A DNA stretch of 64,000 nucleotides from Balneolaceae bacterium (GTDB lineage: Bacteria > Bacteroidota > Rhodothermia > Balneolales > Balneolaceae), in NCBI GenBank assembly GCA_034521445.1, contig JAXHMM010000017.1:62001-126000 (forward strand), written 5' to 3'. This document shows positions 1-64,000 of the stretch, one piece after another. The position numbers and the translations under genes were made by a program. Below the pieces are notes generated by a model. That model was given only the letters and a program-made list of their open reading frames with translations. It was not told the origin of the DNA and searched no databases. The stretch's first letter is position 1, and the number at the start of each line of letters is the position of its first letter.

Positions 1-130
1 GGCGCGCAGGCTGGGAGGCACCCATTTCCATATCACGCCCGACCGGGCGGTGCGCTACATCCTGCAGAAAGTCCGGCGAAAGGACCCCGCCGACGGGCGA
101 CTGGAGTGGTACCTGGGCAGGGTGGACTGA
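1..130 (+). CDS. C-terminal end of an unidentified protein (5' truncated)
   Basis: An open frame enters from the left edge and ends at TGA 128-130. About 42 residues are visible, with a basic, aromatic character (HFHITPDRAVRYILQKV, then RLEWYLGRVD at the end). Codon use matches the neighbours, with GC-rich third positions. It is convergent with the next gene, whose stop lies 39 bp away. I do not recognise the family from so short a tail and assign no function. Confidence 0.5.
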   Translation, partial: ARRLGGTHFHITPDRAVRYILQKVRRKDPADGRLEWYLGRVD

Positions 131-169
131 TGCCGGGTAAACCGGGCGTGTCGGAGAATGAGCGAAACT

Positions 170-1261
170 TCAGCCTCCCCGTAAGTGGTCGACAGCCGAA
201 CCCTGGGGGGTGAGATAGCCTCCCATCAGGTCGGCCGTCAAGCAGGAATGCACCGGAAGCACGCCCAGCAGGTCGCCGGGGCGCACCGAGTCGAAGACCT
301 CCCTGCTGAGCGAGAGCAGTCCGTGTTCCTGGGAGAGGCGGCTTACGCTGCATCCCTCCAGGCTGGCGGACCAGCCGTCCTCGTCAAAGCGCACCACCTT
401 GCCGTAATGCACGCCCCCGTTCTCCTCCAGGCGATCCTTGGAGAGATGCACGGCGCCCCCGTGCACCGTCACCTCCAGGCGCTGCGGGTGGCGGGCCACC
501 ACGGGACAGGCCAATGCGCAGGCGATCTGCTGCTCCCGGCAAGCGCCGATCTGCTCCTGCATGAGGTCGTAGAAGACAAAATTGCCCGGGCTCCACTCCT
601 CAATGCCCTCGAAATCCTCTCCGACGCTGCAGCAGGGCGTATCGCCCATGCGTATGACCGCCTCCCCGGCGGTCAGCTCATCGCGCAGGCTCCTCAGGCG
701 CCCGGCACAGCTCCGGTTGATCTCCCGTATCTCTTCGGCTGAGCGGGCCGCGTAGGAGTGCCCAGGGTGGGAGTAGAAGCCGCGGAAGTGCAGGCGGTCC
801 GCCGCAACCAGCCGGTCCAGCACCTCGCCAGCCTTTTCGGTATTATCCCAGGGGATGCCCGTGCGCCCGGACCCGCTGTCCACCTCCAGCCAGACGCCCA
901 GATCTGTGTTCATTTCCCGCTGCAGGACCGACAAGGCGTCGGGGTCGCTCAGAAGCACCGACAGCGAAAGCCGGGAGGCCAGCCCGTTCAGGCGCTCCAT
1001 CTCCCGCAGGTTGACGGGGAAAGCGATGGTGATCTCCTCCCAGCCCGCTTCAGCGAAATACGCGGCCATGTCCACCGACGAGACGGTGATCTCCTCCACA
1101 CCCTCGGCGCGCATCCATCGGCCTATTTCGGCCGACTGATGGGTCTTCATGTGGGGACAAAGGCGCGCGCCGAAGCTGCGGGCGCGTTCGGCCATGCCTG
1201 CGATGTTGGCGCGGCAGCGTTCAGGATCCAGAATTAAAGCGGGAGAACGTACAAAGTCCAT
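170..1261 (-). CDS. DSD1-family PLP enzyme (D-threonine aldolase / D-serine dehydratase-like)
   Basis: A 363-residue fold-type III PLP enzyme of the alanine-racemase-N-terminal kind. This family cleaves or deaminates D-3-hydroxy amino acids. The N-terminal motif LCPHMKTHQS contains the expected PLP lysine (Lys39). The C-terminal PVHSCLT supplies the His-x-Cys pair (His338, Cys340) that binds the activating metal, zinc in D-serine dehydratase and a divalent metal in D-threonine aldolase. The barrel region has the usual VDSGSGRTG and GFYSHPGHSY motifs. The ATG at 1261 is chosen because it overlaps the TAA of the upstream dipeptidase (TAATG), indicating translational coupling. Longer in-frame extensions run into the dipeptidase and look unrelated. 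Sequence alone does not decide between aldolase and dehydratase. Confidence 0.85.
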   Translation of the reverse strand: MDFVRSPALILDPERCRANIAGMAERARSFGARLCPHMKTHQSAEIGRWMRAEGVEEITVSSVDMAAYFAEAGWEEITIAFPVNLREMERLNGLASRLSLSVLLSDPDALSVLQREMNTDLGVWLEVDSGSGRTGIPWDNTEKAGEVLDRLVAADRLHFRGFYSHPGHSYAARSAEEIREINRSCAGRLRSLRDELTAGEAVIRMGDTPCCSVGEDFEGIEEWSPGNFVFYDLMQEQIGACREQQIACALACPVVARHPQRLEVTVHGGAVHLSKDRLEENGGVHYGKVVRFDEDGWSASLEGCSVSRLSQEHGLLSLSREVFDSVRPGDLLGVLPVHSCLTADLMGGYLTPQGSAVDHLRGG

Positions 1262-2487
1262 TACATGGATGACTGCATCTCCTCTGCAGTCTGGATGACC
1301 TGCTCCCAGACGCGGAAGACGTTGCCGGAGCATATTTTTTCGATTTCCTCCTCGGTGTAGCCGCGCTCCAGCAGTTCGGCGATCAGGTTGGGAAGTCCGG
1401 CCGGCGACTTGAGACCCTCCGGAAGGGTGTTGCCCACCCCGTCCCAGTCCGAACCGAGTCCCACATAGTCAACGCCTGCCAGCTCCACCACGTGGTCGAT
1501 GTGATTGGCCACCATCTCCACGTCGCTGAACTGGTAGTTCTCGTTGTAGTACTGCTGGGCCCACTGGCGCCCCTCATCGCTGGAGCGGTCGAGTCCCATA
1601 GCCTCCAGGGAGTCGGAGATGGCTTGCTGCACGCGGTCGCCGCTGTTGGCGGACGCGCTGTCCAGGAAGGCGGAACCGAAGTTGATCATGATCACACCGC
1701 CGTTTTCGGGCAGGTGCGCGATGAGCGAGTCACCCATGTTACGCTCAAAGCCCGGGGTGAAGTGGCGGGCGGAGGAGTGGGAGGCGATCACGGGGGCCTC
1801 GGTTACCTCCATGACGTCCCAGAAGGTTTCGTCGGTGATGTGGGAGACGTCCACCATGATGCCCAGTCGGTTCATTTCACGCACCACCTCGCGGCCGTAG
1901 TCGCTCAGCCCGTCGTGGGTGTCCTCGGAATCGTCGTAGGAGGAGTCGCCGATCAGGTTGTCCTCTCCGTGCGTAAGGGTGATGTAGCGGATGCCGCGAT
2001 CGTAAAAGTACTGCAGGTTGGCCAGATCGTCCTCAATGCCTGCGCCGTTCTCCATACCCATGGGCAGGGAAACCAGGCCCTCCTCGTGATGCTGCCTGAT
2101 CTGGTCGGGTGTCGTGGCGATGGCAAATTGGTCGGGCCATTCGCTGGCGATGCGCTCCACAAGGTCGATAAGGGTATCTGCCCGGTTGTAGGCCGCACCG
2201 GCCTCGTCCTGGTATCGCGTGGATACGTAAATGGACATAAAGGGCGCGTCGAGTCCGCCTTCCCGGGCGCGAACGAAGTCGATGTCCCCGTCGGGCGTAC
2301 GCTGGGAGACGTTTTCCCAGCCGCCGCTGAGCCTGGAGGGCAGGTCCACATGGCCGTCAACGATGATAAACTCCTGGGCCAGGCGCTGGGCCTTTTCGGC
2401 GGTGGTTTCGGTTTCTCCCGAACAGGCCGCCAGGAGGGTGAGAGCAAAAAAGAGCGTGAAGAGCGGTGCTAAGCGTTTCATATCCAT
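1261..2487 (-). CDS. Membrane dipeptidase, peptidase family M19 (lipoprotein)
   Basis: A 408-residue renal-dipeptidase-family zinc hydrolase, expected to cleave dipeptides outside the cytoplasm. This family often accepts a D-residue at the C-terminal position. The N-terminus is a lipoprotein signal with lipobox LAAC, making Cys22 the lipidated residue. Metal-site motifs follow in order: DGHVDLPSR (His46, Asp48), the Glu of MGMENGAG, VDVSHITD, ASHSSARH and GLGSDWDG. Length is normal. It is the first gene of a two-gene minus-strand operon with the DSD1 enzyme, sharing one base with it. A second possible ATG lies at 2481 (MKRLAP). The pairing suggests uptake-side cleavage of D-amino-acid-containing dipeptides followed by D-hydroxy-amino-acid breakdown; that is inference. 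Confidence 0.9.
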   Translation of the reverse strand: MDMKRLAPLFTLFFALTLLAACSGETETTAEKAQRLAQEFIIVDGHVDLPSRLSGGWENVSQRTPDGDIDFVRAREGGLDAPFMSIYVSTRYQDEAGAAYNRADTLIDLVERIASEWPDQFAIATTPDQIRQHHEEGLVSLPMGMENGAGIEDDLANLQYFYDRGIRYITLTHGEDNLIGDSSYDDSEDTHDGLSDYGREVVREMNRLGIMVDVSHITDETFWDVMEVTEAPVIASHSSARHFTPGFERNMGDSLIAHLPENGGVIMINFGSAFLDSASANSGDRVQQAISDSLEAMGLDRSSDEGRQWAQQYYNENYQFSDVEMVANHIDHVVELAGVDYVGLGSDWDGVGNTLPEGLKSPAGLPNLIAELLERGYTEEEIEKICSGNVFRVWEQVIQTAEEMQSSM

Positions 2488-2609
2488 CCGTTTATGTGAT
2501 TCTGATGCCGTTTTAAGAGATCCTCTAATTAAGGATTTCTTTGCAAAACGTAAAAAACCTTTTACAACATTTACGCTCTGTCACCTCTATCATGCAGCTG
2601 TTGCACATA

Positions 2610-2617
2610 TATCTTTA
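2610..2617 (+). promoter_or_regulatory. Possible -7 promoter element (TATCTTTA)
   Basis: TATCTTTA lies 40 bp before the ATG of the M28-like lipoprotein gene and matches the Bacteroidota-type TAnnTTTG element at seven of eight positions. No convincing -33 TTG is placed correctly, so this is weak. Confidence 0.25.
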
Positions 2618-2642
2618 GGGCAATCAGGCGTTCCACGTGATC

Positions 2643-2648
2643 AAGGAG
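2643..2648 (+). promoter_or_regulatory. Shine-Dalgarno AAGGAG deciding the start at 2658
   Basis: AAGGAG sits nine bases before ATG 2658. An upstream in-frame GTG at 2637 has no such site and would place extra residues before the lipoprotein signal, so ATG 2658 is preferred. Confidence 0.6.
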
Positions 2649-2657
2649 TCTTTTACC

Positions 2658-3896
2658 ATGCGACCAACCTGCAGCTTATTGCTGTTTCTTCTGCTGGCTT
2701 TCCTTGCGGGCTGCGGCGAGCCGGAGATGCGGGAAGGCCCTGCCGACACGCGGGCCCTCCTGCAGCGCGTTTCGGCTGACTCCATCGCGTCGACGGCCCG
2801 CACCATGACGCTGAGGGCTGCCAAGCTTAGTTCCGCCGGGGAAGAGGCCACGGGGGACCCCATGGCGCGCTGGGTCTACAGCCGGCTCAACAGCTACGGC
2901 GGGAACGAGGGGAGGCTTAGGCTCAGCTACGACCGGCACCCGCACCGCGGCGGCGAGCTGGTTAATGTGGTCGCCGTACTGCCCGGCATTCAAATGGAGG
3001 GCCGCAACCGCATCTACGTGGTATACAGTCCCTACCCGGTTGCACCTCCCGAAGGAGCCAAAAACTCCTCCGCCGGTCCTGCATATCTTCTGGAGCTGGC
3101 CCGTGTTCTGACGGGGGCGGAATTCGATGCCACCCTGGTTTTCCTGGCCCTGGACGGGCGTGAGGGGGGTATTCCGGCGGCAGAGGCCTTTACCCGGCAG
3201 GTAAACTGCAGGAATTTAGACATCGAAGCCGTACTTTCGGTCGAACTGGGTATGGCTTCGGGTGAGGCTCCCCAGGTATTGCGGATTGTAGCCGAAGGAT
3301 TTGCGCCCAGGGAGGAGCTGGGAGATTACCAACGCGCCCTGCTGGCCTCGGGAGGGGAGAACGACACACCCTCTCGCAATCTGGCCAGATTCCTTCGGCA
3401 TACGGCCGATGACCATGTGCCCGGGTCGCCCGTGGAATTGGTGTACGGCGACGGGCGACCTGGCGATCCCTCTACACAGGGGGCCTTTATCAGGAAAGAC
3501 TATACGACGGTCCGGTTGGTGGGAGGCCTGCCGGAAAATGGCATGCAGGAGGGGAGGGACGCCGCCTGGCTGGCAGGGGTTACCCGCATAAGCGTAGCCG
3601 CACTGGCGACTATGGCCGATGCACCCGCCCGTCCGCGACGCGTGCGCATGGAGACGGCGGAATCGGGCGACCGGGTTCGCCTGCGCTGGAAAGCAAACAA
3701 AGAGCCCGACCTGCGCGGCTACCGGGTGGTCTGGCGCGCCTCCACCGCAGCCTATTGGGAGCATGAAGCTTTTATAGGGGACACCACGGCCTATGTGCCT
3801 GAGATAGATACTCCAGCCTACTACCGATTCGGTGTGCAGGCGGTGGACCGGTTCGGGAATGCCGGTCCCGCGGTTTTCCCGCTGGCAGTCAACTAG
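2658..3896 (+). CDS. M28-peptidase-like lipoprotein without metal ligands, fibronectin-III-like C-terminus
   Basis: A 412-residue predicted lipoprotein (lipobox LAGC, Cys19). The middle resembles an M28 aminopeptidase fold, with strand and helix phrases YVVYSPYP, GAKNSSAG, AYLLELARVL and FLALDGREGG matching the M28 blocks SAHYD, GADDNASG, LLELARVL and FDGEEAG. The catalytic residues are replaced: the HxD pair is lost, the bridging Asp is Lys, the general-base Glu of EE is Arg, and the last His block (DH) reads TQ. The final 95 residues (RVRLRWKANKEPDLRGYRVVW and on) look like a fibronectin type III module. It is therefore probably a binding or scaffold pseudoenzyme. An active M28 peptidase is encoded 1.7 kb away at 5583-6893. 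Confidence 0.7.
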   Translation: MRPTCSLLLFLLLAFLAGCGEPEMREGPADTRALLQRVSADSIASTARTMTLRAAKLSSAGEEATGDPMARWVYSRLNSYGGNEGRLRLSYDRHPHRGGELVNVVAVLPGIQMEGRNRIYVVYSPYPVAPPEGAKNSSAGPAYLLELARVLTGAEFDATLVFLALDGREGGIPAAEAFTRQVNCRNLDIEAVLSVELGMASGEAPQVLRIVAEGFAPREELGDYQRALLASGGENDTPSRNLARFLRHTADDHVPGSPVELVYGDGRPGDPSTQGAFIRKDYTTVRLVGGLPENGMQEGRDAAWLAGVTRISVAALATMADAPARPRRVRMETAESGDRVRLRWKANKEPDLRGYRVVWRASTAAYWEHEAFIGDTTAYVPEIDTPAYYRFGVQAVDRFGNAGPAVFPLAVN

Positions 3897-3926
3897 CCGG
3901 GATCACCTGCATGCCCGAGCCTGTCG

Positions 3927-5003
3927 TCAGTCCTCGTCAAAAAGATAGGCACCTTCCCGCCGGACGTTTTCGTTGCCGTCATGCACGGCGTAGGAGTTGG
4001 GTCCGTAGATGCTGGCGCATCCGTAGGCGCCGTCCCTGTTGAGGGCGTAGAAGTTCACGTTGAAGTCGGGGCGCCCGTTTTCGTTCAGCAGGTTGGGAAG
4101 TTTGGCATGGTCCACCAGACGCTGGCATACCTTAAGGCAGGCCTCCTCGGGGCTGTCGCCCTGTCGCATGAATTCCACCACCATGAAGCAGCTCAGGTTC
4201 TTCAGATTCTCCTCGCCCCGTCCGGTGGAGCCGCAGGCCCCCACCTCGTTGTCCACGTAGAGTCCAGCGCCGATGATGGGACTGTCGCCCACGCGTCCCG
4301 GGATCTTAAAAAAGAGTCCGCTGGTGGTCGTTACCCCGGAAATATTTCCGTTCTGATCGAGTCCCATACAGCTGATGGTGCCGGTGATGCGGGTTCTGCT
4401 GCCCGAGCCGTACACCTCCAGGCCCTGGTAGGAGATGGAATCGTCTTCGTCCTGCGGCGGAAACCAGTCGTCGTCATCGCTGAGGCTGGCTTTGTAGTCG
4501 AGCCATATGCGGCGGGATCGGTCGGTAAGCAGGTTTTCGATGGTGAAGCCGTGGGCTTTTGCAAAATCCTGGGCGCCCTTCCCGACCAGCTGTACGTGGT
4601 CGGTCTGCTCCATGACCAGGCGGGCCACCTTGGAGGGGGTCTTGATACCTTCGAGGGCGCCCACGCTGCCGGCGTTGTGGGTGGGGCCGTGCATGCAGCA
4701 GGCATCCAGCTGCACCACGCCGTCCTCATTGGGAAGTCCACCGTAGCCAACTGAAATGTCGTCCGGATCTTCCTCGACGATATTCACCCCTTCTATGACG
4801 GCGTCGATGGCGTCGCTTCCGCCGCGCATCATCTCCATGGCCCGTTCGGTTGCGCGCAGGCCGTTTCCGCTGGAGACGGACAGCAGGCCGTTGGCCGAGC
4901 GTTGGGCTTGCCCGCCGGCGGAGGCAGGACGGGCAATGGTAGAGAGGGGGGCCAGGCTTCCAGCGCCGGCCGCCATCAGTTTCATAAAGTCGCTGCGTTT
5001 CAT
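3927..5003 (-). CDS. N4-(beta-N-acetylglucosaminyl)-L-asparaginase (glycosylasparaginase, Ntn hydrolase)
   Basis: A 358-residue Ntn hydrolase that cleaves GlcNAc-Asn or beta-aspartyl amides after self-cleavage. Family signatures are clear: GGLPNEDGVVQLDACCM, ISGVTTTSGLFFKIPGRVGDSPI, GAGLYVDNEVGA and STGRGE. The predicted nucleophile is Thr209 in GTISCMG. The residue before it is Gly, where the well-studied Flavobacterium and human enzymes have Asp. The N-terminus (MKRSDFMKL, then a hydrophobic stretch ending ASA) looks like a Tat-type export signal with KR instead of RR. ATG 5003 is chosen because it begins that signal; an upstream extension is unlike a protein. It is probably the last gene of a minus-strand group with 5064-5555 and 5583-6893. 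Confidence 0.85.
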   Translation of the reverse strand: MKRSDFMKLMAAGAGSLAPLSTIARPASAGGQAQRSANGLLSVSSGNGLRATERAMEMMRGGSDAIDAVIEGVNIVEEDPDDISVGYGGLPNEDGVVQLDACCMHGPTHNAGSVGALEGIKTPSKVARLVMEQTDHVQLVGKGAQDFAKAHGFTIENLLTDRSRRIWLDYKASLSDDDDWFPPQDEDDSISYQGLEVYGSGSRTRITGTISCMGLDQNGNISGVTTTSGLFFKIPGRVGDSPIIGAGLYVDNEVGACGSTGRGEENLKNLSCFMVVEFMRQGDSPEEACLKVCQRLVDHAKLPNLLNENGRPDFNVNFYALNRDGAYGCASIYGPNSYAVHDGNENVRREGAYLFDED

Positions 5004-5063
5004 GGGTCGTATATTTAGTGATGATTGCCGTGATTCTGCCTTGCGGTTGCACCGCACCGGGCA

Positions 5064-5555
5064 TCAATCCAAAAGGAACTGCCGGATGCGCCGGGCCGTG
5101 TCCGGATCAAAGGCCAGTGGACGTCCCCCGAAATGGAACAGGTGCATCCGCTCCTCGCGTCCGCGTATGCGTCCGGCAAGGTAAACTTCATCCCATAAGT
5201 AAAGGCCCGGGAGACCCTTCTGCAAATGGTCTGTTTCCACCTCCATCAGGGCATCCTCCTCGAGGCTTTCCTCTTCCAACCGGCGGCCGTTCTTGAAGTA
5301 AATAAAGCGTATTTCCCCCGCCTCCCGGACCAGCCGCACCGTATACCTTCCCTCCATGGTCTTGAGCCCGCAGATCACCGCTCCCGCAAAGACCGCAAAG
5401 ATGATCAGCCGAAGGGTGTTGCCCCATATGGGGTCGTCGATGCTCCAGAGCAGAATGAGTCCGCCGGCCGTCAGCACGCCCAGGGCGAGGAGACCCACCT
5501 TCCAGACGGGCGGCTTGTACTCCTCGACGACCAGGTCGATTTCGGGCCTATTCAT
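5064..5555 (-). CDS. Hypothetical membrane protein with two TM helices
   Basis: 163 residues. An acidic N-terminus is followed by two adjacent transmembrane helices (about residues 19-37 and 47-65) and a soluble C-terminal domain of about 95 residues rich in charged residues (EEESLEEDALMEVETDHLQ) with an arginine-rich end. This resembles small PH-like or DUF membrane proteins, but I cannot name the family. It lies between an M28 peptidase and glycosylasparaginase on the same strand, with gaps of 27 and 60 bp, so co-transcription is plausible. Confidence 0.65.
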   Translation of the reverse strand: MNRPEIDLVVEEYKPPVWKVGLLALGVLTAGGLILLWSIDDPIWGNTLRLIIFAVFAGAVICGLKTMEGRYTVRLVREAGEIRFIYFKNGRRLEEESLEEDALMEVETDHLQKGLPGLYLWDEVYLAGRIRGREERMHLFHFGGRPLAFDPDTARRIRQFLLD

Positions 5556-5582
5556 GTATGAAATGCTTGGGTTGGGTAAGGA

Positions 5583-6893
5583 TCAGTCCAGCCCCTCGGG
5601 GTCCACTCGCGAAGGGGTATCCTCCCCGGTGACGATGCTGCGCGAGCTGAGGGCGATGGCGCGTATCATGTTGGTCATGTGCTCCAGGTTCAAGGTCTCC
5701 AGCTCGTCATCCACCGTATGGTAGTATTCGTCCGTGTCGATCTGGACGGAAGATATCGTGTGGGCCGGCACGCCCAGCCGGGCGAGGGTGGCATTGTCCG
5801 AGCGATAGAAAAGATTCTGTTCGGGGTAGGGGTCGGGGTGGATGGCGTAGGGGGTGCCCTCCAGGTTGCGCTGGAGGATAGCTCCCATATCGGAGGCCTC
5901 GAAGCCGGTCAGAAAGGCGGTATTGGGACCGAACTGGGAGGGCTTGCCGATCATTTCGATGTTGAACATGGCAGCGACCTGCGCCGGGTCCATCTGCTCC
6001 GAGAAATAACGGGAGCCGTAGCCGCCTATCTCTTCGGCGGTAAAGGCCACGAAGACCAGGCTGCGTTCCTGCGGTCCCAACGCGCGGTACCAGTCGGCCA
6101 GGGCGATGACGGCGGAGGTCCCCGAGGCGTCGTCGTCCGCGCCGTTGGCGATGGAGTCGCCCTCGACGGGAGTGGCGACCCCCAGGTGGTCGTAATGTGC
6201 CGAAAAAAGTACGTACTCATCAGGCCTTTCGGTGCCGGGAATCATGCCGGCCACATTGGCGCCCCTCCGGCTGCTGACCTCATTCCCGGCCGTAAGGGAG
6301 CCGGAGTCAATCCCGGTGTCGTCGGTGAGAATAAAGAGCCGGGTGCCGCCCTCATTGAGGCGCATGGTGCGCCGCGTGCGGTTGTAAAAGCCGGCGTATC
6401 GTCGGAAATCCTCTTCGTGGTCGGTATGCACCAGCACCACAAGGTCCTTCCCGCTGTCGTTGTATTCCTCCCAGGCTGCCGTGAAGGGATCCGCCCGCCC
6501 GATGGGCGCCGCCTCCACCTGCGAGAGATCCTCCCACTGCACATCCTCGTAATCGCCCATCACGATGAAATTGCCGGCCGCCAGCTTGCGGCCGTTAAAA
6601 TTGAGCGAGCGTTCTCCGCGCTCAATGGTGTAAACCGTAAAATCCTGTAGAAAGTCATCCTCGCCCTCGAGGGGCTCAAGGCCGATCTCGTTGAATTCCG
6701 CGGCGATGAAGTCGGCGGCTCGCTGCGCGTCCGGGGTGAAGGCCTGGCGCCCCCTCATTTCGTCGGAACTGAGCTCGGTGATCCAGCCGCGCATCTTGTC
6801 GACGGTAATGTGCCGGGCAGGATCAGGGCCCGGACTGCAAGCGTGGAGAAGACCGGCGACGAGGAGAGGAAGAAGAATGAAACGGCGGATCAT
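5583..6893 (-). CDS. M28-family zinc peptidase (lipoprotein)
   Basis: A 436-residue lipoprotein (lipobox LHAC, Cys19) of the M28 aminopeptidase/carboxypeptidase family, expected to trim peptides at the cell envelope. The dizinc site is complete: FSAHYDHLG (HxD), GADDDASG (bridging Asp), FTAEEIGGYGS (general base and ligand Glu), NIEMIG, and the closing His in DEYYHTVDD. A PA-like insert domain of about 100 residues precedes the catalytic block, as is common in this family. ATG 6893 begins the signal peptide; the frame remains open upstream to about 7088 but that part has no protein character. Contrast the neighbouring M28 homologue at 2658-3896, which lacks all these residues but one. Confidence 0.88.
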   Translation of the reverse strand: MIRRFILLPLLVAGLLHACSPGPDPARHITVDKMRGWITELSSDEMRGRQAFTPDAQRAADFIAAEFNEIGLEPLEGEDDFLQDFTVYTIERGERSLNFNGRKLAAGNFIVMGDYEDVQWEDLSQVEAAPIGRADPFTAAWEEYNDSGKDLVVLVHTDHEEDFRRYAGFYNRTRRTMRLNEGGTRLFILTDDTGIDSGSLTAGNEVSSRRGANVAGMIPGTERPDEYVLFSAHYDHLGVATPVEGDSIANGADDDASGTSAVIALADWYRALGPQERSLVFVAFTAEEIGGYGSRYFSEQMDPAQVAAMFNIEMIGKPSQFGPNTAFLTGFEASDMGAILQRNLEGTPYAIHPDPYPEQNLFYRSDNATLARLGVPAHTISSVQIDTDEYYHTVDDELETLNLEHMTNMIRAIALSSRSIVTGEDTPSRVDPEGLD

Positions 6894-7003
6894 GACGTGG
6901 GCATAGGGTTGAATTTCAAGGGAGAATAACGAAAAAATAACGCTATCGAAACGGAAAATGACCGAAGGTGCCAAAGGACCGCGCAGATAGCCGCCAGGGT
7001 GGC

Positions 7004-7011
7004 TATATTTG
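7004..7011 (+). promoter_or_regulatory. Bacteroidota-type -7 element (TATATTTG) ahead of the lipid operon
   Basis: TATATTTG is an exact match to TAnnTTTG, in the 225-bp divergent gap between the M28 gene and the acyltransferase operon. It would give a leader of about 100 nt before the TTG start at 7119. The same element recurs before several other genes here. Confidence 0.4.
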
Positions 7012-7118
7012 TTTTTGAGGGCGGAGCCCCCTTTCTTGGTAATGGCACTGTTACGTTGCGGTAATACGATCGTCACACGGCTCTGCAACCTTCACAGCCC
7101 AACCGAATCCAAGGCACC

Positions 7119-7880
7119 TTGAACACCAATCCCGCACAAAACCTGGTATCCAGCAACAAGTACCTGGTTCGATTCGCCTCCAGCGAAGAGGACCTGCGCG
7201 AGGCGCAGCATCTTCGTTTTGTGGTCTTCAATCTGGAGTTGGGCGAGGGACTGGAGCAGTCTTTTGAGACGGGCAGGGACGAGGACAAATACGACGCCTA
7301 CTGCCGGCATCTGCTGGTCATTGACCGTCAGTCGGAATCGGTTATTGGCACCTACCGCCTGCAAACCTACAAGAATGCCGTGCGCAACCACGGCTACTAC
7401 ACCGACGGGGAGTACGTGCTCGAGCAGCTTCCCGAAGAGGTGCTGTACGAGTCGGTGGAGGTGGGACGGGCCTGCATTGCCAAGGACCACCGCAACGGCC
7501 GGGTGCTCTACCTGCTCTGGAGGGGCATTGCCGAATTTCTCAAGCAGACCAACAGCCGCTACCTGCTGGGCTGCTGCTCCATCACCAGCCAGGACCCCTC
7601 TGACGCATGGAAAGTCATGGACTACCTGGAGCACAACGGGCTGATGCACCCGGATATACGGGTGGAGACGAGGCCCGACTTCCGCTGCGAGGAGGTGGAG
7701 CGCGATGAGAACGCCTGGAAAACGGTGCAGCTCCCGCAGCTCTTCCGGCTCTATATGGATGTGGGCGCGCTGATCTGCAGCCAACCGGCCCTCGACCGCG
7801 AGTTCAAGACCATCGACTACCTCGTCCTTCTCGACGTGGAGAATCTCGACGAGCGAACCCGCATGCTTTTTTTCAAATGA
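7119..7880 (+). CDS. GNAT-family N-acyltransferase (OlsB/GlsB-like, amino-acid lipid synthesis)
   Basis: A 253-residue protein of the hemolysin/OlsB-type GNAT acyltransferases. These transfer a 3-hydroxyacyl group from acyl carrier protein to the amine of an amino acid, ornithine for OlsB and glycine for GlsB. Recognisable segments are the N-terminal RFASSEEDLREAQHLRFVVF, the GTYRLQ strand, the ESVEVGRACIAKDHRNGRV core and the C-terminal QLPQLFRLYMDVGALICSQPAL. No ATG lies near the N-terminus, so the TTG at 7119 is taken as start. The next gene is a PlsC-like O-acyltransferase 10 bp downstream. This is the gene order of two-step ornithine or glycine lipid synthesis. The amino-acid substrate cannot be told from sequence. 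Confidence 0.78.
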   Translation: MNTNPAQNLVSSNKYLVRFASSEEDLREAQHLRFVVFNLELGEGLEQSFETGRDEDKYDAYCRHLLVIDRQSESVIGTYRLQTYKNAVRNHGYYTDGEYVLEQLPEEVLYESVEVGRACIAKDHRNGRVLYLLWRGIAEFLKQTNSRYLLGCCSITSQDPSDAWKVMDYLEHNGLMHPDIRVETRPDFRCEEVERDENAWKTVQLPQLFRLYMDVGALICSQPALDREFKTIDYLVLLDVENLDERTRMLFFK

Positions 7881-7890
7881 CGGGTGCACG

Positions 7891-8649
7891 ATGAGCCGAG
7901 TATGGAACCTGATCAAACTGCTGGCCTTCGGGCTGCTCACCCTGGGCACCATGGCGGGCGTTGTGCTGGCCAGGGGACTCACCCTGGGGCGCAACGGCAA
8001 CTTCCTGCGCTGGAAAAACCGCATTCTCACGGGGTGGGCCTCCGGCTGCTTTACCATCTTTGGTCTCAGGCTCACGGTGGAGGGTAATCCGCCCAAAGGG
8101 CCCTTCATCCTGGTCTCCAACCATCTGAGCTACCTCGATGTGGTGCCGCTCTGGTACCTTACCGACGCCACCTTCGTGGCCAAGCAGGAGCTCTCCGGCT
8201 GGGCCTTTTTCGGCTGGGCCATGCGCAGGCTGGAGGTCATCTTTATTGACCGTGCCAACATTCGCGACCTCCCCCGGGTGAACCGCGAGATCGCCCGGCA
8301 CCTGGACCTGGGGGAGGGGATCATCTTCTTTCCGGAAGGAACCAGCACCAAAGGAGACAAGATCCATCCCTTCAACGCTCCACTGCTCCACTACGCGGCC
8401 CGAAACCGCCACCCCGTGCATTACGTTTCCATAGGCTACAAGACCAGAGATCCCGAAAAACCGGCCTCCCGGTATGTCTGCTGGTGGGGCGATATGGACT
8501 TTATCGGCCATTTCATGGATTTTATTACCCTGCGGAGGGTGGAGATAACGCTTCGCTTCGGCGAAGAACCGGTGGTCAGCGGCGACCGCAAGAACCTGGC
8601 AGAAGAGCTGGAAAACAACGTAAGCCGGCTCTTTGAACCCATCGGATGA
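7891..8649 (+). CDS. PlsC-like 1-acyl-glycerophosphate / lyso-amino-acid-lipid acyltransferase
   Basis: A 252-residue membrane-bound acyltransferase. A hydrophobic N-terminal helix (about residues 8-27) precedes the catalytic NHLSYLD (HxxxxD motif), VIFIDRAN, and the substrate-binding FFPEGTSTKGD. These are PlsC-family blocks. Because it directly follows an OlsB/GlsB-like N-acyltransferase, the second step of amino-acid lipid synthesis (esterifying the 3-hydroxy group of the N-linked chain) is more likely than general phosphatidate synthesis, though both remain possible. Its stop overlaps the start of the next gene (ATGATGA), so the three genes are translationally linked. Confidence 0.82.
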   Translation: MSRVWNLIKLLAFGLLTLGTMAGVVLARGLTLGRNGNFLRWKNRILTGWASGCFTIFGLRLTVEGNPPKGPFILVSNHLSYLDVVPLWYLTDATFVAKQELSGWAFFGWAMRRLEVIFIDRANIRDLPRVNREIARHLDLGEGIIFFPEGTSTKGDKIHPFNAPLLHYAARNRHPVHYVSIGYKTRDPEKPASRYVCWWGDMDFIGHFMDFITLRRVEITLRFGEEPVVSGDRKNLAEELENNVSRLFEPIG

Positions 8650-11234
8650 TGAACCCCACGCTTCGCTCCTGGATACTTGGTTGGAAGGGCCTGCTGCTGG
8701 CCTACCTGCTGCTGCTGGGCGCTTCCCACGCCTTGATGGCTCTGCAATCCGACAAAGCCGATGGTGTCGGAGTAGGACAGAGCCTTGAGCTGGCGGTGAC
8801 GGAAGGGGACAGCCTCACCAGTCGCACGGTGCGTTTTTCCTATCAGGACCGCTACCGGGGATCCCGCCCCGATCCTACAACCCTGCTGCTGCTTTCGGCC
8901 GGCGAGCGCGTGCGACCTCTCGCCGAAGGGTTGTCAGACTCCCTGAGGGTGATCCAGCTTGGCGGGCCCGCCCAGGACCCCTCGGCCGACAGCCTGCCCG
9001 ACTACTCCATGCAGAGCCGCGCCCGCTACGCGTCCCAGCTTCTCGACTCCCTGGGTGTGGAGAACGTGCATGTGCTGGGACACAATCGCGGCGGTGCGGC
9101 TGCTATCCATTTTGCGCACGACGACTCCGCCCGGACCGCCTCGTTGACCCTGCTCTCGGCCATAGGCGTGCAGGAGCTCCGCCTGCTGGGCTCCCATCCC
9201 ATCAACAGGGCCGTCTACGGCTTCCAGCTGGGCGTGACCTGGATGGCCCGAAACCTGACGCCGCATTTCGGTAGCCTGGGTTCCCAACTCACGCTCAGCC
9301 ATGTGCGGGGTAATTTTGACACCGACCAGCGTCCCCTTCGGGGCTACCTAGAAGGCTACAGCAAGCCCATGCTCATTCAGCACGGGCAAGATGACGCGGT
9401 AGTACCATCCGTGGTAGCCAAGGAACACGCCCGCATCGTGCCGCAGAGTGTGCTGGAGTTATACAGCGGCGATCACAGCCTGGCGGCGGACCGCAGCGCC
9501 GAGCTCGCCTCCCGCATCACGGTCTTTGTAGGCGAGGTGGAGGCGGGCAAGGCCCTCACACGCGCCGGTGCCCCGCAGCATCGCCTGGAGGAGGCCGCAC
9601 GCTCTTTCGAGAACATCGATTTCGCCCGTTTTGAGGGACTCAGCCTTGCCATTCTCATGTTCATTATTGCCATCAGCACTTTTGTGAGTGAAGACCTCAC
9701 CTGCATCGGGGCCGGACTGCTGGCCGCGCGGGGACTCCTGGGCTTCCTGCCGGCCACGGCGGCCTGTTTCCTGGGTATTTTTATTGGGGATATGGGACTC
9801 TACCTGATCGGGCGTTTCCTGGGGCGGCCTGCACTCAAGAAGGCCCCGCTGAAGTGGATGATCTCAGAAGCGGACCTCAAGCGAAGCTCCGAGTGGTTCG
9901 CCGCCAAGGGTCCCGCCATCATTATCGCCAGCCGTTTTCTGCCGGGCAGCCGCCTGCCCACTTACCTGAGCGCAGGCATGGTGGGGGCAGGCTTCTGGAT
10001 GTTTACCTTCTACTTTCTGGTGGCGGCCGTGGCGTGGACGCCCATCCTGGTGGGCCTATCCATGCTGGTGGGCAGCGAACTTATCGCCTGGTTTTCGGTC
10101 TATAGCAACTACGCTATCTGGGTTATCCTGGGAACCCTTCTGTTTCTTGTCGTATTTGTCAAGGGCGTGATGCCCGCCTTCAGCTACCGGGGACGTCGCC
10201 TGCTGGTCTCCCGATGGCGTCGCATCACCCGCTGGGAATTCTGGCCGGTCTGGGTGCTCTACGCGCCTGTCTGCCTCTATATTGGCTGGCTGTCACTTCG
10301 TTACCGCAGCCTTACCCTTTTTACCGCAGCCAACCCGGGCATGCCCGAGGGCGGTTTTGTGGGCGAGTCGAAGTCGGATATCCTGGAGCTCATGGGACGG
10401 CAGCCCTTCCTTCCGCCGTGGACTCTCATAGCCGCCGATCTTCCCCCCGGCAACCGCATACTCGAGGCGCGCGAATTCCTCAACCGGGAAGAGATGACGT
10501 TTCCGGTGGTCCTCAAGCCCGACCGGGGACAGCGTGGGCAGGGCGTCCACATCGTACATTCGCGAGAGCGACTGGAGGAGCTGCTTTCCGATGCCGGCTG
10601 CGACCTCATCCTGCAGGGCTATGTCGAAGGGGAGGAGTACGGGGTCTTCTACTACCGCATGCCCGGGGAGCAGACGGGACATATTTTCTCCATCACCTGC
10701 AAGTCTCTGCTCTACCTGAAAGGGGATGGCGCCTCCACCATCGAAGAGCTCATCCTGGAAGACGACCGGGCGGTCTCTCTTGCCAAGCGGCACCTGCAGG
10801 CCCAGCGCAACCGCCTCTACGAAATTCCGGCCGAGGACGAGCGTGTATCGCTGGTGGAAATAGGTACGCATGCACGGGGTGCGCGTTTTCGCGACGGGGC
10901 CGAGTACATTACCGATGATCTACGCAGGGCCATGGACCGCATAAGCGGCAGCCTGAAGGGATTTGCCTTCGGGCGCTATGACCTGAAAGCACCCTCTCCC
11001 GAAGCTCTGAAGAGGGGCGAGGGGTTGAAGGTGATCGAGGTGAACGGGGTCACCTCCGAGTCCACCAATATCTACGACCCATCAAACAGCTTCCTGGATG
11101 CGCAGCGCATCCTCATGAGGCAGTGGAAACTTGCCTTTGAAACAGGCCGCCGGCAGGCGGAAAGGGGGCACGAGCCTGCGAGCCCGTGGAAGCTTCTGAG
11201 GCGCATAGCCGCCTTCCTTACGGGAAGAAACTGA
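8646..11234 (+). CDS. Tri-domain fusion: alpha/beta-hydrolase, DedA membrane domain, ATP-grasp ligase
   Basis: 862 residues. Residues 10-30 form an N-terminal signal anchor. Residues 60-300 are an alpha/beta-hydrolase fold with GHNRGG as nucleophile elbow, QDD (249-250) and GDH (His277). The elbow Ser is Asn147, so classical catalysis is doubtful. Residues 330-510 are a DedA/VTT membrane domain with EDLTCIGAG, FIGDMGLYLIGR and the signature SRFLPGSRLPTYLSAG. Two further helices follow near 535-555. Residues 575-835 are an ATP-grasp domain with VVLKPDRGQRGQG, ILQGYVEGEEYG, GRYDLKAP and the metal-binding EVNG (Glu798, Asn800). ATP-grasp enzymes activate a carboxylate and join it to an amine, while DedA proteins move lipids between leaflets. 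Placed behind two amino-acid-lipid acyltransferases, the fusion plausibly modifies and exports their product. I know of no characterised protein with this architecture. Confidence 0.8.
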   Translation: MMNPTLRSWILGWKGLLLAYLLLLGASHALMALQSDKADGVGVGQSLELAVTEGDSLTSRTVRFSYQDRYRGSRPDPTTLLLLSAGERVRPLAEGLSDSLRVIQLGGPAQDPSADSLPDYSMQSRARYASQLLDSLGVENVHVLGHNRGGAAAIHFAHDDSARTASLTLLSAIGVQELRLLGSHPINRAVYGFQLGVTWMARNLTPHFGSLGSQLTLSHVRGNFDTDQRPLRGYLEGYSKPMLIQHGQDDAVVPSVVAKEHARIVPQSVLELYSGDHSLAADRSAELASRITVFVGEVEAGKALTRAGAPQHRLEEAARSFENIDFARFEGLSLAILMFIIAISTFVSEDLTCIGAGLLAARGLLGFLPATAACFLGIFIGDMGLYLIGRFLGRPALKKAPLKWMISEADLKRSSEWFAAKGPAIIIASRFLPGSRLPTYLSAGMVGAGFWMFTFYFLVAAVAWTPILVGLSMLVGSELIAWFSVYSNYAIWVILGTLLFLVVFVKGVMPAFSYRGRRLLVSRWRRITRWEFWPVWVLYAPVCLYIGWLSLRYRSLTLFTAANPGMPEGGFVGESKSDILELMGRQPFLPPWTLIAADLPPGNRILEAREFLNREEMTFPVVLKPDRGQRGQGVHIVHSRERLEELLSDAGCDLILQGYVEGEEYGVFYYRMPGEQTGHIFSITCKSLLYLKGDGASTIEELILEDDRAVSLAKRHLQAQRNRLYEIPAEDERVSLVEIGTHARGARFRDGAEYITDDLRRAMDRISGSLKGFAFGRYDLKAPSPEALKRGEGLKVIEVNGVTSESTNIYDPSNSFLDAQRILMRQWKLAFETGRRQAERGHEPASPWKLLRRIAAFLTGRN

Positions 11235-11239
11235 TAGGG

Positions 11240-11446
11240 TCAGCCCTGCGCGGAACCGCCCGCCCCCCGGTCGTCGTTGCTGCGATACATCTCTCGGGCA
11301 ATCATCCGAAGGCTGTCCGCCATCGACTCCTGCGCACCGATAAAGCGGAAGGCCAGCCAGATGGCCAGGACCAGCAGGGCGATCTGGATGACGACCAGCA
11401 GGATTCCAAGTACTCCTATTCCCCAGAAAAACTCTTCAAACATCAT
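11240..11446 (-). CDS. Small single-TM membrane protein
   Basis: 68 residues beginning MMFEEFFWG, with one long hydrophobic helix (about residues 9-35) and a charged tail (ESMADSLRMIAREMYRSNDDRG). It lies convergent with the lipid operon, five bases past its last stop. No other gene covers these bases. I do not recognise a family. The clean helix and amphipathic tail favour a real gene, but its size leaves doubt. Confidence 0.5.
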   Translation of the reverse strand: MMFEEFFWGIGVLGILLVVIQIALLVLAIWLAFRFIGAQESMADSLRMIAREMYRSNDDRGAGGSAQG

Positions 11447-11576
11447 GGCATTGGTGATTTAGTTGAAAGTGTAAGAAGTAAATAGCCCCTCCGCGACAAA
11501 ACCTCAAGCGGCGATGCGCCGAACCGGGCATGTTAACCCGGAAGATCCATGTGGCATGGCACGGCTCCTTTTTCCT

Positions 11577-11584
11577 ATATTTGG
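11577..11584 (+). promoter_or_regulatory. Bacteroidota-type -7 element (TATATTTG)
   Basis: An exact TAnnTTTG match 53 bp before the ATG of the DUF4920 gene, in an otherwise gene-free stretch. This would give a leader of about 45 nt. Confidence 0.4.
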
Positions 11585-11636
11585 GGTTCATTCACATGCA
11601 GTAGACACCCCTCACCCCAGATCCTTACAACACGCC

Positions 11637-12164
11637 ATGAGATACGCCATCCTTACCTTTGTCTTTCTATTCGGGGGAATTACCCTTTCCCAGGCCCAGG
11701 ATACCCAAAGCCAGAATTCCGAATCCCAGCAGGAGGTCATCCAGCTCTCTGATCCGGTGGAGCAGACCGACGACTACCGCGTCTTCGGCTCCGCTTTCGA
11801 GGAGGAGGGGGAGATCCTGGCCATTGACTCGGTCATCGCCTCCGCGGAACAGTATGACGGGCAGCGCCTGAAAGCCGAGGGCACCATCAAGCAGGTCTGC
11901 CAGAAAAAAGGCTGCTTCTTCATGCTGGAGTCAGAAGGCGTGCAGGCCCGCATCACCTTCAAGGACTACGGCTTTTTTATCCCCACCAACACGGCCGGGC
12001 TGACAGTAAAGGTGGACGGCACCTTCGCCGTCAAGGAACTCAGCGAGGAGCAGGCCAAGCATTACGCTGAAGACGCCGGCGAGGACGCGGACGCCATCAG
12101 CGGTCCCCAGCAGGAGTATACCCTGGTAGCCACCTCGGTTAAAATCATGGACCGCCCGGAATAG
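11637..12164 (+). CDS. DUF4920-family secreted protein
   Basis: 175 residues. A signal peptide (MRYAILTFVFLFGGITLSQAQ) is followed by a low-complexity Gln/Ser linker and a compact OB-like domain with GQRLKAEGTIKQVCQKKGCFFML and VKVDGTFAVKEL. These phrases are typical of DUF4920 proteins of Bacteroidota, which carry a conserved Cys-x3-Cys-like pair (CQKKGC). The biochemical role is unknown. The ATG at 11637 is chosen because it begins the signal peptide. It is followed 9 bp later by rmuC, so the two may be co-transcribed. Confidence 0.75.
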   Translation: MRYAILTFVFLFGGITLSQAQDTQSQNSESQQEVIQLSDPVEQTDDYRVFGSAFEEEGEILAIDSVIASAEQYDGQRLKAEGTIKQVCQKKGCFFMLESEGVQARITFKDYGFFIPTNTAGLTVKVDGTFAVKELSEEQAKHYAEDAGEDADAISGPQQEYTLVATSVKIMDRPE

Positions 12165-12173
12165 TCTTCCATA

Positions 12174-13559
12174 ATGGAATCGTTCAACCTTCTTTTTCTG
12201 CTCGCCGGACTTTTGCTGGGGTCCGCCTTGGTCTGGCTCTACCTGCGCAGCCGCGGGGGACTCACCCAGGGTGAGGCTTCGGCACTGAGAGAGCAGAAGG
12301 AGGAGGCGCTGCGCACCATATCCCGGCTGGAAGAGCGAAACGAGCGTCTGGATGCCGAGGCGCAGGAACAGCGCAACCGCATGCAGCAGCAGATGGACCG
12401 TGCCAACGAGTCCGAGAAGAAGCTGGCACGCCGTGAGACCGAACTGGAAAACCTGCAGGATCGCCTGGACGAGCAAAAAGAGGAGATGCAGGCCCTGCAG
12501 GAGCGCTTTAAGGAGGAGTTCGAGAACCTGGCCAACAAGATTCTGGAGGAGAAGTCCAAAAAATTCACCGAACAGAACAAGGAGAAACTCGACCAGCTTC
12601 TCAAGCCCCTGGGCGAAAAACTTCAGGAGTTCAAGAAGCAGGTGGAGGAGACCCACAAGGAGGATCTCAAGGGGCGCAGCTCGCTCGAGCAGCATCTCAA
12701 GCACCTCTATGAGCTGAACCAGCAGATGAGCAAGGAGGCCAAGGACCTCACCCGGGCGCTGAAGGGCGATACGGGCAAGCAGGGCAAGTGGGGGGAGGTT
12801 ATCCTGCAGCGCATCCTGGAGAAGTCGGGCCTTACCGAGGGGAGGGAGTACGAGACCCAGGTGGGGGCCAGGACGGAGGAGGGTGGCCAGCGGATCCTCG
12901 ATGTGGTGGTAAAGCTGCCCGACGAAAAACACATCATCATCGACTCCAAGGTATCCCTTTCGGCCTACGAGCAATTTATTTCAGCCGAAGAGGATGAGGA
13001 GCGTGAGAAGCACCTGAAACAGCACGTGCAGTCCATGCGCTCGCACGTCAAGGGACTCAGCTCCAAGAACTACCAGGAACTCTACGGGGAGTACAGCCCC
13101 GATTTTGTACTCATGTTTGTGCCAATTGAGTCCGCCTTTGGCGTTGCACTGCAACAAGATACTGATCTTTACTACGAAGCATTCGAGAAAAATATTGTGA
13201 TCGTGAGTCCCTCCACACTGCTGGCTACCCTGGCCACCATCGACAGCGTCTGGAAACAGGAGTACCAGAACAAGAACGCCATGGAGATCGCCGAAAGGGG
13301 CGGGGCGCTGTACGACAAATTTACGCTCTTTGTAGAGAGCATGGAAGACATCGGCCAGCGCATCCGGCAGACGCAAGATAGTTACGACCAGGCGATGACC
13401 CGGCTCTCCGCCGGACACGGCAACGTGATCCGCCAGGTGGAGATGCTCCGCGAGCTCGGCGCCAAGGCCTCCAAGAAACTGCCTGAGCACCTGGCCGATC
13501 CCAAAGAGCTGGAGGAGAATAGTGCGGGTAGGGACGGCGAAGAAGCGAACGGCAGTTGA
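12174..13559 (+). CDS. rmuC: DNA recombination protein RmuC
   Basis: 461 residues. An N-terminal membrane anchor (FNLLFLLAGLLLGSALVWLYL) leads into a long coiled coil of about 140 residues rich in Glu, Gln and Arg. The RmuC nuclease-like domain then shows KGDTGKQGKWGEVILQRILEKSGL, DVVVKLPDEKHIIIDSKVSL and the VSPSTLLATLATI block. RmuC limits inversion and rearrangement at short repeats and belongs to the restriction-endonuclease-like superfamily; IIDSK carries the presumed acidic and lysine residues. Length is typical. It follows the DUF4920 gene closely on the same strand. Confidence 0.9.
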   Translation: MESFNLLFLLAGLLLGSALVWLYLRSRGGLTQGEASALREQKEEALRTISRLEERNERLDAEAQEQRNRMQQQMDRANESEKKLARRETELENLQDRLDEQKEEMQALQERFKEEFENLANKILEEKSKKFTEQNKEKLDQLLKPLGEKLQEFKKQVEETHKEDLKGRSSLEQHLKHLYELNQQMSKEAKDLTRALKGDTGKQGKWGEVILQRILEKSGLTEGREYETQVGARTEEGGQRILDVVVKLPDEKHIIIDSKVSLSAYEQFISAEEDEEREKHLKQHVQSMRSHVKGLSSKNYQELYGEYSPDFVLMFVPIESAFGVALQQDTDLYYEAFEKNIVIVSPSTLLATLATIDSVWKQEYQNKNAMEIAERGGALYDKFTLFVESMEDIGQRIRQTQDSYDQAMTRLSAGHGNVIRQVEMLRELGAKASKKLPEHLADPKELEENSAGRDGEEANGS

Positions 13560-13600
13560 CCTCTACTCGCTTCCCAGGTGTGGCAGGAAGTATTTGTCGC

Positions 13601-14488
13601 CTATTTCTGCAGCGGACCTACCAGCGAGGCGAGCGTGTTTCCGTCGTGGTTGCTGATGGCCGCATACCAGGTATCCTCCCACTTCCAGGTCACCACGTGT
13701 TTTCCTTCAATTTCCAATACGTGGTAGTCTTTTTGCGTCTTGCAGTTTTCCACGGCCGCCTGCGTGCGGGTCAGGCTGCGGAATCGATCCAAGGAGTCAA
13801 TACTGAAGGCAAAAACGTAGATGTACTGGTCGACTGACGGCTGGTAGTACTCGAGCATGGGCGTCTCGTAACCGGGCACAAACTCTGAATAGACGACTCC
13901 TGCAAACTCGGTGCCTTCAATAGGCGGTACGTCCATGGAGAGGTTGTAGGAATCGGAGAGGCTCAGTTCAGCCCCGGAAAGGCTGGCGGCACTTATGGTG
14001 GGAGGGACGTGGCCGCCGCCGTGGTTGGTAAAGTGCTGGTAGACGTACTGCTCCACATTGTAGCTCTGCTGTTCGCTGGCACCGTACCATGACAGCATGC
14101 CCCACAGGGCCACGACGAGCAGAAGGGAGGCTGCGGCGGCAAGGGGCCAACGAAAGTATTTCGCATCCTGCTTATCGTTGGATGTTTCAATATGCGAGGG
14201 GTGGTCGAGGCGTTCGTCGTCAATGTCTGGACCGGAGGTTTCGGAGGGCGAACTGCCGGCAGCAAGTTCGCGGACACGCTCACGAAGGCTTTCCGGTGCT
14301 TGGCAAAAGGGGCAGCGCGTTACGATCAGCTCCTTGATTTTCTTCTGGGACTGGTATTGCCGCCGAACCTCCTGGTTGTTTTCGATAAAACGGAGGAAGG
14401 CGTCGCGCGTCTCCTCGGAGACCTCGCCGTCGATCACGGGAGTAATGAGCTCCAGCGCTTCACCTTTGGATATACTCCTGTTAGACAT
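13601..14488 (-). CDS. Anti-sigma-factor-like membrane protein (orphan)
   Basis: 295 residues. The N-terminal 75 residues resemble a zinc-finger anti-sigma domain: a helical start, then TRCPFCQAPESLRERV, with Cys-x2-Cys present but the usual upstream His of HxxxCxxC replaced. One transmembrane helix follows (about residues 115-135, LAAAASLLLVVALWGMLSW). The remaining 160 residues form an extracytoplasmic domain with EFVPGYETPMLEYYQ and HVVTWKWEDTWYAAI. No sigma-factor gene is adjacent, unlike the pair at 23-24 kb. It may sense envelope conditions and hold a sigma factor encoded elsewhere. Confidence 0.65.
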   Translation of the reverse strand: MSNRSISKGEALELITPVIDGEVSEETRDAFLRFIENNQEVRRQYQSQKKIKELIVTRCPFCQAPESLRERVRELAAGSSPSETSGPDIDDERLDHPSHIETSNDKQDAKYFRWPLAAAASLLLVVALWGMLSWYGASEQQSYNVEQYVYQHFTNHGGGHVPPTISAASLSGAELSLSDSYNLSMDVPPIEGTEFAGVVYSEFVPGYETPMLEYYQPSVDQYIYVFAFSIDSLDRFRSLTRTQAAVENCKTQKDYHVLEIEGKHVVTWKWEDTWYAAISNHDGNTLASLVGPLQK

Positions 14489-14651
14489 GGCTGATCCCTG
14501 AGACTGACTATCTCAATGCGGCCCAAATAGGCCGTTTATTAATCGATTCATCCCTGCAACACCTTTGACCCTTTCAGTGTTCCAACCCAACGTTTGAAAC
14601 TTCTCACGAGCGAAGGGAAGAGGCCTTTTCACGGTGCCCCAAAGAAGGGTG

Positions 14652-17405
14652 TCAGTACCGGCTCCAGTCGTCGTACCAGTGGTCCTGGCGAATCTCAGCC
14701 GTCTTGCTGGCCGACTGCCCGCCGGCGGTCACCGTGATGGTGTAGATGCCGGTGTCGGCATCGCCGGTGACGTAGTTCAGGTTGGAGGGACTCAGGTAGT
14801 TCTCCACCTGTTGGTCAGACCAGCCGAATTCTCTCAGCCGTTCCGCACGGTCGCGCATTTCCTGCTTCTCCTCTTCGGTGCGCTGGCGCTCCCAGTACTC
14901 CTGTTCCCACTCCACGGTATTCAGGCCTGCGTCGCCGCTGCCTTCAAATTCGAAGATCTTGCGACCCGCCTTGAAGACCTCGACCGTCACGGGCCCGCTG
15001 GCCTCTTCGCGCAGGTAGTAGTTGACCACCACGTCTTCGGAGGGTGGTTCCCCGTAGAAGTTGATGAAGCTGGAGTTGTTGTCCCCGTTGTCAACCCAGC
15101 GGTAGATGGGTTCAATGGGGAAGAGGTGGAAATCGCTGCCCATCATCTCATGGGACATCTCCTGCAGCCAGGAGATGTCGGTGATGAACATGCCACGGCC
15201 GTGGGTGCCCACGATCAGGTCATTCTCCCGGGGATGGATCTTCAGGTCATGCACCGGCTGCGTAGGCATGTCGCCTTTCATCCGGTTCCAGGAATTGCCG
15301 CCGTCCAGGGAGACGTACACGTGCATGTCGGTGCCCACAAACAGTAGGTTGGCGTTGTTGTGGTCCTCACGGATCACGTTAACCGATTCGTTCGGCAGGC
15401 CGTTTGTGATTTCGTTCCATGTTTCACCCCAGTCGGTGGTCTTGTAGACAAAGGGACGGAAGTCGTCGCGGCGGTAGCCGGTGTAGGTCACATAGGCCGT
15501 GCCCTCATAATGCTGGGAGGCAATGACGCGACTCACCCAGTACTCGGGATTGCCGGTAATGTTGTCATTGAGCTTGGTCCAGCTGTCTCCGCCGTCACGG
15601 GTCAGCTGCACGTTGCCGTCGTCGGTACCCGCCCAGATTTCGCCCTCGTTGAGGGGCGACTCGTCGATAGCGGTGATGGTAGCGTATTGGATGTTGCCGG
15701 TACCCACAATCTTGGAGGAGTCGGCGTTGCTGAGGTCGGGACTGATTACCTCCCAGGTCTCACCGCGGTAGGATGAGCGTACCAGCACGTTACCGCCGTG
15801 GTAGATCACATCGGAGTCGTGCGGGGAGATTTCAATGGGCGACATCCAGTTCCATCTCGTGTCGTTGTCAATATTGCGGTAGGCGATTCCTGCGGTCTCG
15901 CCGGTTTTCAGGTCGCGGCGTACCAGGGGACCGAATTGTGATTCGTTGTACAGGTAGCGGTTGTTGCTGGGATCTACTTCCTGGTACATGCCGTCGCCGC
16001 CTCCGGTGGACTTCCAGTCTTCCATGCGGATGGGATTGCCGCTGCGCTTGGCGCTGGGACCCACCATGGAGCCGTTGTCCTGGGTGCCACCATAGACGTT
16101 GTAGGGATAATCCATATCGTAGCCGATGGCGTAGAACTGCGCCAGGGGCTTCTCGTCGGGGTGATACCAGTTCTCCCCGGCGTCGTAGGTGATGCCCATG
16201 CCGTGGTCGTAGCCCAGGACGATGTGTTTGGGATTGTCCGGGTCGATCCAGATGGCGTGATTGTCGCCCCCGAAAAAGAAGGGGCGGTCCCAGGTCTTGC
16301 CGCCGTCGGTGGTCTCCCACATGCGCACGCCCAGCACGTAGACGTGATCGGGGTCGGTCGGGTCCACGCCCATCTGCTGGTAGTAGTAGGCCGGCCCTCC
16401 TCCCACGTTTTCGTCGGGGGAGTGGGTCAGGTACCAGCTCTCGCCCATGTCGTCGGAGCGGTAGACCTGGTCGCCGATGTTGCTGCCCTCTACGGGCCGC
16501 CCCTCAACCAGGCCCTGGTAGCGTTCCTCGTCGCTTACGCCCTCCACATTGACGTTTTCGATGTTGGCGTAGATAATGTCCGGGTTGGAGGGTGCAAAAT
16601 CGATGCCGATGCGTCCCAGCATGCCGCCGGGCAGCCCCTCGGTGAGCTTGCGCCAGCTATCCCCGCCGTCGGTCGACTTGTAGATGCCGCTGCCGGGGCC
16701 GCCTTCGCTGAAGGTCCACGCACGGCGCACCTTGTCGTAGGTGGCGGCCAGCAAAATATCGGGGTTATCGGGGTTGATGGCGATATCCACCGCACCGATG
16801 TGCTTGCCACGGACGACCACATCCAGGGTCTTCTCCCAGGTTTGTCCCCCGTCGGTGGTTTTGTAGACGCCCCGCTCGGGGTTCTCCGAATAGAGGTGAC
16901 CGAGCGCAGCCACCCAGACCACGTCGGGATTGTCGGGATGGATAAGCACCCGCCCGATGTGGTGTGACTCGGGCAGCCCCATGTTGGTCCACGTCTGCCC
17001 GGCGTCGGTCGATTTGTAGACTCCGTCGCCGTAGTAGGTGCTCCGGGAGTTGTTGGCCTCGCCGGTGCCTACCCATACGATGTCGGGATTGGAGGGCGCC
17101 ACGGCCACATCGCCGATGGATACCACGCTTTCGTGGTCGAAGATGGGATTCCAGGTAAAGCCGTTGTCCATGGACTTCCAGAGTCCCCCGGAGCCGGTGG
17201 CAGCGTAGATGATGGTCTTGTCCTGTTGCGGAACGGCGTAATCCACATATCGTCCCCCTTCACGGGTCGGTCCGATAGGCCGGTAGTTCACGCCGTCCAG
17301 CAATTCGTCAAGCTGGGCCTGGGCCTCTGCCTGCATGCTGATTCCGAGCAATACAGTCAGGGTGACGAGCCAGAGCAGCCCCCACCCACGTTTTAAGCTA
17401 TTCAT
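14652..17405 (-). CDS. Secreted VPS10/BNR-repeat beta-propeller protein
   Basis: 917 residues with an N-terminal signal peptide ending near QAEAQA. At least eleven BNR (Asp-box) motifs of the form SxDxGxxW can be read, for example STDAGQTW, TTDGGQTW, STDGGDSW, SDDMGESW, TRDGGDSW, TTDWGETW and SLDGGNSW. They define a sortilin-like (VPS10) or double beta-propeller. Proteins of this type are often annotated glycosyl hydrolase, but I see no FRIP motif or clear sialidase catalytic set. The last 150 residues form a separate module (VVVNYYLREEASGPVTVEVF) resembling an Ig-like or FlgD-type domain. The substrate is unknown. A 246-bp gap on the downstream side separates it from other genes in its direction of reading. 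Confidence 0.8.
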   Translation of the reverse strand: MNSLKRGWGLLWLVTLTVLLGISMQAEAQAQLDELLDGVNYRPIGPTREGGRYVDYAVPQQDKTIIYAATGSGGLWKSMDNGFTWNPIFDHESVVSIGDVAVAPSNPDIVWVGTGEANNSRSTYYGDGVYKSTDAGQTWTNMGLPESHHIGRVLIHPDNPDVVWVAALGHLYSENPERGVYKTTDGGQTWEKTLDVVVRGKHIGAVDIAINPDNPDILLAATYDKVRRAWTFSEGGPGSGIYKSTDGGDSWRKLTEGLPGGMLGRIGIDFAPSNPDIIYANIENVNVEGVSDEERYQGLVEGRPVEGSNIGDQVYRSDDMGESWYLTHSPDENVGGGPAYYYQQMGVDPTDPDHVYVLGVRMWETTDGGKTWDRPFFFGGDNHAIWIDPDNPKHIVLGYDHGMGITYDAGENWYHPDEKPLAQFYAIGYDMDYPYNVYGGTQDNGSMVGPSAKRSGNPIRMEDWKSTGGGDGMYQEVDPSNNRYLYNESQFGPLVRRDLKTGETAGIAYRNIDNDTRWNWMSPIEISPHDSDVIYHGGNVLVRSSYRGETWEVISPDLSNADSSKIVGTGNIQYATITAIDESPLNEGEIWAGTDDGNVQLTRDGGDSWTKLNDNITGNPEYWVSRVIASQHYEGTAYVTYTGYRRDDFRPFVYKTTDWGETWNEITNGLPNESVNVIREDHNNANLLFVGTDMHVYVSLDGGNSWNRMKGDMPTQPVHDLKIHPRENDLIVGTHGRGMFITDISWLQEMSHEMMGSDFHLFPIEPIYRWVDNGDNNSSFINFYGEPPSEDVVVNYYLREEASGPVTVEVFKAGRKIFEFEGSGDAGLNTVEWEQEYWERQRTEEEKQEMRDRAERLREFGWSDQQVENYLSPSNLNYVTGDADTGIYTITVTAGGQSASKTAEIRQDHWYDDWSRY

Positions 17406-17550
17406 ACATCCCTCATATTGTGTTTAAAAGAAAAGAATTAGATCAATAAAGGCATTCCGAGGGCGGGAATCCAGACGCGGAGGGTGGCCGGAGGATGTAT
17501 TTGCAAAAATTTACGGCGGGATCGGACGCTGCTTACCTTGATCAGATAAT

Positions 17551-17946
17551 TTAAATCCAGTTTTCCAATCTCAGCTCTAATATAGGTTGGAAGTGACGAG
17601 TATTATTTGTCACCATGATGAGATTAAATACAACAGAAGTTGATCCAATCAATAAATCGAAATCATCTACTGTTTTTCCAGATTTTCGGAGTCGGGATTT
17701 CTCTGAAGCATAGACATCGAGTACTGGATAGATGGGAAGAATCTGTATACCTGACAAAAAATTATCAAGCGCTTTTTGATTCTTCTCTTGATGTTGGCTG
17801 TGAGCAACTCCAAACTTCAATTCTGCCAATGTGATTTCAGAAATGAAGCAGTGTTCTGGACCGACCTGTTTGAACTTCGATTTCAGATCATGCAATCCCT
17901 TGATAAAGTAAACACAGATGTCGGTGTCGAGCAGGTATTGTTTCAA
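17551..17946 (-). CDS. VapC-family PIN-domain toxin
   Basis: A 131-residue PIN-domain ribonuclease. Acidic catalytic positions are visible: LLDTDI near residue 8, the Glu of ITLAELKFG near residue 41, DDFDLLIGS near residue 96, and NNTRHF near the end. Its ATG overlaps the antitoxin stop (ATGA, 17943-17946), typical of type II toxin-antitoxin operons. Base composition is strikingly AT-rich compared with the flanking genes and codon use differs, consistent with horizontal acquisition. Confidence 0.85.
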   Translation of the reverse strand: MKQYLLDTDICVYFIKGLHDLKSKFKQVGPEHCFISEITLAELKFGVAHSQHQEKNQKALDNFLSGIQILPIYPVLDVYASEKSRLRKSGKTVDDFDLLIGSTSVVFNLIMVTNNTRHFQPILELRLENWI

Positions 17947-18188
17947 AACTCTTCACGTGTTCGGGTGAACGTTCTGGATTCTTTGATGTTCCGGATTATC
18001 TCATTTGCACTGTCTGTTTCATCCCACGCTCCAAAAGATTTAAAGAATCGGTCGTTATTTTGATCGATATCCTCTTTTATATTTTGGCTCAGCTTGGAAA
18101 TCAGAACTAATTTGCTTTCGTTGCTCATATTTTTGAATAGAGCTAGATAACTGTCTACTAGTTTCATATTGATATCTGAGCCATCCAT
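17943..18188 (-). CDS. Antitoxin of the VapBC pair
   Basis: 81 residues. The helical N-terminal part (KLVDSYLALFKNMSNESKLVLISKLSQ) and the tail SFGAWDETDSANEIIRNIKESRTF match small antitoxins that accompany PIN toxins in Bacteroidota. It lies directly upstream of the PIN toxin and overlaps it by four bases. An alternative ATG at 18167 would give a 74-residue form. It is AT-rich, like the toxin gene. Confidence 0.75.
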   Translation of the reverse strand: MDGSDINMKLVDSYLALFKNMSNESKLVLISKLSQNIKEDIDQNNDRFFKSFGAWDETDSANEIIRNIKESRTFTRTREEF

Positions 18189-18372
18189 AATAGCAAGAAT
18201 GTCTTCTGATGATTCCGAAAAAGTAATTCTATTTCATGGTTCTTTAATAAATATAACGAAAAAGAAGAGAGAATTGCGCTATATCCTGCCGCACGTACTC
18301 AGTTTGATTCTACAATAGCAATACCGTTGAAGGTCACAGAGAAATGGCATGCCTTTTTAATTTGCGGAAATA

Positions 18373-19080
18373 TTATTCCTCCGATGATGTATTGAAACGA
18401 TTCCACGGGTCTTCCTGCGGAAGTTGGGAAGTAAAACGCATCTCCTTGCCGGTTGCGGGATGTCGTAGGACCAGCTCGTAGGCGCGCAGCGCCATGGCCC
18501 GCCCGTCGGGCTGCTCCGGGCCATATTTGTAGTCTCCCCATACGGCGTGGCCCACGGCGGCGAGCTGCACGCGGATTTGATGTGGGCGGCCTGTCTGGAG
18601 ATGTACCGACAGCAGGCAGAGGGTTTGCCCGCCTTCCTCGGCCATGTCCAGGCGGGCGAAGGAGAGCACCGCCTCTTTGCTGTCTGTCCCCGTCTCATCT
18701 CGGGCGGTCACCACGTTGCGGCTGCGGTCTTTCTCCAGGTGATGGGTCAGCACGCCGTTGACCGCCGTTTTTCCGAAGACCGTCACCCGGTAGGTCTTCT
18801 GCACCAGGCGGTCGCGTACCTGGCGGGCCAGGTCTTCGGCGGCCCGGCGCGTTTTGGCGAGCATCATCACCCCGGCCACAGGCCGGTCAAGGCGGTGGAC
18901 CAGTCCCAAAAAGGGATCGCGGGCGCCTCCGGCCCGAAGATACCTCTTGCAGAGGCTCAGCAGGTCGGGGTCGCCGGTATGATCGGCCTGGGAGAGCAGC
19001 CCCGCAGGCTTGTTCACCACAAGCAGGTGTTCATCCTCGTGGAATATGGGTATGTCGGGCTTGGTTCCGGTACTGTTCAT
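18373..19080 (-). CDS. RluA-family RNA pseudouridine synthase
   Basis: 235 residues, a catalytic domain only. It has the family start HEDEHLLVVNKPAGLLSQ and the motif GLVHRLDRPVAGVMMLAKT, whose HRLD Asp is the catalytic residue. LQTGRPHQIRVQLAAVGHAVWGD is the RluA/RluC/RluD signature. No S4 domain is present, so it resembles RluA or TruC more than RluC or RluD. The target uridine cannot be read from sequence. Four bases separate it from the end of the symporter gene upstream, so it may be the third gene of the DUF3311-symporter unit. Confidence 0.88.
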   Translation of the reverse strand: MNSTGTKPDIPIFHEDEHLLVVNKPAGLLSQADHTGDPDLLSLCKRYLRAGGARDPFLGLVHRLDRPVAGVMMLAKTRRAAEDLARQVRDRLVQKTYRVTVFGKTAVNGVLTHHLEKDRSRNVVTARDETGTDSKEAVLSFARLDMAEEGGQTLCLLSVHLQTGRPHQIRVQLAAVGHAVWGDYKYGPEQPDGRAMALRAYELVLRHPATGKEMRFTSQLPQEDPWNRFNTSSEE

Positions 19081-19084
19081 CAGC

Positions 19085-20557
19085 TCAGGCCTTCATGTAA
19101 CGCTCCACCCGTTCCTTCGCTTCCGGCTGGGTGGCCAGGCTGACGCCCGTAAGCAGGGCGATATTGGCGACCAGCCCGTAGATGCCTTCGTGCAGGGGGA
19201 GGGGACGCAGCTCGGGCCAGAGCAGGAACAGGATGGTCACGGCCACCCCGCCCACCAGGCCGGCAAGGGCGCCTTTGCCGTTGGCCCGCCTCCAGTAGAA
19301 CATGCAGAAGACCGGTGGGAAGATCTGCGCCACGCCCCCGTAGGAGCCCAGCAGCAGGTTCACGATGGGCACCTCGGAAAATACGGCGAAATAGTAGGCC
19401 ACCAGGCTTATCACGATGACCAGCAGGCGGATGAGACGTCGTTGCAGGTGGTCGTTTTTCCAACGATCCGGGAGAAACTTGGCGATGCCGTCGCGCACGC
19501 CCACCGAGGCGGCCGAGTGCAGGATGGCGTCCCCGGAGCTCATGGAGGCCGCCAGGGCCCCCGCACAAACCAGGCCGATGAGCACCACCGGCAGCTCGAG
19601 CTGGGTGAGCACGTAGGGCAGAATGGAGTCGGCGGGTTCCACGCCGGGGTAGGCCAGCACGGCGGTGAAGCCGATGATCAGTATGGGCACCAGGAAGAGC
19701 TGGAACGTGGGGTAGAGCACCACGGTGAGTTTCATGGTGCGGTCGCTGTTGGCGGCGAAGGAGCGCATGAAAAAGTGGGGCCAGACCGAAAAGCCGATGG
19801 CCGAGACCAGCACGGCCGAGCTGAAGCCCCACCAGTTCCACGGGGTGCCGTCGCCGGCCAGGCCGGGTGCGGAGAGCATGGCCGAGAAGTCGCTGGCGGC
19901 GATGGCCTCGAACATGGGACCCACCCCGCCGAAGAGCTTGAAAGGCAGCCAGAGTCCCAGGAACCAGGCGATTGCCATCATGAACATGCCCTGGAAGGTG
20001 TTGGTCCACCCCACGCCCATCACGCCGCTGAACCACACGTAGATCAGCACCACCAGGTAGGCGATGCCCGCACCGGCCCACTGCGGGATGGCCCCCTCGC
20101 TGATGGTAGTCAGGATGTAGCCGGCGCCCTTCATCTGCAGGGTGAGGTAGGGGATGAATACGGTGATGGAGAGCAGGGCCAGCAGGATGGAGAGGCTGCG
20201 GCTGTCGTAGCGGTCCTCCATGATTTCCGCCTGGGTCACGAAGCCGAAGCGCTCACCCAGTCTTCGCACCTTGGGACCGAAAAAATAGAGCGGTATCAGT
20301 CCCGTGGTGCCGTAGGCGATGATGTAGAAGGCCGCGGCGCCCCGCGAGTAGGCCCAGCCAGGTCCCCCGAGAAAGGCAAAGCTTGAGAAGATGGAGGCGC
20401 CCATCACGAAGTAGAGGATGAGCAGGTTCATGGAGCGGTCGCCCGCCACGAATCCGGTGACACTGTCGGAGACTTTCAGGCCCGGAATGATGCCCATGGC
20501 AAGGGTGAGCAGCAGGTAGATGCCGCAGATGATGAGGACGATGACCCAGTTCTCCAT
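19085..20557 (-). CDS. Sodium:solute symporter (SSS family)
   Basis: 490 residues with about thirteen predicted transmembrane helices, a sodium-coupled permease of the PanF/PutP superfamily. Landmarks are the early GFVAGDRSMN, FSSFAFLGGPGWAY in the first helices, GALAASMSSGDAILHSAASV (the sodium-site helix 8 region) and GGVAQIFPPVF. The ATG follows directly on the TAA of a small DUF3311 membrane gene. That partner is characteristic of a subset of SSS transporters, as YhdT is for PanF. The substrate is unknown. Confidence 0.88.
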   Translation of the reverse strand: MENWVIVLIICGIYLLLTLAMGIIPGLKVSDSVTGFVAGDRSMNLLILYFVMGASIFSSFAFLGGPGWAYSRGAAAFYIIAYGTTGLIPLYFFGPKVRRLGERFGFVTQAEIMEDRYDSRSLSILLALLSITVFIPYLTLQMKGAGYILTTISEGAIPQWAGAGIAYLVVLIYVWFSGVMGVGWTNTFQGMFMMAIAWFLGLWLPFKLFGGVGPMFEAIAASDFSAMLSAPGLAGDGTPWNWWGFSSAVLVSAIGFSVWPHFFMRSFAANSDRTMKLTVVLYPTFQLFLVPILIIGFTAVLAYPGVEPADSILPYVLTQLELPVVLIGLVCAGALAASMSSGDAILHSAASVGVRDGIAKFLPDRWKNDHLQRRLIRLLVIVISLVAYYFAVFSEVPIVNLLLGSYGGVAQIFPPVFCMFYWRRANGKGALAGLVGGVAVTILFLLWPELRPLPLHEGIYGLVANIALLTGVSLATQPEAKERVERYMKA

Positions 20558-20788
20558 TTACTCCTCCGCCGCCATTGGATCCTCTACCCGGGGATCTGTG
20601 AGGTAGTACCAGAGCAGCAGCCCGAAAGCGCAGCAAAGCACCACAATGAGCCAGAAAAAGGAGAGGGGCAACCCCAGGATAAAGGGGCGGGCGCCGGAAA
20701 AGAGAGGATAAACGGGCCAGATGAGGGCCAGCTGCACCAGCACAAGTCCGATCACAAAGATTATTTTTCTGCGTGACATGTCCAGCAT
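20558..20788 (-). CDS. DUF3311-family small membrane protein, symporter partner
   Basis: 76 residues with two transmembrane helices (IIFVIGLVLVQLALIWPVYPLF and FFWLIVVLCCAFGLLLWYYLT) and a short acidic tail. Size, topology and the position immediately upstream of an SSS symporter (TAA abutting ATG) fit DUF3311. ATG 20788 has GGGGAG eleven bases upstream. A second ATG at 20779 (MSRRK) is possible. It is divergent from uvrC across 143 bp. Confidence 0.75.
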   Translation of the reverse strand: MLDMSRRKIIFVIGLVLVQLALIWPVYPLFSGARPFILGLPLSFFWLIVVLCCAFGLLLWYYLTDPRVEDPMAAEE

Positions 20789-20877
20789 CCCGGTTGGTTC
20801 TCCCCGATTATAACGGAATGCGGCCACAGTTGAAACTTGGGAAGGGAAGCGGTGACTGCCCGGGCGGCAGGGACCTA

Positions 20878-20885
20878 TATCTTTG
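20878..20885 (+). promoter_or_regulatory. Bacteroidota-type -7 element (TATCTTTG) ahead of uvrC
   Basis: An exact TAnnTTTG match 46 bp before the GTG start of uvrC, within the divergent uvrC/DUF3311 gap. No clear -33 TTG is visible at standard spacing. Confidence 0.4.
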
Positions 20886-20931
20886 CGGGCAGAGTTTATA
20901 TCTTGGTCCGCCTCAACCAAAACCCGCAAAG

Positions 20932-22776
20932 GTGTCCGATATCAACGTACAGCAGAAAGTCGACAACCTGCCCGCCTCCCCCGGCGTCTATATGTTCAGG
21001 GACAGCGGGGGCCGCATGCTCTATATCGGCAAGGCCAAGCGGCTGCGCAACCGCGTACGCTCCTACTTCCAGGAGTCGGCCGCCCATGACGGGCGCATCA
21101 AAGTGATGATCTCCAAGATTGACGACCTGGAGGTGATCGTCACCGATTCCGAGGCGGAGGCCCTCATCCTGGAAAACACCCTCATCAAGAAGCACCAGCC
21201 GCGCTACAACGTGCTCTACCGGGACGACAAGTCCTATCCCTACATCTGCGTGACCAAGGCCGACCGTCCCCGGGTCTTCCCGACGCGCACGGTGGTCAGC
21301 GACGGGAGCAAGTATTTCGGGCCGTACGACAGCGTGACCCACATGAAGCGGATGCTCGAGACCATTCGCAAGGCCTTCAACCTCTGCACCTGCGCCGTCT
21401 CGCGCAAGAATATCGACCGCACCAAGGGTCCCCCGAAATGGGGCTCATGCTTCGACGACTACCTGGAGCGGTGCTCGGCGGACATGGACCTGGAGGAGTA
21501 CAACGACACCATCGACAAGGTGGAGCGCATGCTGAACGGGCGCACCGACGCTCTTATCAGCGACCTGAAGGAGGAGATGCAGATTGCCTCCGACGCCCTG
21601 GAGTTCGAACAGGCGGCCCGCATCCGCGACAGCCTGGAGGCAGTGCAGCGCTACAGCAAGAAGATGAAAATGGTAAGCGACAAGAAGGTGGACCGCGATC
21701 TCTTCGCCCTGACGGTGGACAGGGAGTTGGGGGAGGCCTGCGGGGTGCTCTTCAAGATTCGCGAGGGCAAGCTCATCGGCAAGTTTCACCGCTTTCTGCG
21801 CAACATCGAGCACCTGGAGGAGGGGGAGATGCTGCAGTCCTTCGTGGAGGACTACTACGCCGGCCGTCGCGAATTTGGAGCGGAGATCATACCCGACGAG
21901 GTCTATGTGAGCGTTGAACTGGACGACGACGAGGCCCTTCTGCAGTTTCTTTGGCAGGAAAAAGGAAAAAAAGTTCCTGTCCACCGCCCCCAGCGCGGCG
22001 AGAAGGCCAAGATGATCCGAATGGGACGATCCAACGCCAAACTGCTGCTGGGCGAGCGCAAGCTGGAGAAGCAGAAGGCCGAACGCGACCGAATTCCCCA
22101 TTCGGTGCGCGAGCTTGCCGAACACCTCGGCCTGCAGCGGCTCCCGCGACGCATCGAGTGTTTTGACAATTCCAACCTGCAGGGCAGTGATCCCGTGGCA
22201 TCCATGGTGCAGTTCGTGGACGCCCAGCCCCGTAAGAGCGCCTACAAACGGTTTAAAATCAAATCCGTGGAGGGGCCCGACGACTACGCCTCCATGAAGG
22301 AGGTGGTGGCCAGGCGCTACCGGAGGGTCCAGAAGGAGGGGGAACAGGCGCCCGACCTGGTGGTGGTCGACGGAGGGAAGGGCCAGCTCAGCAGCGCCGT
22401 GGAAGCCATGAAGGAGATCGGTTATTTCGGATCAAGCGAAATTGTGGGACTCTCCAAGCGCCTGGAGGAGGTCTGGCTTCCCGGCAGAGGCGAACCCGTC
22501 ATGATTCCCAAGACCTCCAGCGCCCTGAAACTGCTGCAGAAGGTGCGTGACGAGGCGCACCGATTCGCCGTGGCCTACCACCGCAACAGGCGCAGCGGGA
22601 GGACCCTGAAGACCGAGCTCACGAAGATCGACGGCATAGGCGACAAGACCGCCCGGAAACTGCTCAAACACTTCGGATCGGTGAAAGGCGTACGCGAAGC
22701 CGAGCAGTCCGAGCTCATGGAGCAGATAGGGGAGAAGACCGGTCGGAGGGTCTGGAAGCACTTTCACGGGTCCTGA
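20932..22776 (+). CDS. uvrC: UvrABC system protein C
   Basis: 614 residues, the excinuclease subunit that makes the incisions on both sides of a lesion marked by UvrB. The N-terminal GIY-YIG nuclease domain has SPGVYMFRD and MLYIGKAKRLRNRV (residues 15-43). The UVR motif (SDALEFEQAARIRDSLEAV) that binds UvrB follows. The RNase-H-like domain has ECFDNSNLQGSDPVASMV and VVVDGGKGQLS, with the expected Asp residues. The tail holds a helix-hairpin-helix pair (IDGIGDKTARKLLKHFGS). GTG 20932 is chosen as the only start giving a normal N-terminus; the frame upstream reads as non-protein. Confidence 0.95.
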   Translation: MSDINVQQKVDNLPASPGVYMFRDSGGRMLYIGKAKRLRNRVRSYFQESAAHDGRIKVMISKIDDLEVIVTDSEAEALILENTLIKKHQPRYNVLYRDDKSYPYICVTKADRPRVFPTRTVVSDGSKYFGPYDSVTHMKRMLETIRKAFNLCTCAVSRKNIDRTKGPPKWGSCFDDYLERCSADMDLEEYNDTIDKVERMLNGRTDALISDLKEEMQIASDALEFEQAARIRDSLEAVQRYSKKMKMVSDKKVDRDLFALTVDRELGEACGVLFKIREGKLIGKFHRFLRNIEHLEEGEMLQSFVEDYYAGRREFGAEIIPDEVYVSVELDDDEALLQFLWQEKGKKVPVHRPQRGEKAKMIRMGRSNAKLLLGERKLEKQKAERDRIPHSVRELAEHLGLQRLPRRIECFDNSNLQGSDPVASMVQFVDAQPRKSAYKRFKIKSVEGPDDYASMKEVVARRYRRVQKEGEQAPDLVVVDGGKGQLSSAVEAMKEIGYFGSSEIVGLSKRLEEVWLPGRGEPVMIPKTSSALKLLQKVRDEAHRFAVAYHRNRRSGRTLKTELTKIDGIGDKTARKLLKHFGSVKGVREAEQSELMEQIGEKTGRRVWKHFHGS

Positions 22777-23027
22777 TCAGCCGCAGGCGCCTGGACGGCC
22801 CATCACATGATTATGTTATATACAATATGGCTGCTGTGGACTACCATTTGGTAAGAAAGGGCTTCCAGGCACCGTCCATCCGGTGCGGTCGCACCTTTCG
22901 GGCAGCATTCCGCGTAGGCGGGAAACCCGCCCCGCTCTTCTGATGTTACGGAAGGGCTTGAGGCAGGCAATCCGTCGAAGGTGTTGCGATGCGTGCTTAA
23001 ATTTATTAAATCTGGCATGAGGCCACT
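22777..23027 (+). other. 251-bp gene-free leader upstream of the ECF sigma gene, with inverted repeats
   Basis: No plausible CDS lies here. GCACCG (22869-22874) can pair with CGGTGC (22881-22886), or GGTGCG (22882-22887) can pair with CGCACC (22890-22895). The two hairpins share bases and are mutually exclusive. A third hairpin, GGCGGG-AAA-CCCGCC, lies at 22917-22931. The last 30 bp before the sigma gene are AT-rich. It could be a regulated leader or the decayed 3' end of the uvrC unit. Confidence 0.35.
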
Positions 23028-23669
23028 ATGAAATTCGAACGCAGCGACCATATCAGCTCCAAGTACGAAAAACTGGACGACAAGGACCTGGTCCGTTTCT
23101 ACAGGCAGAACGGAGACGAGCAGGCCTTCCGGGAGCTTATGAACCGGCACCAGTCCAAGATCTATTCGTACATCTACTCCATGGTCGGAAGCGGCGACGT
23201 GGCCGATGACATCTTCCAGGAGACCTTTACCAAGGTGATCACCAAGATGGATGACACCTACAACGAACAGGGTAAATGGATTGCCTGGGTGATGCGCATC
23301 GCGCATAACGCCACCATCGACTACATCAGAAAACAAAAACGGTTCGTGGACGTTAGTTCTGACTACGACAAGGAGTCGAACACCGACTTCTACGACCGTC
23401 TGCCCGATGAAGACCTGGTAGGCGCGCAGGAACAGCTCGAAAAGGACGAGGCAAAATCGAGCCTCATGCGGCACATCGCCGACCTCCCGGACGAGCAGCG
23501 CACAGTAGTGATGCTTCGCCATTACTACGAGATGCCCTTTAAGGAAATTGCGGAACTTACGGATGTTTCCATAAACACCGCACTAGGACGCATGCGGTAT
23601 GCGTTAATCAACCTTAGAAAACTCTTCGACCAGGAAACAGAACAAGAGTCAAGCAAGTATGCGAAATGA
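23028..23669 (+). CDS. ECF-type RNA polymerase sigma factor
   Basis: 213 residues. Sigma region 2 reads DEQAFRELMNRHQSKIYSYIYSMVGSGDVADDIFQETFTKV with the recognition segment WIAWVMRIAHNATIDYIRK. Region 4 reads LPDEQRTVVMLRHYYEMPFKEIAELTDVSINTALGRMRYALINLRK, a helix-turn-helix for the -35 element. There is no region 1 or 3, so it is an ECF (group 4) factor. The gene overlaps the following anti-sigma-like gene by 11 bases, the usual arrangement for a sigma factor and its membrane-bound regulator. Confidence 0.92.
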   Translation: MKFERSDHISSKYEKLDDKDLVRFYRQNGDEQAFRELMNRHQSKIYSYIYSMVGSGDVADDIFQETFTKVITKMDDTYNEQGKWIAWVMRIAHNATIDYIRKQKRFVDVSSDYDKESNTDFYDRLPDEDLVGAQEQLEKDEAKSSLMRHIADLPDEQRTVVMLRHYYEMPFKEIAELTDVSINTALGRMRYALINLRKLFDQETEQESSKYAK

Positions 23670-24240
23670 TGAAAATGCCTGCATCCGCTACCTCATGAAG
23701 GAGATGGATCCTTCGGAGGAAGTGCTCATGGAGCGGGCCATGATGGAGGATGAAGATCTTCTCATCGAAGTGGAAAGTATGCGGAAGACCCTGGGCAGGC
23801 TGGATGGTCTGCCCGATAAAGAGCCCTCGCCCGAGCTGACCGACGCCATCGTCAACGAGGCGTCAGACTACCGAGAACAGGTGCTATCTTCTGTTTGGCA
23901 CGTGATGCCACTTGTACGCTATGCCGCTGCAGCCGTTGTACTTATAGGCATGAGCTTTGGTTCTTTTTATGCCTATGACTACTTTTCGGATGCCCAACAG
24001 TCCGTCGCAAATTCGCAGGCTTCGGTCTCATCACCCGGCAGCCCGGTCGGTACACCTCAGGTGACCCCGTGGGTGGACCGCAACGACGTGCTGAGGCTGG
24101 ATCAGACCCTCAACAACTCCAGCCCTGGCTTCGACGCCATCTTCCAGTCGGCCACCCGCAAGCTTACGCCCATCAGCGACCCCTTCTTCGGCACCACGCC
24201 CAACCGCAACCTGCAGCTCACCAACAGCAGCGGCAACTGA
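23659..24240 (+). CDS. Membrane protein, probable anti-sigma factor for the upstream ECF factor
   Basis: 193 residues. A short acidic N-terminal helical part (CIRYLMKEMDPSEEVLMERAMMEDEDL) is like the sigma-binding domains of Bacteroidota anti-sigma factors. One transmembrane helix follows at about residues 92-112 (YAAAAVVLIGMSFGSFYAYDY). The C-terminus is a Ser/Pro/Asn-rich extracytoplasmic segment. There is no zinc-finger HxxxCxxC. Overlap with the sigma gene implies coupled translation. The role is inferred from context. Confidence 0.7.
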   Translation: MRNDENACIRYLMKEMDPSEEVLMERAMMEDEDLLIEVESMRKTLGRLDGLPDKEPSPELTDAIVNEASDYREQVLSSVWHVMPLVRYAAAAVVLIGMSFGSFYAYDYFSDAQQSVANSQASVSSPGSPVGTPQVTPWVDRNDVLRLDQTLNNSSPGFDAIFQSATRKLTPISDPFFGTTPNRNLQLTNSSGN

Positions 24241-24348
24241 CCCCGCGTGCACACGACCCGCGGCGCCATGGGCTCTGGTAATGTGCTGCTGGATGTGCTA
24301 TACTTCGGCTTGCGCTTCGTTTGAATACCTGCACCTCCGTTCATCGCC

Positions 24349-25080
24349 ATGATCGTCCACACCGAAGCCATCGTCTTCCGGACCGTCGACTTCAAGGAGT
24401 CGAGCCGCATCGTCACCCTCTTCACCCGGGAGCAGGGTAAGCTGGCCGTAATGGTGCACGGGGCGCGCAAACCCAAGGGCAAGTTCGGGGGACTGATGGA
24501 GGTGGGCAACCTGCTGGAGGTGGTCTACTATTACAAAAGCACCCGCTCCGTGCAAACCCTATCGGAGGCCTCCTACCTCGAAAAGACCCTTCAACTGCGC
24601 ACCGACTTCCGCAAAATGGCCCTGATGACCTCCTCCGTGGAGCTCATCAACCAGCTGCTGCACGAAGGGGAGGTAAACGTGCCCATCTACCGGCGCACAC
24701 GTAACTTCCTGCTATGGCTGGACCGCACCGAGCGCGACCCTAGGGCCGTTTTCCCCTACCTTCAGCTGCGGCTGGCCGAGGATATGGGACTGGGTATCCG
24801 CCTGCTTCCGGGAGGGGAGGGGCGGGACCACTACCTGACCATGGAGAGCGGGGAGGTATCCACGGAAAGCGATGCGCGCCATGCTTATAAATTGACACAA
24901 AATCAGTTACTTTACGTACGCCTCGCCCTGGGGGAGGAGAGCGGGGCGCTTTTTCGGGTCGATTTCGACAGCGGCGAGCTCAAGGCACTGATTCAGCTGC
25001 TGGACCGTTACCTGCAATACCACGTGGAAGGGCTGAAGGAGCGGCGCTCCGATGCCATCTTTGAACAAATTCTGGAGTAA
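24349..25080 (+). CDS. recO: DNA repair protein RecO
   Basis: 243 residues. The N-terminal OB fold has the typical start IVHTEAIVFRTVDFKESSRIVTLFTREQGKLAVMVHGARKPK, including KESS and GxxxxxxKGAR-like residues. An alpha-helical domain of 150 residues follows. RecO loads RecA with RecF/RecR and anneals SSB-coated DNA. The cysteine zinc module seen in some RecO proteins is absent. The next gene starts 5 bp downstream, suggesting an operon with the HtrA-type protease and the lipoprotein after it. Confidence 0.88.
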   Translation: MIVHTEAIVFRTVDFKESSRIVTLFTREQGKLAVMVHGARKPKGKFGGLMEVGNLLEVVYYYKSTRSVQTLSEASYLEKTLQLRTDFRKMALMTSSVELINQLLHEGEVNVPIYRRTRNFLLWLDRTERDPRAVFPYLQLRLAEDMGLGIRLLPGGEGRDHYLTMESGEVSTESDARHAYKLTQNQLLYVRLALGEESGALFRVDFDSGELKALIQLLDRYLQYHVEGLKERRSDAIFEQILE

Positions 25081-25085
25081 GGATC

Positions 25086-26612
25086 ATGAAACTGCGCGAC
25101 CGCATTCTCACGGCTACCCTGCTCATCCTGGTGGGCGTGCTCATCGGACTGGTCATCACCTTTTACCAGCGCGGATACGCGGTAGACGACCTGGCCCAGG
25201 TACAGGTTACCGAGGTGGAGCGCAGCGAGCAGCCTATGCTATCCGATGAGGTGCTGGAGAAGATGGACGCGCGCTTCCTTTTTAAAACGGTGGCTGAACG
25301 CGTGGCCCCCTCTGTGGTCTACATCGAGGCTGTGGTCCCGGTCGAGAGCCGCGGCCGTTTCCGCGGGCAGGAAGAGGAGGAGGGAAGCTTCTGGAACCGC
25401 GTGCTGCCCCAGCGGATGCGTACCGTCGGATCCGGGGTCATTCTGAGCCGCGACGGCTATATTGTCACCAACAATCACGTGGTGGATGGCGCCGACGGGG
25501 AGATCGAGGTTGTGCTGGACGACAAGCGAAGTTTTCGCGCGAGACTGGTGGGCAGCGACCCGACGACGGACATCGCCGTGGTCAAAATTGACGCCGGGGG
25601 GCTGTCGCCCATTACCGTCGGCAACTCCAACGAGGTGCAGGTGGGCGAATGGGTGCTTGCCTTCGGCAACCCCTTCCAGCTGCGCTCGACCGTCACCGCG
25701 GGGATCGTGAGCGCTCTCAGCCGCGAGGTGAACATCATCGAGGAGCAGATGGGCATTCAGAGTTTTATTCAGACCGATGCGGCTATTAACCGCGGCAACA
25801 GCGGGGGCGCCCTGGTAAATACAAGCGGCGAACTGATAGGCGTGAACACTGCCATTGCCTCCGAGGACGGTTCCTACCAGGGCTACGGCTTTGCCGTGCC
25901 CTCCAATCTGGCCTCAAAGGTGGCCCGCGATCTTATTGAATACGGGGAGGTACGAAGGGCGCTGCTGGGTGTGACCATCCTCTCCGTCAACGCCAGCCAG
26001 GCCCGCAGACTGGGCATGGACCGGGTACGCGGGGTGCTGGTGAACGCAGTCACCGAGGAGGGGCCCGCCGCCCGCGCAGGCCTGCAGTCTGGCGATGTGG
26101 TGCTGGAGGTGAACGGCGATGCCGTCAACGAATCGAACCAGCTGCAGGAGAAGATCGCCGTGCTGCCGCCCGGCCGGGTCGTTACCCTTACCGTCTGGCG
26201 GGACGGCGAGCAGCTCCAGCGCGATGTTGAACTGGGCTTGCTGGAAGATGTGCAGCCCGAACTGGCGCAGCAGCCCTCCGGCGAAAGGCCCGGCCTTGAG
26301 CCCGCGCCCGAAGGGGAGGGACGGGGAAGCGTCAATTTTCACCGTTTCGAGGAGCTGGGCTTCCGCGTCATGCAATACACCCGCCGAGGAGAGGAAACGC
26401 TGATCATATCCGACGTGGAACAGGGAAGAGAGGCGGAACGACGGGGACTCAAGCCGGGCTATACGGTGTTGGACGTGGAGGGCGAAAGAGTTGAAGATCT
26501 GCAGACAATGAGAGATCTTGTGCGCCGCACCCTGGACCGCAGCGGATCGGTGGTTCTGCAGATCGAAACCCGCGACGGCACCCGGGGCTACTACGAACTG
26601 AAACGCCCATAG
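25086..26612 (+). CDS. HtrA/DegP-type envelope serine protease with two PDZ domains
   Basis: 508 residues. An N-terminal signal anchor (about residues 8-27) places the protein in the periplasm. The trypsin-like triad is complete: His131 in TNNHVVDGA, Asp162 in DPTTDIAVVKI, Ser239 in NRGNSGGALVN. Two PDZ domains follow, one near 300-390 (GVLVNAVTEEGPAARAGLQSGDVV) and one near 415-505 (IISDVEQGREAERRGLKPGYTV). They are separated by a Pro/Glu/Gly-rich linker. Such proteases degrade or refold damaged envelope proteins. It sits between recO and a small lipoprotein gene on the same strand. Confidence 0.92.
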   Translation: MKLRDRILTATLLILVGVLIGLVITFYQRGYAVDDLAQVQVTEVERSEQPMLSDEVLEKMDARFLFKTVAERVAPSVVYIEAVVPVESRGRFRGQEEEEGSFWNRVLPQRMRTVGSGVILSRDGYIVTNNHVVDGADGEIEVVLDDKRSFRARLVGSDPTTDIAVVKIDAGGLSPITVGNSNEVQVGEWVLAFGNPFQLRSTVTAGIVSALSREVNIIEEQMGIQSFIQTDAAINRGNSGGALVNTSGELIGVNTAIASEDGSYQGYGFAVPSNLASKVARDLIEYGEVRRALLGVTILSVNASQARRLGMDRVRGVLVNAVTEEGPAARAGLQSGDVVLEVNGDAVNESNQLQEKIAVLPPGRVVTLTVWRDGEQLQRDVELGLLEDVQPELAQQPSGERPGLEPAPEGEGRGSVNFHRFEELGFRVMQYTRRGEETLIISDVEQGREAERRGLKPGYTVLDVEGERVEDLQTMRDLVRRTLDRSGSVVLQIETRDGTRGYYELKRP

Positions 26613-26625
26613 AGGACCAATTCCC

Positions 26626-27201
26626 ATGTACCGACGCACGCTTGGAGCGCTGCTGATCGCCGGCGGTCTACTGCTGGTGGGCTGCTCCGCCCCCTCTCCC
26701 GCCATCCAAGACAACCCGCAGACCCAACCCGAAGCCGAGACCTCATGGCCCGGATGGTATCGGGCCGACACCCCCCTTCAGACGACCGGCTCCGGGGGAT
26801 GGACCCTCCACGCCGCCGCGCTGGGCGCGGACTCCGCTCGTGCCGCCTCGGCGGCGCTGCAGCATGCCCGAAAAAACCTCTCCTCGCAGCTCTCCGAGCA
26901 GCTCGAGCAGGTGCGCCGAAGCGTGGCCTCCACGGAGGCTGCAAAGGACACGGGCGTGGCGGAATCGTCCTTTGTGATGGCGCTGCGCAAGGCCGAAAGG
27001 GAGCTCGGTGCACTGGCCGAGCGTGAGAGGACGGAGGCGCAGCTCTCGGACGAGGCTTCCTCCTGGCGTGCCTTCGTGGAGGTGCGGATGGACAAGCAGG
27101 TCCTGACGCGTCACCTGGAACAGGCCCTCTCGTCCCACGCCACGGCCTGGCAGGCTCTCCGCGGTTCCGATGGCTACCGGCTGTGGGGCGCGGGCGGCTG
27201 A
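26626..27201 (+). CDS. Hypothetical lipoprotein (LPP20-like)
   Basis: 191 residues. The lipobox LVGC marks Cys20 as lipidated. The mature part contains WPGWYRADTPL and an Ala-rich helical stretch with alternating acidic and basic residues, reminiscent of LPP20-type lipoproteins that act as envelope stress or flagellum-associated factors elsewhere. Only the general shape supports that, not a clear motif. It is 13 bp downstream of the HtrA gene and ends one base from the convergent isocitrate dehydrogenase stop. Confidence 0.65.
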   Translation: MYRRTLGALLIAGGLLLVGCSAPSPAIQDNPQTQPEAETSWPGWYRADTPLQTTGSGGWTLHAAALGADSARAASAALQHARKNLSSQLSEQLEQVRRSVASTEAAKDTGVAESSFVMALRKAERELGALAERERTEAQLSDEASSWRAFVEVRMDKQVLTRHLEQALSSHATAWQALRGSDGYRLWGAGG

Positions 27202-27202
27202 C

Positions 27203-28450
<1,248 letters not shown>

Positions 28451-28609
28451 GGATGGCTGCTCTGCTTTGGGTTGAAATTCGGGGGGCTGAAGTATAGCAA
28501 AAAAAATCCTGTCATGAAGCAGGGCGGGGGTGGGGAAGGGGACCTTTTCGGGATTCCCGTGCAGTTGTTATATTGCATGGAGGTAAAACAAAAACCAAGT
28601 CCACGACCC

Positions 28610-28834
28610 ATGCCTGGCAAAATGCCCTTCCGGTCGATGTTCGGGCACCAGCCCAAGCCCAAGCGCTTCGACTACGAATACCGCTACTACGACCCCAAAC
28701 AGGAGGAACGCGAGAAGCGCCGGATCAAGATCGATCGGCCCTACAAGAAAACCCACCAGGGGAAGTCCATCGTTCTCTACGCCATCTGCCTGTCCTTTGT
28801 GGTCTGGCTCATATACCAGCTGGGTACCGTCTGA
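28610..28834 (+). CDS. Small conserved-looking membrane protein
   Basis: 74 residues from ATG 28610, or 85 from ATG 28577, whose GGAGG lies inside the coding region rather than before it. A basic, aromatic N-terminal half (PKRFDYEYRYYDPKQEEREKRRIKI) resembles short Bacteroidota proteins of unknown function with the phrase RYYDP. One C-terminal transmembrane helix (VLYAICLSFVVWLIYQLG) ends the protein. Function unknown. It is oriented like mutL, which follows after 97 bp. Confidence 0.65.
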   Translation: MPGKMPFRSMFGHQPKPKRFDYEYRYYDPKQEEREKRRIKIDRPYKKTHQGKSIVLYAICLSFVVWLIYQLGTV

Positions 28835-28885
28835 GAAGAACCCCGGTGCCGCATCTCTTTCTTCTCTATTTTGCCTGCCGTTTTG

Positions 28886-28893
28886 TACCTTTG
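28886..28893 (+). promoter_or_regulatory. Bacteroidota-type -7 element (TACCTTTG) ahead of mutL
   Basis: An exact TAnnTTTG match 39 bp before the proposed TTG start of mutL. It supports a start downstream of 28900, because in-frame codons further upstream would precede the transcription start. Confidence 0.4.
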
Positions 28894-28931
28894 GCAACCA
28901 CGTAAACGACGAACTGCCAAGACCCGCATCC

Positions 28932-30752
28932 TTGAGCGAAGAGACCCCAGCATCGGAGTCCATCATACGCCAGCTCCCCCCCGAAATTTCCAATAAAATT
29001 GCGGCGGGGGAGGTGATCCAGCGTCCCGCCTCAGTGGTCAAGGAACTGATGGATAACGCCATCGACGCGGCGGCGGACCAGATCAAGATCGTGGTGCAGA
29101 ATGCCGGCCGCACGCTCATCCAGGTCATCGACAACGGCTCGGGCATGGGCAGGGAGGACATTCGGCCCTGCTTCGACAGGCATGCCACGTCCAAGATACA
29201 GGACATGGACGACCTGTTCCGCGTGCGCACACTCGGCTTCCGGGGCGAAGCCATGGCCTCTATCGCCTCCGTGTCACAGGTGACGCTGAAGACGCGCCTG
29301 CCGGGACGCGACATGGGCTGGGAGTATGAGATTTGGGGCGGGGAGGAGAAATCCTTCGAGCCCGCAGCGGCTGAACCGGGCACCAGTGTCTCTGTGCAGA
29401 ACCTCTTCTATAACGTGCGGGCCCGCCGGCAGTTTCTGAAGACCGACGCCACCGAGTTTCGCCATATTCTGCGTGCCGTGCAGCAGGCCGCCATCGCCCA
29501 CCCCGACATCGGCTTCACCCTGCTGGCTGACACCGACACCATCTACGAGCTGCCGGCCGAGCAGCCGCGCAAGGAGCGCATCGCCGAGATGTTCGGCAAG
29601 AGCTACCGTGCCAGCCTGCTCTCCTTTGAGGAGGCGACCAGCTATATGACGGTGCGGGGACTGCTGGCCGATCCCAAACTAACCAAGAAGAGCAGGGGAG
29701 AGCAGTTTCTTTTCGTCAACGGACGTCCCTTTCAGCATCGCTGGCTCACCCACACCGTGCTCAGCGTATACGACACGTGGACCGGAGAGAATGAGTATCC
29801 CTTCTACGCGGTCTTTATCGACGTGAACCCGGAGCAGGTGGACGTAAATGTGCACCCGGCCAAGGAGGAAGTGAAATTCGAAGACGAACGCTCGGTCATT
29901 AAGCTGGTGAAATCGGTCGTCAAGAAGGCCCTTCACGAGCGTTTTCAGGTGCCGGAGGTGCCACGCGGTGCAGGGGAGGAGGAACCGGGATCCGGCTTCT
30001 CAGGCGGTTTTGCCTTTGGAGGTCCGACCAACCGAGTGCAGGATTCGGGGGACGGTGGACCCATGCGGCTGCCTTCGCGCATCAATTTCGGGGAGGACGG
30101 CGGGAAGCCATCCTCGCTTCGGGGCGGGAAAGGCGACGACTGGGCCGACCGTCTCTATGGGGGAGAGGAGGAGACAGCCACCCCTACGCAGGGACGGGAA
30201 TTCTGGCAGCTCCACAACAGCTACATCCTCACGCAGACCCGCTCGGGCTTCTGCATGATTGACCAGCACGCCGCCCACAAGCGCATCATCTACGAAAAGG
30301 CCCTCAGCGCTACGGAGGCTTCCCTGCCCAGCACCCAGCAGCTGCTCTTCGCCCAGAATGTGGAGCTCTCGGCCTCCGAATTCGCCCTGCTGGAAGAGCT
30401 GCATCCCATCATCCAGCGCATGGGCTTCAACGTGGAGCTTAAAAGCGGCAATGCCGCCCTTATCAGCGGGGTACCCGCCGATATCGATGTGGGCAACGAG
30501 GGCACCATGCTCACCTCCATGCTGGGACGATACCGGGAGCTGGAGGGCGCCGTGGAGCTGGACGCCCGCCACAAGCTGGCCATTGCCTTCGCCTCACGCA
30601 CCGCCATACGCAAGGGCAAGCGCCTTGCCAACCTCGAGATGGAGAACCTGGTAGACCAGCTTTTTGCCTGCGAGGAGCCCTACCGTGATCCTTTGAAAAA
30701 GCCCACAATCGTGTATCTTCCTCTTGAGGAGATTGAATCGCGCTTTCGCTGA
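28932..30752 (+). CDS. mutL: DNA mismatch repair protein MutL
   Basis: 606 residues. The GHKL ATPase N-terminus is intact: RQLPPEISNKIAAGEVIQRPASVVKELMDNAIDA, DNGSGMGREDIRP, RHATSKI and GFRGEAMASIASVSQV. The C-terminal domain has MIDQHAAHKRIIYE, where endonuclease-type MutL has DQHAxxE. Here the Glu is Lys450. The later CPHGRP metal motif reads DPLKKP (586-591). Endonuclease activity is therefore unlikely, so the protein would act as matchmaker. No ATG or GTG lies near the conserved start. TTG 28932 is my choice and the true start remains uncertain. Confidence 0.9.
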   Translation: MSEETPASESIIRQLPPEISNKIAAGEVIQRPASVVKELMDNAIDAAADQIKIVVQNAGRTLIQVIDNGSGMGREDIRPCFDRHATSKIQDMDDLFRVRTLGFRGEAMASIASVSQVTLKTRLPGRDMGWEYEIWGGEEKSFEPAAAEPGTSVSVQNLFYNVRARRQFLKTDATEFRHILRAVQQAAIAHPDIGFTLLADTDTIYELPAEQPRKERIAEMFGKSYRASLLSFEEATSYMTVRGLLADPKLTKKSRGEQFLFVNGRPFQHRWLTHTVLSVYDTWTGENEYPFYAVFIDVNPEQVDVNVHPAKEEVKFEDERSVIKLVKSVVKKALHERFQVPEVPRGAGEEEPGSGFSGGFAFGGPTNRVQDSGDGGPMRLPSRINFGEDGGKPSSLRGGKGDDWADRLYGGEEETATPTQGREFWQLHNSYILTQTRSGFCMIDQHAAHKRIIYEKALSATEASLPSTQQLLFAQNVELSASEFALLEELHPIIQRMGFNVELKSGNAALISGVPADIDVGNEGTMLTSMLGRYRELEGAVELDARHKLAIAFASRTAIRKGKRLANLEMENLVDQLFACEEPYRDPLKKPTIVYLPLEEIESRFR

Positions 30753-30799
30753 CCTGTCCCGCGCGACCGCTTCCAGTACAACCAATTCACCGTTTCCCC

Positions 30800-31930
30800 A
30801 TGAACATCCTCGCCGTTGAGCCATACTACAGCGGATCCCACAAGGCCTTTCAGAACGGGCTGAAGGAACACTCCCGGCACAACATCATCCCGATCAACAT
30901 GAGCTACAAGGGACGAAAATGGCGCATGCACGGTGATTCGGTGGCTCTGGCCGGCATGGCCGGGGAGGTGGAAGAGGATATCGACCTTCTGCTCGTCAGC
31001 AGCATGACCAACCTGCCTGCGTTTTTGGGACTCACCAACCCGCGTTTCTCGCATACGCCCACGATTATGTACATGCACGAAAATCCTTTCACCCAGCCGG
31101 TGCCTGAAGAGGAGGAGCGCGACACTACCTACTGCTACATCAACTACCTGAGCATGCTTACGGCAGACCGGCTCATCTTCTCCTCACATTTCCACAAGCG
31201 GGATTTTCTGAGAGCGCTGCCAGCTTTCCTGGAGCATTTCCCCGAGGACAAACACTACTATACGAGCGACAAGATTGCCGAAAAAAGCACCGTCATGTAC
31301 CCCGGGCTCAATCTCCGACGTTTTGACCGGCAGCCGGACTCCCGTTCCGACAACGAACACCCGGTAATTGTCTGGAATCAGCGCTGGCAGTTCGACCGCA
31401 ACCCGGCCATGTTTTTCCGCGTGCTCAACCGTCTCAACGACATCGACCTCACCTTTGACCTCATCCTGGCCGGCGACACCCAGCACGAGAAACCCGAGGA
31501 GTTCGAAAAGGCGTGGGCGCGCTACGGTCGCCACATTACCCACTTTGGCTATGTCGAGAACGTGGAGAGCTACAGCCGGCTGCTGCACTCAGGAGATATC
31601 GTGGTCTCCACGGCTACCTACGAGTTTTTCTGTGTGGCCATCATGGAAGCGGTCTACTGCGGCTGCCATCCGCTGGTGCCCAACCGCCTTCACTACCCCG
31701 AGCTCATCCCCGAAAGCCTCCACAAGCCGCTGTTACACGCCCCGGTGCTCTACGACACCGAAGACGACCTGTTCCACTACCTGAAGGACCTGCTGACGGG
31801 GGAGACGCAGCCCCTCCCCAAGCGTTCCCTGCAAAACATCAACGGGCACCTGGACTGGTCGGAGCGCATCCGCAAATTCGACGACCTCTTTGAAGAGACG
31901 CTTTCTATGGAAATCAGACCGTCGGTCTGA
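30800..31930 (+). CDS. DUF3524 glycosyltransferase, tRNA-queuosine alpha-mannosyltransferase homologue
   Basis: 376 residues. The N-terminal DUF3524 domain reads NILAVEPYYSGSHKAFQNG with MYMHENPFTQPVP and IFSSHFHKRDFL. The C-terminal half is a GT-B glycosyltransferase-4-like domain with IVWNQRWQFDRNP, LILAGDT and STATYEFFCVAIMEAVYCGCHPLVP. This is the architecture of QTMAN (animal GTDC1), which adds mannose from GDP-mannose to queuosine-34 of tRNA-Asp. Bacterial members have been little studied. A queuosine-precursor gene (QueE) is present at 38.8 kb. The last eight codons and the stop lie inside a perfect inverted repeat. Confidence 0.82.
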   Translation: MNILAVEPYYSGSHKAFQNGLKEHSRHNIIPINMSYKGRKWRMHGDSVALAGMAGEVEEDIDLLLVSSMTNLPAFLGLTNPRFSHTPTIMYMHENPFTQPVPEEEERDTTYCYINYLSMLTADRLIFSSHFHKRDFLRALPAFLEHFPEDKHYYTSDKIAEKSTVMYPGLNLRRFDRQPDSRSDNEHPVIVWNQRWQFDRNPAMFFRVLNRLNDIDLTFDLILAGDTQHEKPEEFEKAWARYGRHITHFGYVENVESYSRLLHSGDIVVSTATYEFFCVAIMEAVYCGCHPLVPNRLHYPELIPESLHKPLLHAPVLYDTEDDLFHYLKDLLTGETQPLPKRSLQNINGHLDWSERIRKFDDLFEETLSMEIRPSV

Positions 31931-31939
31931 TTTCCATAG
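31905..31939. repeat. Perfect 16-bp inverted repeat spanning a stop codon
   Basis: Arms 31905-31920 (CTATGGAAATCAGACC) and 31924-31939 are exact reverse complements around a 3-base loop. The TGA of the DUF3524 gene is in the right arm. It has no T-tract, so it is not a classical terminator. Confidence 0.9.
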
Positions 31940-31946
31940 TTCTTAA

Positions 31947-32013
31947 AGTCATATAGTCTAATAAGTCGAAGAGTCGGACTTTCTGACTCCTGGACTTCTC
32001 GACTTATTAGACT
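31947..32013. repeat. Long palindrome built from spaced AGTC / GACT words
   Basis: AGTC occurs at 31947, 31955, 31964 and 31972. GACT occurs at 31977, 31985, 31993, 32001 and 32010. The words are about 8-9 bases apart and mirrored about position 31984. Arms 31955-31975 and 31993-32013 pair at 19 of 21 positions. It fills most of the convergent gap between the DUF3524 and LolC/E genes. It could be a bidirectional terminator or a protein-binding array. Confidence 0.85.
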
Positions 32014-32016
32014 TGG

Positions 32017-33243
32017 TTAGCGGCCGTAGGCGATGACGTTGAGGGGATTTGTGCGGGAGGCCACCCGGGCCGGCAGCCAGGTGGCAAGGGTACAGAGCGC
32101 CAGCGTCACTCCGGCCGTGATGACGAAATCGAGGAGGTGGGGCTGCACCGGTACGTAGCTCATGTAGTAGTTCTGCTCGGAGAGGGGTATGAGCTGCCAG
32201 GTGGACTGCACCCAGGCAAATCCAAGCGAAAGGGCGAAGCCGATGGCCAGGCCCACCAGGGCCACGAAAAGCCCCTCCAGCAGAAAGATTGTACGCACCT
32301 GGCGGTTCTGCGTACCCATGGTCTTGAGTATACCGATATCGCGCGTGCGTTCGATGACCATCATCAGGATGGTTCCGATGAGGTTGAAGGCGGCCACCAG
32401 GATCATCACGCTGATCACGAATGGAATGATCTGCTCCTGCATCTCCACCCAGGCGAAGATGCTGCCGTACTGCTCCAGGATGGTAGTGGTACGGTAGGGG
32501 AAGGGCAGGTTTTCCGAAAGTGTCCTGTCAAAGGCGTCGATGGCGGAGGGATCCTCCAGCCGCACCTCCACTGCCGTTGCGTGGGCGCCGGGCAGCTGAA
32601 ATAGTTGTCCGGCGTAACGTTTGTCGATGATCGCCAGCAGGTCGTCGAATCGGTCTATGCCGGTCTGATAGACGCCGGTGAGGCGAAACTGCTGGATTTC
32701 GGGCGAGTTGAGAGGGGAGGGGATGCCCTCCGCCGTAAAGGCGGTAAGCACTGAGCCAATGTCAGCGTCCAGGCTGCGGGCCATGCTGCTGCCCAGCACG
32801 ATGCCGGGCATGCCGGCCGAGTCGGAGGAGAGGTCGTATTCGCCGCGGCTCACATACTGCTGAAGGTCGGTGACCACGGCGCCTGGCGAGACCCCCTTGA
32901 AGCGGGTGCCGGTGACCTGCGATGCGGTCTGCACCATGGCCTCACCTTCGACCACGGCCTGCGCCTCGCGAATTTCAGGAAAGCGGTCCAGCCAGGTAAG
33001 CAAGGTGTCGGAGCGATAAACGGGGCTGTCGGTGAAGGTTTCGACCGTCATGTGAGGAGCAAAGCCCATCACCTTGTTATCGATGACCGACTTGAAGCCG
33101 TGCACGATGGAGAGGGCGATAAGCAGTCCTGCGGAGCCCACCGCCACTCCCACAATGGCCATGGACTTGATGAAGGAGAGGAAGCGCGCCTGCTTTCGCT
33201 GCCCGCGGAAATACCTAAGCGCCAGGTACCATTCGAATTTCAT
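32017..33243 (-). CDS. LolC/LolE-type ABC transporter permease (FtsX family)
   Basis: 408 residues with one N-terminal and three C-terminal transmembrane helices flanking a large periplasmic domain, the MacB/LolCDE topology. The start EWYLALRYFRGQRKQARFLSFI and the block LIGTILMMVIERTRDIGILKTMGTQNRQVRTIFLLEGLFVALVG are family hallmarks. These permeases release lipoproteins from the inner membrane to LolA together with the ATPase LolD, which is not encoded in this window. It starts one base after the lysS stop, so lysS-lolC/E form an operon. Confidence 0.88.
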   Translation of the reverse strand: MKFEWYLALRYFRGQRKQARFLSFIKSMAIVGVAVGSAGLLIALSIVHGFKSVIDNKVMGFAPHMTVETFTDSPVYRSDTLLTWLDRFPEIREAQAVVEGEAMVQTASQVTGTRFKGVSPGAVVTDLQQYVSRGEYDLSSDSAGMPGIVLGSSMARSLDADIGSVLTAFTAEGIPSPLNSPEIQQFRLTGVYQTGIDRFDDLLAIIDKRYAGQLFQLPGAHATAVEVRLEDPSAIDAFDRTLSENLPFPYRTTTILEQYGSIFAWVEMQEQIIPFVISVMILVAAFNLIGTILMMVIERTRDIGILKTMGTQNRQVRTIFLLEGLFVALVGLAIGFALSLGFAWVQSTWQLIPLSEQNYYMSYVPVQPHLLDFVITAGVTLALCTLATWLPARVASRTNPLNVIAYGR

Positions 33244-33244
33244 G

Positions 33245-34777
33245 TTATTCGGGCTTCATCTGGGGAAAGAAAAGCACATCGCGGATGGAGTCGGAGTCGG
33301 TCATAATCATGGCCAGACGGTCGATGCCCACACCCAGCCCGGCCGTCGGCGGCATGCCGTACTCCAGCGCGCGCAGGAAATCCTCGTCCAGCGACATGGC
33401 CTCCTCGTCGCCTGCCTCCCTCAGTTGCGCCTGCTCCTTGAAGCGGCGCCGCTGGTCCTCCGGGTCATTCAGCTCCGAGAAGGCATTGGCGATCTCCTTG
33501 CCATTGCAGATGCACTCGAAACGCTCCACCAGGCCCTCCTTGCTGCGGTGCTTTTTGGCCAGGGGACTCATTTCAAGGGGATAGTCGGTGATGAAGGTGG
33601 GCTGGATGAGCTCCGGCTCCACATATGTCCCGAAAATCTCGTCGATGATCTTGCCTTTTCCGGCGCCCTTCTCCAGGGTAATATCAAGCTCGGATGCGAT
33701 ATTCTTAAGCTCATCCAAACCCTTGCGGTACAGGTCCTTACCGGTCTTTTCTTCGATAGCCTCCAGCATCGGAATACGCGGCCAGGGGCGGCGGAAATCG
33801 ATCTCCTCGCCTCCCACCGTGACGATGGTGCTGCCGTGCATGGCGAGGGCCACCTTTTCGATCATCCCCTCGACAAAATCCATCATCCAGTGGTAGTCCT
33901 TGTAGGCCACGTAGAGCTCAACCTGGGTGAATTCGGGGTTATGGAAGCGGGAGAGTCCCTCGTTGCGGAAATCCTTGGAAAACTCGTAGACCCCCTCGTA
34001 GCCCCCCACGATCAGTCGCTTGAGATAGAGCTCGTTGGCAATGCGCAGGTAGAGCTTCATGTCGAGGGCGTTGTGGTGGGTCTCGAAGGGCCGCGCGGAG
34101 GCGCCCCCGTACTGGGGCTGCAGGATGGGGGTTTCCACCTCCAGGTAGCCTTTTCCGTTCATGAATTCGCGCATGGCCTGCACCATCTCGGTACGCTGGC
34201 GGAAGACCTCGCGCACCTCGGGATTGACGATCAGGTCGAGATAGCGCTGGCGGTAGCGCTGCTCCTTGTCGGTGAAAGCGTCGTAGGTGACCGTCTCGCC
34301 CTCCTCGTTTTCCGCCTCCTTGGGCATGGGAATGGGGCGTAGCGACTTGCTGAGGATGATGAATTCCTTGGCGTAGACGGTGGTTTCACCCGTTCCGGTA
34401 ACGAAGACGTGTCCCCTGATACCGACGATGTCACCAATGTCGGTGAGTTTCTTGAATACCGTATTGTAGGTCTTCTCACCCACGTCGTTCTTGCGGATAT
34501 AAACCTGCACCGTGCCCTCGGCATCCTGCAGGTTGAAAAAAGTGGAGCCTCCCATGATGCGCCGCGTCATGATGCGCCCGGCCACGGACACCTGTTCCGC
34601 CTCCCCGTGCTCCTGTCCGTCGCCGATGACAAGGTCGGGATGCTCCAGGATTTCGCGGCTGCTGTGGGTCACCTCGAAGGAATAGGGATAGGGATCGAGC
34701 CCCATATCCCGCAGCTCATTCAGTTTTTGGAGGCGAATTTCATGCTGCTCGGAAATCGTGGATTCGGATTCGCTCAT
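33245..34777 (-). CDS. lysS: Lysine--tRNA ligase (class II)
   Basis: 510 residues. The N-terminal OB anticodon-binding domain ([23 protein letters not shown]) is followed by the class II core. Motif 1 is near [19 protein letters not shown], motif 2 is [20 protein letters not shown], and motif 3 is [13 protein letters not shown]. The amino-acid pocket phrase GGASARPF is typical of LysS. Length is normal. It is divergent from the phosphopantetheinyl transferase gene and is the first gene of a two-gene unit with the LolC/E permease. Confidence 0.96.
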
Positions 34778-34893
34778 GGATAGTTGAGGTTGTGGGTCTT
34801 CATTGGGGGTGCCAAATCACCAAAAATAGGAAATATGATGCAAAGTTGTGAGGTGCCTGCGGCCCTTTTCTTTCCCCTTATAGGAGAGGCTCT

Positions 34894-34901
34894 TATCTTT
34901 G
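34894..34901 (+). promoter_or_regulatory. Bacteroidota-type -7 element (TATCTTTG) ahead of the PPTase operon
   Basis: An exact TAnnTTTG match. It ends only five bases before ATG 34907, which would make that transcript nearly leaderless. If the element is used, the in-frame ATG at 34955 becomes a serious alternative start. Confidence 0.4.
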
Positions 34902-34906
34902 ATCCT

Positions 34907-35554
34907 ATGGACCGCCGGAAACCTCTCGAAATACTCGACCAAAACAGCCTTCCCATGCTGCCGGGCTATGTGCGTTTGGCCTGGAGCCGGATGGACGCGG
35001 AGGGCGGCCAGGACGGACTCTCGGGGGAGGAGCATGAGGAGATGGCCAGTCTGGGCAGCGTGCGCCGGCGGCGTGAATACGGCATGAGCCGCATGCTCAT
35101 ACGCCGCCTGGCCGGCACCGCCGGCATGGAGCCGGCCGAACTGCGCATCCTGAGGGAGGAGGGAGGCAGGCCCTACGGGGAATACCGCGGCCGCCGTGTG
35201 CACCTGAGCCTCACCCACACCGACCGCCGTATCGCCTGCGTGCTGTCGGGCGACGGGCAAGTGGGACTCGACATGGAGCCGGAGGGGCGTCGCGTGCATG
35301 CGCACCTGCGGTCTCGCATGATGCATCCCGGGGAGGTGAAGCCCATGGAGAGCGTCGACACCCTCCGCATATGGACGCTCAAGGAGGCCATGCTCAAACT
35401 ACAGGGCAGGGGACTGAGGACCAACATGAACGAGGTGTGCCTGTCACCCGACGGGGAAGGGCGTTTTGAGGCGATATTTAATAATGAGATGAGGGCCAAA
35501 ATTTGTAGTTTTACGCACGATGGCCACTGGGTCGCCCTGGCCTACTTCATCTAG
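34907..35554 (+). CDS. 4'-phosphopantetheinyl transferase (Sfp type)
   Basis: 215 residues from ATG 34907. It transfers phosphopantetheine from CoA to carrier proteins such as ACP. Core motifs are GQVGLDMEP (metal-binding Asp and Glu) and WTLKEAMLKLQG (KEA motif), with RRREYGMSRMLIRRLAG and HLSLTHTDRRIACVLS upstream, as in Sfp/EntD proteins. It is the first gene of a plus-strand run that continues with a MEMO-like protein 29 bp on. The start is uncertain: a longer open frame extends into the lysS promoter region, and ATG 34955 is another candidate. Confidence 0.82.
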   Translation: MDRRKPLEILDQNSLPMLPGYVRLAWSRMDAEGGQDGLSGEEHEEMASLGSVRRRREYGMSRMLIRRLAGTAGMEPAELRILREEGGRPYGEYRGRRVHLSLTHTDRRIACVLSGDGQVGLDMEPEGRRVHAHLRSRMMHPGEVKPMESVDTLRIWTLKEAMLKLQGRGLRTNMNEVCLSPDGEGRFEAIFNNEMRAKICSFTHDGHWVALAYFI

Positions 35555-35583
35555 CAACAGGATCAGCGCATCGTTTTTCTGCC

Positions 35584-36357
35584 ATGAACATCACCTCGTA
35601 CACCCGGGAGCAGATCACCGAAGGACTCAACCGGGCAAGGGATGCCAACAGGGGAGCCGGCAGCGACCACATCCGCGTTCTCTTTTCGCCCATTACCATA
35701 GACGACCAAAACTTTGACCGGGCATGCGACATTTACAGCCGCATCGACCCGGATAACTACGAGACCGTGGTGGTCGTGGAGACGTATGGGGAAGACCTTG
35801 ACAAGCGGCTGCCCATGCCTTCCAATCGCTTTTTCAAGACCCCGCTGGGACAGGTGAAGGCCAACGAGTTCATGCGTGACGAGTTCTGTGACGAAGACGA
35901 CGATTTCTTCATCCACGACGAGGGCTACAGCGAGGATATGAGCCTGTTCCAGCAGCTGATGATGCTGCAGTGCACCTTCGGGGATGACTTCTCCGTGCTC
36001 AGCGTACAGGTGGCCGACCAGGGCCCGGCCATTGTCAAGGAGCTGGCCTGGGTGCTCGAGGAGGTGCTGGCCTCCAGGCGGGCGCTGGTAGTCTTCTGCT
36101 GCGAGCTTGATAACGAGCGCACGGAGGAATTCGAAAAGGTGCGCAGGATGATCGCCTCGAACAACCAGTCGGGACTCCTCAACTACCTGAACAGCGGCGA
36201 ATCGCACATCCGGGGCACCTCGTCCTTTATCGCAGGCGTTTTGGTGGCACATGCCTGGAAGCTGGACATCACCTTTCTGAACGGCGAATACAGCAACAAC
36301 CGCGGCAGTCTGGTGACCGCCTACGGCGACCGCCAAAACGTATTTATACGGCCGTGA
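35584..36357 (+). CDS. Divergent MEMO1-like (AmmeMemoRadiSam B) protein
   Basis: 257 residues. The overall pattern follows MEMO1-type proteins, with a VVVVETYG strand, FFKTPLGQVKANEFM (compare ETPLGEVPVD), a DxxxSxxxQ-like helix DMSLFQQLMMLQ, the FSVLSVQVADQ strand and VVFCCELDNE. The usual metal-site histidines are not seen: the GPHAGY block is absent and the AHxxEHS block reads DEGYSED. It may therefore be a non-catalytic family member. Its TGA overlaps the GTG start of the next gene, so translation is coupled. Family assignment rests on pattern similarity only. Confidence 0.55.
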   Translation: MNITSYTREQITEGLNRARDANRGAGSDHIRVLFSPITIDDQNFDRACDIYSRIDPDNYETVVVVETYGEDLDKRLPMPSNRFFKTPLGQVKANEFMRDEFCDEDDDFFIHDEGYSEDMSLFQQLMMLQCTFGDDFSVLSVQVADQGPAIVKELAWVLEEVLASRRALVVFCCELDNERTEEFEKVRRMIASNNQSGLLNYLNSGESHIRGTSSFIAGVLVAHAWKLDITFLNGEYSNNRGSLVTAYGDRQNVFIRP

Positions 36358-37232
36358 GCTTCCCGCCGGTCAGTCTCATAGGGACCGGAGCGCTGGGCGG
36401 GGCCTTCCTGGAGGCCTTCTCGGAGCTGGAACTGGACGTTGCCGGTGTCTACAATCGCACCCCATCCCGCGCTACCCGACACGCCGATCGCTTTTCAGGC
36501 GCCCGCTCCGGCGCCTTTCCCGACACCACGGATGAACTGGGAGGGCTCCTTCTGCTTGCCGTGCCAGACGGGGCCGTGGCCGAAACGGCTGCGCGACTGG
36601 CCGGCCTGGGTGGAATCTGGGAGGGGCGCTGCGCCGTACACTGCTCCGGTACGCTCACCTCCGATGCGCTCTCACCCCTGTCCGACAAGGGCGCCCGCAC
36701 GGCTTCCTTTCATCCCCTGCAGAGCTTCACGGCCGAAGGCGGGGGTGGGGCCCGACTGTTCGATGGCATCTGTTTCAGCACCGAGGGAGACGCCCGGGCT
36801 CTCCATCTGCTGGAAAAGCTGGCCCGCCTGCTGAACGCCCGCCTGCTGAAGGTGCGTCCTCAGCAGAAACCGCATATCCACCTGGCCGCGGTCTTTGCCT
36901 CCAATTACCTGGTGGCCCTGCTGGAGGCGGCCGGAAGGGCAGGGGCGGAGAGCGAGGAGGAGCGCGGGGAGCTGGTGCGCGCGCTGGGTCCCCTGGTGCG
37001 GCAGACGGCCGAAAACATCGCGGTCAAAGGCACCGGGGAGGCGCTCAGCGGTCCCATATCCCGGGGCGACGCCGGCACCGTGGAGAAACACCTGGAGCTG
37101 CTCGAAGATCATCCCCGCCTGCGGGAAATCTACAGGCTGCTGGGCGCCGAGCTGCTGGATCTTGTGAAAGGGCGTTCAGAGGAGGATGACCCCCGGACGA
37201 ACGCATACTTAGAAAAGTTGTTGGAACGTTAA
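36354..37232 (+). CDS. Rossmann-like / DUF2520 oxidoreductase-like protein
   Basis: 292 residues. The N-terminal NAD(P)-binding Rossmann fold reads VSLIGTGALGGAFLEAF, with VYNRTPSRATRHADRF and LLLLAVPDGAVAETAARL. The C-terminal DUF2520 helical domain has SFHPLQSFT and KPHIHLAAVFASNYLVALLEAA. It resembles pyrroline-5-carboxylate reductase and 6-phosphogluconate dehydrogenase folds, but the substrate is unknown. It starts with GTG, overlapping the TGA of the MEMO-like gene. The alkyltransferase-like gene begins four bases after its stop. Confidence 0.82.
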   Translation: MSFPPVSLIGTGALGGAFLEAFSELELDVAGVYNRTPSRATRHADRFSGARSGAFPDTTDELGGLLLLAVPDGAVAETAARLAGLGGIWEGRCAVHCSGTLTSDALSPLSDKGARTASFHPLQSFTAEGGGGARLFDGICFSTEGDARALHLLEKLARLLNARLLKVRPQQKPHIHLAAVFASNYLVALLEAAGRAGAESEEERGELVRALGPLVRQTAENIAVKGTGEALSGPISRGDAGTVEKHLELLEDHPRLREIYRLLGAELLDLVKGRSEEDDPRTNAYLEKLLER

Positions 37233-37236
37233 GGCC

Positions 37237-37563
37237 ATGAACGCCTCTGAAAAAGACTACTACGAACGGGTCTACGAGGTGGTCCGCCGCATTCCAAGCG
37301 GACGGGTAACCACCTACGGGGCCGTCGCCTCGCACCTGGGCATTGCCTCAGGAGCTCGGATGGTAGGCTATGCCCTCAACGGTTCCGCCGACCGCCTGCC
37401 GGCGCACCGGGTGGTGAACCGGCTGGGTGAGCTGAGCGGCCGTGAACACTTTCCCGACGACACCATGCGGGAGAGACTCCGCCAGGAGGGCGTCACCTTC
37501 GTGGAACCCTACAGGGTAGACCTGGACCAACACTTTTGGAATCCCTCGGATCCGAATCAATGA
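37237..37563 (+). CDS. Alkyltransferase-like (ATL) protein of the MGMT family
   Basis: 108 residues. Only the DNA-binding MGMT domain is present: RIPSGRVTTYGAVASHLG and RMVGYALNGS, then PAHRVVN where active methyltransferases have PCHR. Ala56 replaces the methyl-accepting Cys. Such ATL proteins bind O6-alkylguanine and hand it to nucleotide excision repair (UvrABC), and uvrC is encoded at 20.9 kb. Its TGA overlaps the ATG of the following thioredoxin-like gene. Confidence 0.88.
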   Translation: MNASEKDYYERVYEVVRRIPSGRVTTYGAVASHLGIASGARMVGYALNGSADRLPAHRVVNRLGELSGREHFPDDTMRERLRQEGVTFVEPYRVDLDQHFWNPSDPNQ

Positions 37564-38078
37564 AAGCAAAGATCCCGATCATCGAACTTGCCATCCTGCT
37601 GGCTCTGAGCGCATCGGCCGGTACCGCTTTTGCGCAGCAGGCCATCTCGGACGAAGAGCTGCTGGTGGACGCCGGGCCGGATACCCTCCAGCAGGTCATT
37701 GACTCCTACCAGGGGGAAAAGGCCGTAATCGTAAACGTCTGGGCCACCTGGTGCGCCCCCTGCATCGAGGAATTTCCCCATCTCGTCGATATTCAGCGAA
37801 AGTACGCCGACCAGGTGCAGGTGATCTTCGTGTCGGCCGACTTTCCCGACGTGCGCGGCCGCGCCCTCGACTTCCTGCGCAGGCAGGGGGTGGACTGGAC
37901 CACCTATTTCAAGCAGGGCGGGGACCAGGCCTTTATTGAATCGCTTTCCTCCGACTGGAGCGGCGCGCTGCCCTTCAGCAAGGTCTACGACACCTCCGGC
38001 AGCGTGGTGGCCAGCTGGCAGGCCAAAACTTCTTTCGAAACTTTCGAGAAATACGTCAAACAAGCAATAAACCCCTGA
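37560..38078 (+). CDS. TlpA-like thiol:disulfide oxidoreductase, exported
   Basis: 172 residues. A signal peptide ending at TAFAQQ is followed by a thioredoxin fold with VNVWATWCAPCIEEFP (Cys65-Ala-Pro-Cys68). This is the TlpA/ResA type that reduces disulfides outside the cytoplasm. ATG 37560 overlaps the stop of the ATL gene by four bases (ATGA). A second thioredoxin-fold gene follows 4 bp after its stop. Confidence 0.88.
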   Translation: MKAKIPIIELAILLALSASAGTAFAQQAISDEELLVDAGPDTLQQVIDSYQGEKAVIVNVWATWCAPCIEEFPHLVDIQRKYADQVQVIFVSADFPDVRGRALDFLRRQGVDWTTYFKQGGDQAFIESLSSDWSGALPFSKVYDTSGSVVASWQAKTSFETFEKYVKQAINP

Positions 38079-38082
38079 TATC

Positions 38083-38712
38083 ATGTTTAAACAAACGCTT
38101 CGTCTGCTTACCGTACTGATGCTTGGCTTCGGCCTGGCGGCCTTTGTGCCGTTGGAAGAGCCGGCGAATCCCAAGCTTGAACTTGGTGCAAAGGCGCCCC
38201 TTACCGATTACGAGATGCAGAACGTGGACGGCGAGATGCTGAGCCTGTCCGACGTGGCCGGTGAGAACGGCGTGCTGGTGGTCTTCTCATGCAATACCTG
38301 TCCCTGGGTGGAACGCTGGGAGGACCGCTACAACCCCGTTGCCGGCCTGGCCGAGGAGAACGATATCGGCGTGATATTCCCCAATTCCAACGCGGCTATC
38401 CGCGACGGTGGAGAAAGCTTCCAAGACATGGTGCAGCGCGCCCGCAGCAGCGGCTACGAATTTCCCTACGTGCTGGACGAAGATGCGCGCCTGGCCTCAG
38501 CCTTCGGCGCCACACACACTCCCGATGTCTTCCTGTTCAACGGCGACATGGAGCTGGTCTACAAAGGCGCCATTGACGACAATGCCGCTTCGGCGGAGGA
38601 CGTCGGGCAGCACTACCTGCGCGACGCCATCAACGCGCTGGCCAACGGCGGAGAGATCGGTCCCAAGGAGACCAAATCGCTGGGCTGCGAGATCAAATTC
38701 CCCGAATCCTGA
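38083..38712 (+). CDS. Thioredoxin-fold redoxin-like protein, exported
   Basis: 209 residues with an N-terminal signal (LLTVLMLGFGLAAF). The redox motif is SCNTCPWVERWE (Cys70-Asn-Thr-Cys73) in an AhpC/TSA-like redoxin, with THTPDVFLFNGDMELVYKGAIDD as the cis-proline region. Proteins of this shape (CNTCP or CNHCP) are common in Bacteroidota and are thought to handle envelope redox tasks. It is the last gene of the PPTase-to-redoxin run and is followed by an intrinsic terminator. Confidence 0.82.
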   Translation: MFKQTLRLLTVLMLGFGLAAFVPLEEPANPKLELGAKAPLTDYEMQNVDGEMLSLSDVAGENGVLVVFSCNTCPWVERWEDRYNPVAGLAEENDIGVIFPNSNAAIRDGGESFQDMVQRARSSGYEFPYVLDEDARLASAFGATHTPDVFLFNGDMELVYKGAIDDNAASAEDVGQHYLRDAINALANGGEIGPKETKSLGCEIKFPES

Positions 38713-38744
38713 TACACATTTCCGCCTGAATTGGTTATTTTGAG

Positions 38745-38778
38745 GGCCTTCCGCCATGCGGTGGAGGGCCTTCTTTAT
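38745..38778 (+). terminator. Intrinsic terminator after the PPTase-redoxin operon
   Basis: Stem 38745-38755 (GGCCTTCCGCC) pairs with 38760-38770 through 11 positions including two G-U pairs, around the loop ATGC. TTCTTTAT follows. It lies 33 bp past the redoxin stop and 17 bp before queE. Confidence 0.75.
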
Positions 38779-38794
38779 AAATGCGACCTGCACC

Positions 38795-39454
38795 ATGTAC
38801 CGAGCCGAAACCGCCACACCAAATAATGCCGGAACCTCCGGGAGGAAACTCTCGGAGGTGGCGTATCCGGTCATGGAACACTTCCTGACCATACAGGGGG
38901 AGGGCGTGCATACCGGTAAGGCCGCCTACTTCATACGTACGGCGGGCTGCGACGTCAACTGCTGGTGGTGCGACGTGCAGGAGAGCTGGGACGAGGAGAA
39001 GCACCCGCCCGTCACCGTGGGCGAGCTGGTGGAGGCCGCCTCCGAAAGCGGGGCGCCTATGGCTGTGCTCACCGGCGGGGAGCCCCTGTTGCACGATCTG
39101 GGACCGCTCACGCGGGCGCTTCGGCAGGCCGGCCTGCGCACCCATCTCGAGACCAGCGGGTCCTCGCCCATGTCGGGACACGTTGACTGGGTCACCCTCT
39201 CCCCGAAACGCTTCAAGAAGCCGCTGAAGGAGGCCTACGCCTGCGCGGACGAGCTAAAGGTAGTGGTGCTCACCGCCAAGGACCTGGCGTGGGCCGAGTC
39301 GTGCGCCGCCCGCTGCCCCAACAACACGCGCCTGTTACTGCAGCCTGAATGGAGCCGAAGCGAGGAGGCCGTCCCACTAATTTTCGACTATATAAAACAA
39401 CATCCTCAATGGGAAATAAGCCTGCAGACCCACAAATTCATGGGGGTGCGCTGA
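38795..39454 (+). CDS. queE: 7-carboxy-7-deazaguanine synthase (QueE)
   Basis: 219 residues. This radical-SAM enzyme of queuosine biosynthesis turns 6-carboxytetrahydropterin into 7-carboxy-7-deazaguanine. The cluster motif is Cys52-x3-Cys56-x2-Cys59 in RTAGCDVNCWWCDVQ, preceded by the typical FLTIQGEGVHTG. TGGEPLLH is the SAM-binding GGE motif. SPKRFKKP fits the substrate region. ATG 38795 is chosen because a longer frame would begin inside the upstream terminator. No other queuosine precursor gene is nearby except the QTMAN homologue at 30.8 kb. Confidence 0.9.
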   Translation: MYRAETATPNNAGTSGRKLSEVAYPVMEHFLTIQGEGVHTGKAAYFIRTAGCDVNCWWCDVQESWDEEKHPPVTVGELVEAASESGAPMAVLTGGEPLLHDLGPLTRALRQAGLRTHLETSGSSPMSGHVDWVTLSPKRFKKPLKEAYACADELKVVVLTAKDLAWAESCAARCPNNTRLLLQPEWSRSEEAVPLIFDYIKQHPQWEISLQTHKFMGVR

Positions 39455-39461
39455 GCCGCCC

Positions 39462-40187
39462 ATGAGTCGACTCTCCTCGCCATTTACCGCCGTTGTAACC
39501 GGTGCCAGCCGCGGCATTGGCCGCCGCATTGCCCGCGCACTCGCCCGCGAGGGTGACGTCTACCTGCTGCTGGTGGCCCGCAGCCGCGAGGGACTCGTGC
39601 GTACCCGAAGCCGCTGCATGGAGGAGGGCGCTCCCGGCGCCGAACTGCAATGCTGCGACCTGACGGAGCCGGAGCAGGTGCAGGCGCTGGAGGTTCCGGA
39701 CACTTGGCCGCCCGTAGGCCTGCTTGTCAATAACGCAGGATCGTATCTTCTAAAGGACTTGCAGGCAACGACATACGAAGAATACCACAGACAAATTCAA
39801 AGTAATCTTTTCTCGGCCGTACATGCCACCGGACGCTTCCTGCCCGGGATGAAGGAGCAGGGACAGGGGCTGTTGGTCAATATCTGCTCGGTCGGCGCCC
39901 TGCAGGGACTGGCCGAGAGCGGCGCCTACGCCTCCTCAAAACATGCGCTGCTGGGGTTTACGCGCTCGCTGCGCGAAGAGCTGAAGGAGGAGGGCATAGG
40001 GGTCACCGCCGTCAACCTGGGACAGACGCACTCTTCCTCCTGGAAGGATTCTGACCGTGACCCGCGCGAGCTGGTGGATCCCGAAGATGTGGCGCGGATT
40101 GTGGTCGCGCTGGCGCGGCTGAGCGGACGCAGCGTAGTGGAGGAGCTCAGGGTTCAGCCCCAGGGAGGGCAGGGGCCTCCCTTATAG
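39462..40187 (+). CDS. Short-chain dehydrogenase/reductase
   Basis: 241 residues, a classical SDR with cofactor loop TGASRGIGRR, NNAG motif in LLVNNAGSYLL, and catalytic YASSK (Tyr and Lys) preceded by the Ser of NICSVGALQG. The Arg after the cofactor glycines suggests NADP. The substrate is unknown. It begins seven bases after queE stops, so they are probably co-transcribed. Some annotation systems call similar proteins sepiapterin-reductase-like, which would fit a pterin-related role beside QueE, but that is speculation. Confidence 0.88.
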   Translation: MSRLSSPFTAVVTGASRGIGRRIARALAREGDVYLLLVARSREGLVRTRSRCMEEGAPGAELQCCDLTEPEQVQALEVPDTWPPVGLLVNNAGSYLLKDLQATTYEEYHRQIQSNLFSAVHATGRFLPGMKEQGQGLLVNICSVGALQGLAESGAYASSKHALLGFTRSLREELKEEGIGVTAVNLGQTHSSSWKDSDRDPRELVDPEDVARIVVALARLSGRSVVEELRVQPQGGQGPPL

Positions 40188-40326
40188 AGGGCATACCGGA
40201 GGTGTACCGACATGGAACGGTGGCGGCAAGGGTAACCTTTTGTAAAACCATTGGGATATCGCCCTCAATTTTTCCTTCTTATACCTTGGCTACAAGGTCA
40301 TCAATCATAATAACAGTCGATTTTCC

Positions 40327-41517
40327 ATGCACAAGTCACGTACATCCACCATCGTCGCGATGCTTGCACTCTTCCTGGCCGCCTGCAGCGGGGGACAGAC
40401 CGACCAGGCCGCCCCGTCGAATACCTCAACCGATGGCAGCCAACCCGTCATGGGACAGGGCATACAGGACACCCTGGACACCTCCGGGTACACCCTTGAA
40501 ACCGTCACGACCGCCGTTTCGGTGCCATGGGGCATGACCTGGCTTCCCGATGGACAGATGCTTGTGACCGAACGCAGCGGCAGCCTCCACCTCTTCGGCG
40601 ATGGCAGCGAGCCCATACGCACGATCGATGGTCTGCCGGAGATCTGGGCGCGCAGCCAGGGGGGATTGCTGGACATCGCCCTGCATCCCAATTACGAGGA
40701 GAACGGCTGGATCTACATCACCTATTCAAGTCCTGAGGGCGGCGAGGGCGCTAACACGGCCCTCATGCGGGCCCGGCTCAACGACGATCGCACCGGCCTG
40801 GTTGACCAGGAAGTGCTCTACAAGGCCGAGCCCAACAGCGGACGGGGACAGCATTTTGGAAGCCGCATCGTTTTCGACAACGAGGGTCACGTCTTCTTTG
40901 GCATTGGCGACCGCGGCAACCGCGGGGAAAATCCCCAGGACATCACCCGGGACATGGGTAAAATATACCGTCTGAACACCGACGGCAGCATTCCGGAGGA
41001 CAACCCCTTCGTGGGACAGGAGGGATTGGACGCCATCTTCGCCTACGGTATCCGCAATCCGCAGGGCATGGACCTTCACCCTGAATCGGGCGAGCTCTGG
41101 GAGCATGAGCACGGTCCGCAGGGCGGCGACGAAATCAACATTATCCGGGCCGGAAACAATTACGGCTGGCCGGAGATCTGCTACTGCGTCGATTACGGCG
41201 GAGACGAGATTACCTCCGATACCGCCCGGGCGGGCATGGAGCAGCCGGTATGGTACTGGAACCCGTCTATCGCGCCTTCAGGCATGACCTTCGTGACCTC
41301 CGATCGCTATCCTGACTGGCAGGGAGACCTGCTGGCTGGATCCCTGAAATTCGGCTATCTCGTACGTGTAGAGGTGGAAAACAACGAAGTGACAGGCGAG
41401 CAGATCGCCTTTGACGGCATCGGGAGGGTACGTAACATCGAGCAGGGGCCGGACGGCTACCTCTATGTAGCCACCGAGTCAGACAACGGCATCGTACGCA
41501 TCGTACCCAATCAGTAG
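40327..41517 (+). CDS. PQQ-dependent aldose sugar dehydrogenase (soluble, lipoprotein)
   Basis: 396 residues. Lipobox LAAC (Cys20) indicates a lipoprotein. The rest is a six-bladed propeller of the glucose/sorbosone dehydrogenase family: VPWGMTWLPDGQMLVTERSG, GGLLDIALHPNY, FGSRIVFDNEGHVFFGIGDRG, FAYGIRNPQGMDLHPESGELWEHEHGPQGGDEIN and NYGWPE. These supply the PQQ- and calcium-binding residues of YliI/Asd-type enzymes, which oxidise aldoses in the periplasm. It stands alone on the plus strand after a 139-bp gap. Confidence 0.9.
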   Translation: MHKSRTSTIVAMLALFLAACSGGQTDQAAPSNTSTDGSQPVMGQGIQDTLDTSGYTLETVTTAVSVPWGMTWLPDGQMLVTERSGSLHLFGDGSEPIRTIDGLPEIWARSQGGLLDIALHPNYEENGWIYITYSSPEGGEGANTALMRARLNDDRTGLVDQEVLYKAEPNSGRGQHFGSRIVFDNEGHVFFGIGDRGNRGENPQDITRDMGKIYRLNTDGSIPEDNPFVGQEGLDAIFAYGIRNPQGMDLHPESGELWEHEHGPQGGDEINIIRAGNNYGWPEICYCVDYGGDEITSDTARAGMEQPVWYWNPSIAPSGMTFVTSDRYPDWQGDLLAGSLKFGYLVRVEVENNEVTGEQIAFDGIGRVRNIEQGPDGYLYVATESDNGIVRIVPNQ

Positions 41518-41714
41518 GACTTTCCTTGTAGCCGGATCTTTCCGACCGCTGACGGCGGTGTGGAGAGGTCCGAAGGGCAGGGTGGACAGGATCCGGCACA
41601 GCGCTGGTCTCCATGTCCATATGTTTAACTTTACATAATATAAATTATACGACATATATATAGTAAGTCTGCCAGGATTGACCGTTAAAGGATCGTAATT
41701 TCCTGCACGGCGCG

Positions 41715-42257
41715 CTATTGCGCGCGTCTGTAGCGAATGCGCCATTGCAGCTGCCAGCTCTCGCCCCCGTCGGCAGAGCGTTCCCAGTCCCAGGTCAGGC
41801 TGTCGCGCGTAATCTCGTGAAAAACCATGCGCTGTAAAACCTCGTTGCCCTGCGGGTCCATCCCTGTTCGGTGGAAAATGCGCCGGTCGCCGTCTACAGC
41901 CCCGGTAAAATCCAGGTAGCCTCCCTGGTTGTCCACCCAGGTCTGCTTCCACATGCCGGAGGCCGGCTGAAAGACCGACCAGCTGTTTCCGGCGTAGCCG
42001 TCCATGGTTCCCCCCTCGGCGGAGAAATTCTCCTGGATCACCCTGCCGCCCAGGATGCGTTCGATGCGGTTGGTGCCCCGACCGGTCGTCCCGTCCCTGT
42101 TCTCCCAGGTCAGGTTCCACTCGCCCAGCCAGAAATCGTAGAAATGGGCGGGTTCAAGATTGGCTATGCGAAGTGATTCCGGACTTTCGGATTGCTGGGC
42201 GTGCGAGGCGGCGGCAAGTATCATCAGCAGTACAACAAAGGCAAGAAGCGTTTTCAT
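41715..42257 (-). CDS. Secreted DUF1579-like protein
   Basis: 180 residues. A signal peptide ending AAASHAQ is followed by a domain with FYDFWLGEWNLTW and IERILGGRVIQENF, resembling the DUF1579 / THAP4-like beta-barrel proteins that begin with a DFxxGxW motif. These may bind small hydrophobic ligands or heme, but no function is established here. The far side is a convergent, AT-rich gap (41518-41714) with no gene. The gene reads away from the AraC-type regulator gene, whose stop lies 90 bp upstream on the same strand. Confidence 0.6.
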   Translation of the reverse strand: MKTLLAFVVLLMILAAASHAQQSESPESLRIANLEPAHFYDFWLGEWNLTWENRDGTTGRGTNRIERILGGRVIQENFSAEGGTMDGYAGNSWSVFQPASGMWKQTWVDNQGGYLDFTGAVDGDRRIFHRTGMDPQGNEVLQRMVFHEITRDSLTWDWERSADGGESWQLQWRIRYRRAQ

Positions 42258-42347
42258 GGCGGTTCTGTGACGTTAAAAGTAGGGTTTCTCCCAAATTTGC
42301 CTTCTAAGCGTCTTAAATCGTCTCTGTTTATAAAGGTTGACCCCTTT

Positions 42348-43349
42348 TCAGGCCGAATTTCCGTACAAACGGTCCTTCTTGAACTGCGACGGCGTCTTGC
42401 CGGCATTCTCCTTGAAGACCTTGTTGAAGGAGGTCTTGTTGTTGAAACCCGACTCGAAGGCGATGTGCAGTATGGTCAGGTCCCGGTTGGAGGGATCGGC
42501 CAGCCTCAGCTCTCCGTCCTTCCACGGTTTCTCTCTGCGCATATGCGACTGCAGCCGCTCCAGCTGCTCGTCAAGTTCCCGGCGGTCCATTGTGGAGGTT
42601 TCGTACTTGCGAACGATCCGCAGCTCCTCTCCCGTTGGACCGTTCAGGTAGCCAAGATAGCCCACGGTATAGATAAAGAGCGTCATGGCCCCCGATATCA
42701 TGTAATCGAATTCCACGTTGAAGTCGATGGTGTGCACCAGTACGTAATAGAGTGTATAGCAGCCAATAAAACCGCCGAAACAGGCTGCCGTGACAAGAAG
42801 GCGCAGACGCAGCTTGGAATAATCGGCTACCTCATGGATTCTTACGCCACGGAATCGACGCCGTATCAGCCACAGCGAGGCGCCCAGATAGGCGCTCAGA
42901 TGCAGTACCTTGGCGCCCACCGGCAGCAGGCGCTCCAGGCTGCCCCACTCGGAAGCCAGGGTGCGTAAAAAAGTGAGCTTTTCGGGCGCAGACAGAAGGA
43001 AAAAAGGTGCCATCCATGCCAGGTAGAGTGCAAAAGGCAGCAGATGGGCAAGATGTTTCCGGGAAATCACCGCCTCCGGGTAAAGAGTGGTGAATATGTA
43101 GGCGAAGAACACCGGTCCGAAGAGAAAGTATAACGGTTCGGCCACCGCCATGAGGTGCGGGTAGACGCGCTGAAAGCCGGTCCAATAGGCCACGTAGGTG
43201 GCGAGGGTTATCGAAAATAGCAACAGGAAAAGGGCCATGAATCGCGAGGAGCGCGTTCCGTTTCGCCGCCATACCAGTCCCGACAGCACAAGCCCGTGAA
43301 GGGCGGCCAGCAGAAAAATCGTGGTCCAGGTGTTGAAAGAAGCTTCCAT
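42348..43349 (-). CDS. Membrane-anchored AraC-type regulator lacking its first helix-turn-helix
   Basis: 333 residues. The N-terminal 230 residues carry about seven transmembrane helices (from TIFLLAALHGLVLSGLVW onward), the sensor seen in many Bacteroidota AraC regulators. The cytoplasmic tail begins RREKPWKDGELRL, the usual lead-in to the AraC domain, but jumps directly to ADPSNRDLTILHIAFESGFNNKTSFNKVFKENAGKTPSQFK, the second helix-turn-helix. About 43 residues holding the first helix-turn-helix are missing, with the reading frame kept. The loss may abolish or change DNA binding. ATG 43349 begins the first helix. It is divergent from the receiver gene at 43562. Confidence 0.82.
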   Translation of the reverse strand: MEASFNTWTTIFLLAALHGLVLSGLVWRRNGTRSSRFMALFLLLFSITLATYVAYWTGFQRVYPHLMAVAEPLYFLFGPVFFAYIFTTLYPEAVISRKHLAHLLPFALYLAWMAPFFLLSAPEKLTFLRTLASEWGSLERLLPVGAKVLHLSAYLGASLWLIRRRFRGVRIHEVADYSKLRLRLLVTAACFGGFIGCYTLYYVLVHTIDFNVEFDYMISGAMTLFIYTVGYLGYLNGPTGEELRIVRKYETSTMDRRELDEQLERLQSHMRREKPWKDGELRLADPSNRDLTILHIAFESGFNNKTSFNKVFKENAGKTPSQFKKDRLYGNSA

Positions 43350-43561
43350 GGAACAAATGAGTGACACCTCCCTATAACTATGTTTGACAAAATATATTTC
43401 TTCAGAACAAGACCTGAAAGAGTGGTAAAGATAGCAAACAAGGAGAGAGCCGAACTTGACAAAGTCACTGGCTTGCAATTACTTATAGGCGTTCAAACCG
43501 GGAGGCACCATTCCGATACGCGGGACGGGACCATTCCCTCTAATGTGGTAATCCCCGCTTC

Positions 43562-43912
43562 ATGCGCGTATTGATAGTGGAAGACGACCGGGTGCTCTCC
43601 CTTATGCTTTCGATGATGGTCCAGCGGCTGGGCTACCGCGTGGCGGAGACGCTCAGCGAGGGTGAAGAGGCCGTGCAGTACGTCCAGGAGCAGCAGGTGG
43701 AACTCATCCTGATGGACATCATGCTGGAGGGTGTAGTGGACGGCATACAGGCCATCCGGCAGATACGCGACTTCTCCTCTGTCCCGGTAATCTATGTAAC
43801 GGGCAATTCCGACAGTACCACCCTGGAGCGCGCCGGGAAGACGGGCTATGCCGACTACCTGGTCAAGCCGGTGCTCATTGAGCACCTGAAGGAAGCCATC
43901 TCAAAGATCTGA
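43562..43912 (+). CDS. Single-domain response regulator (receiver only)
   Basis: 116 residues, a CheY-like receiver with acidic pair VEDD (residues 7-9), phosphoacceptor Asp in LILMDIMLEG (about residue 52), Thr in IYVTGNS and Lys in DYLVKPV. No output domain follows. No histidine kinase is adjacent. Its last 12 bases overlap the convergent end of the lipid-kinase gene. It may work with a kinase encoded elsewhere or with the divergent regulator. Confidence 0.88.
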   Translation: MRVLIVEDDRVLSLMLSMMVQRLGYRVAETLSEGEEAVQYVQEQQVELILMDIMLEGVVDGIQAIRQIRDFSSVPVIYVTGNSDSTTLERAGKTGYADYLVKPVLIEHLKEAISKI

Positions 43913-44692
43913 AGCTCTTTCCCGACCGGATCGTGCCAGGGCCGCGTCCGGACCACAGACTGCGCGGAGTCCCCCCGGATGGATCCGTACCAAAAAATCC
44001 CGTTCCCCTTCTCCGAAGGCCTCACCGTCCATGTGCGCGGACACCGGCGCATCGAACCTGAGCCGGCATTCCCGCACCGGCCTGCTGTGCACCACAGGCA
44101 GCCAGCCCTGGCGGCCCGCGATAAACAGGGGCAGCAGCAGGGGCAGAAGTGCACGCGGGACCGGTTCACCGTCGATCCCGCAGGCCATGCGCCGGTGCAT
44201 GAGACAGGTGCGCAACGCAGCGGCCACGTAGGCCAACCTGCCGCTCCCTCCCCCTTCGCGGACCATCCCGGCGACCTCCCCGTCGAAACCGAATCCCAGG
44301 GTGTTGATGAAATGGCGGCCGTTGCAGCTGCCCAGGTCCACCGAATGTATCCGCCCCTCACGCAGCAGCGCCAGGGACTTCTCCACGTCAAGGGGCACGC
44401 CCAGGCTCTTGGCCGTATCGTTTCCGTTGCCGACGGGAACCACGCCCAGCGCGCACGCCGTGCCGGCAAGTGCGCCTGCCACTTCGTGGACGGTCCCGTC
44501 ACCCCCGCAGGCGGCCACCACGTCAAACGATTCAGCGAGCGACGCCGCAAGTCCGCGTATATCTCCGCTCCTGCGCGACGTCCGGTATGCTGTTTCCGGC
44601 CAGCCGGCTGTTTGCCGCTTCAGCCGTTCGAAGGGTCCCGCGGAACGGCCGCTATTGCTGGCGGGATTGTAGACGAATGCAACACGCCTCAT
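43901..44692 (-). CDS. Diacylglycerol-kinase-family lipid kinase
   Basis: 263 residues from ATG 44692, with an alternative start seven codons upstream. The DAGK catalytic motif is VVAACGGDGTVHEVAGAL, and VVPVGNGNDTAKSLG is the second nucleotide-binding block, as in DgkB, YegS and BmrU. Such enzymes phosphorylate diacylglycerol or related lipids. It stands alone on the minus strand, convergent with and overlapping the receiver gene. Confidence 0.85.
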   Translation of the reverse strand: MRRVAFVYNPASNSGRSAGPFERLKRQTAGWPETAYRTSRRSGDIRGLAASLAESFDVVAACGGDGTVHEVAGALAGTACALGVVPVGNGNDTAKSLGVPLDVEKSLALLREGRIHSVDLGSCNGRHFINTLGFGFDGEVAGMVREGGGSGRLAYVAAALRTCLMHRRMACGIDGEPVPRALLPLLLPLFIAGRQGWLPVVHSRPVRECRLRFDAPVSAHMDGEAFGEGERDFLVRIHPGGLRAVCGPDAALARSGRERASDL

Positions 44693-44741
44693 AGGCAAAA
44701 TAGTATATATCAATCACGCTAAACCATTGGTGTACATATAT

Positions 44742-45101
44742 TTAGTCCTTGGTATCAAAAGCTATTTTGAAAGTACCGTCATCCTCCGGCCTCAGCTTGA
44801 TCTTGTCTATGACCGCCCCGGTGTTGAGGGGACCATAGACGTGGGGAAACAACTCATCGCCTCCCTCCTCCCCCTCCTCGTATCTTACTTCGGGCTCCAG
44901 CGAGGCCACGTCGATAACCAGCAGCAGCATCTTGCGCTCACCGGGGTAGAGACGGTTGGCAACCTCCTCCAGCTGCCGTCCTGCCGAGCAGTGGACAAAG
45001 CCCGCCTCCTGCAGCGACGGCGGACGGTAGGTGCCTCTCTCCTGCCGTTCTTTCCATTCCTTTTCGCTGACCAGGTGAAAAATGATATCCTGTCGTTCCA
45101 T
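44742..45101 (-). CDS. DUF952-family protein
   Basis: 119 residues, matching DUF952 by IIFHLVSEKEWKERQERGTYRPPSLQEAGFVHCS and FPHVYGPLNTGAVIDK. This family is structurally related to glutathione-S-transferase-like or ADP-ribosyl-type folds and has no settled function. HCS and HVYGPL are its conserved spots. It is 29 bp downstream of the aspartoacylase-like gene on the same strand, so it may be the last member of that operon. Confidence 0.85.
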   Translation of the reverse strand: MERQDIIFHLVSEKEWKERQERGTYRPPSLQEAGFVHCSAGRQLEEVANRLYPGERKMLLLVIDVASLEPEVRYEEGEEGGDELFPHVYGPLNTGAVIDKIKLRPEDDGTFKIAFDTKD

Positions 45102-45130
45102 TAATTTCTGTAATTATTGTATTTATAACA

Positions 45131-46063
45131 TTATTCGTTGTAGGCAAGGTGCATCAGCGCGTCCCCCTTGTGCACCACGGGCGCGTGGTTCAGCCCGATC
45201 ACCCTGCCCGAGCGGGGCGCGCTCACCTTGTACTGCTCCGTGCCGTAGGGATCGTTAATGTGTCCCACCACCTGGCGGTGCCGTACGGTATCGCCGGCCG
45301 CCACGCGCGAACGAAAGAGCCCGGCGTACCGGGCCCTCACCCAGGTGCTCTTGCGGTAGATCTGCGTCTCGCCCGCTTCGGGGGCGGACTCGCGCATCTC
45401 AAGGTGTTTCATCACTCGCAGCGTGCCCTCGATGCCCAGCCGGATACCCTCCTCGTCCAGGCGGTGGGACTCGCCAGTCTCGTAGACCAGGATATGCTTG
45501 CCCTTTTTGTGGGCCGCCTTCCGAAAGGATTTGTCTATGAGCGAGCTGTGCAGGATGACCGGAGGGGCAAAGGCGCGGGCCAACTCGGCGTTTTCGGGGA
45601 CGTCGAGGACGCTTCGAACCTGCGGGAAGTTGGCCCTTGAGGCGCCGCCCGTGTGAAAATCAATGCCGTAGTCTGCGCGGGGCAGAATCTGGTTCATCAG
45701 GGTATGGGCCAGCAGGCGGGCCAGCGACCCCCCTTTCGCCCCGGGAAAGCTGCGGTTGATGTCCTTGCCGTCCGGTAAGCCACGCACATTCTGTATAAAC
45801 CCGTAGAGGTTGACCAGGGGGATGGCAATCACGGCGCCGCGCCGGAGGTGCAGCTGCCCGCGGCTGATCATGCGGCGAATTATTTCGATGCCGTTGATCT
45901 CATCGCCGTGCAGTCCCCCGGTCAGCAGCAGTACGGGCCCCTCCTGCTCCCCGCGATACACGTGCACGGGGAGATCAATGGGGGTGTGGGTGGGCAGCCG
46001 GGCGACGGTGAGATGCAGTTCCCGGTGCTCGCCCAGAGCTATGGCCTCTTTGTTGATGACCAT
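45131..46063 (-). CDS. Succinylglutamate desuccinylase / aspartoacylase family zinc hydrolase
   Basis: 310 residues of the M14-like aspartoacylase group. Zinc ligands sit in GGLHGDEING (His52, Glu55) and the later His of DYGIDFHTGG. The closing VRARYAGLFRSRVAAGDTV and SAPRSGRVIG form the C-terminal beta domain typical of bacterial members. These enzymes remove acyl groups or amino acids from amides. It lies four bases after rimK and two genes after a retropepsin-like protease, an arrangement often seen with RimK-type ligases, so it may act on Glu-modified products. Confidence 0.85.
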   Translation of the reverse strand: MVINKEAIALGEHRELHLTVARLPTHTPIDLPVHVYRGEQEGPVLLLTGGLHGDEINGIEIIRRMISRGQLHLRRGAVIAIPLVNLYGFIQNVRGLPDGKDINRSFPGAKGGSLARLLAHTLMNQILPRADYGIDFHTGGASRANFPQVRSVLDVPENAELARAFAPPVILHSSLIDKSFRKAAHKKGKHILVYETGESHRLDEEGIRLGIEGTLRVMKHLEMRESAPEAGETQIYRKSTWVRARYAGLFRSRVAAGDTVRHRQVVGHINDPYGTEQYKVSAPRSGRVIGLNHAPVVHKGDALMHLAYNE

Positions 46064-46067
46064 GGCG

Positions 46068-46991
46068 TCAGGCTTCGCTCTTTATCCTTTTGCGGCGGGA
46101 GCTTTTCTCGCTGTAGTCTTTGGCTCCCTTTTCCACGAAATGAATGATCTGTTCTGCAATGTCCTTCCCGGTAGCCCGCTCAATGCCCTCCAGGCCGGGC
46201 GAGGAGTTCACCTCCAGCACCAGGGGGCCCCGTTCTGACTGCAGCATATCCACCCCCGCCACCGAGAGTCCCATGACCCGGGCGGCAATGAGCGCGGCCC
46301 TGCGCTCCTCCTTGCTGAGACGGATCAGCTCCACACTTCCCCCGCGGTGCACGTTCGAGCGGAACTCCCCCTCTTTGCCGGTGCGCTTCATGGCACCCAC
46401 CACCTTGCCGTCCACCACGAAGGCGCGTATGTCCTCTCCCTTGGCCTCGGCAATGTACTCCTGCACGATGACGCGTGCCTTCATGCTGTGAAAGGCCTGG
46501 ATGATCGACTCGGCCGCCTTGAAGGTGGGCGCCAGCACGACGCCCACTCCCTGCGTGCCTTCCAGCAGCTTGACGATGAGCGGGGGGCCGCCCACGCTCT
46601 CGATAATCTTGCGTACCTCGGTGGAATAGTTGGTAAATACGGTCTTGGGCATGCCCACGCCCGCGCGCGCTAGGATCTGCAGGCTGCGCAGTTTGTCGCG
46701 GGAGCGTACCAGCGCCTGCGACTCCACAGCAGTGAAGACCTTCATCATCTCAAACTGCCGCACCACGGCCGAACCGTAGAAGGTCACGGAGGCGCCGATG
46801 CGCGGGATGACCGCGTCCACGCCCTGCACCCTGGTGCCCCGGTAGTAGATGCAGGGATTGTCCCTTTCGCTGACAATATCGCACTTGAGGTGGTCGAGCA
46901 CGGTGGCTTCGTGCCCCGCCTCCTCGATGGTCTCAACCAGTCGGGAGGTGGAATAGAGTCTGGCGTTGCGGGAAAGGACTACAATGTGCAT
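46068..46991 (-). CDS. rimK: RimK-type ATP-grasp glutamate ligase (ribosomal protein S6 modification)
   Basis: 307 residues close to E. coli RimK, which adds glutamates to the C-terminus of ribosomal protein S6 and can make poly-glutamate. ATP-grasp motifs are [40 protein letters not shown] and the metal-binding [15 protein letters not shown]. The N-terminal PIRIG-like phrase is [14 protein letters not shown]. The C-terminal tail is basic ([12 protein letters not shown]). It is flanked by a retropepsin-like protease gene 10 bp upstream and an aspartoacylase-like gene 4 bp downstream. Confidence 0.92.
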
Positions 46992-47001
46992 TCAGAAAGG
47001 T

Positions 47002-47451
47002 TTAATCGGATTCGGTTAAGGGTGCAGAACCGGTGCGTGAGACGTCCACCAGGAAACGTCCTTTCAGGACTTTCCGGCCCAGCAGCACCGCGTACTTCAT
47101 GCCGGTACGGTCAGCCAGGGAGAAGTCAGCCGAAATTTCGCTTCCAAAAAGACGAACGGCGGCGTGGATGAAGATCCTTTCTTCAGAGACCCCGTTGGAG
47201 CTGCGTACGGTCTTGCGGCGCCGGACGGGCACCTCAATGGGCTCCGAACGATAGTTTTCGCAGGAGGGATCCAGCAGCCACAGGCGTACCCAGTCCTCCT
47301 GTCCGTCTCCCTTTTGAATGGCCTCCACCCGGTGGCAGTGCAGGCTGGAGGAGTAAGCGCCGGTATCGACTTTTGCCTCCAGGCCGGTGTAGTTCCACTG
47401 CGGAAAGTCCACGGTGACGTGCCGGCCGATAATTCGCAAATTGCTGTCCAT
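47002..47451 (-). CDS. RimB-like retropepsin-type aspartic endopeptidase
   Basis: 149 residues of the family formerly called ATP-dependent zinc protease (DUF785, RimB). The motif EAKVDTGAYSSSLH (Asp29-Thr-Gly-Ala) is a single retropepsin DTGA, so a homodimer would form the active site. FSLADRTGMKYAVLLGRKVL is the second conserved block. In rimABK-type loci such proteins are linked to RimK and control of S6 glutamylation. It is the first gene of the minus-strand group protease-rimK-aspartoacylase-(DUF952). Confidence 0.88.
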   Translation of the reverse strand: MDSNLRIIGRHVTVDFPQWNYTGLEAKVDTGAYSSSLHCHRVEAIQKGDGQEDWVRLWLLDPSCENYRSEPIEVPVRRRKTVRSSNGVSEERIFIHAAVRLFGSEISADFSLADRTGMKYAVLLGRKVLKGRFLVDVSRTGSAPLTESD

Positions 47452-47573
47452 ACCGCATCGAGATACCTGGTTGCCGCCCGCTAGCAGAGTCGGTAAGTAT
47501 ACAAGTTATTCCACTCTCTGTCACCTGCAACCAAAAAGGGGGGCGTTGGACCGGCCTCTCTCCGGTCAGCGGG

Positions 47574-48905
47574 TCAGCGATTCAACCCGATGTCCTCAGC
47601 CGCTCCTTCCGAGGTGTCGGTGTCGCTGTAGTCGGCGCGGCCTTTTCGAGTCTGGGTCTCACCGTCGCCGCCACTTCGGCGCACGATCAGAAGTCCGGTC
47701 AGCAGCCACAATAACATGCTGACCCCGAAAAGCCAGGCAAAGAGGTTCGATTCAGGCTGTGCCCGAAGGGCCCAGCGGTCTACCTTCTCATCAAGTTCGG
47801 CGATCTGCCGGTGGGTAAGAAAACCCTGATCGCCGGCGTATTCAGCCCAGCTCAACTGCACCTTGCCGGTCCAGAAATTGTTGAACCTCTGCCAGTCGTT
47901 CCGCACCTCCTCGCCGCCCTCTTCGGTGGCGCGCTCCAGGGAACGGTCCAGGTAGCTGTCCATCTCCTTGAAAAGCTCCCCGCTGCCGTTCACTTCGGCC
48001 ACGGGTAGATTCAGCTCCTGAAGATCGCGGTTAACGGCCATCCAGAGCTGCGTATCGAGACGCTCCCCCCAGCGGGTGAGCTGCTCCTGGATGCGGTCAC
48101 GCCGTTCCTCGCCCTCACCATACGTACTCAGCAGCTGTTCGTCGAGGCGATTCCACATGGCAGAAAATTCGCGGTGCACCTGGTTCATGCGAAGGTAGTC
48201 CATCACCTGCAAGTCAGCGGACTCCTCCAGGAACGCCGCATTGCGGGCAGCCACACGTTCGATCAGGTCAAGGGGACCGCCGTCTCCCGACAGGGATCCG
48301 CCCTGACTTAGCTGTTCTTCCTGGGCGGCGGGCAGATCGGCGTAAGTGACCGTCATCGAATCGACGATAGAGCGTACCAGAGCATCTCTGCGCTCGACGC
48401 TTCGCCGGTACTCGGCCGCCAGTTCCTGCAGATCCCGCTTTTCCACCGCGGTGGACCGCATGGCCTGCTGCAGGGAATCCGCATGGCCTGTGAGGGACTG
48501 CAGCTGCTCGTCGTAGCTGGTCAGCTGGCGGTTCATGCGCTCGATGCGGTTGTTCAGGCTCGCTATTTCGGCCAGTCGGGCGCGGGTATCGACTGCTCGG
48601 CTCCGCAGCCGGTCCATCATGGCACGGTAGGAGCGCGGATGAAGGGCTTCGTCGAGCAGCTCTCGGTGCCCAGAGAATCGATCTTCCAGGTCGGAAATCT
48701 CCGCTATAAGCGAATCGGCCGCAGCGGGACTTCCCACCAGGTCAAGCCGTCCCTGCAGCTCGGACCAGGCCTGGGTGAAGGATTGGTAGATTTCGTAGTC
48801 GGATGGTTCGGGCTGTTCCTGTACGGACTGCTGCGCTGTCGTAGCGCCAAAGCAGGCCAGCAGGAGCGCTGTCGCGACAAGGGGTATGCTTATAAGTCGT
48901 ATCAT
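47574..48905 (-). CDS. Hypothetical coiled-coil membrane protein
   Basis: 443 residues. A signal peptide (ALLLACFGATTAQ) leads to a long, charged, helix-rich region with several coiled-coil stretches (for example RLAEIASLNNRIERMNRQLTSYDEQL). One C-terminal transmembrane helix (NLFAWLFGVSMLLWLLTGLLIV) and a short acidic tail follow. Topology suggests a periplasmic rod anchored in the inner membrane. Its ATG overlaps the stop of an upstream lipoprotein gene (ATGA), so the two are coupled and may form an envelope complex. I do not recognise the family. Confidence 0.72.
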   Translation of the reverse strand: MIRLISIPLVATALLLACFGATTAQQSVQEQPEPSDYEIYQSFTQAWSELQGRLDLVGSPAAADSLIAEISDLEDRFSGHRELLDEALHPRSYRAMMDRLRSRAVDTRARLAEIASLNNRIERMNRQLTSYDEQLQSLTGHADSLQQAMRSTAVEKRDLQELAAEYRRSVERRDALVRSIVDSMTVTYADLPAAQEEQLSQGGSLSGDGGPLDLIERVAARNAAFLEESADLQVMDYLRMNQVHREFSAMWNRLDEQLLSTYGEGEERRDRIQEQLTRWGERLDTQLWMAVNRDLQELNLPVAEVNGSGELFKEMDSYLDRSLERATEEGGEEVRNDWQRFNNFWTGKVQLSWAEYAGDQGFLTHRQIAELDEKVDRWALRAQPESNLFAWLFGVSMLLWLLTGLLIVRRSGGDGETQTRKGRADYSDTDTSEGAAEDIGLNR

Positions 48906-49405
48906 GGTTTGCCGGCCTCCGCCGTGGTTTCAGGTTGGGAAGAAACGATGCCGCTGCTGGAGAGGCGGTAGCTCTCGCCGGTCTGCCGGTTCAGCAGCAC
49001 TACATAAGGTTCACGCTGGTTGAAGGCGGGGCGAGCAATGCCCTCCTTAGAGATGAGGATACGCCTTTCCACCTTGAGGCGACTGTCCAGGGGTTTCAGA
49101 ACGTAGACGTGCCGGTAGGATGAAGCGGTCACGAAATAGTGGCCATCCTGTCCCCTGATCAGGCGCACTTCGCGGGTACTCACCGAGGTGCTGTCGCCCG
49201 TTTCGGCGTATTGCAGCGGTAGGATACTGAAGGAGAGCCCGCTTTCGGGATCCCTGATTACGCCCTCTGCGTCGGGTTCCAGGACGCTTTCGATGGGCTG
49301 GGCGTACTGCACGTCGGAGATTACCATTGACTGTTTGCAGCCGCCCATGAGGATGATCCCTGCGAGCAGGACCAGGGATAGAAGGGATGCTCGGGTTGGT
49401 AGCAT
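48902..49405 (-). CDS. Hypothetical lipoprotein coupled to the coiled-coil protein
   Basis: 167 residues. Lipobox MGGC gives lipidated Cys23. The mature part is mostly beta-rich (SFSILPLQYAETGDS, HVYVLKPLDSRLKVERRILIS) with a Ser/Thr-rich C-terminus. No family recognised. It overlaps the following coiled-coil gene by four bases, and its promoter would lie in the 653-bp stretch between its ATG and the start of apt, most of which is apt coding sequence. Confidence 0.68.
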   Translation of the reverse strand: MLPTRASLLSLVLLAGIILMGGCKQSMVISDVQYAQPIESVLEPDAEGVIRDPESGLSFSILPLQYAETGDSTSVSTREVRLIRGQDGHYFVTASSYRHVYVLKPLDSRLKVERRILISKEGIARPAFNQREPYVVLLNRQTGESYRLSSSGIVSSQPETTAEAGKP

Positions 49406-49516
49406 GGTCGGGTCCGTTTTGTTAGCCTGTTACCGTTAATGTGGGTCACTCCACATGCATGTATAGGCCTGGACCCGCGGGCGTGTTCCCGCGCAGGAAA
49501 AGAAATGTTGGAAACC

Positions 49517-50059
49517 CTAGAGGGAGAGGAGCACTTCGAAGGGCACGTCGCCGGGAAGCCTGCCCCTTCCCCCCAGGTCGGCCAGCTCGATAATAAAGGA
49601 GTAACCTGCCACCTTTCCCCCCATGTGGCGTACCAGTTCGGTGGCGGCCTGCGCCGATCCGCCCGTCGCGATGAGGTCGTCGTGAATAAGCACGGAAGAG
49701 CCCTCCTCGAAGGCGTCGGTATGAATTTCAAGACGGTCCTGCCCGTATTCCAGCTCGTAGGTGGCCTCGTGGGTCTCGGCCGGCAGCTTGCCGGGCTTCC
49801 GGATGGGGACGAAACCGGCGTGAAGGTCCTGCGCCAGGTTGGTGCCGAAAAGGAAACCGCGGGATTCCAGGCCCACCACCATGTCGATGTCGGTGCCCCT
49901 GAAAGGACGCGCCAAAACCTGCGAGGTGAGCTCCAGGGTGTCGCGGTCGCGCAGCAGCGGCGTGATGTCCTTGAACTGTATGCCCGGCTTGGGGAAGTCG
50001 GGGATGTTGCGGATCCTGGAATTCAGAAGTTCGAGTATGCTGCTGCGTACGGATTCCAT
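49517..50059 (-). CDS. apt: Adenine phosphoribosyltransferase
   Basis: 180 residues. It converts adenine and PRPP to AMP. Typical blocks are IRNIPDFPKPGIQFKDITPLL, DMVVGLESRGFLFG and the PRPP-binding SSVLIHDDLIATGGSA with two consecutive Asp residues. Length is that of bacterial Apt. ATG 50059 begins the conserved N-terminus. The frame continues upstream but into the tadA promoter region. On the minus strand CACCTTTG (50109-50116) may be its -7 element, one mismatch from TAnnTTTG. It is divergent from tadA. Confidence 0.92.
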   Translation of the reverse strand: MESVRSSILELLNSRIRNIPDFPKPGIQFKDITPLLRDRDTLELTSQVLARPFRGTDIDMVVGLESRGFLFGTNLAQDLHAGFVPIRKPGKLPAETHEATYELEYGQDRLEIHTDAFEEGSSVLIHDDLIATGGSAQAATELVRHMGGKVAGYSFIIELADLGGRGRLPGDVPFEVLLSL

Positions 50060-50185
50060 GCGGGGAGATCGAGTTTGCGATTGAAAGGGATAATAGCCAA
50101 TCCCCCCGCAAAGGTGCAATATTACATCTTATGCCTAATTCCGCTATACTCCAATCTCGGCAAATCCCTCAAGCCTTACAGCTCC

Positions 50186-50662
50186 ATGTCACACAACGGC
50201 ATCTCGTTGAGCAGCCAGCACGAGCGCTATATGATGCAGGCCTTCCGCCTGGCCGAGCAGGCCTACGAGGAGAAGGAGGTGCCTGTGGGCGCGGTTGTGG
50301 TACATCGGGGACGTATTATCGGCAAGGGCTATAACCAGACCGAAAGACTGAAGGACCCTACCGCCCATGCCGAGATGCTGGCCGTATCGGCCGCCTGCGC
50401 CACCCTGGAGTCAAAATACCTGGAAGAGTGCACACTCTATGTGACCCTGGAACCCTGTCCCATGTGTACCGGGGGACTGATCTGGGCGAAGCTTCCCCGG
50501 CTGGTCTTCGGGGCGTGGGACGCACGTGCGGGTGCCTGTGGCAGCATGTTCAATCTGGCCGACCACCGGAAGCTCAATCACCGCATCGAGATCATCCAGG
50601 GCATTCTTGAAGAGGACTGCGAGGCGCTTATGAAGACTTTTTTTCGCGAGCGCAGGAGCTGA
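50186..50662 (+). CDS. tadA: tRNA-specific adenosine deaminase
   Basis: 158 residues. It deaminates wobble adenosine-34 of tRNA-Arg to inosine. The zinc-binding motifs are His61-Ala-Glu63 (TAHAEMLAV) and Cys91-Pro-Met-Cys94 (EPCPMCTGGL), with Glu63 as proton shuttle. VPVGAVVV and the ACGSMFNLADH loop are typical of TadA. ATG 50186 is selected, and only non-protein sequence precedes it in frame. A carotenoid cyclase gene follows after 24 bp. Confidence 0.93.
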   Translation: MSHNGISLSSQHERYMMQAFRLAEQAYEEKEVPVGAVVVHRGRIIGKGYNQTERLKDPTAHAEMLAVSAACATLESKYLEECTLYVTLEPCPMCTGGLIWAKLPRLVFGAWDARAGACGSMFNLADHRKLNHRIEIIQGILEEDCEALMKTFFRERRS

Positions 50663-50686
50663 GCTCTCTACCGAATATTGACAAGC

Positions 50687-51892
50687 ATGACAGAGCGTTA
50701 CGACTACATTATCGCCGGCGCCGGTGCGGCCGGGCTCAGCCTGGCGCATCACATGCTGCGGCCCGAACTGTCAGACAGGAAGATCCTGGTGGTGGACCTG
50801 CGCCTGGAGCCTCTCAACGACAAAACCTGGTGTTTCTGGCACGAGGGGGATCCTCCCTTCCCCGACCTGGTAAAGCGCTCCTGGGAGCGCGGGGAAGTGC
50901 GAATGGGCGATCGCACCATGCCTGACCGCCTGCTCGACCACCGCTACTCCTGCATACGCAGCTGGGATTTCCGCCGACACATCCTGGAAGAGCTGAGGGG
51001 TGACGACCATTTCGACCTTCTCGAAGCCCGTATTGAGAGTCTGGGCAACGAAAAGGGGCGACCTACGCTGAGGACCGGCAGTCGCGTCTTTACCGCTGAG
51101 TACATCTTCCAGAGTTGCCTGGAGCCCGAACCCGCCGCGGGAGGAGCAGCTTACCCTCTTCGTCAGCATTTCCTGGGCTGGGAAGTAGAGGCCGGGAAGG
51201 AGACTTTCCGCCCCGACCGCTTCGTGCTGATGGATTTCGACGAAACCTTCACCGGCGGGGTGGCCTTCATCTACCTGCTGCCCTGGTCGGAGCGCCGGGC
51301 GCTGGTGGAGTATACCGTCTTCTCAGCCGGACTGCTGGACGAGTCCGACTACGAGCGCAAGATCGAGCTCTACCTCTACAACCGCTACGGCATCCGCAGG
51401 CTGGACTATCGGCGCACGCGCACCGAACGGGGCGTCATTCCCATGGACGACCGGATCTATCCCGCCTGGTACGCCCCGGGCGTACTGAACGTGGGAACCG
51501 TCGGAGGTCTTACCAAGCCTTCAACGGGCTATACCTTCACCCGCATACAGCGACACAGCCGGCAGGTGGCGGCCGACCTGGCGGCGGGACGCCCGCCCTC
51601 GCCTCCCCCCCGGCCGGGACGCTTTCATGCCTACGATCTCTGGCTGCTTCAGATCATGCACGAGCGGCCCCGTGCGGCCCTGGATATCTTTGAAGCCCTT
51701 TTCCTGAACAACGATATGGACGCGGTCTTTGCCTTCCTGAGCGAGCGCTGCAGTGTGGCGCGGGAGCTGAAAATCATGGGCAGCGTACCTCCCCTGCCCT
51801 TTCTTCGCGCCATCTGGAAGAGCCGGGGCCCCCTGCTGCGCTGGCTGCTCAGCCGCCTTCAGGGGTCAGCGCTGCCTCCCAGCAGGAAGCCG
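50687..51892 (+). CDS. crtY: Lycopene beta-cyclase (CrtY/CrtL type)
   Basis: 402 residues, with an alternative TTG start at 50678. An FAD-dependent enzyme that forms beta-ionone rings on lycopene. The N-terminal dinucleotide fold reads YDYIIAGAGAAGLSLAHHM. NDKTWCFWHEGD, FFxxY-like FIYLLPWSERRALVEYTVFS, RTERGVIPM and GTVGGLTKPSTGYTF are cyclase hallmarks. Its last bases overlap the convergent permease gene by about 35 bp. No other carotenoid gene lies in this window, so the pathway is encoded elsewhere. Confidence 0.92.
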
Positions 51893-52911
51893 TAGGGCTT
51901 AAGGGCCTCCACTTCCAGGAAGATGCAGCGCAGGATACCCAGGAAGGGCACAAAGAGAATCATGCCGGCTATGCCCCATATCTGTCCCCCGATGATCAGC
52001 GCCACCAGGGCCATGAAGGGATTGATGCTCACCCGGCTGCCGATCACATTGGGCGTAATAAAGTTACCCTCCAGGAACTGCACCGCCGCAAAGACGCCGA
52101 TCACCGCCACCGGATCCCAGAACGTCTGTGAAAATAGAAGAGCCCACAGTATGGCGGGAATGCTTCCCAGGATGATGCCGATATAGGGTATGACGGCCAG
52201 CACGGCGGCGAAAACCGCAAAAAAGAGGGCGTTCTCCAGGCCGATGATCCAGAGTCCGATGGCGTTGAGTGCGGCCAGGATGGAGATGACGGTCATCATG
52301 CCGATGATGTAGTTCTGGGTGACGTCCTGTACGTCGGAGATGACCGAGTCGACCGACCGGCTGTCGCGCCGCGAGGTGACCAGGTGCAGAAAGTGCCGAA
52401 AGAGGTTGCGGTAGTACATCATGAAAAAGACGAAGATGGGCAGCAGTCCCAGCGTGGTGAAGACACTGGTGGTGGCCCCCACGGCCGTGGAGAGATACTC
52501 CCCGCTGCCCTTGACAAGCTGCTGCAGCCCCTGCTCCATGTAGGCGATCTGACGCTCGGGGGTGATGCCCAGCAGCGATTCGGCCGTCGCCGTCAGCTGT
52601 TCGCTTATCTGCTGGATGCGCTCGTTGGCCTCCGGAAGTCGGTCAGCGAACTGCACAATCTGCGTGGAGAGCAGAAAAACAAGTCCGGCAACCACCACCA
52701 GGGCGGCGAGCAGGCTCAGCAGGATGCTGCCCACCCGGCCCAGTTTCCACCGCTCGAAGCGGTCGCGCAGAGGGTCCAGCAGCATGGCAAAAAAGGCGGC
52801 GAAGGCCAGCGGCATCAGGATGAACTTGCCGTAGACCAGCAGCTGCACCAGTACAAAGAGGGCGACCAGCACGGCGGTGCCCTTCAGCCAGGCGGGATAG
52901 GAACGGTTCAT
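51859..52911 (-). CDS. AI-2E family transporter (PerM/UPF0118)
   Basis: 350 residues with about eight transmembrane helices and a central soluble loop near residues 85-150 (RLPEANERIQQISEQLTATAESLLGI). The C-terminal blocks AVIPYIGIILGSIPAILWAL, QFLEGNFITPNVIGSRVSINPFMALVALIIGGQIWGIAGMILFVP are the family signature. Members export autoinducer-2 or act as Na+/H+ exchangers or permeases of unknown substrate. Its 3' end overlaps the lycopene cyclase gene on the other strand. Confidence 0.9.
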   Translation of the reverse strand: MNRSYPAWLKGTAVLVALFVLVQLLVYGKFILMPLAFAAFFAMLLDPLRDRFERWKLGRVGSILLSLLAALVVVAGLVFLLSTQIVQFADRLPEANERIQQISEQLTATAESLLGITPERQIAYMEQGLQQLVKGSGEYLSTAVGATTSVFTTLGLLPIFVFFMMYYRNLFRHFLHLVTSRRDSRSVDSVISDVQDVTQNYIIGMMTVISILAALNAIGLWIIGLENALFFAVFAAVLAVIPYIGIILGSIPAILWALLFSQTFWDPVAVIGVFAAVQFLEGNFITPNVIGSRVSINPFMALVALIIGGQIWGIAGMILFVPFLGILRCIFLEVEALKPYGFLLGGSADP

Positions 52912-52960
52912 GGTAGGTCGGTTCTTGGTTTATGCGAAGATGGTGCTCAGTAGGCGCGGG

Positions 52961-54703
52961 CTACGTCCTCGGAAGGACAGAGAACGCCCAGTCGCTGGGT
53001 AGTAGTCGGGACCCGGTTTGCGTCCCAGCAGCGCGGCGCACCATGTCCACCGGCAGGGCGTTCTGGCGCAGGATGAAATCGTGGAACTCCTTCTCGCTCA
53101 TATCCCCGTTTACCACAAACTCATGGTGCAGGGCGCGAAACTGCAGTCCCCCGACCAGGTAGGCGATCTGGTAGAGGGGTCCGTAGCCCCCGGTAAAGGA
53201 GCGGCGCACCTCCGCCTCCGCGTTGGCACGCTCGTGGCCCACCTTCTCCACCAGGAAATCGATGCTCTCCTGCGGCGACATCTCACCCAGATGGTAGCTC
53301 AGCGAGAAGATGATGCGTGCGCTGCGGTGCATGCGCCAGAAGAGCATGCCGATGCGGTCCTCTGGCGAGCGGGGAAAGCCCATGTCCCATAATCGCAGCT
53401 CCCAGTAGAGGGCCCATCCCTCCGTCCAGAAAGGCGTGGAGAAGGCCTGCTCACGGTAGGGCCGGTGGCGGTCGTTCATAAATCCCTGCAGGTGGTGACC
53501 GGCGATGAGCTCGTGGTGCACCGTGGCGCGGGAAAAATGGGGGTTGTTGCCGCGCATGCTCATCATTTTTAGCTCGTGCTCCATGGTGTTGGTGGGGTAG
53601 GATATCTGGATCACCTCCCCTCCCAGGAAAAACGGCGCGTAGCGCTGGCGCTCGGGCGACATCATGCTCATGCGCCAGGTCTCCTTGGCCAGGTCCGGGA
53701 TGGTAAGCAGGTCATGCTCCTCCAGGAAATCCACCGCCCCCGTGGCCAGCCCGTAGATCATTTCGGGCTGCTTGCCGGCGGGTACGTAGCTTTGCTTGAC
53801 GTGCTCCAGGGCCGCCCGCCAGTCGTCCCCGTAGCCCAGTTCGCGGGAGGCCTTGAGCATCTCCCGCTGGCACCACGCGAATTCGCGGTTGGCCAGATCG
53901 ATGAGTTCCTTGGGGGTGTAACCTATCATCTCGTACGCCAGCATCTCCATCACGGCCTCGCGGCCTGCGGGGTTTCCGATAATGCCGCTGCCGTCGTCGC
54001 GGTGACTCTGGTCGGCCCTGTACCCCTGCAGGAAGGCGCGGTAGCCGCCGAGCAGGGAGTCGGCGCGGCGGTAGGGTTTCTCGGCCCACCAGGTTACGTC
54101 GGGATCGTAGCCGTGATAAAATTCCCAGCTGTAGGCCAGGGTCTCACGCAGATTCTCCACGGCATCGGCCGCCGCCTCCGAGCGCTCCGGGGAGAGCGGC
54201 GCCATGGAGGCAACCCTGGCGCGGGCCTCCGTGACGGCCGCTGCCAGGCTGTCCAGGCGCCGGGCCATGCGTTGACCGTCGGGGTCCTCCCCTACCCTGC
54301 GCTGCCGCTCCAGGCGTGCAATCATGGGTTCGAAGGGGACCGCAAAGCTTGCCCGGCGCCAGGCTTCGGCCTCGGCTCGCAGCGCGGCCCGGTCGCTTTC
54401 CACGTTACGCCTGAGCAGGGTGTAGTCGATGCCTTCAGCCACGTTGAGCGCGGCGTAATCCACCTCCTCCAGGCGCTGCAGCCAGTCCTGGTAGAAGTTT
54501 TCCATTCGGGTGAACCACTCTTCGTTTTCCAGGACGTAGGTACGTCCCAGGCTGCCCCGGTCGGCATCATACTGCTCGATCAGGGTGTACATGCGCCCAG
54601 GTCTCTCCTGGGCGGCGGCAGGCGGTACCAGCAGCAGGGCGGCCAGGACCAGTATCAGGCAGGGGATGGCAGCTTGCAGGCTTCGTTGGTCACGGTCATG
54701 CAT
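52961..54703 (-). CDS. DUF885-family zinc metallopeptidase-like protein, exported
   Basis: 580 residues from ATG 54703. A signal peptide ends near PPAAAQ. The catalytic block VHHELIAGHHLQGFM is a gluzincin-like HExxxGH variant, followed by FWTEGWALYWELRLWDMGF, which supplies the third ligand Glu. This is the DUF885 layout, thought to be a peptidase. The N-terminal half is helical and charged. Length fits the family. Gene spacing to the AI-2E transporter gene is 49 bp, so they may share a transcript. The terminator at 54750-54781 separates it from the ribonucleotide reductase gene upstream. Confidence 0.85.
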   Translation of the reverse strand: MHDRDQRSLQAAIPCLILVLAALLLVPPAAAQERPGRMYTLIEQYDADRGSLGRTYVLENEEWFTRMENFYQDWLQRLEEVDYAALNVAEGIDYTLLRRNVESDRAALRAEAEAWRRASFAVPFEPMIARLERQRRVGEDPDGQRMARRLDSLAAAVTEARARVASMAPLSPERSEAAADAVENLRETLAYSWEFYHGYDPDVTWWAEKPYRRADSLLGGYRAFLQGYRADQSHRDDGSGIIGNPAGREAVMEMLAYEMIGYTPKELIDLANREFAWCQREMLKASRELGYGDDWRAALEHVKQSYVPAGKQPEMIYGLATGAVDFLEEHDLLTIPDLAKETWRMSMMSPERQRYAPFFLGGEVIQISYPTNTMEHELKMMSMRGNNPHFSRATVHHELIAGHHLQGFMNDRHRPYREQAFSTPFWTEGWALYWELRLWDMGFPRSPEDRIGMLFWRMHRSARIIFSLSYHLGEMSPQESIDFLVEKVGHERANAEAEVRRSFTGGYGPLYQIAYLVGGLQFRALHHEFVVNGDMSEKEFHDFILRQNALPVDMVRRAAGTQTGSRLLPSDWAFSVLPRT

Positions 54704-54749
54704 GGGAGTGGGATGGTGTTGATGCCGGATCTTGGCCGAATATATATAT

Positions 54750-54781
54750 AAAATGCCCCGATGTGGAGGTCGGGGCATTTT
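54750..54781 (-). terminator. Intrinsic terminator after nrdJ
   Basis: A perfect 12-bp stem, 54750-54761 against 54770-54781 (AAATGCCCCGA / TCGGGGCATTT plus one pair), with an 8-base loop. On the minus strand it is followed by TTTTATATATATA. It sits 22 bp after the nrdJ stop and before the DUF885 gene. Confidence 0.85.
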
Positions 54782-54802
54782 TCAGGTTCTGAAGTTTGAC
54801 GG

Positions 54803-57800
54803 TTACGAGCAGCCTGTGGTCGATCCGCAGGTGATGCATTTCTGGCAGGTGCCGTTGCGGACCATGGTCATGCTCCCGCACTCTGGGCAGGAGTCGCCGG
54901 TGTAGCCCAGCTGCTTGGCACGCTCGTAGTCGCTTTCGTAGCTCCCCTGCTTGCCGTTGCCACTGCGGTCTTGAGGACTGTCTTCCACGGTTTCCGGCTC
55001 GTATTCGGGTGAGTGGAAACTGGAATCGCGCTGGTCCGAATCGGGGTCGTTTTCGTCCGAATCGGGGGCTTCGGCATCCGCCCCGCCCTGCCGCTCGCGA
55101 TCGGCCTCCTCCTGCTCGGAGGGGCGCAGCTTGCGCGTGAGGATCTCCTCGGCGGGCACATGCGCCAGGTCGTCGCGACCCATGTAGGTGACGGCCAGCT
55201 CCCGGAAGATGTAGTCGATGACCGAGGTGGTCATTTTGATGTGCGGATTGCCCTGAACCGAACCGCTCGGATCGAACTTGGTGAACACGAAAGCGTCCAC
55301 GAACTCCTCGAGGGGCACGCCGTGCTGCAGCCCAAGCGAGATGGCGATGGCGAAGCAGTTGGTGAGGCTCCGGAAGGCGGCGCCTTCGCGGTGCATGTCG
55401 ATGAAGATCTCGCCCAGCTGTCCGTTCTCATACTCGCCGGTGCGCAGGTAGACGCTCTGACCGCCGATCTTCACCTTCTGCGTGTAGCCGCTGCGGCGGT
55501 TGGGAAGCCGCTTGCGGCTGGCCACGTACTTGTGGATGATTTTCTCGGCTGTTTCCACCACGGCGTCCTGCGCTTTGGAGGTATCCTCGTCGGAGGGCTC
55601 CAGGTCTTCCTCGTCCAGATCCTCGAAGACGTCGCTGAGGCTGTTGAGGGGCTGGCTCAGTTTGGATCCGTCGCGGTAGAGGGCGTTGGCCTTGAGCATG
55701 AGCTCCCAGGATTCCATGTAGGCATCCTTGAAGTCCTCCACAGTGGCCTCGTTGGGCAGGTTGATGGTCTTGGAGATAGCGCCCGAAATAAAAGGCTGGG
55801 CCGCGGCCATCATGCGGATGTGTCCCCCGGGTTTGATGTACCGGGTGCCCGTGCGGCCGCAGCGGTTGGCGCAGTCGAAGACCGGCAGGTGCTCGTCCTT
55901 CAGGTGGGGCGCGCCCTCCACGGTCATGGTGCCGCAGACGTAGTCGTTGGCCTCCTGCACCTGATCGTCGTCAAAGCCCAGGTGCCGCAGCATGTTGAAT
56001 TGCGGGTTGGAGAGCTGGTCTTCTTCCAGGCCCAGCTCCTCGCGGCAGAAATCCTCGCCCAGCGTCCACTGGTTGAAGGCGAACTTGACGTCAAAGCTGC
56101 TGGGGAGGGCCTCCTCCACCGCCGAGATCTGTTCGTCGCCGAAACCCAGCTCGCGAAGGCTCTCCTCGTTGATGTGGGGGCAGCCCTCGAGGGTAGCGTG
56201 TCCCTTTGCATAGGTGATGATCTCGTCGATCTCGCCGTCCGAATAGCCCAGGTTTTCAAGCGCGCGGGGAACACTCTGGTTGATGATCTTGAAATAGCCG
56301 CCGCCGGCCAGCTTTTTGAATTTGACCAGGGCGAAATCGGGCTCGATGCCCGTGGTGTCGCAGTCCATGACCAGTCCGATAGTTCCGGTCGGGGCGATGC
56401 AGGTCACCTGTGCGTTGCGATAGCCGTGCTCCTCGCCCATCTTGACGGCGCGGTCAGACTCCTCCTTGGCCTTTTTAAGCAGGTAGTCCGGGCAGACACT
56501 TGCGTCAATGCCCATGGGCTTGACGGTGAGCCCCTCATACTTGTCGGGGTCGATGTTGTAGGCCGCCCGCCGGTGATTGCGCACCACACGCTTCATGGGT
56601 TCGGCGTTGCGTTCATAGGCTTCGAAGGTACCCAGCTCTTCGGCCATTTCTGCACTGGTGGCATAGGCCCCCATATGCATGATGGAGGTGAGTGCGCCGG
56701 CGATGGCGCAGCCCTCATCGCTGTCGTAGGGAACCCCCTGTACCATGAGGGCGGCGCCCAGGTTGGCATAGCCGAGCCCAAGCGTGCGATAGATATAGGA
56801 GAGCTCGGCAATTTCCTTGGAGGGAAACTGGGCCATGAGCACAGAGAGCTCCAGCACCACCGTCCACATGCGCGAGGCGTACTGCAGTAGCTCGAGGTCG
56901 AACTCCTCGCACTCTTCGGTCTTGAAGTACTTCATCAGGTTCAGGGAGGCCAGGTTGCAGGCTGTATTGTCCAGGAACATGTACTCCGAGCAGGGATTGC
57001 TGGCGTTGATGGGCCCGTCTTCGGGGCAGGTGTGCCACTCGTTGATGGTGTCGTGGTACTGGGCCCCGGGATCGGCGCACGACCACGCCGCGTAGGCGAT
57101 GTCGTCCCAGAGCTGGCGTGCCGGGATGGTCTTGCAGGCTTCGGGCTCGCGTCCCTCCTCTTCGGCATCCCTCTTCTCGGTGCGCCAGAGGAGGTCCCAC
57201 TCCTTGTCCTCCTTGACGGCCTGCATGAACTTGTTGGGCACGCGCACGGAATTATTGGAGTTCTGTCCGCTGACGGTGCGGTAGGCCTCGGAATCCCAAT
57301 CGGTGTCGTAGGTGTCGAATTTCAGATCGGTAAAGCCCTGTTCGGCCAGCTGTACCACGCGCTCGATGTAGTTGAGAGGCACGTCGTCGCCGCGGGCCTC
57401 GCGGATGGCCTGTCCCAGCTCCTTGTTCTTGGTGGGATCGCGGCTGACGGCGCCGTTGAAGGTGCGCCCCTCGATCTCCACGGGCTTGTGGCAGAGCCGG
57501 ATGATATTCTTCAGGTGATCTTCCAGCACGCGCGATCCGGTGACCATCGAAGCCACCTTCTGCTCCTCGCGCACCTTCCAGTTCACGTACTCTTCGATGT
57601 CAGGATGATCCAGGTCCAGCGTGACCATCTTGGCCGCCCGGCGCGTGGTGCCGCCCGACTTGATGGAGCCGGCCGCCTTGTCGCCGATCTTAAGAAAACT
57701 CATCAGCCCCGAAGATTTCCCGCCGCCGCTAAGGGGCTCCCCTTCAGCTCGGATCTTGGAGAAGTTGCTCCCGGTGCCCGATCCGTATTTGAACAGGCGC

Positions 57801-58468
57801 GCCTCGCGCACCCAGAGGTCCATGATGCCGCCCTCGTTGACCAGATCATCGCGCACGCTCTGAATAAAGCAGGCGTGGGGCTGCGGGTGGGTGTAGGCGT
57901 CTTCCGAACGCTTGAGCTCGCCTGATTTCCCGTCTACATAGTAGTGTCCCTGGGCAGGACCGTTGATTCCGTATGCCCAGTGCAGGCCCGTGTTGAACCA
58001 CTGGGGGCTGTTGGGGGCCGCCATCTGGTGGGCCAGCATATAGCAGAGCTCCTCATAAAAGATGCGCGCGTCCTTTTCGGTGTCAAAATAGTCGTGCTTC
58101 CACCCCCAGTAGGTCCAGCAGCCCGCCAAACGGTTGAAAACCTGCCGGCTGTCGTGCTCGCTGCCGTAGCGATCCTCTTCGTCCAGCTTTTTCAGGGCGC
58201 CGGCATCTTCTTTTGAGCCCTGAATCCACTCCGGCACGCCCTCCTCTGCAATGCGTTCGGTCGCGGCGGGCACGCCTGCCTTGCGGAAATACTTCTGTGC
58301 GATAATGTCGGTGGAGACCTGCGACCAGGTCTTGGGAACAATCACCTCGTCCATGCTGAAAACCACCGAACCGTCGGGGTTCTTGATCTCCGACTTGCGG
58401 CTGACGAATTCGAGATCGCCGTAGGGTTGGTCCCACTCCTCTTTGGTATTGTGACGTTTAAATTCCAT
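54803..58468 (-). CDS. nrdJ: Adenosylcobalamin-dependent ribonucleotide reductase (class II)
   Basis: 1221 residues. It reduces ribonucleotides to deoxyribonucleotides with adenosylcobalamin as radical source. Core blocks include [103 protein letters not shown] and [22 protein letters not shown]. The C-terminal zinc ribbon has [14 protein letters not shown] and ITCGSTTGC. Length matches the long bacterial NrdJ type. The AT-rich 500-bp gap upstream is its promoter region. A B12 import operon lies just beyond that gap on the same strand, so enzyme and cofactor supply are clustered. Confidence 0.95.
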
Positions 58469-58969
58469 AGAAATACACCTTAACTTTAGCCTTTATTCTG
58501 TAATGACTGGGTGGTAGAAAAATAAAATGGGCCTGCCCGTGCCAAGCCGCCTTGTAAATCAATAATATACAGGACTAGCGGAAGCTTGCAACTAAAAAAT
58601 GAAATACTTTTCCACAATTACCTGGAGTTATCCACATTGAAAAATTCGTTTTCAATATGCGCTATGGAGGGATTAATTTGTGATGTATTTTATAATCTAT
58701 TTATAACTATCTTATCGTAAAAAATACATAAACTAAATCGCCTTTCACAGGTCTATAACCCTAAATTTCCTGGGGAAGCACTGCGCAGGAGCGGCCTAAA
58801 AAGTTATCAACAGACCTTCAGGACAGGAGATAAATAATATAATTTTCACAACTATACAGTATGCATAAATTTATAGATTTTTATGTTTGTGATAGATATG
58901 TTATAAATATATTTCAATACATATGACATTTACAGTTATTTATCAAGTTCTCAACCCTATGTGCCAGCC
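58469..58969. other. AT-rich 501-bp gene-free region with DnaA-box-like sites
   Basis: No CDS is supportable here. Stretches such as 58681-58740 are below 20% GC (11 of 60 bases), against a GC-rich genome. TTATCCACA (58628-58636) is the perfect DnaA-box consensus. TTTTCCACA (58608-58616) and TTATCAACA (58804-58812) are one mismatch away. It may be a replication origin or a DnaA/NrdR-controlled nrdJ promoter. The sequence ACAACTATACAGTATG near 58848-58863 loosely resembles an NrdR box. Confidence 0.5.
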
Positions 58970-60019
58970 TCACCTGGTTTTACTCTCCTTCCCGGACAGC
59001 AGTTGCCTGCACGCCTCCAGCAGCCCGGACACGGAATCAAAACAGCGAGACGCCCCTCCCCCATCGTCCAGGGTCCACCGGTAGCTCCTCTCCCCCTGCG
59101 ACCGCGCCTCCACCAGGGGTGCCTGCGTACACTCCTTCGCCTCGCGAACCCGGAAGCCTTCGCGCTCAAGAGCGCGACGCGTCCAGAAAAGGGGAACCGG
59201 GTCGCCTGACACCCACAGTTCACGCTCCGGACTGCGGTGAATATTGAAGGAGCCTGAGCTGCGGTCGAAGTCGAAGCTCTCCTTGCGGAAAACCTCCTCG
59301 AAGGTGCCGTCCAGGACCAGGTCTTCGGGCACGCCCGACCAGAGACTCACGTCGCGGTTCATGAGCCATACACGGTCGGCCGCTTTCAGGGCCAGGTCGA
59401 GCTCATGGGTGGAGGCCAAGATGCCCTTGTCCGTTTCGTGTGCCAGTCGGCGCAGCAGCTGCATGATCTCCACGCGATTGGGCAGGTCGAGGTGCGCCGT
59501 GGGCTCGTCCATTAAGATAAATGGCGTGTCCTGGGCGAGTGCGCGTGCAATCATCACCTTCTGGCGTTCTCCGTCGCTGAGCCGCGAGATGTCACGCGCC
59601 ACAAAATCCTCCAGGCCGGTGGCGCCAATGGCCCAGCGCACCTTCCGGTGGTCCTCCTCCCGCAGCTGTCCCAGCCAGCCCGTGTAGGGTGTGCGCCCGA
59701 AGGCCACCATGTTGTAGACGGTGAGGTTGCCCAGGGTGACCCGGTCGGTCAGAACGGTGCTCATATAACGGGCGCGTCGTGCGGCGTTCATGGCCCCTAC
59801 GTTCTGCCCCCCCAGCAGGATCTTGCCGCCCAGGGACGGGTGCATGCCTGCCAGGGTGCGGATGAGGGTCGATTTGCCCGATCCGTTGGGTCCCAGCAGG
59901 CAGATCAGCTCCCCTGCATGAAGGTCAAGCTCCAGCCCGGAAGCCACGACCACCGGACTCCCGCCGCCGTTGCGGTAGCCGATCTCCAGGTCGCCGGTAT
60001 GCAGCAGCCTCGCGTCCAT
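58970..60019 (-). CDS. ABC transporter ATP-binding protein (BtuD/FepC family, likely cobalamin)
   Basis: 349 residues. Walker A is GPNGSGKST, the signature is RLSDGERQK (compare LSGGQ), and Walker B is FILMDEPTAHLD, followed by the H-loop ASTHELDLAL. The first 250 residues are a normal BtuD/FhuC-type ATPase. A C-terminal extension of about 95 residues (from RSPERELWVSGDP) is not part of the nucleotide-binding domain and is longer than in BtuD. It follows the permease gene by two bases. The cobalamin riboswitch upstream of the operon makes B12 the probable cargo. Confidence 0.85.
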   Translation of the reverse strand: MDARLLHTGDLEIGYRNGGGSPVVVASGLELDLHAGELICLLGPNGSGKSTLIRTLAGMHPSLGGKILLGGQNVGAMNAARRARYMSTVLTDRVTLGNLTVYNMVAFGRTPYTGWLGQLREEDHRKVRWAIGATGLEDFVARDISRLSDGERQKVMIARALAQDTPFILMDEPTAHLDLPNRVEIMQLLRRLAHETDKGILASTHELDLALKAADRVWLMNRDVSLWSGVPEDLVLDGTFEEVFRKESFDFDRSSGSFNIHRSPERELWVSGDPVPLFWTRRALEREGFRVREAKECTQAPLVEARSQGERSYRWTLDDGGGASRCFDSVSGLLEACRQLLSGKESKTR

Positions 60020-60021
60020 GT

Positions 60022-61098
60022 CTAAAAGGAGGCCCCCAGGTTACGGCGTTTCAGAATGACCCAGATCACGACAGGCGAGCCGACCATGGAGGTCACCGCA
60101 CTGATGGGCAGGGTGGTGGCGCTGCCGGGCACCTGGGCCACGATGTCGCAGATCAGCATGAGCAGGGCGCCGGTGACCAGGGTAGCCGGGATGAGCACCT
60201 TGTGGTCGTTGGTGTTCAGCGCCGAGCGCGCCAGGTGAGGTACCGCGATGCCTACGAATCCGATGGGTCCGCAGAAGGCGGTGATGCCTCCGGCCAGCAG
60301 GCTGGTGCTGACGATGACGATGTAGCGGGTTCGGCGGACCGGTATGCCCATGCTCCGGGCGTAGTTCTCTCCCAGCAACAGGCCGTTGAGCGACTTGGAG
60401 AGTCCGAAGGCCATGAGCGTCCCCGACAGGGTAACCAGCAGCAGGATACCGATCTGTCCCGGGGGCACGCCTCCCAGGCTTCCGAAGGTCCATATGAGGT
60501 AGTCACGGATCTGCTCGGGCTGGCTGAAGTACTGCCAGACGGAGACCAGCGCGATGGTGATGTTGCCGATCATCAGTCCCAAAATAAGAAGGGTGACGTT
60601 GTCCTGCACCTTTGCCGAAATGGCCAGGATGAGCAGCAGCACCAAGAAGGATCCCAGGCTGGCCGCGCCGATGATGAGCCAGCTTTGCAGGCTGCCCAGC
60701 TGCTGGATGGCGAAGACCGAGGCGACCGAACCGGCGGCCAGCATGACGGCCGCCACGCCCAGGCTGGCGCCTGCCGTGATGCCCAGCACGGAGGGCCCGG
60801 CAAGGGGATTCCGAAAGAGCGTCTGCATCTGGAGCCCCGCGACGGAGAGGGCGCTGCCCGCCATCACAGCGGTGAAGGCCCGGGGCAGCCGCAGGTTGCG
60901 TATGATCTTGGTCCACGCCGGCTCGGCCGCCTCCCCGCCCAGCAGCACCCTCACCACCTCACCCAGCGGGATGGGAACTGACCCCAGGCTCACGCTGACC
61001 AGGAAGAAGAGCATCACGCCTGCCCCCAGCAGAAGCAGGACGCCTCCGAAGCGGCGGCCGGAATAGATCTCGGCGGATGTCGTATCTTCGGGACTCAA
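60022..61098 (-). CDS. FecCD-family ABC transporter permease (BtuC-like)
   Basis: 358 residues with about ten transmembrane helices. Family blocks are LRLPRAFTAVMAGSALSVAGLQMQTLFRNPLAGPSVLGITAGASLGVA, FGLSKSLNGLLLGENYARSMGIPV, and FVGIAVPHLARSALNTNDHKVLIPATLVTGALLMLICDIVAQ. The last contains the ATPase-contact region. This is the iron-siderophore/cobalamin permease family. The gene overlaps the binding-protein gene upstream by four bases. Cargo is inferred from the riboswitch. Confidence 0.88.
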   Translation of the reverse strand: MSPEDTTSAEIYSGRRFGGVLLLLGAGVMLFFLVSVSLGSVPIPLGEVVRVLLGGEAAEPAWTKIIRNLRLPRAFTAVMAGSALSVAGLQMQTLFRNPLAGPSVLGITAGASLGVAAVMLAAGSVASVFAIQQLGSLQSWLIIGAASLGSFLVLLLILAISAKVQDNVTLLILGLMIGNITIALVSVWQYFSQPEQIRDYLIWTFGSLGGVPPGQIGILLLVTLSGTLMAFGLSKSLNGLLLGENYARSMGIPVRRTRYIVIVSTSLLAGGITAFCGPIGFVGIAVPHLARSALNTNDHKVLIPATLVTGALLMLICDIVAQVPGSATTLPISAVTSMVGSPVVIWVILKRRNLGASF

Positions 61099-62273
61099 CG
61101 GCTCTCCTCCAGTTCCCTGTAATAAACGAGCTCGTGCCCGGGCAGCAGGCCAGGGTGCAGGATCTTGACGAGGTCGGCCAGCACCCGCTCAGGGTGCACC
61201 ACGCCCGACTCCCAGAAATCGTTGCCCCCTGTGGGACCCATCCGCCGGTTGTTGTTGTAGACCCTGCCCTGCTCGACGGGCCGGAAATCGCGGAATCGCG
61301 CGTCCTGTCCCATAAGCTCCTCCAGGTTGCGCGCCGCGCCGGGATTAAGCCAGACGTCGGCACGCAGACCCACCTCGTAGACGCGCTCGAAGGTGAGGCG
61401 GAGTCCCCCGGTACCCTCCGTATGGTACCATGGATAGGAGGCTCCGGCGTCCCTCAGGTACTGCGCGGTAAAACTCCCGCCGGACGACACAAACCAGGCA
61501 CCCTTGTAGGGGGCGTTGTTGATGACCAGGGGACGATTTTCGACCTGCCCGGCCATGCGCTTCAGTTTGAGGTATTGCTCCTCCACACCGGCAAAACTGC
61601 GCCGGGCCATCTCCTCCCTGTTGAGCAGTGCACCCATCACTTTCATCCATTCGGCCTTCCCCAGCGGGGTGGTCTCCAGCCACTCGGCGTTGACCAGGAC
61701 CCCGATGCCCGAATCCAGCAGCACGCGGTAATCGTCCAGCTGGGAAGACTGGCCGGCGGAAACCATCACCAGGTCGGGTGCCATAGCCAGGGCCTGTTCC
61801 ATGTTAAACTCACCCTGCGGGAAGGAGACGATCTCCCCGGACGCCAGGCGCCGGCGTACCTCCGGGGCGTAGATGTATTCGGCGCCGACCATGCCCACCA
61901 GCACATCGTGGGCCTTCAGGATACCCGTGAGTCCCACGTGGGTGGTGGAGGTGGCGATCATTCGGCGTACAGGTACATCGATGTAGCGAGCGCCCTCGAT
62001 ATCGGGACGCACTTCGGAGCCTCGGGGACGCAATACGTAGCGGAGGGTATCGGTGCGGTCCTGGTAGGGATTCAGCACCTCAAGCAGCTTGTAGCTCCCG
62101 CGGTATTCGAGGCGGAAACCCTCGGCGTAGTCCACCGAAAGCGTGTCGGACCAGTTAGCCGATAGCAGACGGCCGTCGGCAGGGCCGGGTTCGGTCTCCG
62201 GGACGCCGCAGGAAGCGAGAAGTACCAGAAGGGCCAGAACGGGCAGTAAGAGGGATATGCGATGATGGTACAT
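61095..62273 (-). CDS. ABC transporter substrate-binding lipoprotein (BtuF-like)
   Basis: 392 residues. Lipobox LASC (Cys22) shows a lipoprotein. The two-lobe periplasmic-binding fold carries VPVRRMIATSTTHVGLTGILKAHDVLVGM, APDLVMVSAGQSSQL and YEVGLRADVWLNPG, typical of the FepB/BtuF cluster. The N-terminal 100 residues are longer than in BtuF and include RYVLRPRGSEVRP, so the cargo may be a corrinoid or related metal chelate. It is the first gene of the three-gene import operon and lies directly behind a cobalamin riboswitch. Confidence 0.85.
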   Translation of the reverse strand: MYHHRISLLLPVLALLVLLASCGVPETEPGPADGRLLSANWSDTLSVDYAEGFRLEYRGSYKLLEVLNPYQDRTDTLRYVLRPRGSEVRPDIEGARYIDVPVRRMIATSTTHVGLTGILKAHDVLVGMVGAEYIYAPEVRRRLASGEIVSFPQGEFNMEQALAMAPDLVMVSAGQSSQLDDYRVLLDSGIGVLVNAEWLETTPLGKAEWMKVMGALLNREEMARRSFAGVEEQYLKLKRMAGQVENRPLVINNAPYKGAWFVSSGGSFTAQYLRDAGASYPWYHTEGTGGLRLTFERVYEVGLRADVWLNPGAARNLEELMGQDARFRDFRPVEQGRVYNNNRRMGPTGGNDFWESGVVHPERVLADLVKILHPGLLPGHELVYYRELEESR

Positions 62274-62309
62274 GGGTCGGCTTTTCTCCCGAAAGCGTTG
62301 CCTTCATCG

Positions 62310-62545
62310 GCGCGGGCAGGTCTTCTGGCTTATCCGCGGCCTCCTTCCCCTTCCCGCCCCGGCAGTGCCGGGGCAGTGGGCAGTGAAAGGGCCATCACGG
62401 AATTACAGCAGCGGGGACTGCTCCGGTCTTTCCGCACGGTCCGTCGGACCGTGCGAAGCACCGGATTCCCATATTAATCCCTCCCGTGACCGCCGGGCGC
62501 CTCTGCGGCCTCCGGCGGCATGCGGGAACGGAACCCAAGCCGAAT
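62310..62545 (-). promoter_or_regulatory. Cobalamin riboswitch upstream of the import operon
   Basis: Read on the minus strand, the B12 box AGCCAGAAGACCTGCC is at 62330-62315. Further 5' are the typical blocks GGGAATCCGGTGC, CAGTCCCCGCTGCTGTAATT and a CACTGCCC segment, in canonical order for the AdoCbl riboswitch (Rfam Cobalamin). It begins near the GGTTCCGTTCCCGC sequence at about 62536 and ends 36 bp before the binding-protein ATG. It should lower expression of the importer when B12 is plentiful. Confidence 0.9.
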
Positions 62546-62668
62546 CAGAATGTCAAGGTTGGTTGCCCGGACAGTATAAGGGAATTGCCCTCCATTCGCG
62601 AATGCCTGCAGATGCATTATTGGACGCCTTCCGCTATATTAGACTTTTCCCAACCCAATCTTAGCGGC

Positions 62669-64000
62669 ATGACAAAGCGACTCACCCATCTCCTGGTCGG
62701 CATTTCCATCGGCACCCTGCTCACCCTCGGCGCATTCCATCTGCTGGACGACCGTGAAATCACCCCGGAAACGGTGCGGCAGACCTCCAGGGTCCTCGGC
62801 CTGGAATTCACCGACGGCGAGATTGACGCCATGATCGGTACCCTGGAGAACAACCGTGAGGACTACGTCGACCTGCGGGAGCTTTCCATTCCCAACGGCC
62901 TGCCCCCCGCCCTGATATTCGACCCGGTACCCGCAGGCAAATCTTTCGACCGCACGCAGGAGCCCATCGACTGGGAGATACCAGGCGACGTACCTCTGCC
63001 TGACGACCGATCCGAGCTCGCCTTCTACTCTGTACGCGAGCTGGCCTCCCTCGTCCGCTCCCGCAAGATCAGCAGTGAGGAGCTCACCCGCTTTTTTCTG
63101 GATCGCCTCCGCACCTACGGCGACACCCTGGAAGCGGTGATCACCCTGACCGAGGAACGCGCCCTGGAGCAGGCACGGCGCATGGATCGCGAGCTGGCGC
63201 AAGGCAACTGGCGGGGTCCCCTGCACGGCATACCCTACGGGGCAAAAGACCTCTTCGCCGTGGAGGATTACCCGACCACCTGGGGTGCGGAACCCTACCG
63301 TGACCAGACCCTCGACCATACGGCCACCGTAATCAACAAGCTGGACGAGGCGGGCGCCGTACTGGTAGCCAAAACCACCCTGGGCGCTCTCGCCTACGGG
63401 GACGTCTGGTTCGGGGGACAAACCCGCAGCCCGTGGAATCTGGAGCAGGGCTCAAGCGGCTCCTCTGCAGGATCGGCAGCCGGCACCTCGGCGGGCCTGT
63501 TGCCCTTCGCCCTGGGCACGGAAACCCTGGGGTCCATCGTCTCTCCCGCCCACCGTAACGGCACCACCGGCCTGCGTCCCACCTTTGGCCGCGTTAGTCG
63601 CCACGGCGCCATGGCCCTGAGCTGGAGCATGGACAAGGTGGGACCGCTTACCCGCTCGGTGGAGGACGCCGCCATCGTATTCGACGCCATACGCGGCCCG
63701 GACGGCCGCGACCGCACCCTTTACGATCTGCCCTTTAACTACAAGCGGTCGGTGGACCTCTCCTCCCTGCGCATCGGCTACCTGGATGTGGACGACTACA
63801 GCCATCGCGACTCCCTCACCCTGGCGAAGCTGCGCGAGCTGGGGGCAGAGCTGGTTCCCGTCCAGCTGCCCGACGTGCCGGCCCGCAATATCAGCTTTAT
63901 TCTGAGCACAGAGGCCGCGGCCGCCTTTGACGATCTCACCCGCTCGGGTGCGGACGACGAGATGGTGCGGCAGAGCCCGGGCGCCTGGCCCAATACCTTC
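62669..64000 (+). CDS. Amidase-signature-family amidase (3' truncated at window edge)
   Basis: 444 residues are visible and the gene runs off the right edge. An N-terminal hydrophobic segment (LTHLLVGISIGTLLTLGAF) suggests export or membrane anchoring. The amidase signature is intact: catalytic Lys in HGIPYGAKDLF, then the cis-Ser and nucleophile Ser in EQGSSGSSAGSAAGTSAG and GTETLGSIVSPAHRNG. A preceding domain of about 110 residues is unlike GatA, so this is probably a secreted or envelope amide hydrolase rather than the tRNA amidotransferase subunit. A possible promoter, TATATTAG, sits at 62633-62640. It is divergent from the B12 import operon. Confidence 0.85.
   Translation, partial: MTKRLTHLLVGISIGTLLTLGAFHLLDDREITPETVRQTSRVLGLEFTDGEIDAMIGTLENNREDYVDLRELSIPNGLPPALIFDPVPAGKSFDRTQEPIDWEIPGDVPLPDDRSELAFYSVRELASLVRSRKISSEELTRFFLDRLRTYGDTLEAVITLTEERALEQARRMDRELAQGNWRGPLHGIPYGAKDLFAVEDYPTTWGAEPYRDQTLDHTATVINKLDEAGAVLVAKTTLGALAYGDVWFGGQTRSPWNLEQGSSGSSAGSAAGTSAGLLPFALGTETLGSIVSPAHRNGTTGLRPTFGRVSRHGAMALSWSMDKVGPLTRSVEDAAIVFDAIRGPDGRDRTLYDLPFNYKRSVDLSSLRIGYLDVDDYSHRDSLTLAKLRELGAELVPVQLPDVPARNISFILSTEAAAAFDDLTRSGADDEMVRQSPGAWPNTF

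Follow-up and report, generated by a model that had tools for sequence, protein, structure and literature searches.

Can bacteria glycosylate the queuosine (Q) of their tRNA? The question is raised by a gene at 30800..31930 on the forward strand of the window (the whole stretch of 64,000 nucleotides that was analysed), the product of which is placed by its profile in the family of the animal enzyme QTMAN. Animal QTMAN adds alpha-mannose to the allylic hydroxyl of Q in tRNA-Asp (PMC12518689), and a review from 2020 assigned mannosyl-queuosine (manQ) to eukaryotes only, as a modification absent from bacteria (PMC7694415). No activity of a bacterial QTMAN was found in the literature that we searched.

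We favour, with moderate confidence, the reading that the window enzyme glycosylates Q34 in tRNA, whichever the sugar. That it puts mannose on tRNA-Asp specifically is a narrower proposal, which we make tentatively. More specifically, the enzyme would be a QTMAN-family glycosyltransferase (GT-B, retaining) that works in the cytosol and uses a nucleotide sugar as donor to attach a hexose to the cyclopentene-diol of queuosine-34 in Q-tRNA; the acceptor would most likely be tRNA-Asp(GUC), the donor GDP-mannose and the sugar mannose. A salvaged precursor would enter through a transporter and pass via Tgt, QueA and QueG before the window enzyme acts. The acceptor, sugar, linkage, tRNA specificity and decoding role of the window enzyme are all things that we infer. 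The reading of the initial annotation is supported in part: the QTMAN-family architecture and an organism that probably has Q in its tRNA hold up, whereas the step from queE to de novo synthesis does not. A genus that keeps the gene without Tgt speaks against the reading that we favour, and this conflict is the reason why our confidence is no higher.

Family and fold of the window protein

The gene is an intact ORF of 376 aa with an ATG start. A Pfam profile search with its product returned PF12038 (QTMAN_N) with an E-value of 2.4e-45 and 154.8 bits against a cut-off of 25, the whole profile (1-168 of 168) being covered by residues 2-170 (30803..31309, forward strand). Residues 180-304, the GT4 domain, matched PF00534 (Glycos_transf_1) above its cut-off (E 3.3e-9). 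The DUF3524 of the initial annotation is PF12038, whose current name is QTMAN_N, and the QTMAN-like architecture of DUF3524 plus GT-B that was claimed for this gene is confirmed by the two profiles and by the structural model. It is the Pfam profile that assigns the protein to the QTMAN family, and the membership is not new in that Pfam already names the domain. In a search of the organism's own genome with the window protein the single match was the window gene itself.

An alignment of 29 sequences, with members drawn from several phyla, agrees with the domain assignment: S13, W41, R42, H93, N95, P100, R107 and H132 of QTMAN_N are invariant. R195 and R200 in the stretch WNQRWQFDRNP (31382..31399, forward strand) form an R-x4-K/R pattern found in 28 of the 29 sequences, where R195 is invariant and position 200 is K, R or Q; by analogy with the GT4 family they may be the pair that binds the phosphates of the nucleotide sugar. 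The E-x7-E motif of retaining GT4 enzymes is present as E275 FFCVAIM E283 (31622..31648, forward strand), with E/D275 and E283 conserved among the relatives, and its putative catalytic role is carried over from other GT4 enzymes.

The AlphaFold model of the protein is confident (mean pLDDT 89.4, pTM 0.88) and has a full GT-B fold. The nearest structures are retaining GT4 enzymes (7qsg, Z 29.7), including the GDP-mannose enzymes PimB' (3oka, Z 26.3) and PimA (2gej, Z 25.4); MshA, BshA and sucrose-phosphate synthase are also very near in fold. A sequence search of the PDB found no related chain for the window protein, the QTMAN_N part included, and a solved relative for that part was rejected as a candidate, the PDB profile search giving distant GT4 chains only.

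Queuosine supply and distribution of the family

The initial annotation reasoned that QueE, encoded 7 kb away, shows that the organism makes queuosine itself. The gene in question (38756..39454, forward strand) encodes a queE-like radical-SAM protein with rSAM_QueE_Ecoli as best model, at 120 bits and under the cut-off of 200, and with 31% identity to E. coli QueE. De novo synthesis of queuosine requires QueD, QueE, QueC and QueF (PMC11130926). In none of seven genomes of the order (the organism's own and six others) was QueF (PF14489) detected, and QueC (PF06508) gave partial matches only, of about 22-28 bits and inside larger ORFs, so that the argument from QueE does not hold. Moreover, tblastn with E. 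coli QueC and QueF returned nothing in 1.66 Mb of the 3.2 Mb genome; a partner QueC or QueF for the queE-like gene was not detected in this organism.

The genes for making the Q34-tRNA substrate are nevertheless present. Tgt (473 bits) and QueG (347 bits) score above their curated cut-offs, the queuosine precursor transporter TIGR00697 reaches 148 bits against a cut-off of 51 and is encoded about 8 kb from tgt, and QueA is likewise present above cut-off. The presence of these four in a genome where QueC and QueF were undetected suggests that the tRNA of the organism probably carries Q, made from a salvaged precursor. The conclusion that the organism probably has queuosine can therefore be kept, with a different argument behind it. 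The genome also has a ManC-like guanylyltransferase (TIGR01479), which scores 324 bits against a cut-off of 373 because the protein lacks the isomerase domain, and a tRNA-Asp(GUC) with the standard CUGUCAC loop.

Several observations were made alongside. The ManC-like gene (L297:8287-9381) lies about 3 kb from the tRNA-Asp(GUC) gene (L297:12475-12550), which is probably coincidence. A QueD-like (PTPS) match was found in locus L257. Two weak QueC matches on different contigs (G000:C2:44449-44610 and G000:C17:16713-16874) are identical, with the same length and score, which suggests a duplication in this genome or a stretch that was assembled twice. Every sampled genome of the order, the window's included, has two QueA-family genes (here G000:C5:477786-478817, L203, and G000:C6:307717-308709, L213). 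At no fewer than 22 positions that are otherwise invariant, the second copies depart from the QueA of E. coli and of the class; they may therefore have another function.

In a phylum-wide sample of 296 genomes, the QTMAN-family gene was present in all 74 sampled genomes of the class and in 4 of 222 elsewhere in the phylum. The class copies form one clade with a support of 1.0, which argues for an old gene passed on vertically within the class. Of the 36 Balneolaceae (the family of the window organism) in the sample, 16 have a further, more distant copy. The second copies that we examined are of the QDFFG type (e.g. L007, L012, L018, L019) and cluster in the tree with Saprospiraceae sequences, a grouping that makes a gain by transfer probable, giving two paralogues per genome. 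Beyond the phylum sample, over 580 stretches matched in a scan of species genomes; the 80 best come mainly from Saprospiraceae, Balneolaceae, Desulfuromonadales, Marinimicrobia, KSB1 and Chloroflexi. Carriage by phages was rejected: viral contigs were without a relative, and PHROGs gave only a generic glycosyltransferase at 1.5e-5. With a gene kept across one bacterial class and widespread in other phyla, bacterial hexosyl-Q is directly testable. If real, it would offer simple systems in which to study the role of Q glycosylation.

The class-type clade and the other bacterial subfamily are separated by a deep split (support 1.0). Members of the former have E rather than D at the start of E-x7-E and an extra segment, LHKPLLHAP, that is absent from the other bacterial type. 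These differences, together with the two copies in many Balneolaceae, which suggest a divided specificity, would fit a variant of the Q34 reading in which another sugar, another GUN tRNA or the other hydroxyl is used and bacterial hexosyl-Q is not manQ. We consider this variant a real but minor possibility; the sequence does not decide the sugar, and the genome encodes a ManC-like enzyme of GDP-mannose synthesis.

The co-occurrence with Tgt is high. The latter was found in 75 of the 78 carriers of the phylum sample and in 48 of 50 distant carriers, where the two exceptions are small MAGs. Since Tgt (291 of 296) and QueA (295 of 296) are near-universal in the phylum sample, such a comparison has little power, and it lends weak support to a link with queuosine. 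As a separate observation, most of the Desulfuromonadales genomes with a QTMAN homologue (G334-G336, G339-G346) have two Tgt genes.

A halophilic genus without Tgt

According to the initial annotation, a wide occurrence of the gene in genomes lacking all queuosine genes would speak against its reading. With the counts given above this was mostly not what we found, but one halophilic genus, probably Salinibacter, comes partly close to it. The three carriers without Tgt in the phylum sample, as judged by two profiles, all belong to this genus, and neither QueG nor QueF was found in the three. In a wider sample of the taxonomic family to which this genus belongs, seven genomes that are at least 90% complete keep the gene without Tgt (G147, G195, G199, G306, G307, G308 and G314), with QueA remaining; in the same genus G309 and G313 have both the gene and Tgt, and G315 has neither. 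A weak Tgt match in G307 was rejected, as by eye it is a DpdA-like ORF of 410 aa and not a Tgt. This TGT-family ORF (L216:1200-2432, on G307:C90) is flanked by two mutually similar genes that look like the DGQHR/DndB type and has a QueC gene on the same contig; judged by eye, the locus is probably a 7-deazaguanine DNA-modification cluster, here in a halophile that lacks Tgt. That the halophile locus is carried on a plasmid was likewise rejected, no match being found.

The glycosyltransferase gene is under purifying selection in the Tgt-less genus. Its dN/dS is 0.07-0.15 in Tgt-less pairs with ample divergence, which is similar to that of neighbouring genes and two to three times that of most Tgt-bearing pairs (mostly 0.03-0.06, one pair 0.12). 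The dS between Tgt-less copies reaches 1.1-1.3 and therefore, if Tgt was lost in a single ancestral event, the gene has been maintained long after the loss. One or two losses are possible, because G307 and G308 are placed differently in the QueA tree and in the glycosyltransferase tree. Some of the copies have changes at residues that do not vary elsewhere in the family (N193T and D199N in G199; S13T, P100L and D199A in G307/G308), which, taken with the raised dN/dS, fits a partial relaxation. Decay of the gene following the loss of Tgt, as a proof of Q-dependence, was not borne out: changes at class-invariant positions are only slightly raised and the dN/dS is low. A frameshift in one genome (G195) is a one-base difference within a run of C and may be a sequencing error.

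Thus, with Tgt lost and the gene kept under purifying selection, there are two possibilities: the substrate is supplied by some hidden route, or the enzyme does not depend strictly on queuosine. The latter could mean that the acceptor is not queuosine at all and that Tgt is not needed; the enzyme would then act on another tRNA nucleoside or on the product of a QueA-like enzyme, and Q glycosylation would belong to the animal branch only. Besides the persistence of an intact gene in this genus, QueA itself lends something to such a scenario. The QueA proteins of the Tgt-less G147, G195, G199 and G306 (L208, L209, L210 and L211) carry 13 changes at positions that are invariant between E. coli and Tgt-bearing relatives and yet the dN/dS among these four is 0.055-0.065, as if the enzyme had been retasked; a change of function in the QueA of these halophiles is therefore possible. 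A non-queuosine acceptor nevertheless seems unlikely to us, considering that nearly every other carrier tested has Tgt and that the Tgt-less copies show the signs of partial relaxation described above. We consider it slightly less likely still that QueA and the QTMAN homologue can work together without Tgt, be it in making an undescribed glycosylated nucleoside or with the help of an unrecognised tRNA-guanine exchange enzyme. In any case the Tgt-less genus constitutes a natural knock-out, which could show a new substrate or expose the missing enzyme.

Genomic context and comparison with known systems

The genomic context of the gene has a housekeeping character. In the window, mutL (28797..30752, forward strand) ends 47 bp upstream on the same strand, and 12 of the 15 window-type loci in the order have a mutL-family gene as their immediate upstream neighbour; from this recurrence the two genes probably form a housekeeping operon. 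The neighbours differ in other lineages: ispG and proS in some Desulfuromonadales, tyrS and smpB in Marinimicrobia, an alpha/beta hydrolase gene in Saprospiraceae and an FtsW-type gene in Geomonas. No obvious glycan clusters were seen around the QTMAN homologues in the loci examined, and the mostly housekeeping neighbours suit a stand-alone housekeeping enzyme. The queE-bearing segment, to which the initial annotation had attached meaning, is a different matter. Apart from the queE of the window, no que gene was found within about 8 kb at roughly 120 homologous loci; the linkage is not conserved, and we rejected it as functional evidence. Elsewhere in the window, 35584-36357 encodes a MEMO-like protein that scores above the cut-off for 'AmmeMemoRadiSam system protein B' (TIGR04336).

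That the gene encodes an ordinary GT4 enzyme, with an envelope glycan or small metabolite as its target, which happens to share the QTMAN_N domain, would agree with the many acceptors served by enzymes of very near fold, with the many pathways fed by mannose donors and with NCBIfam matches that are weak and to polysaccharide enzymes only (e.g. HpsP, 25.8 bits against a cut-off of 550), but is improbable given a QTMAN_N-specific score far over its cut-off and a copy beside housekeeping genes in every sampled genome of the class, which is not how envelope glycosyltransferases usually behave.

On balance we retain the glycosylation of Q34 as the preferred reading, and three known systems help to place it. 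The GT4 structures (the methylmannose mannosyltransferase 7qsg, PimB' 3oka, PimA 2gej, MshA and BshA) share the GT-B fold with the window protein over residues 1-372 (Z about 25-30, rmsd about 3 A) as well as the E-x7-E motif, but they are only about 12-17% identical to it, do not match its QTMAN_N part by sequence and act on lipids, sugars or small molecules. A second comparison is with GluQRS (YadB), the bacterial glutamyl-Q tRNA(Asp) synthetase, which modifies Q34 of tRNA-Asp and thus the very acceptor proposed for the window enzyme. The two are unrelated, however: GluQRS has an aminoacyl-tRNA synthetase fold and adds glutamate, and no homologue of it was found in 1.66 Mb of the 3.2 Mb genome.

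The closest parallel is animal QTMAN (GTDC1). By Pfam profile it shares with the window protein the complete N-terminal family domain and the C-terminal GT4 domain, and the setting is QTMAN-like in that the genome has genes for Q-tRNA and for a donor sugar. In contrast to the animal enzyme, that of the window is bacterial, its Q would come via the bacterial Tgt, QueA and QueG and not from queuine, and a homologue is retained in a genus without Tgt. The existence of bacterial members of the family also raises the question of where the animal enzyme originated.
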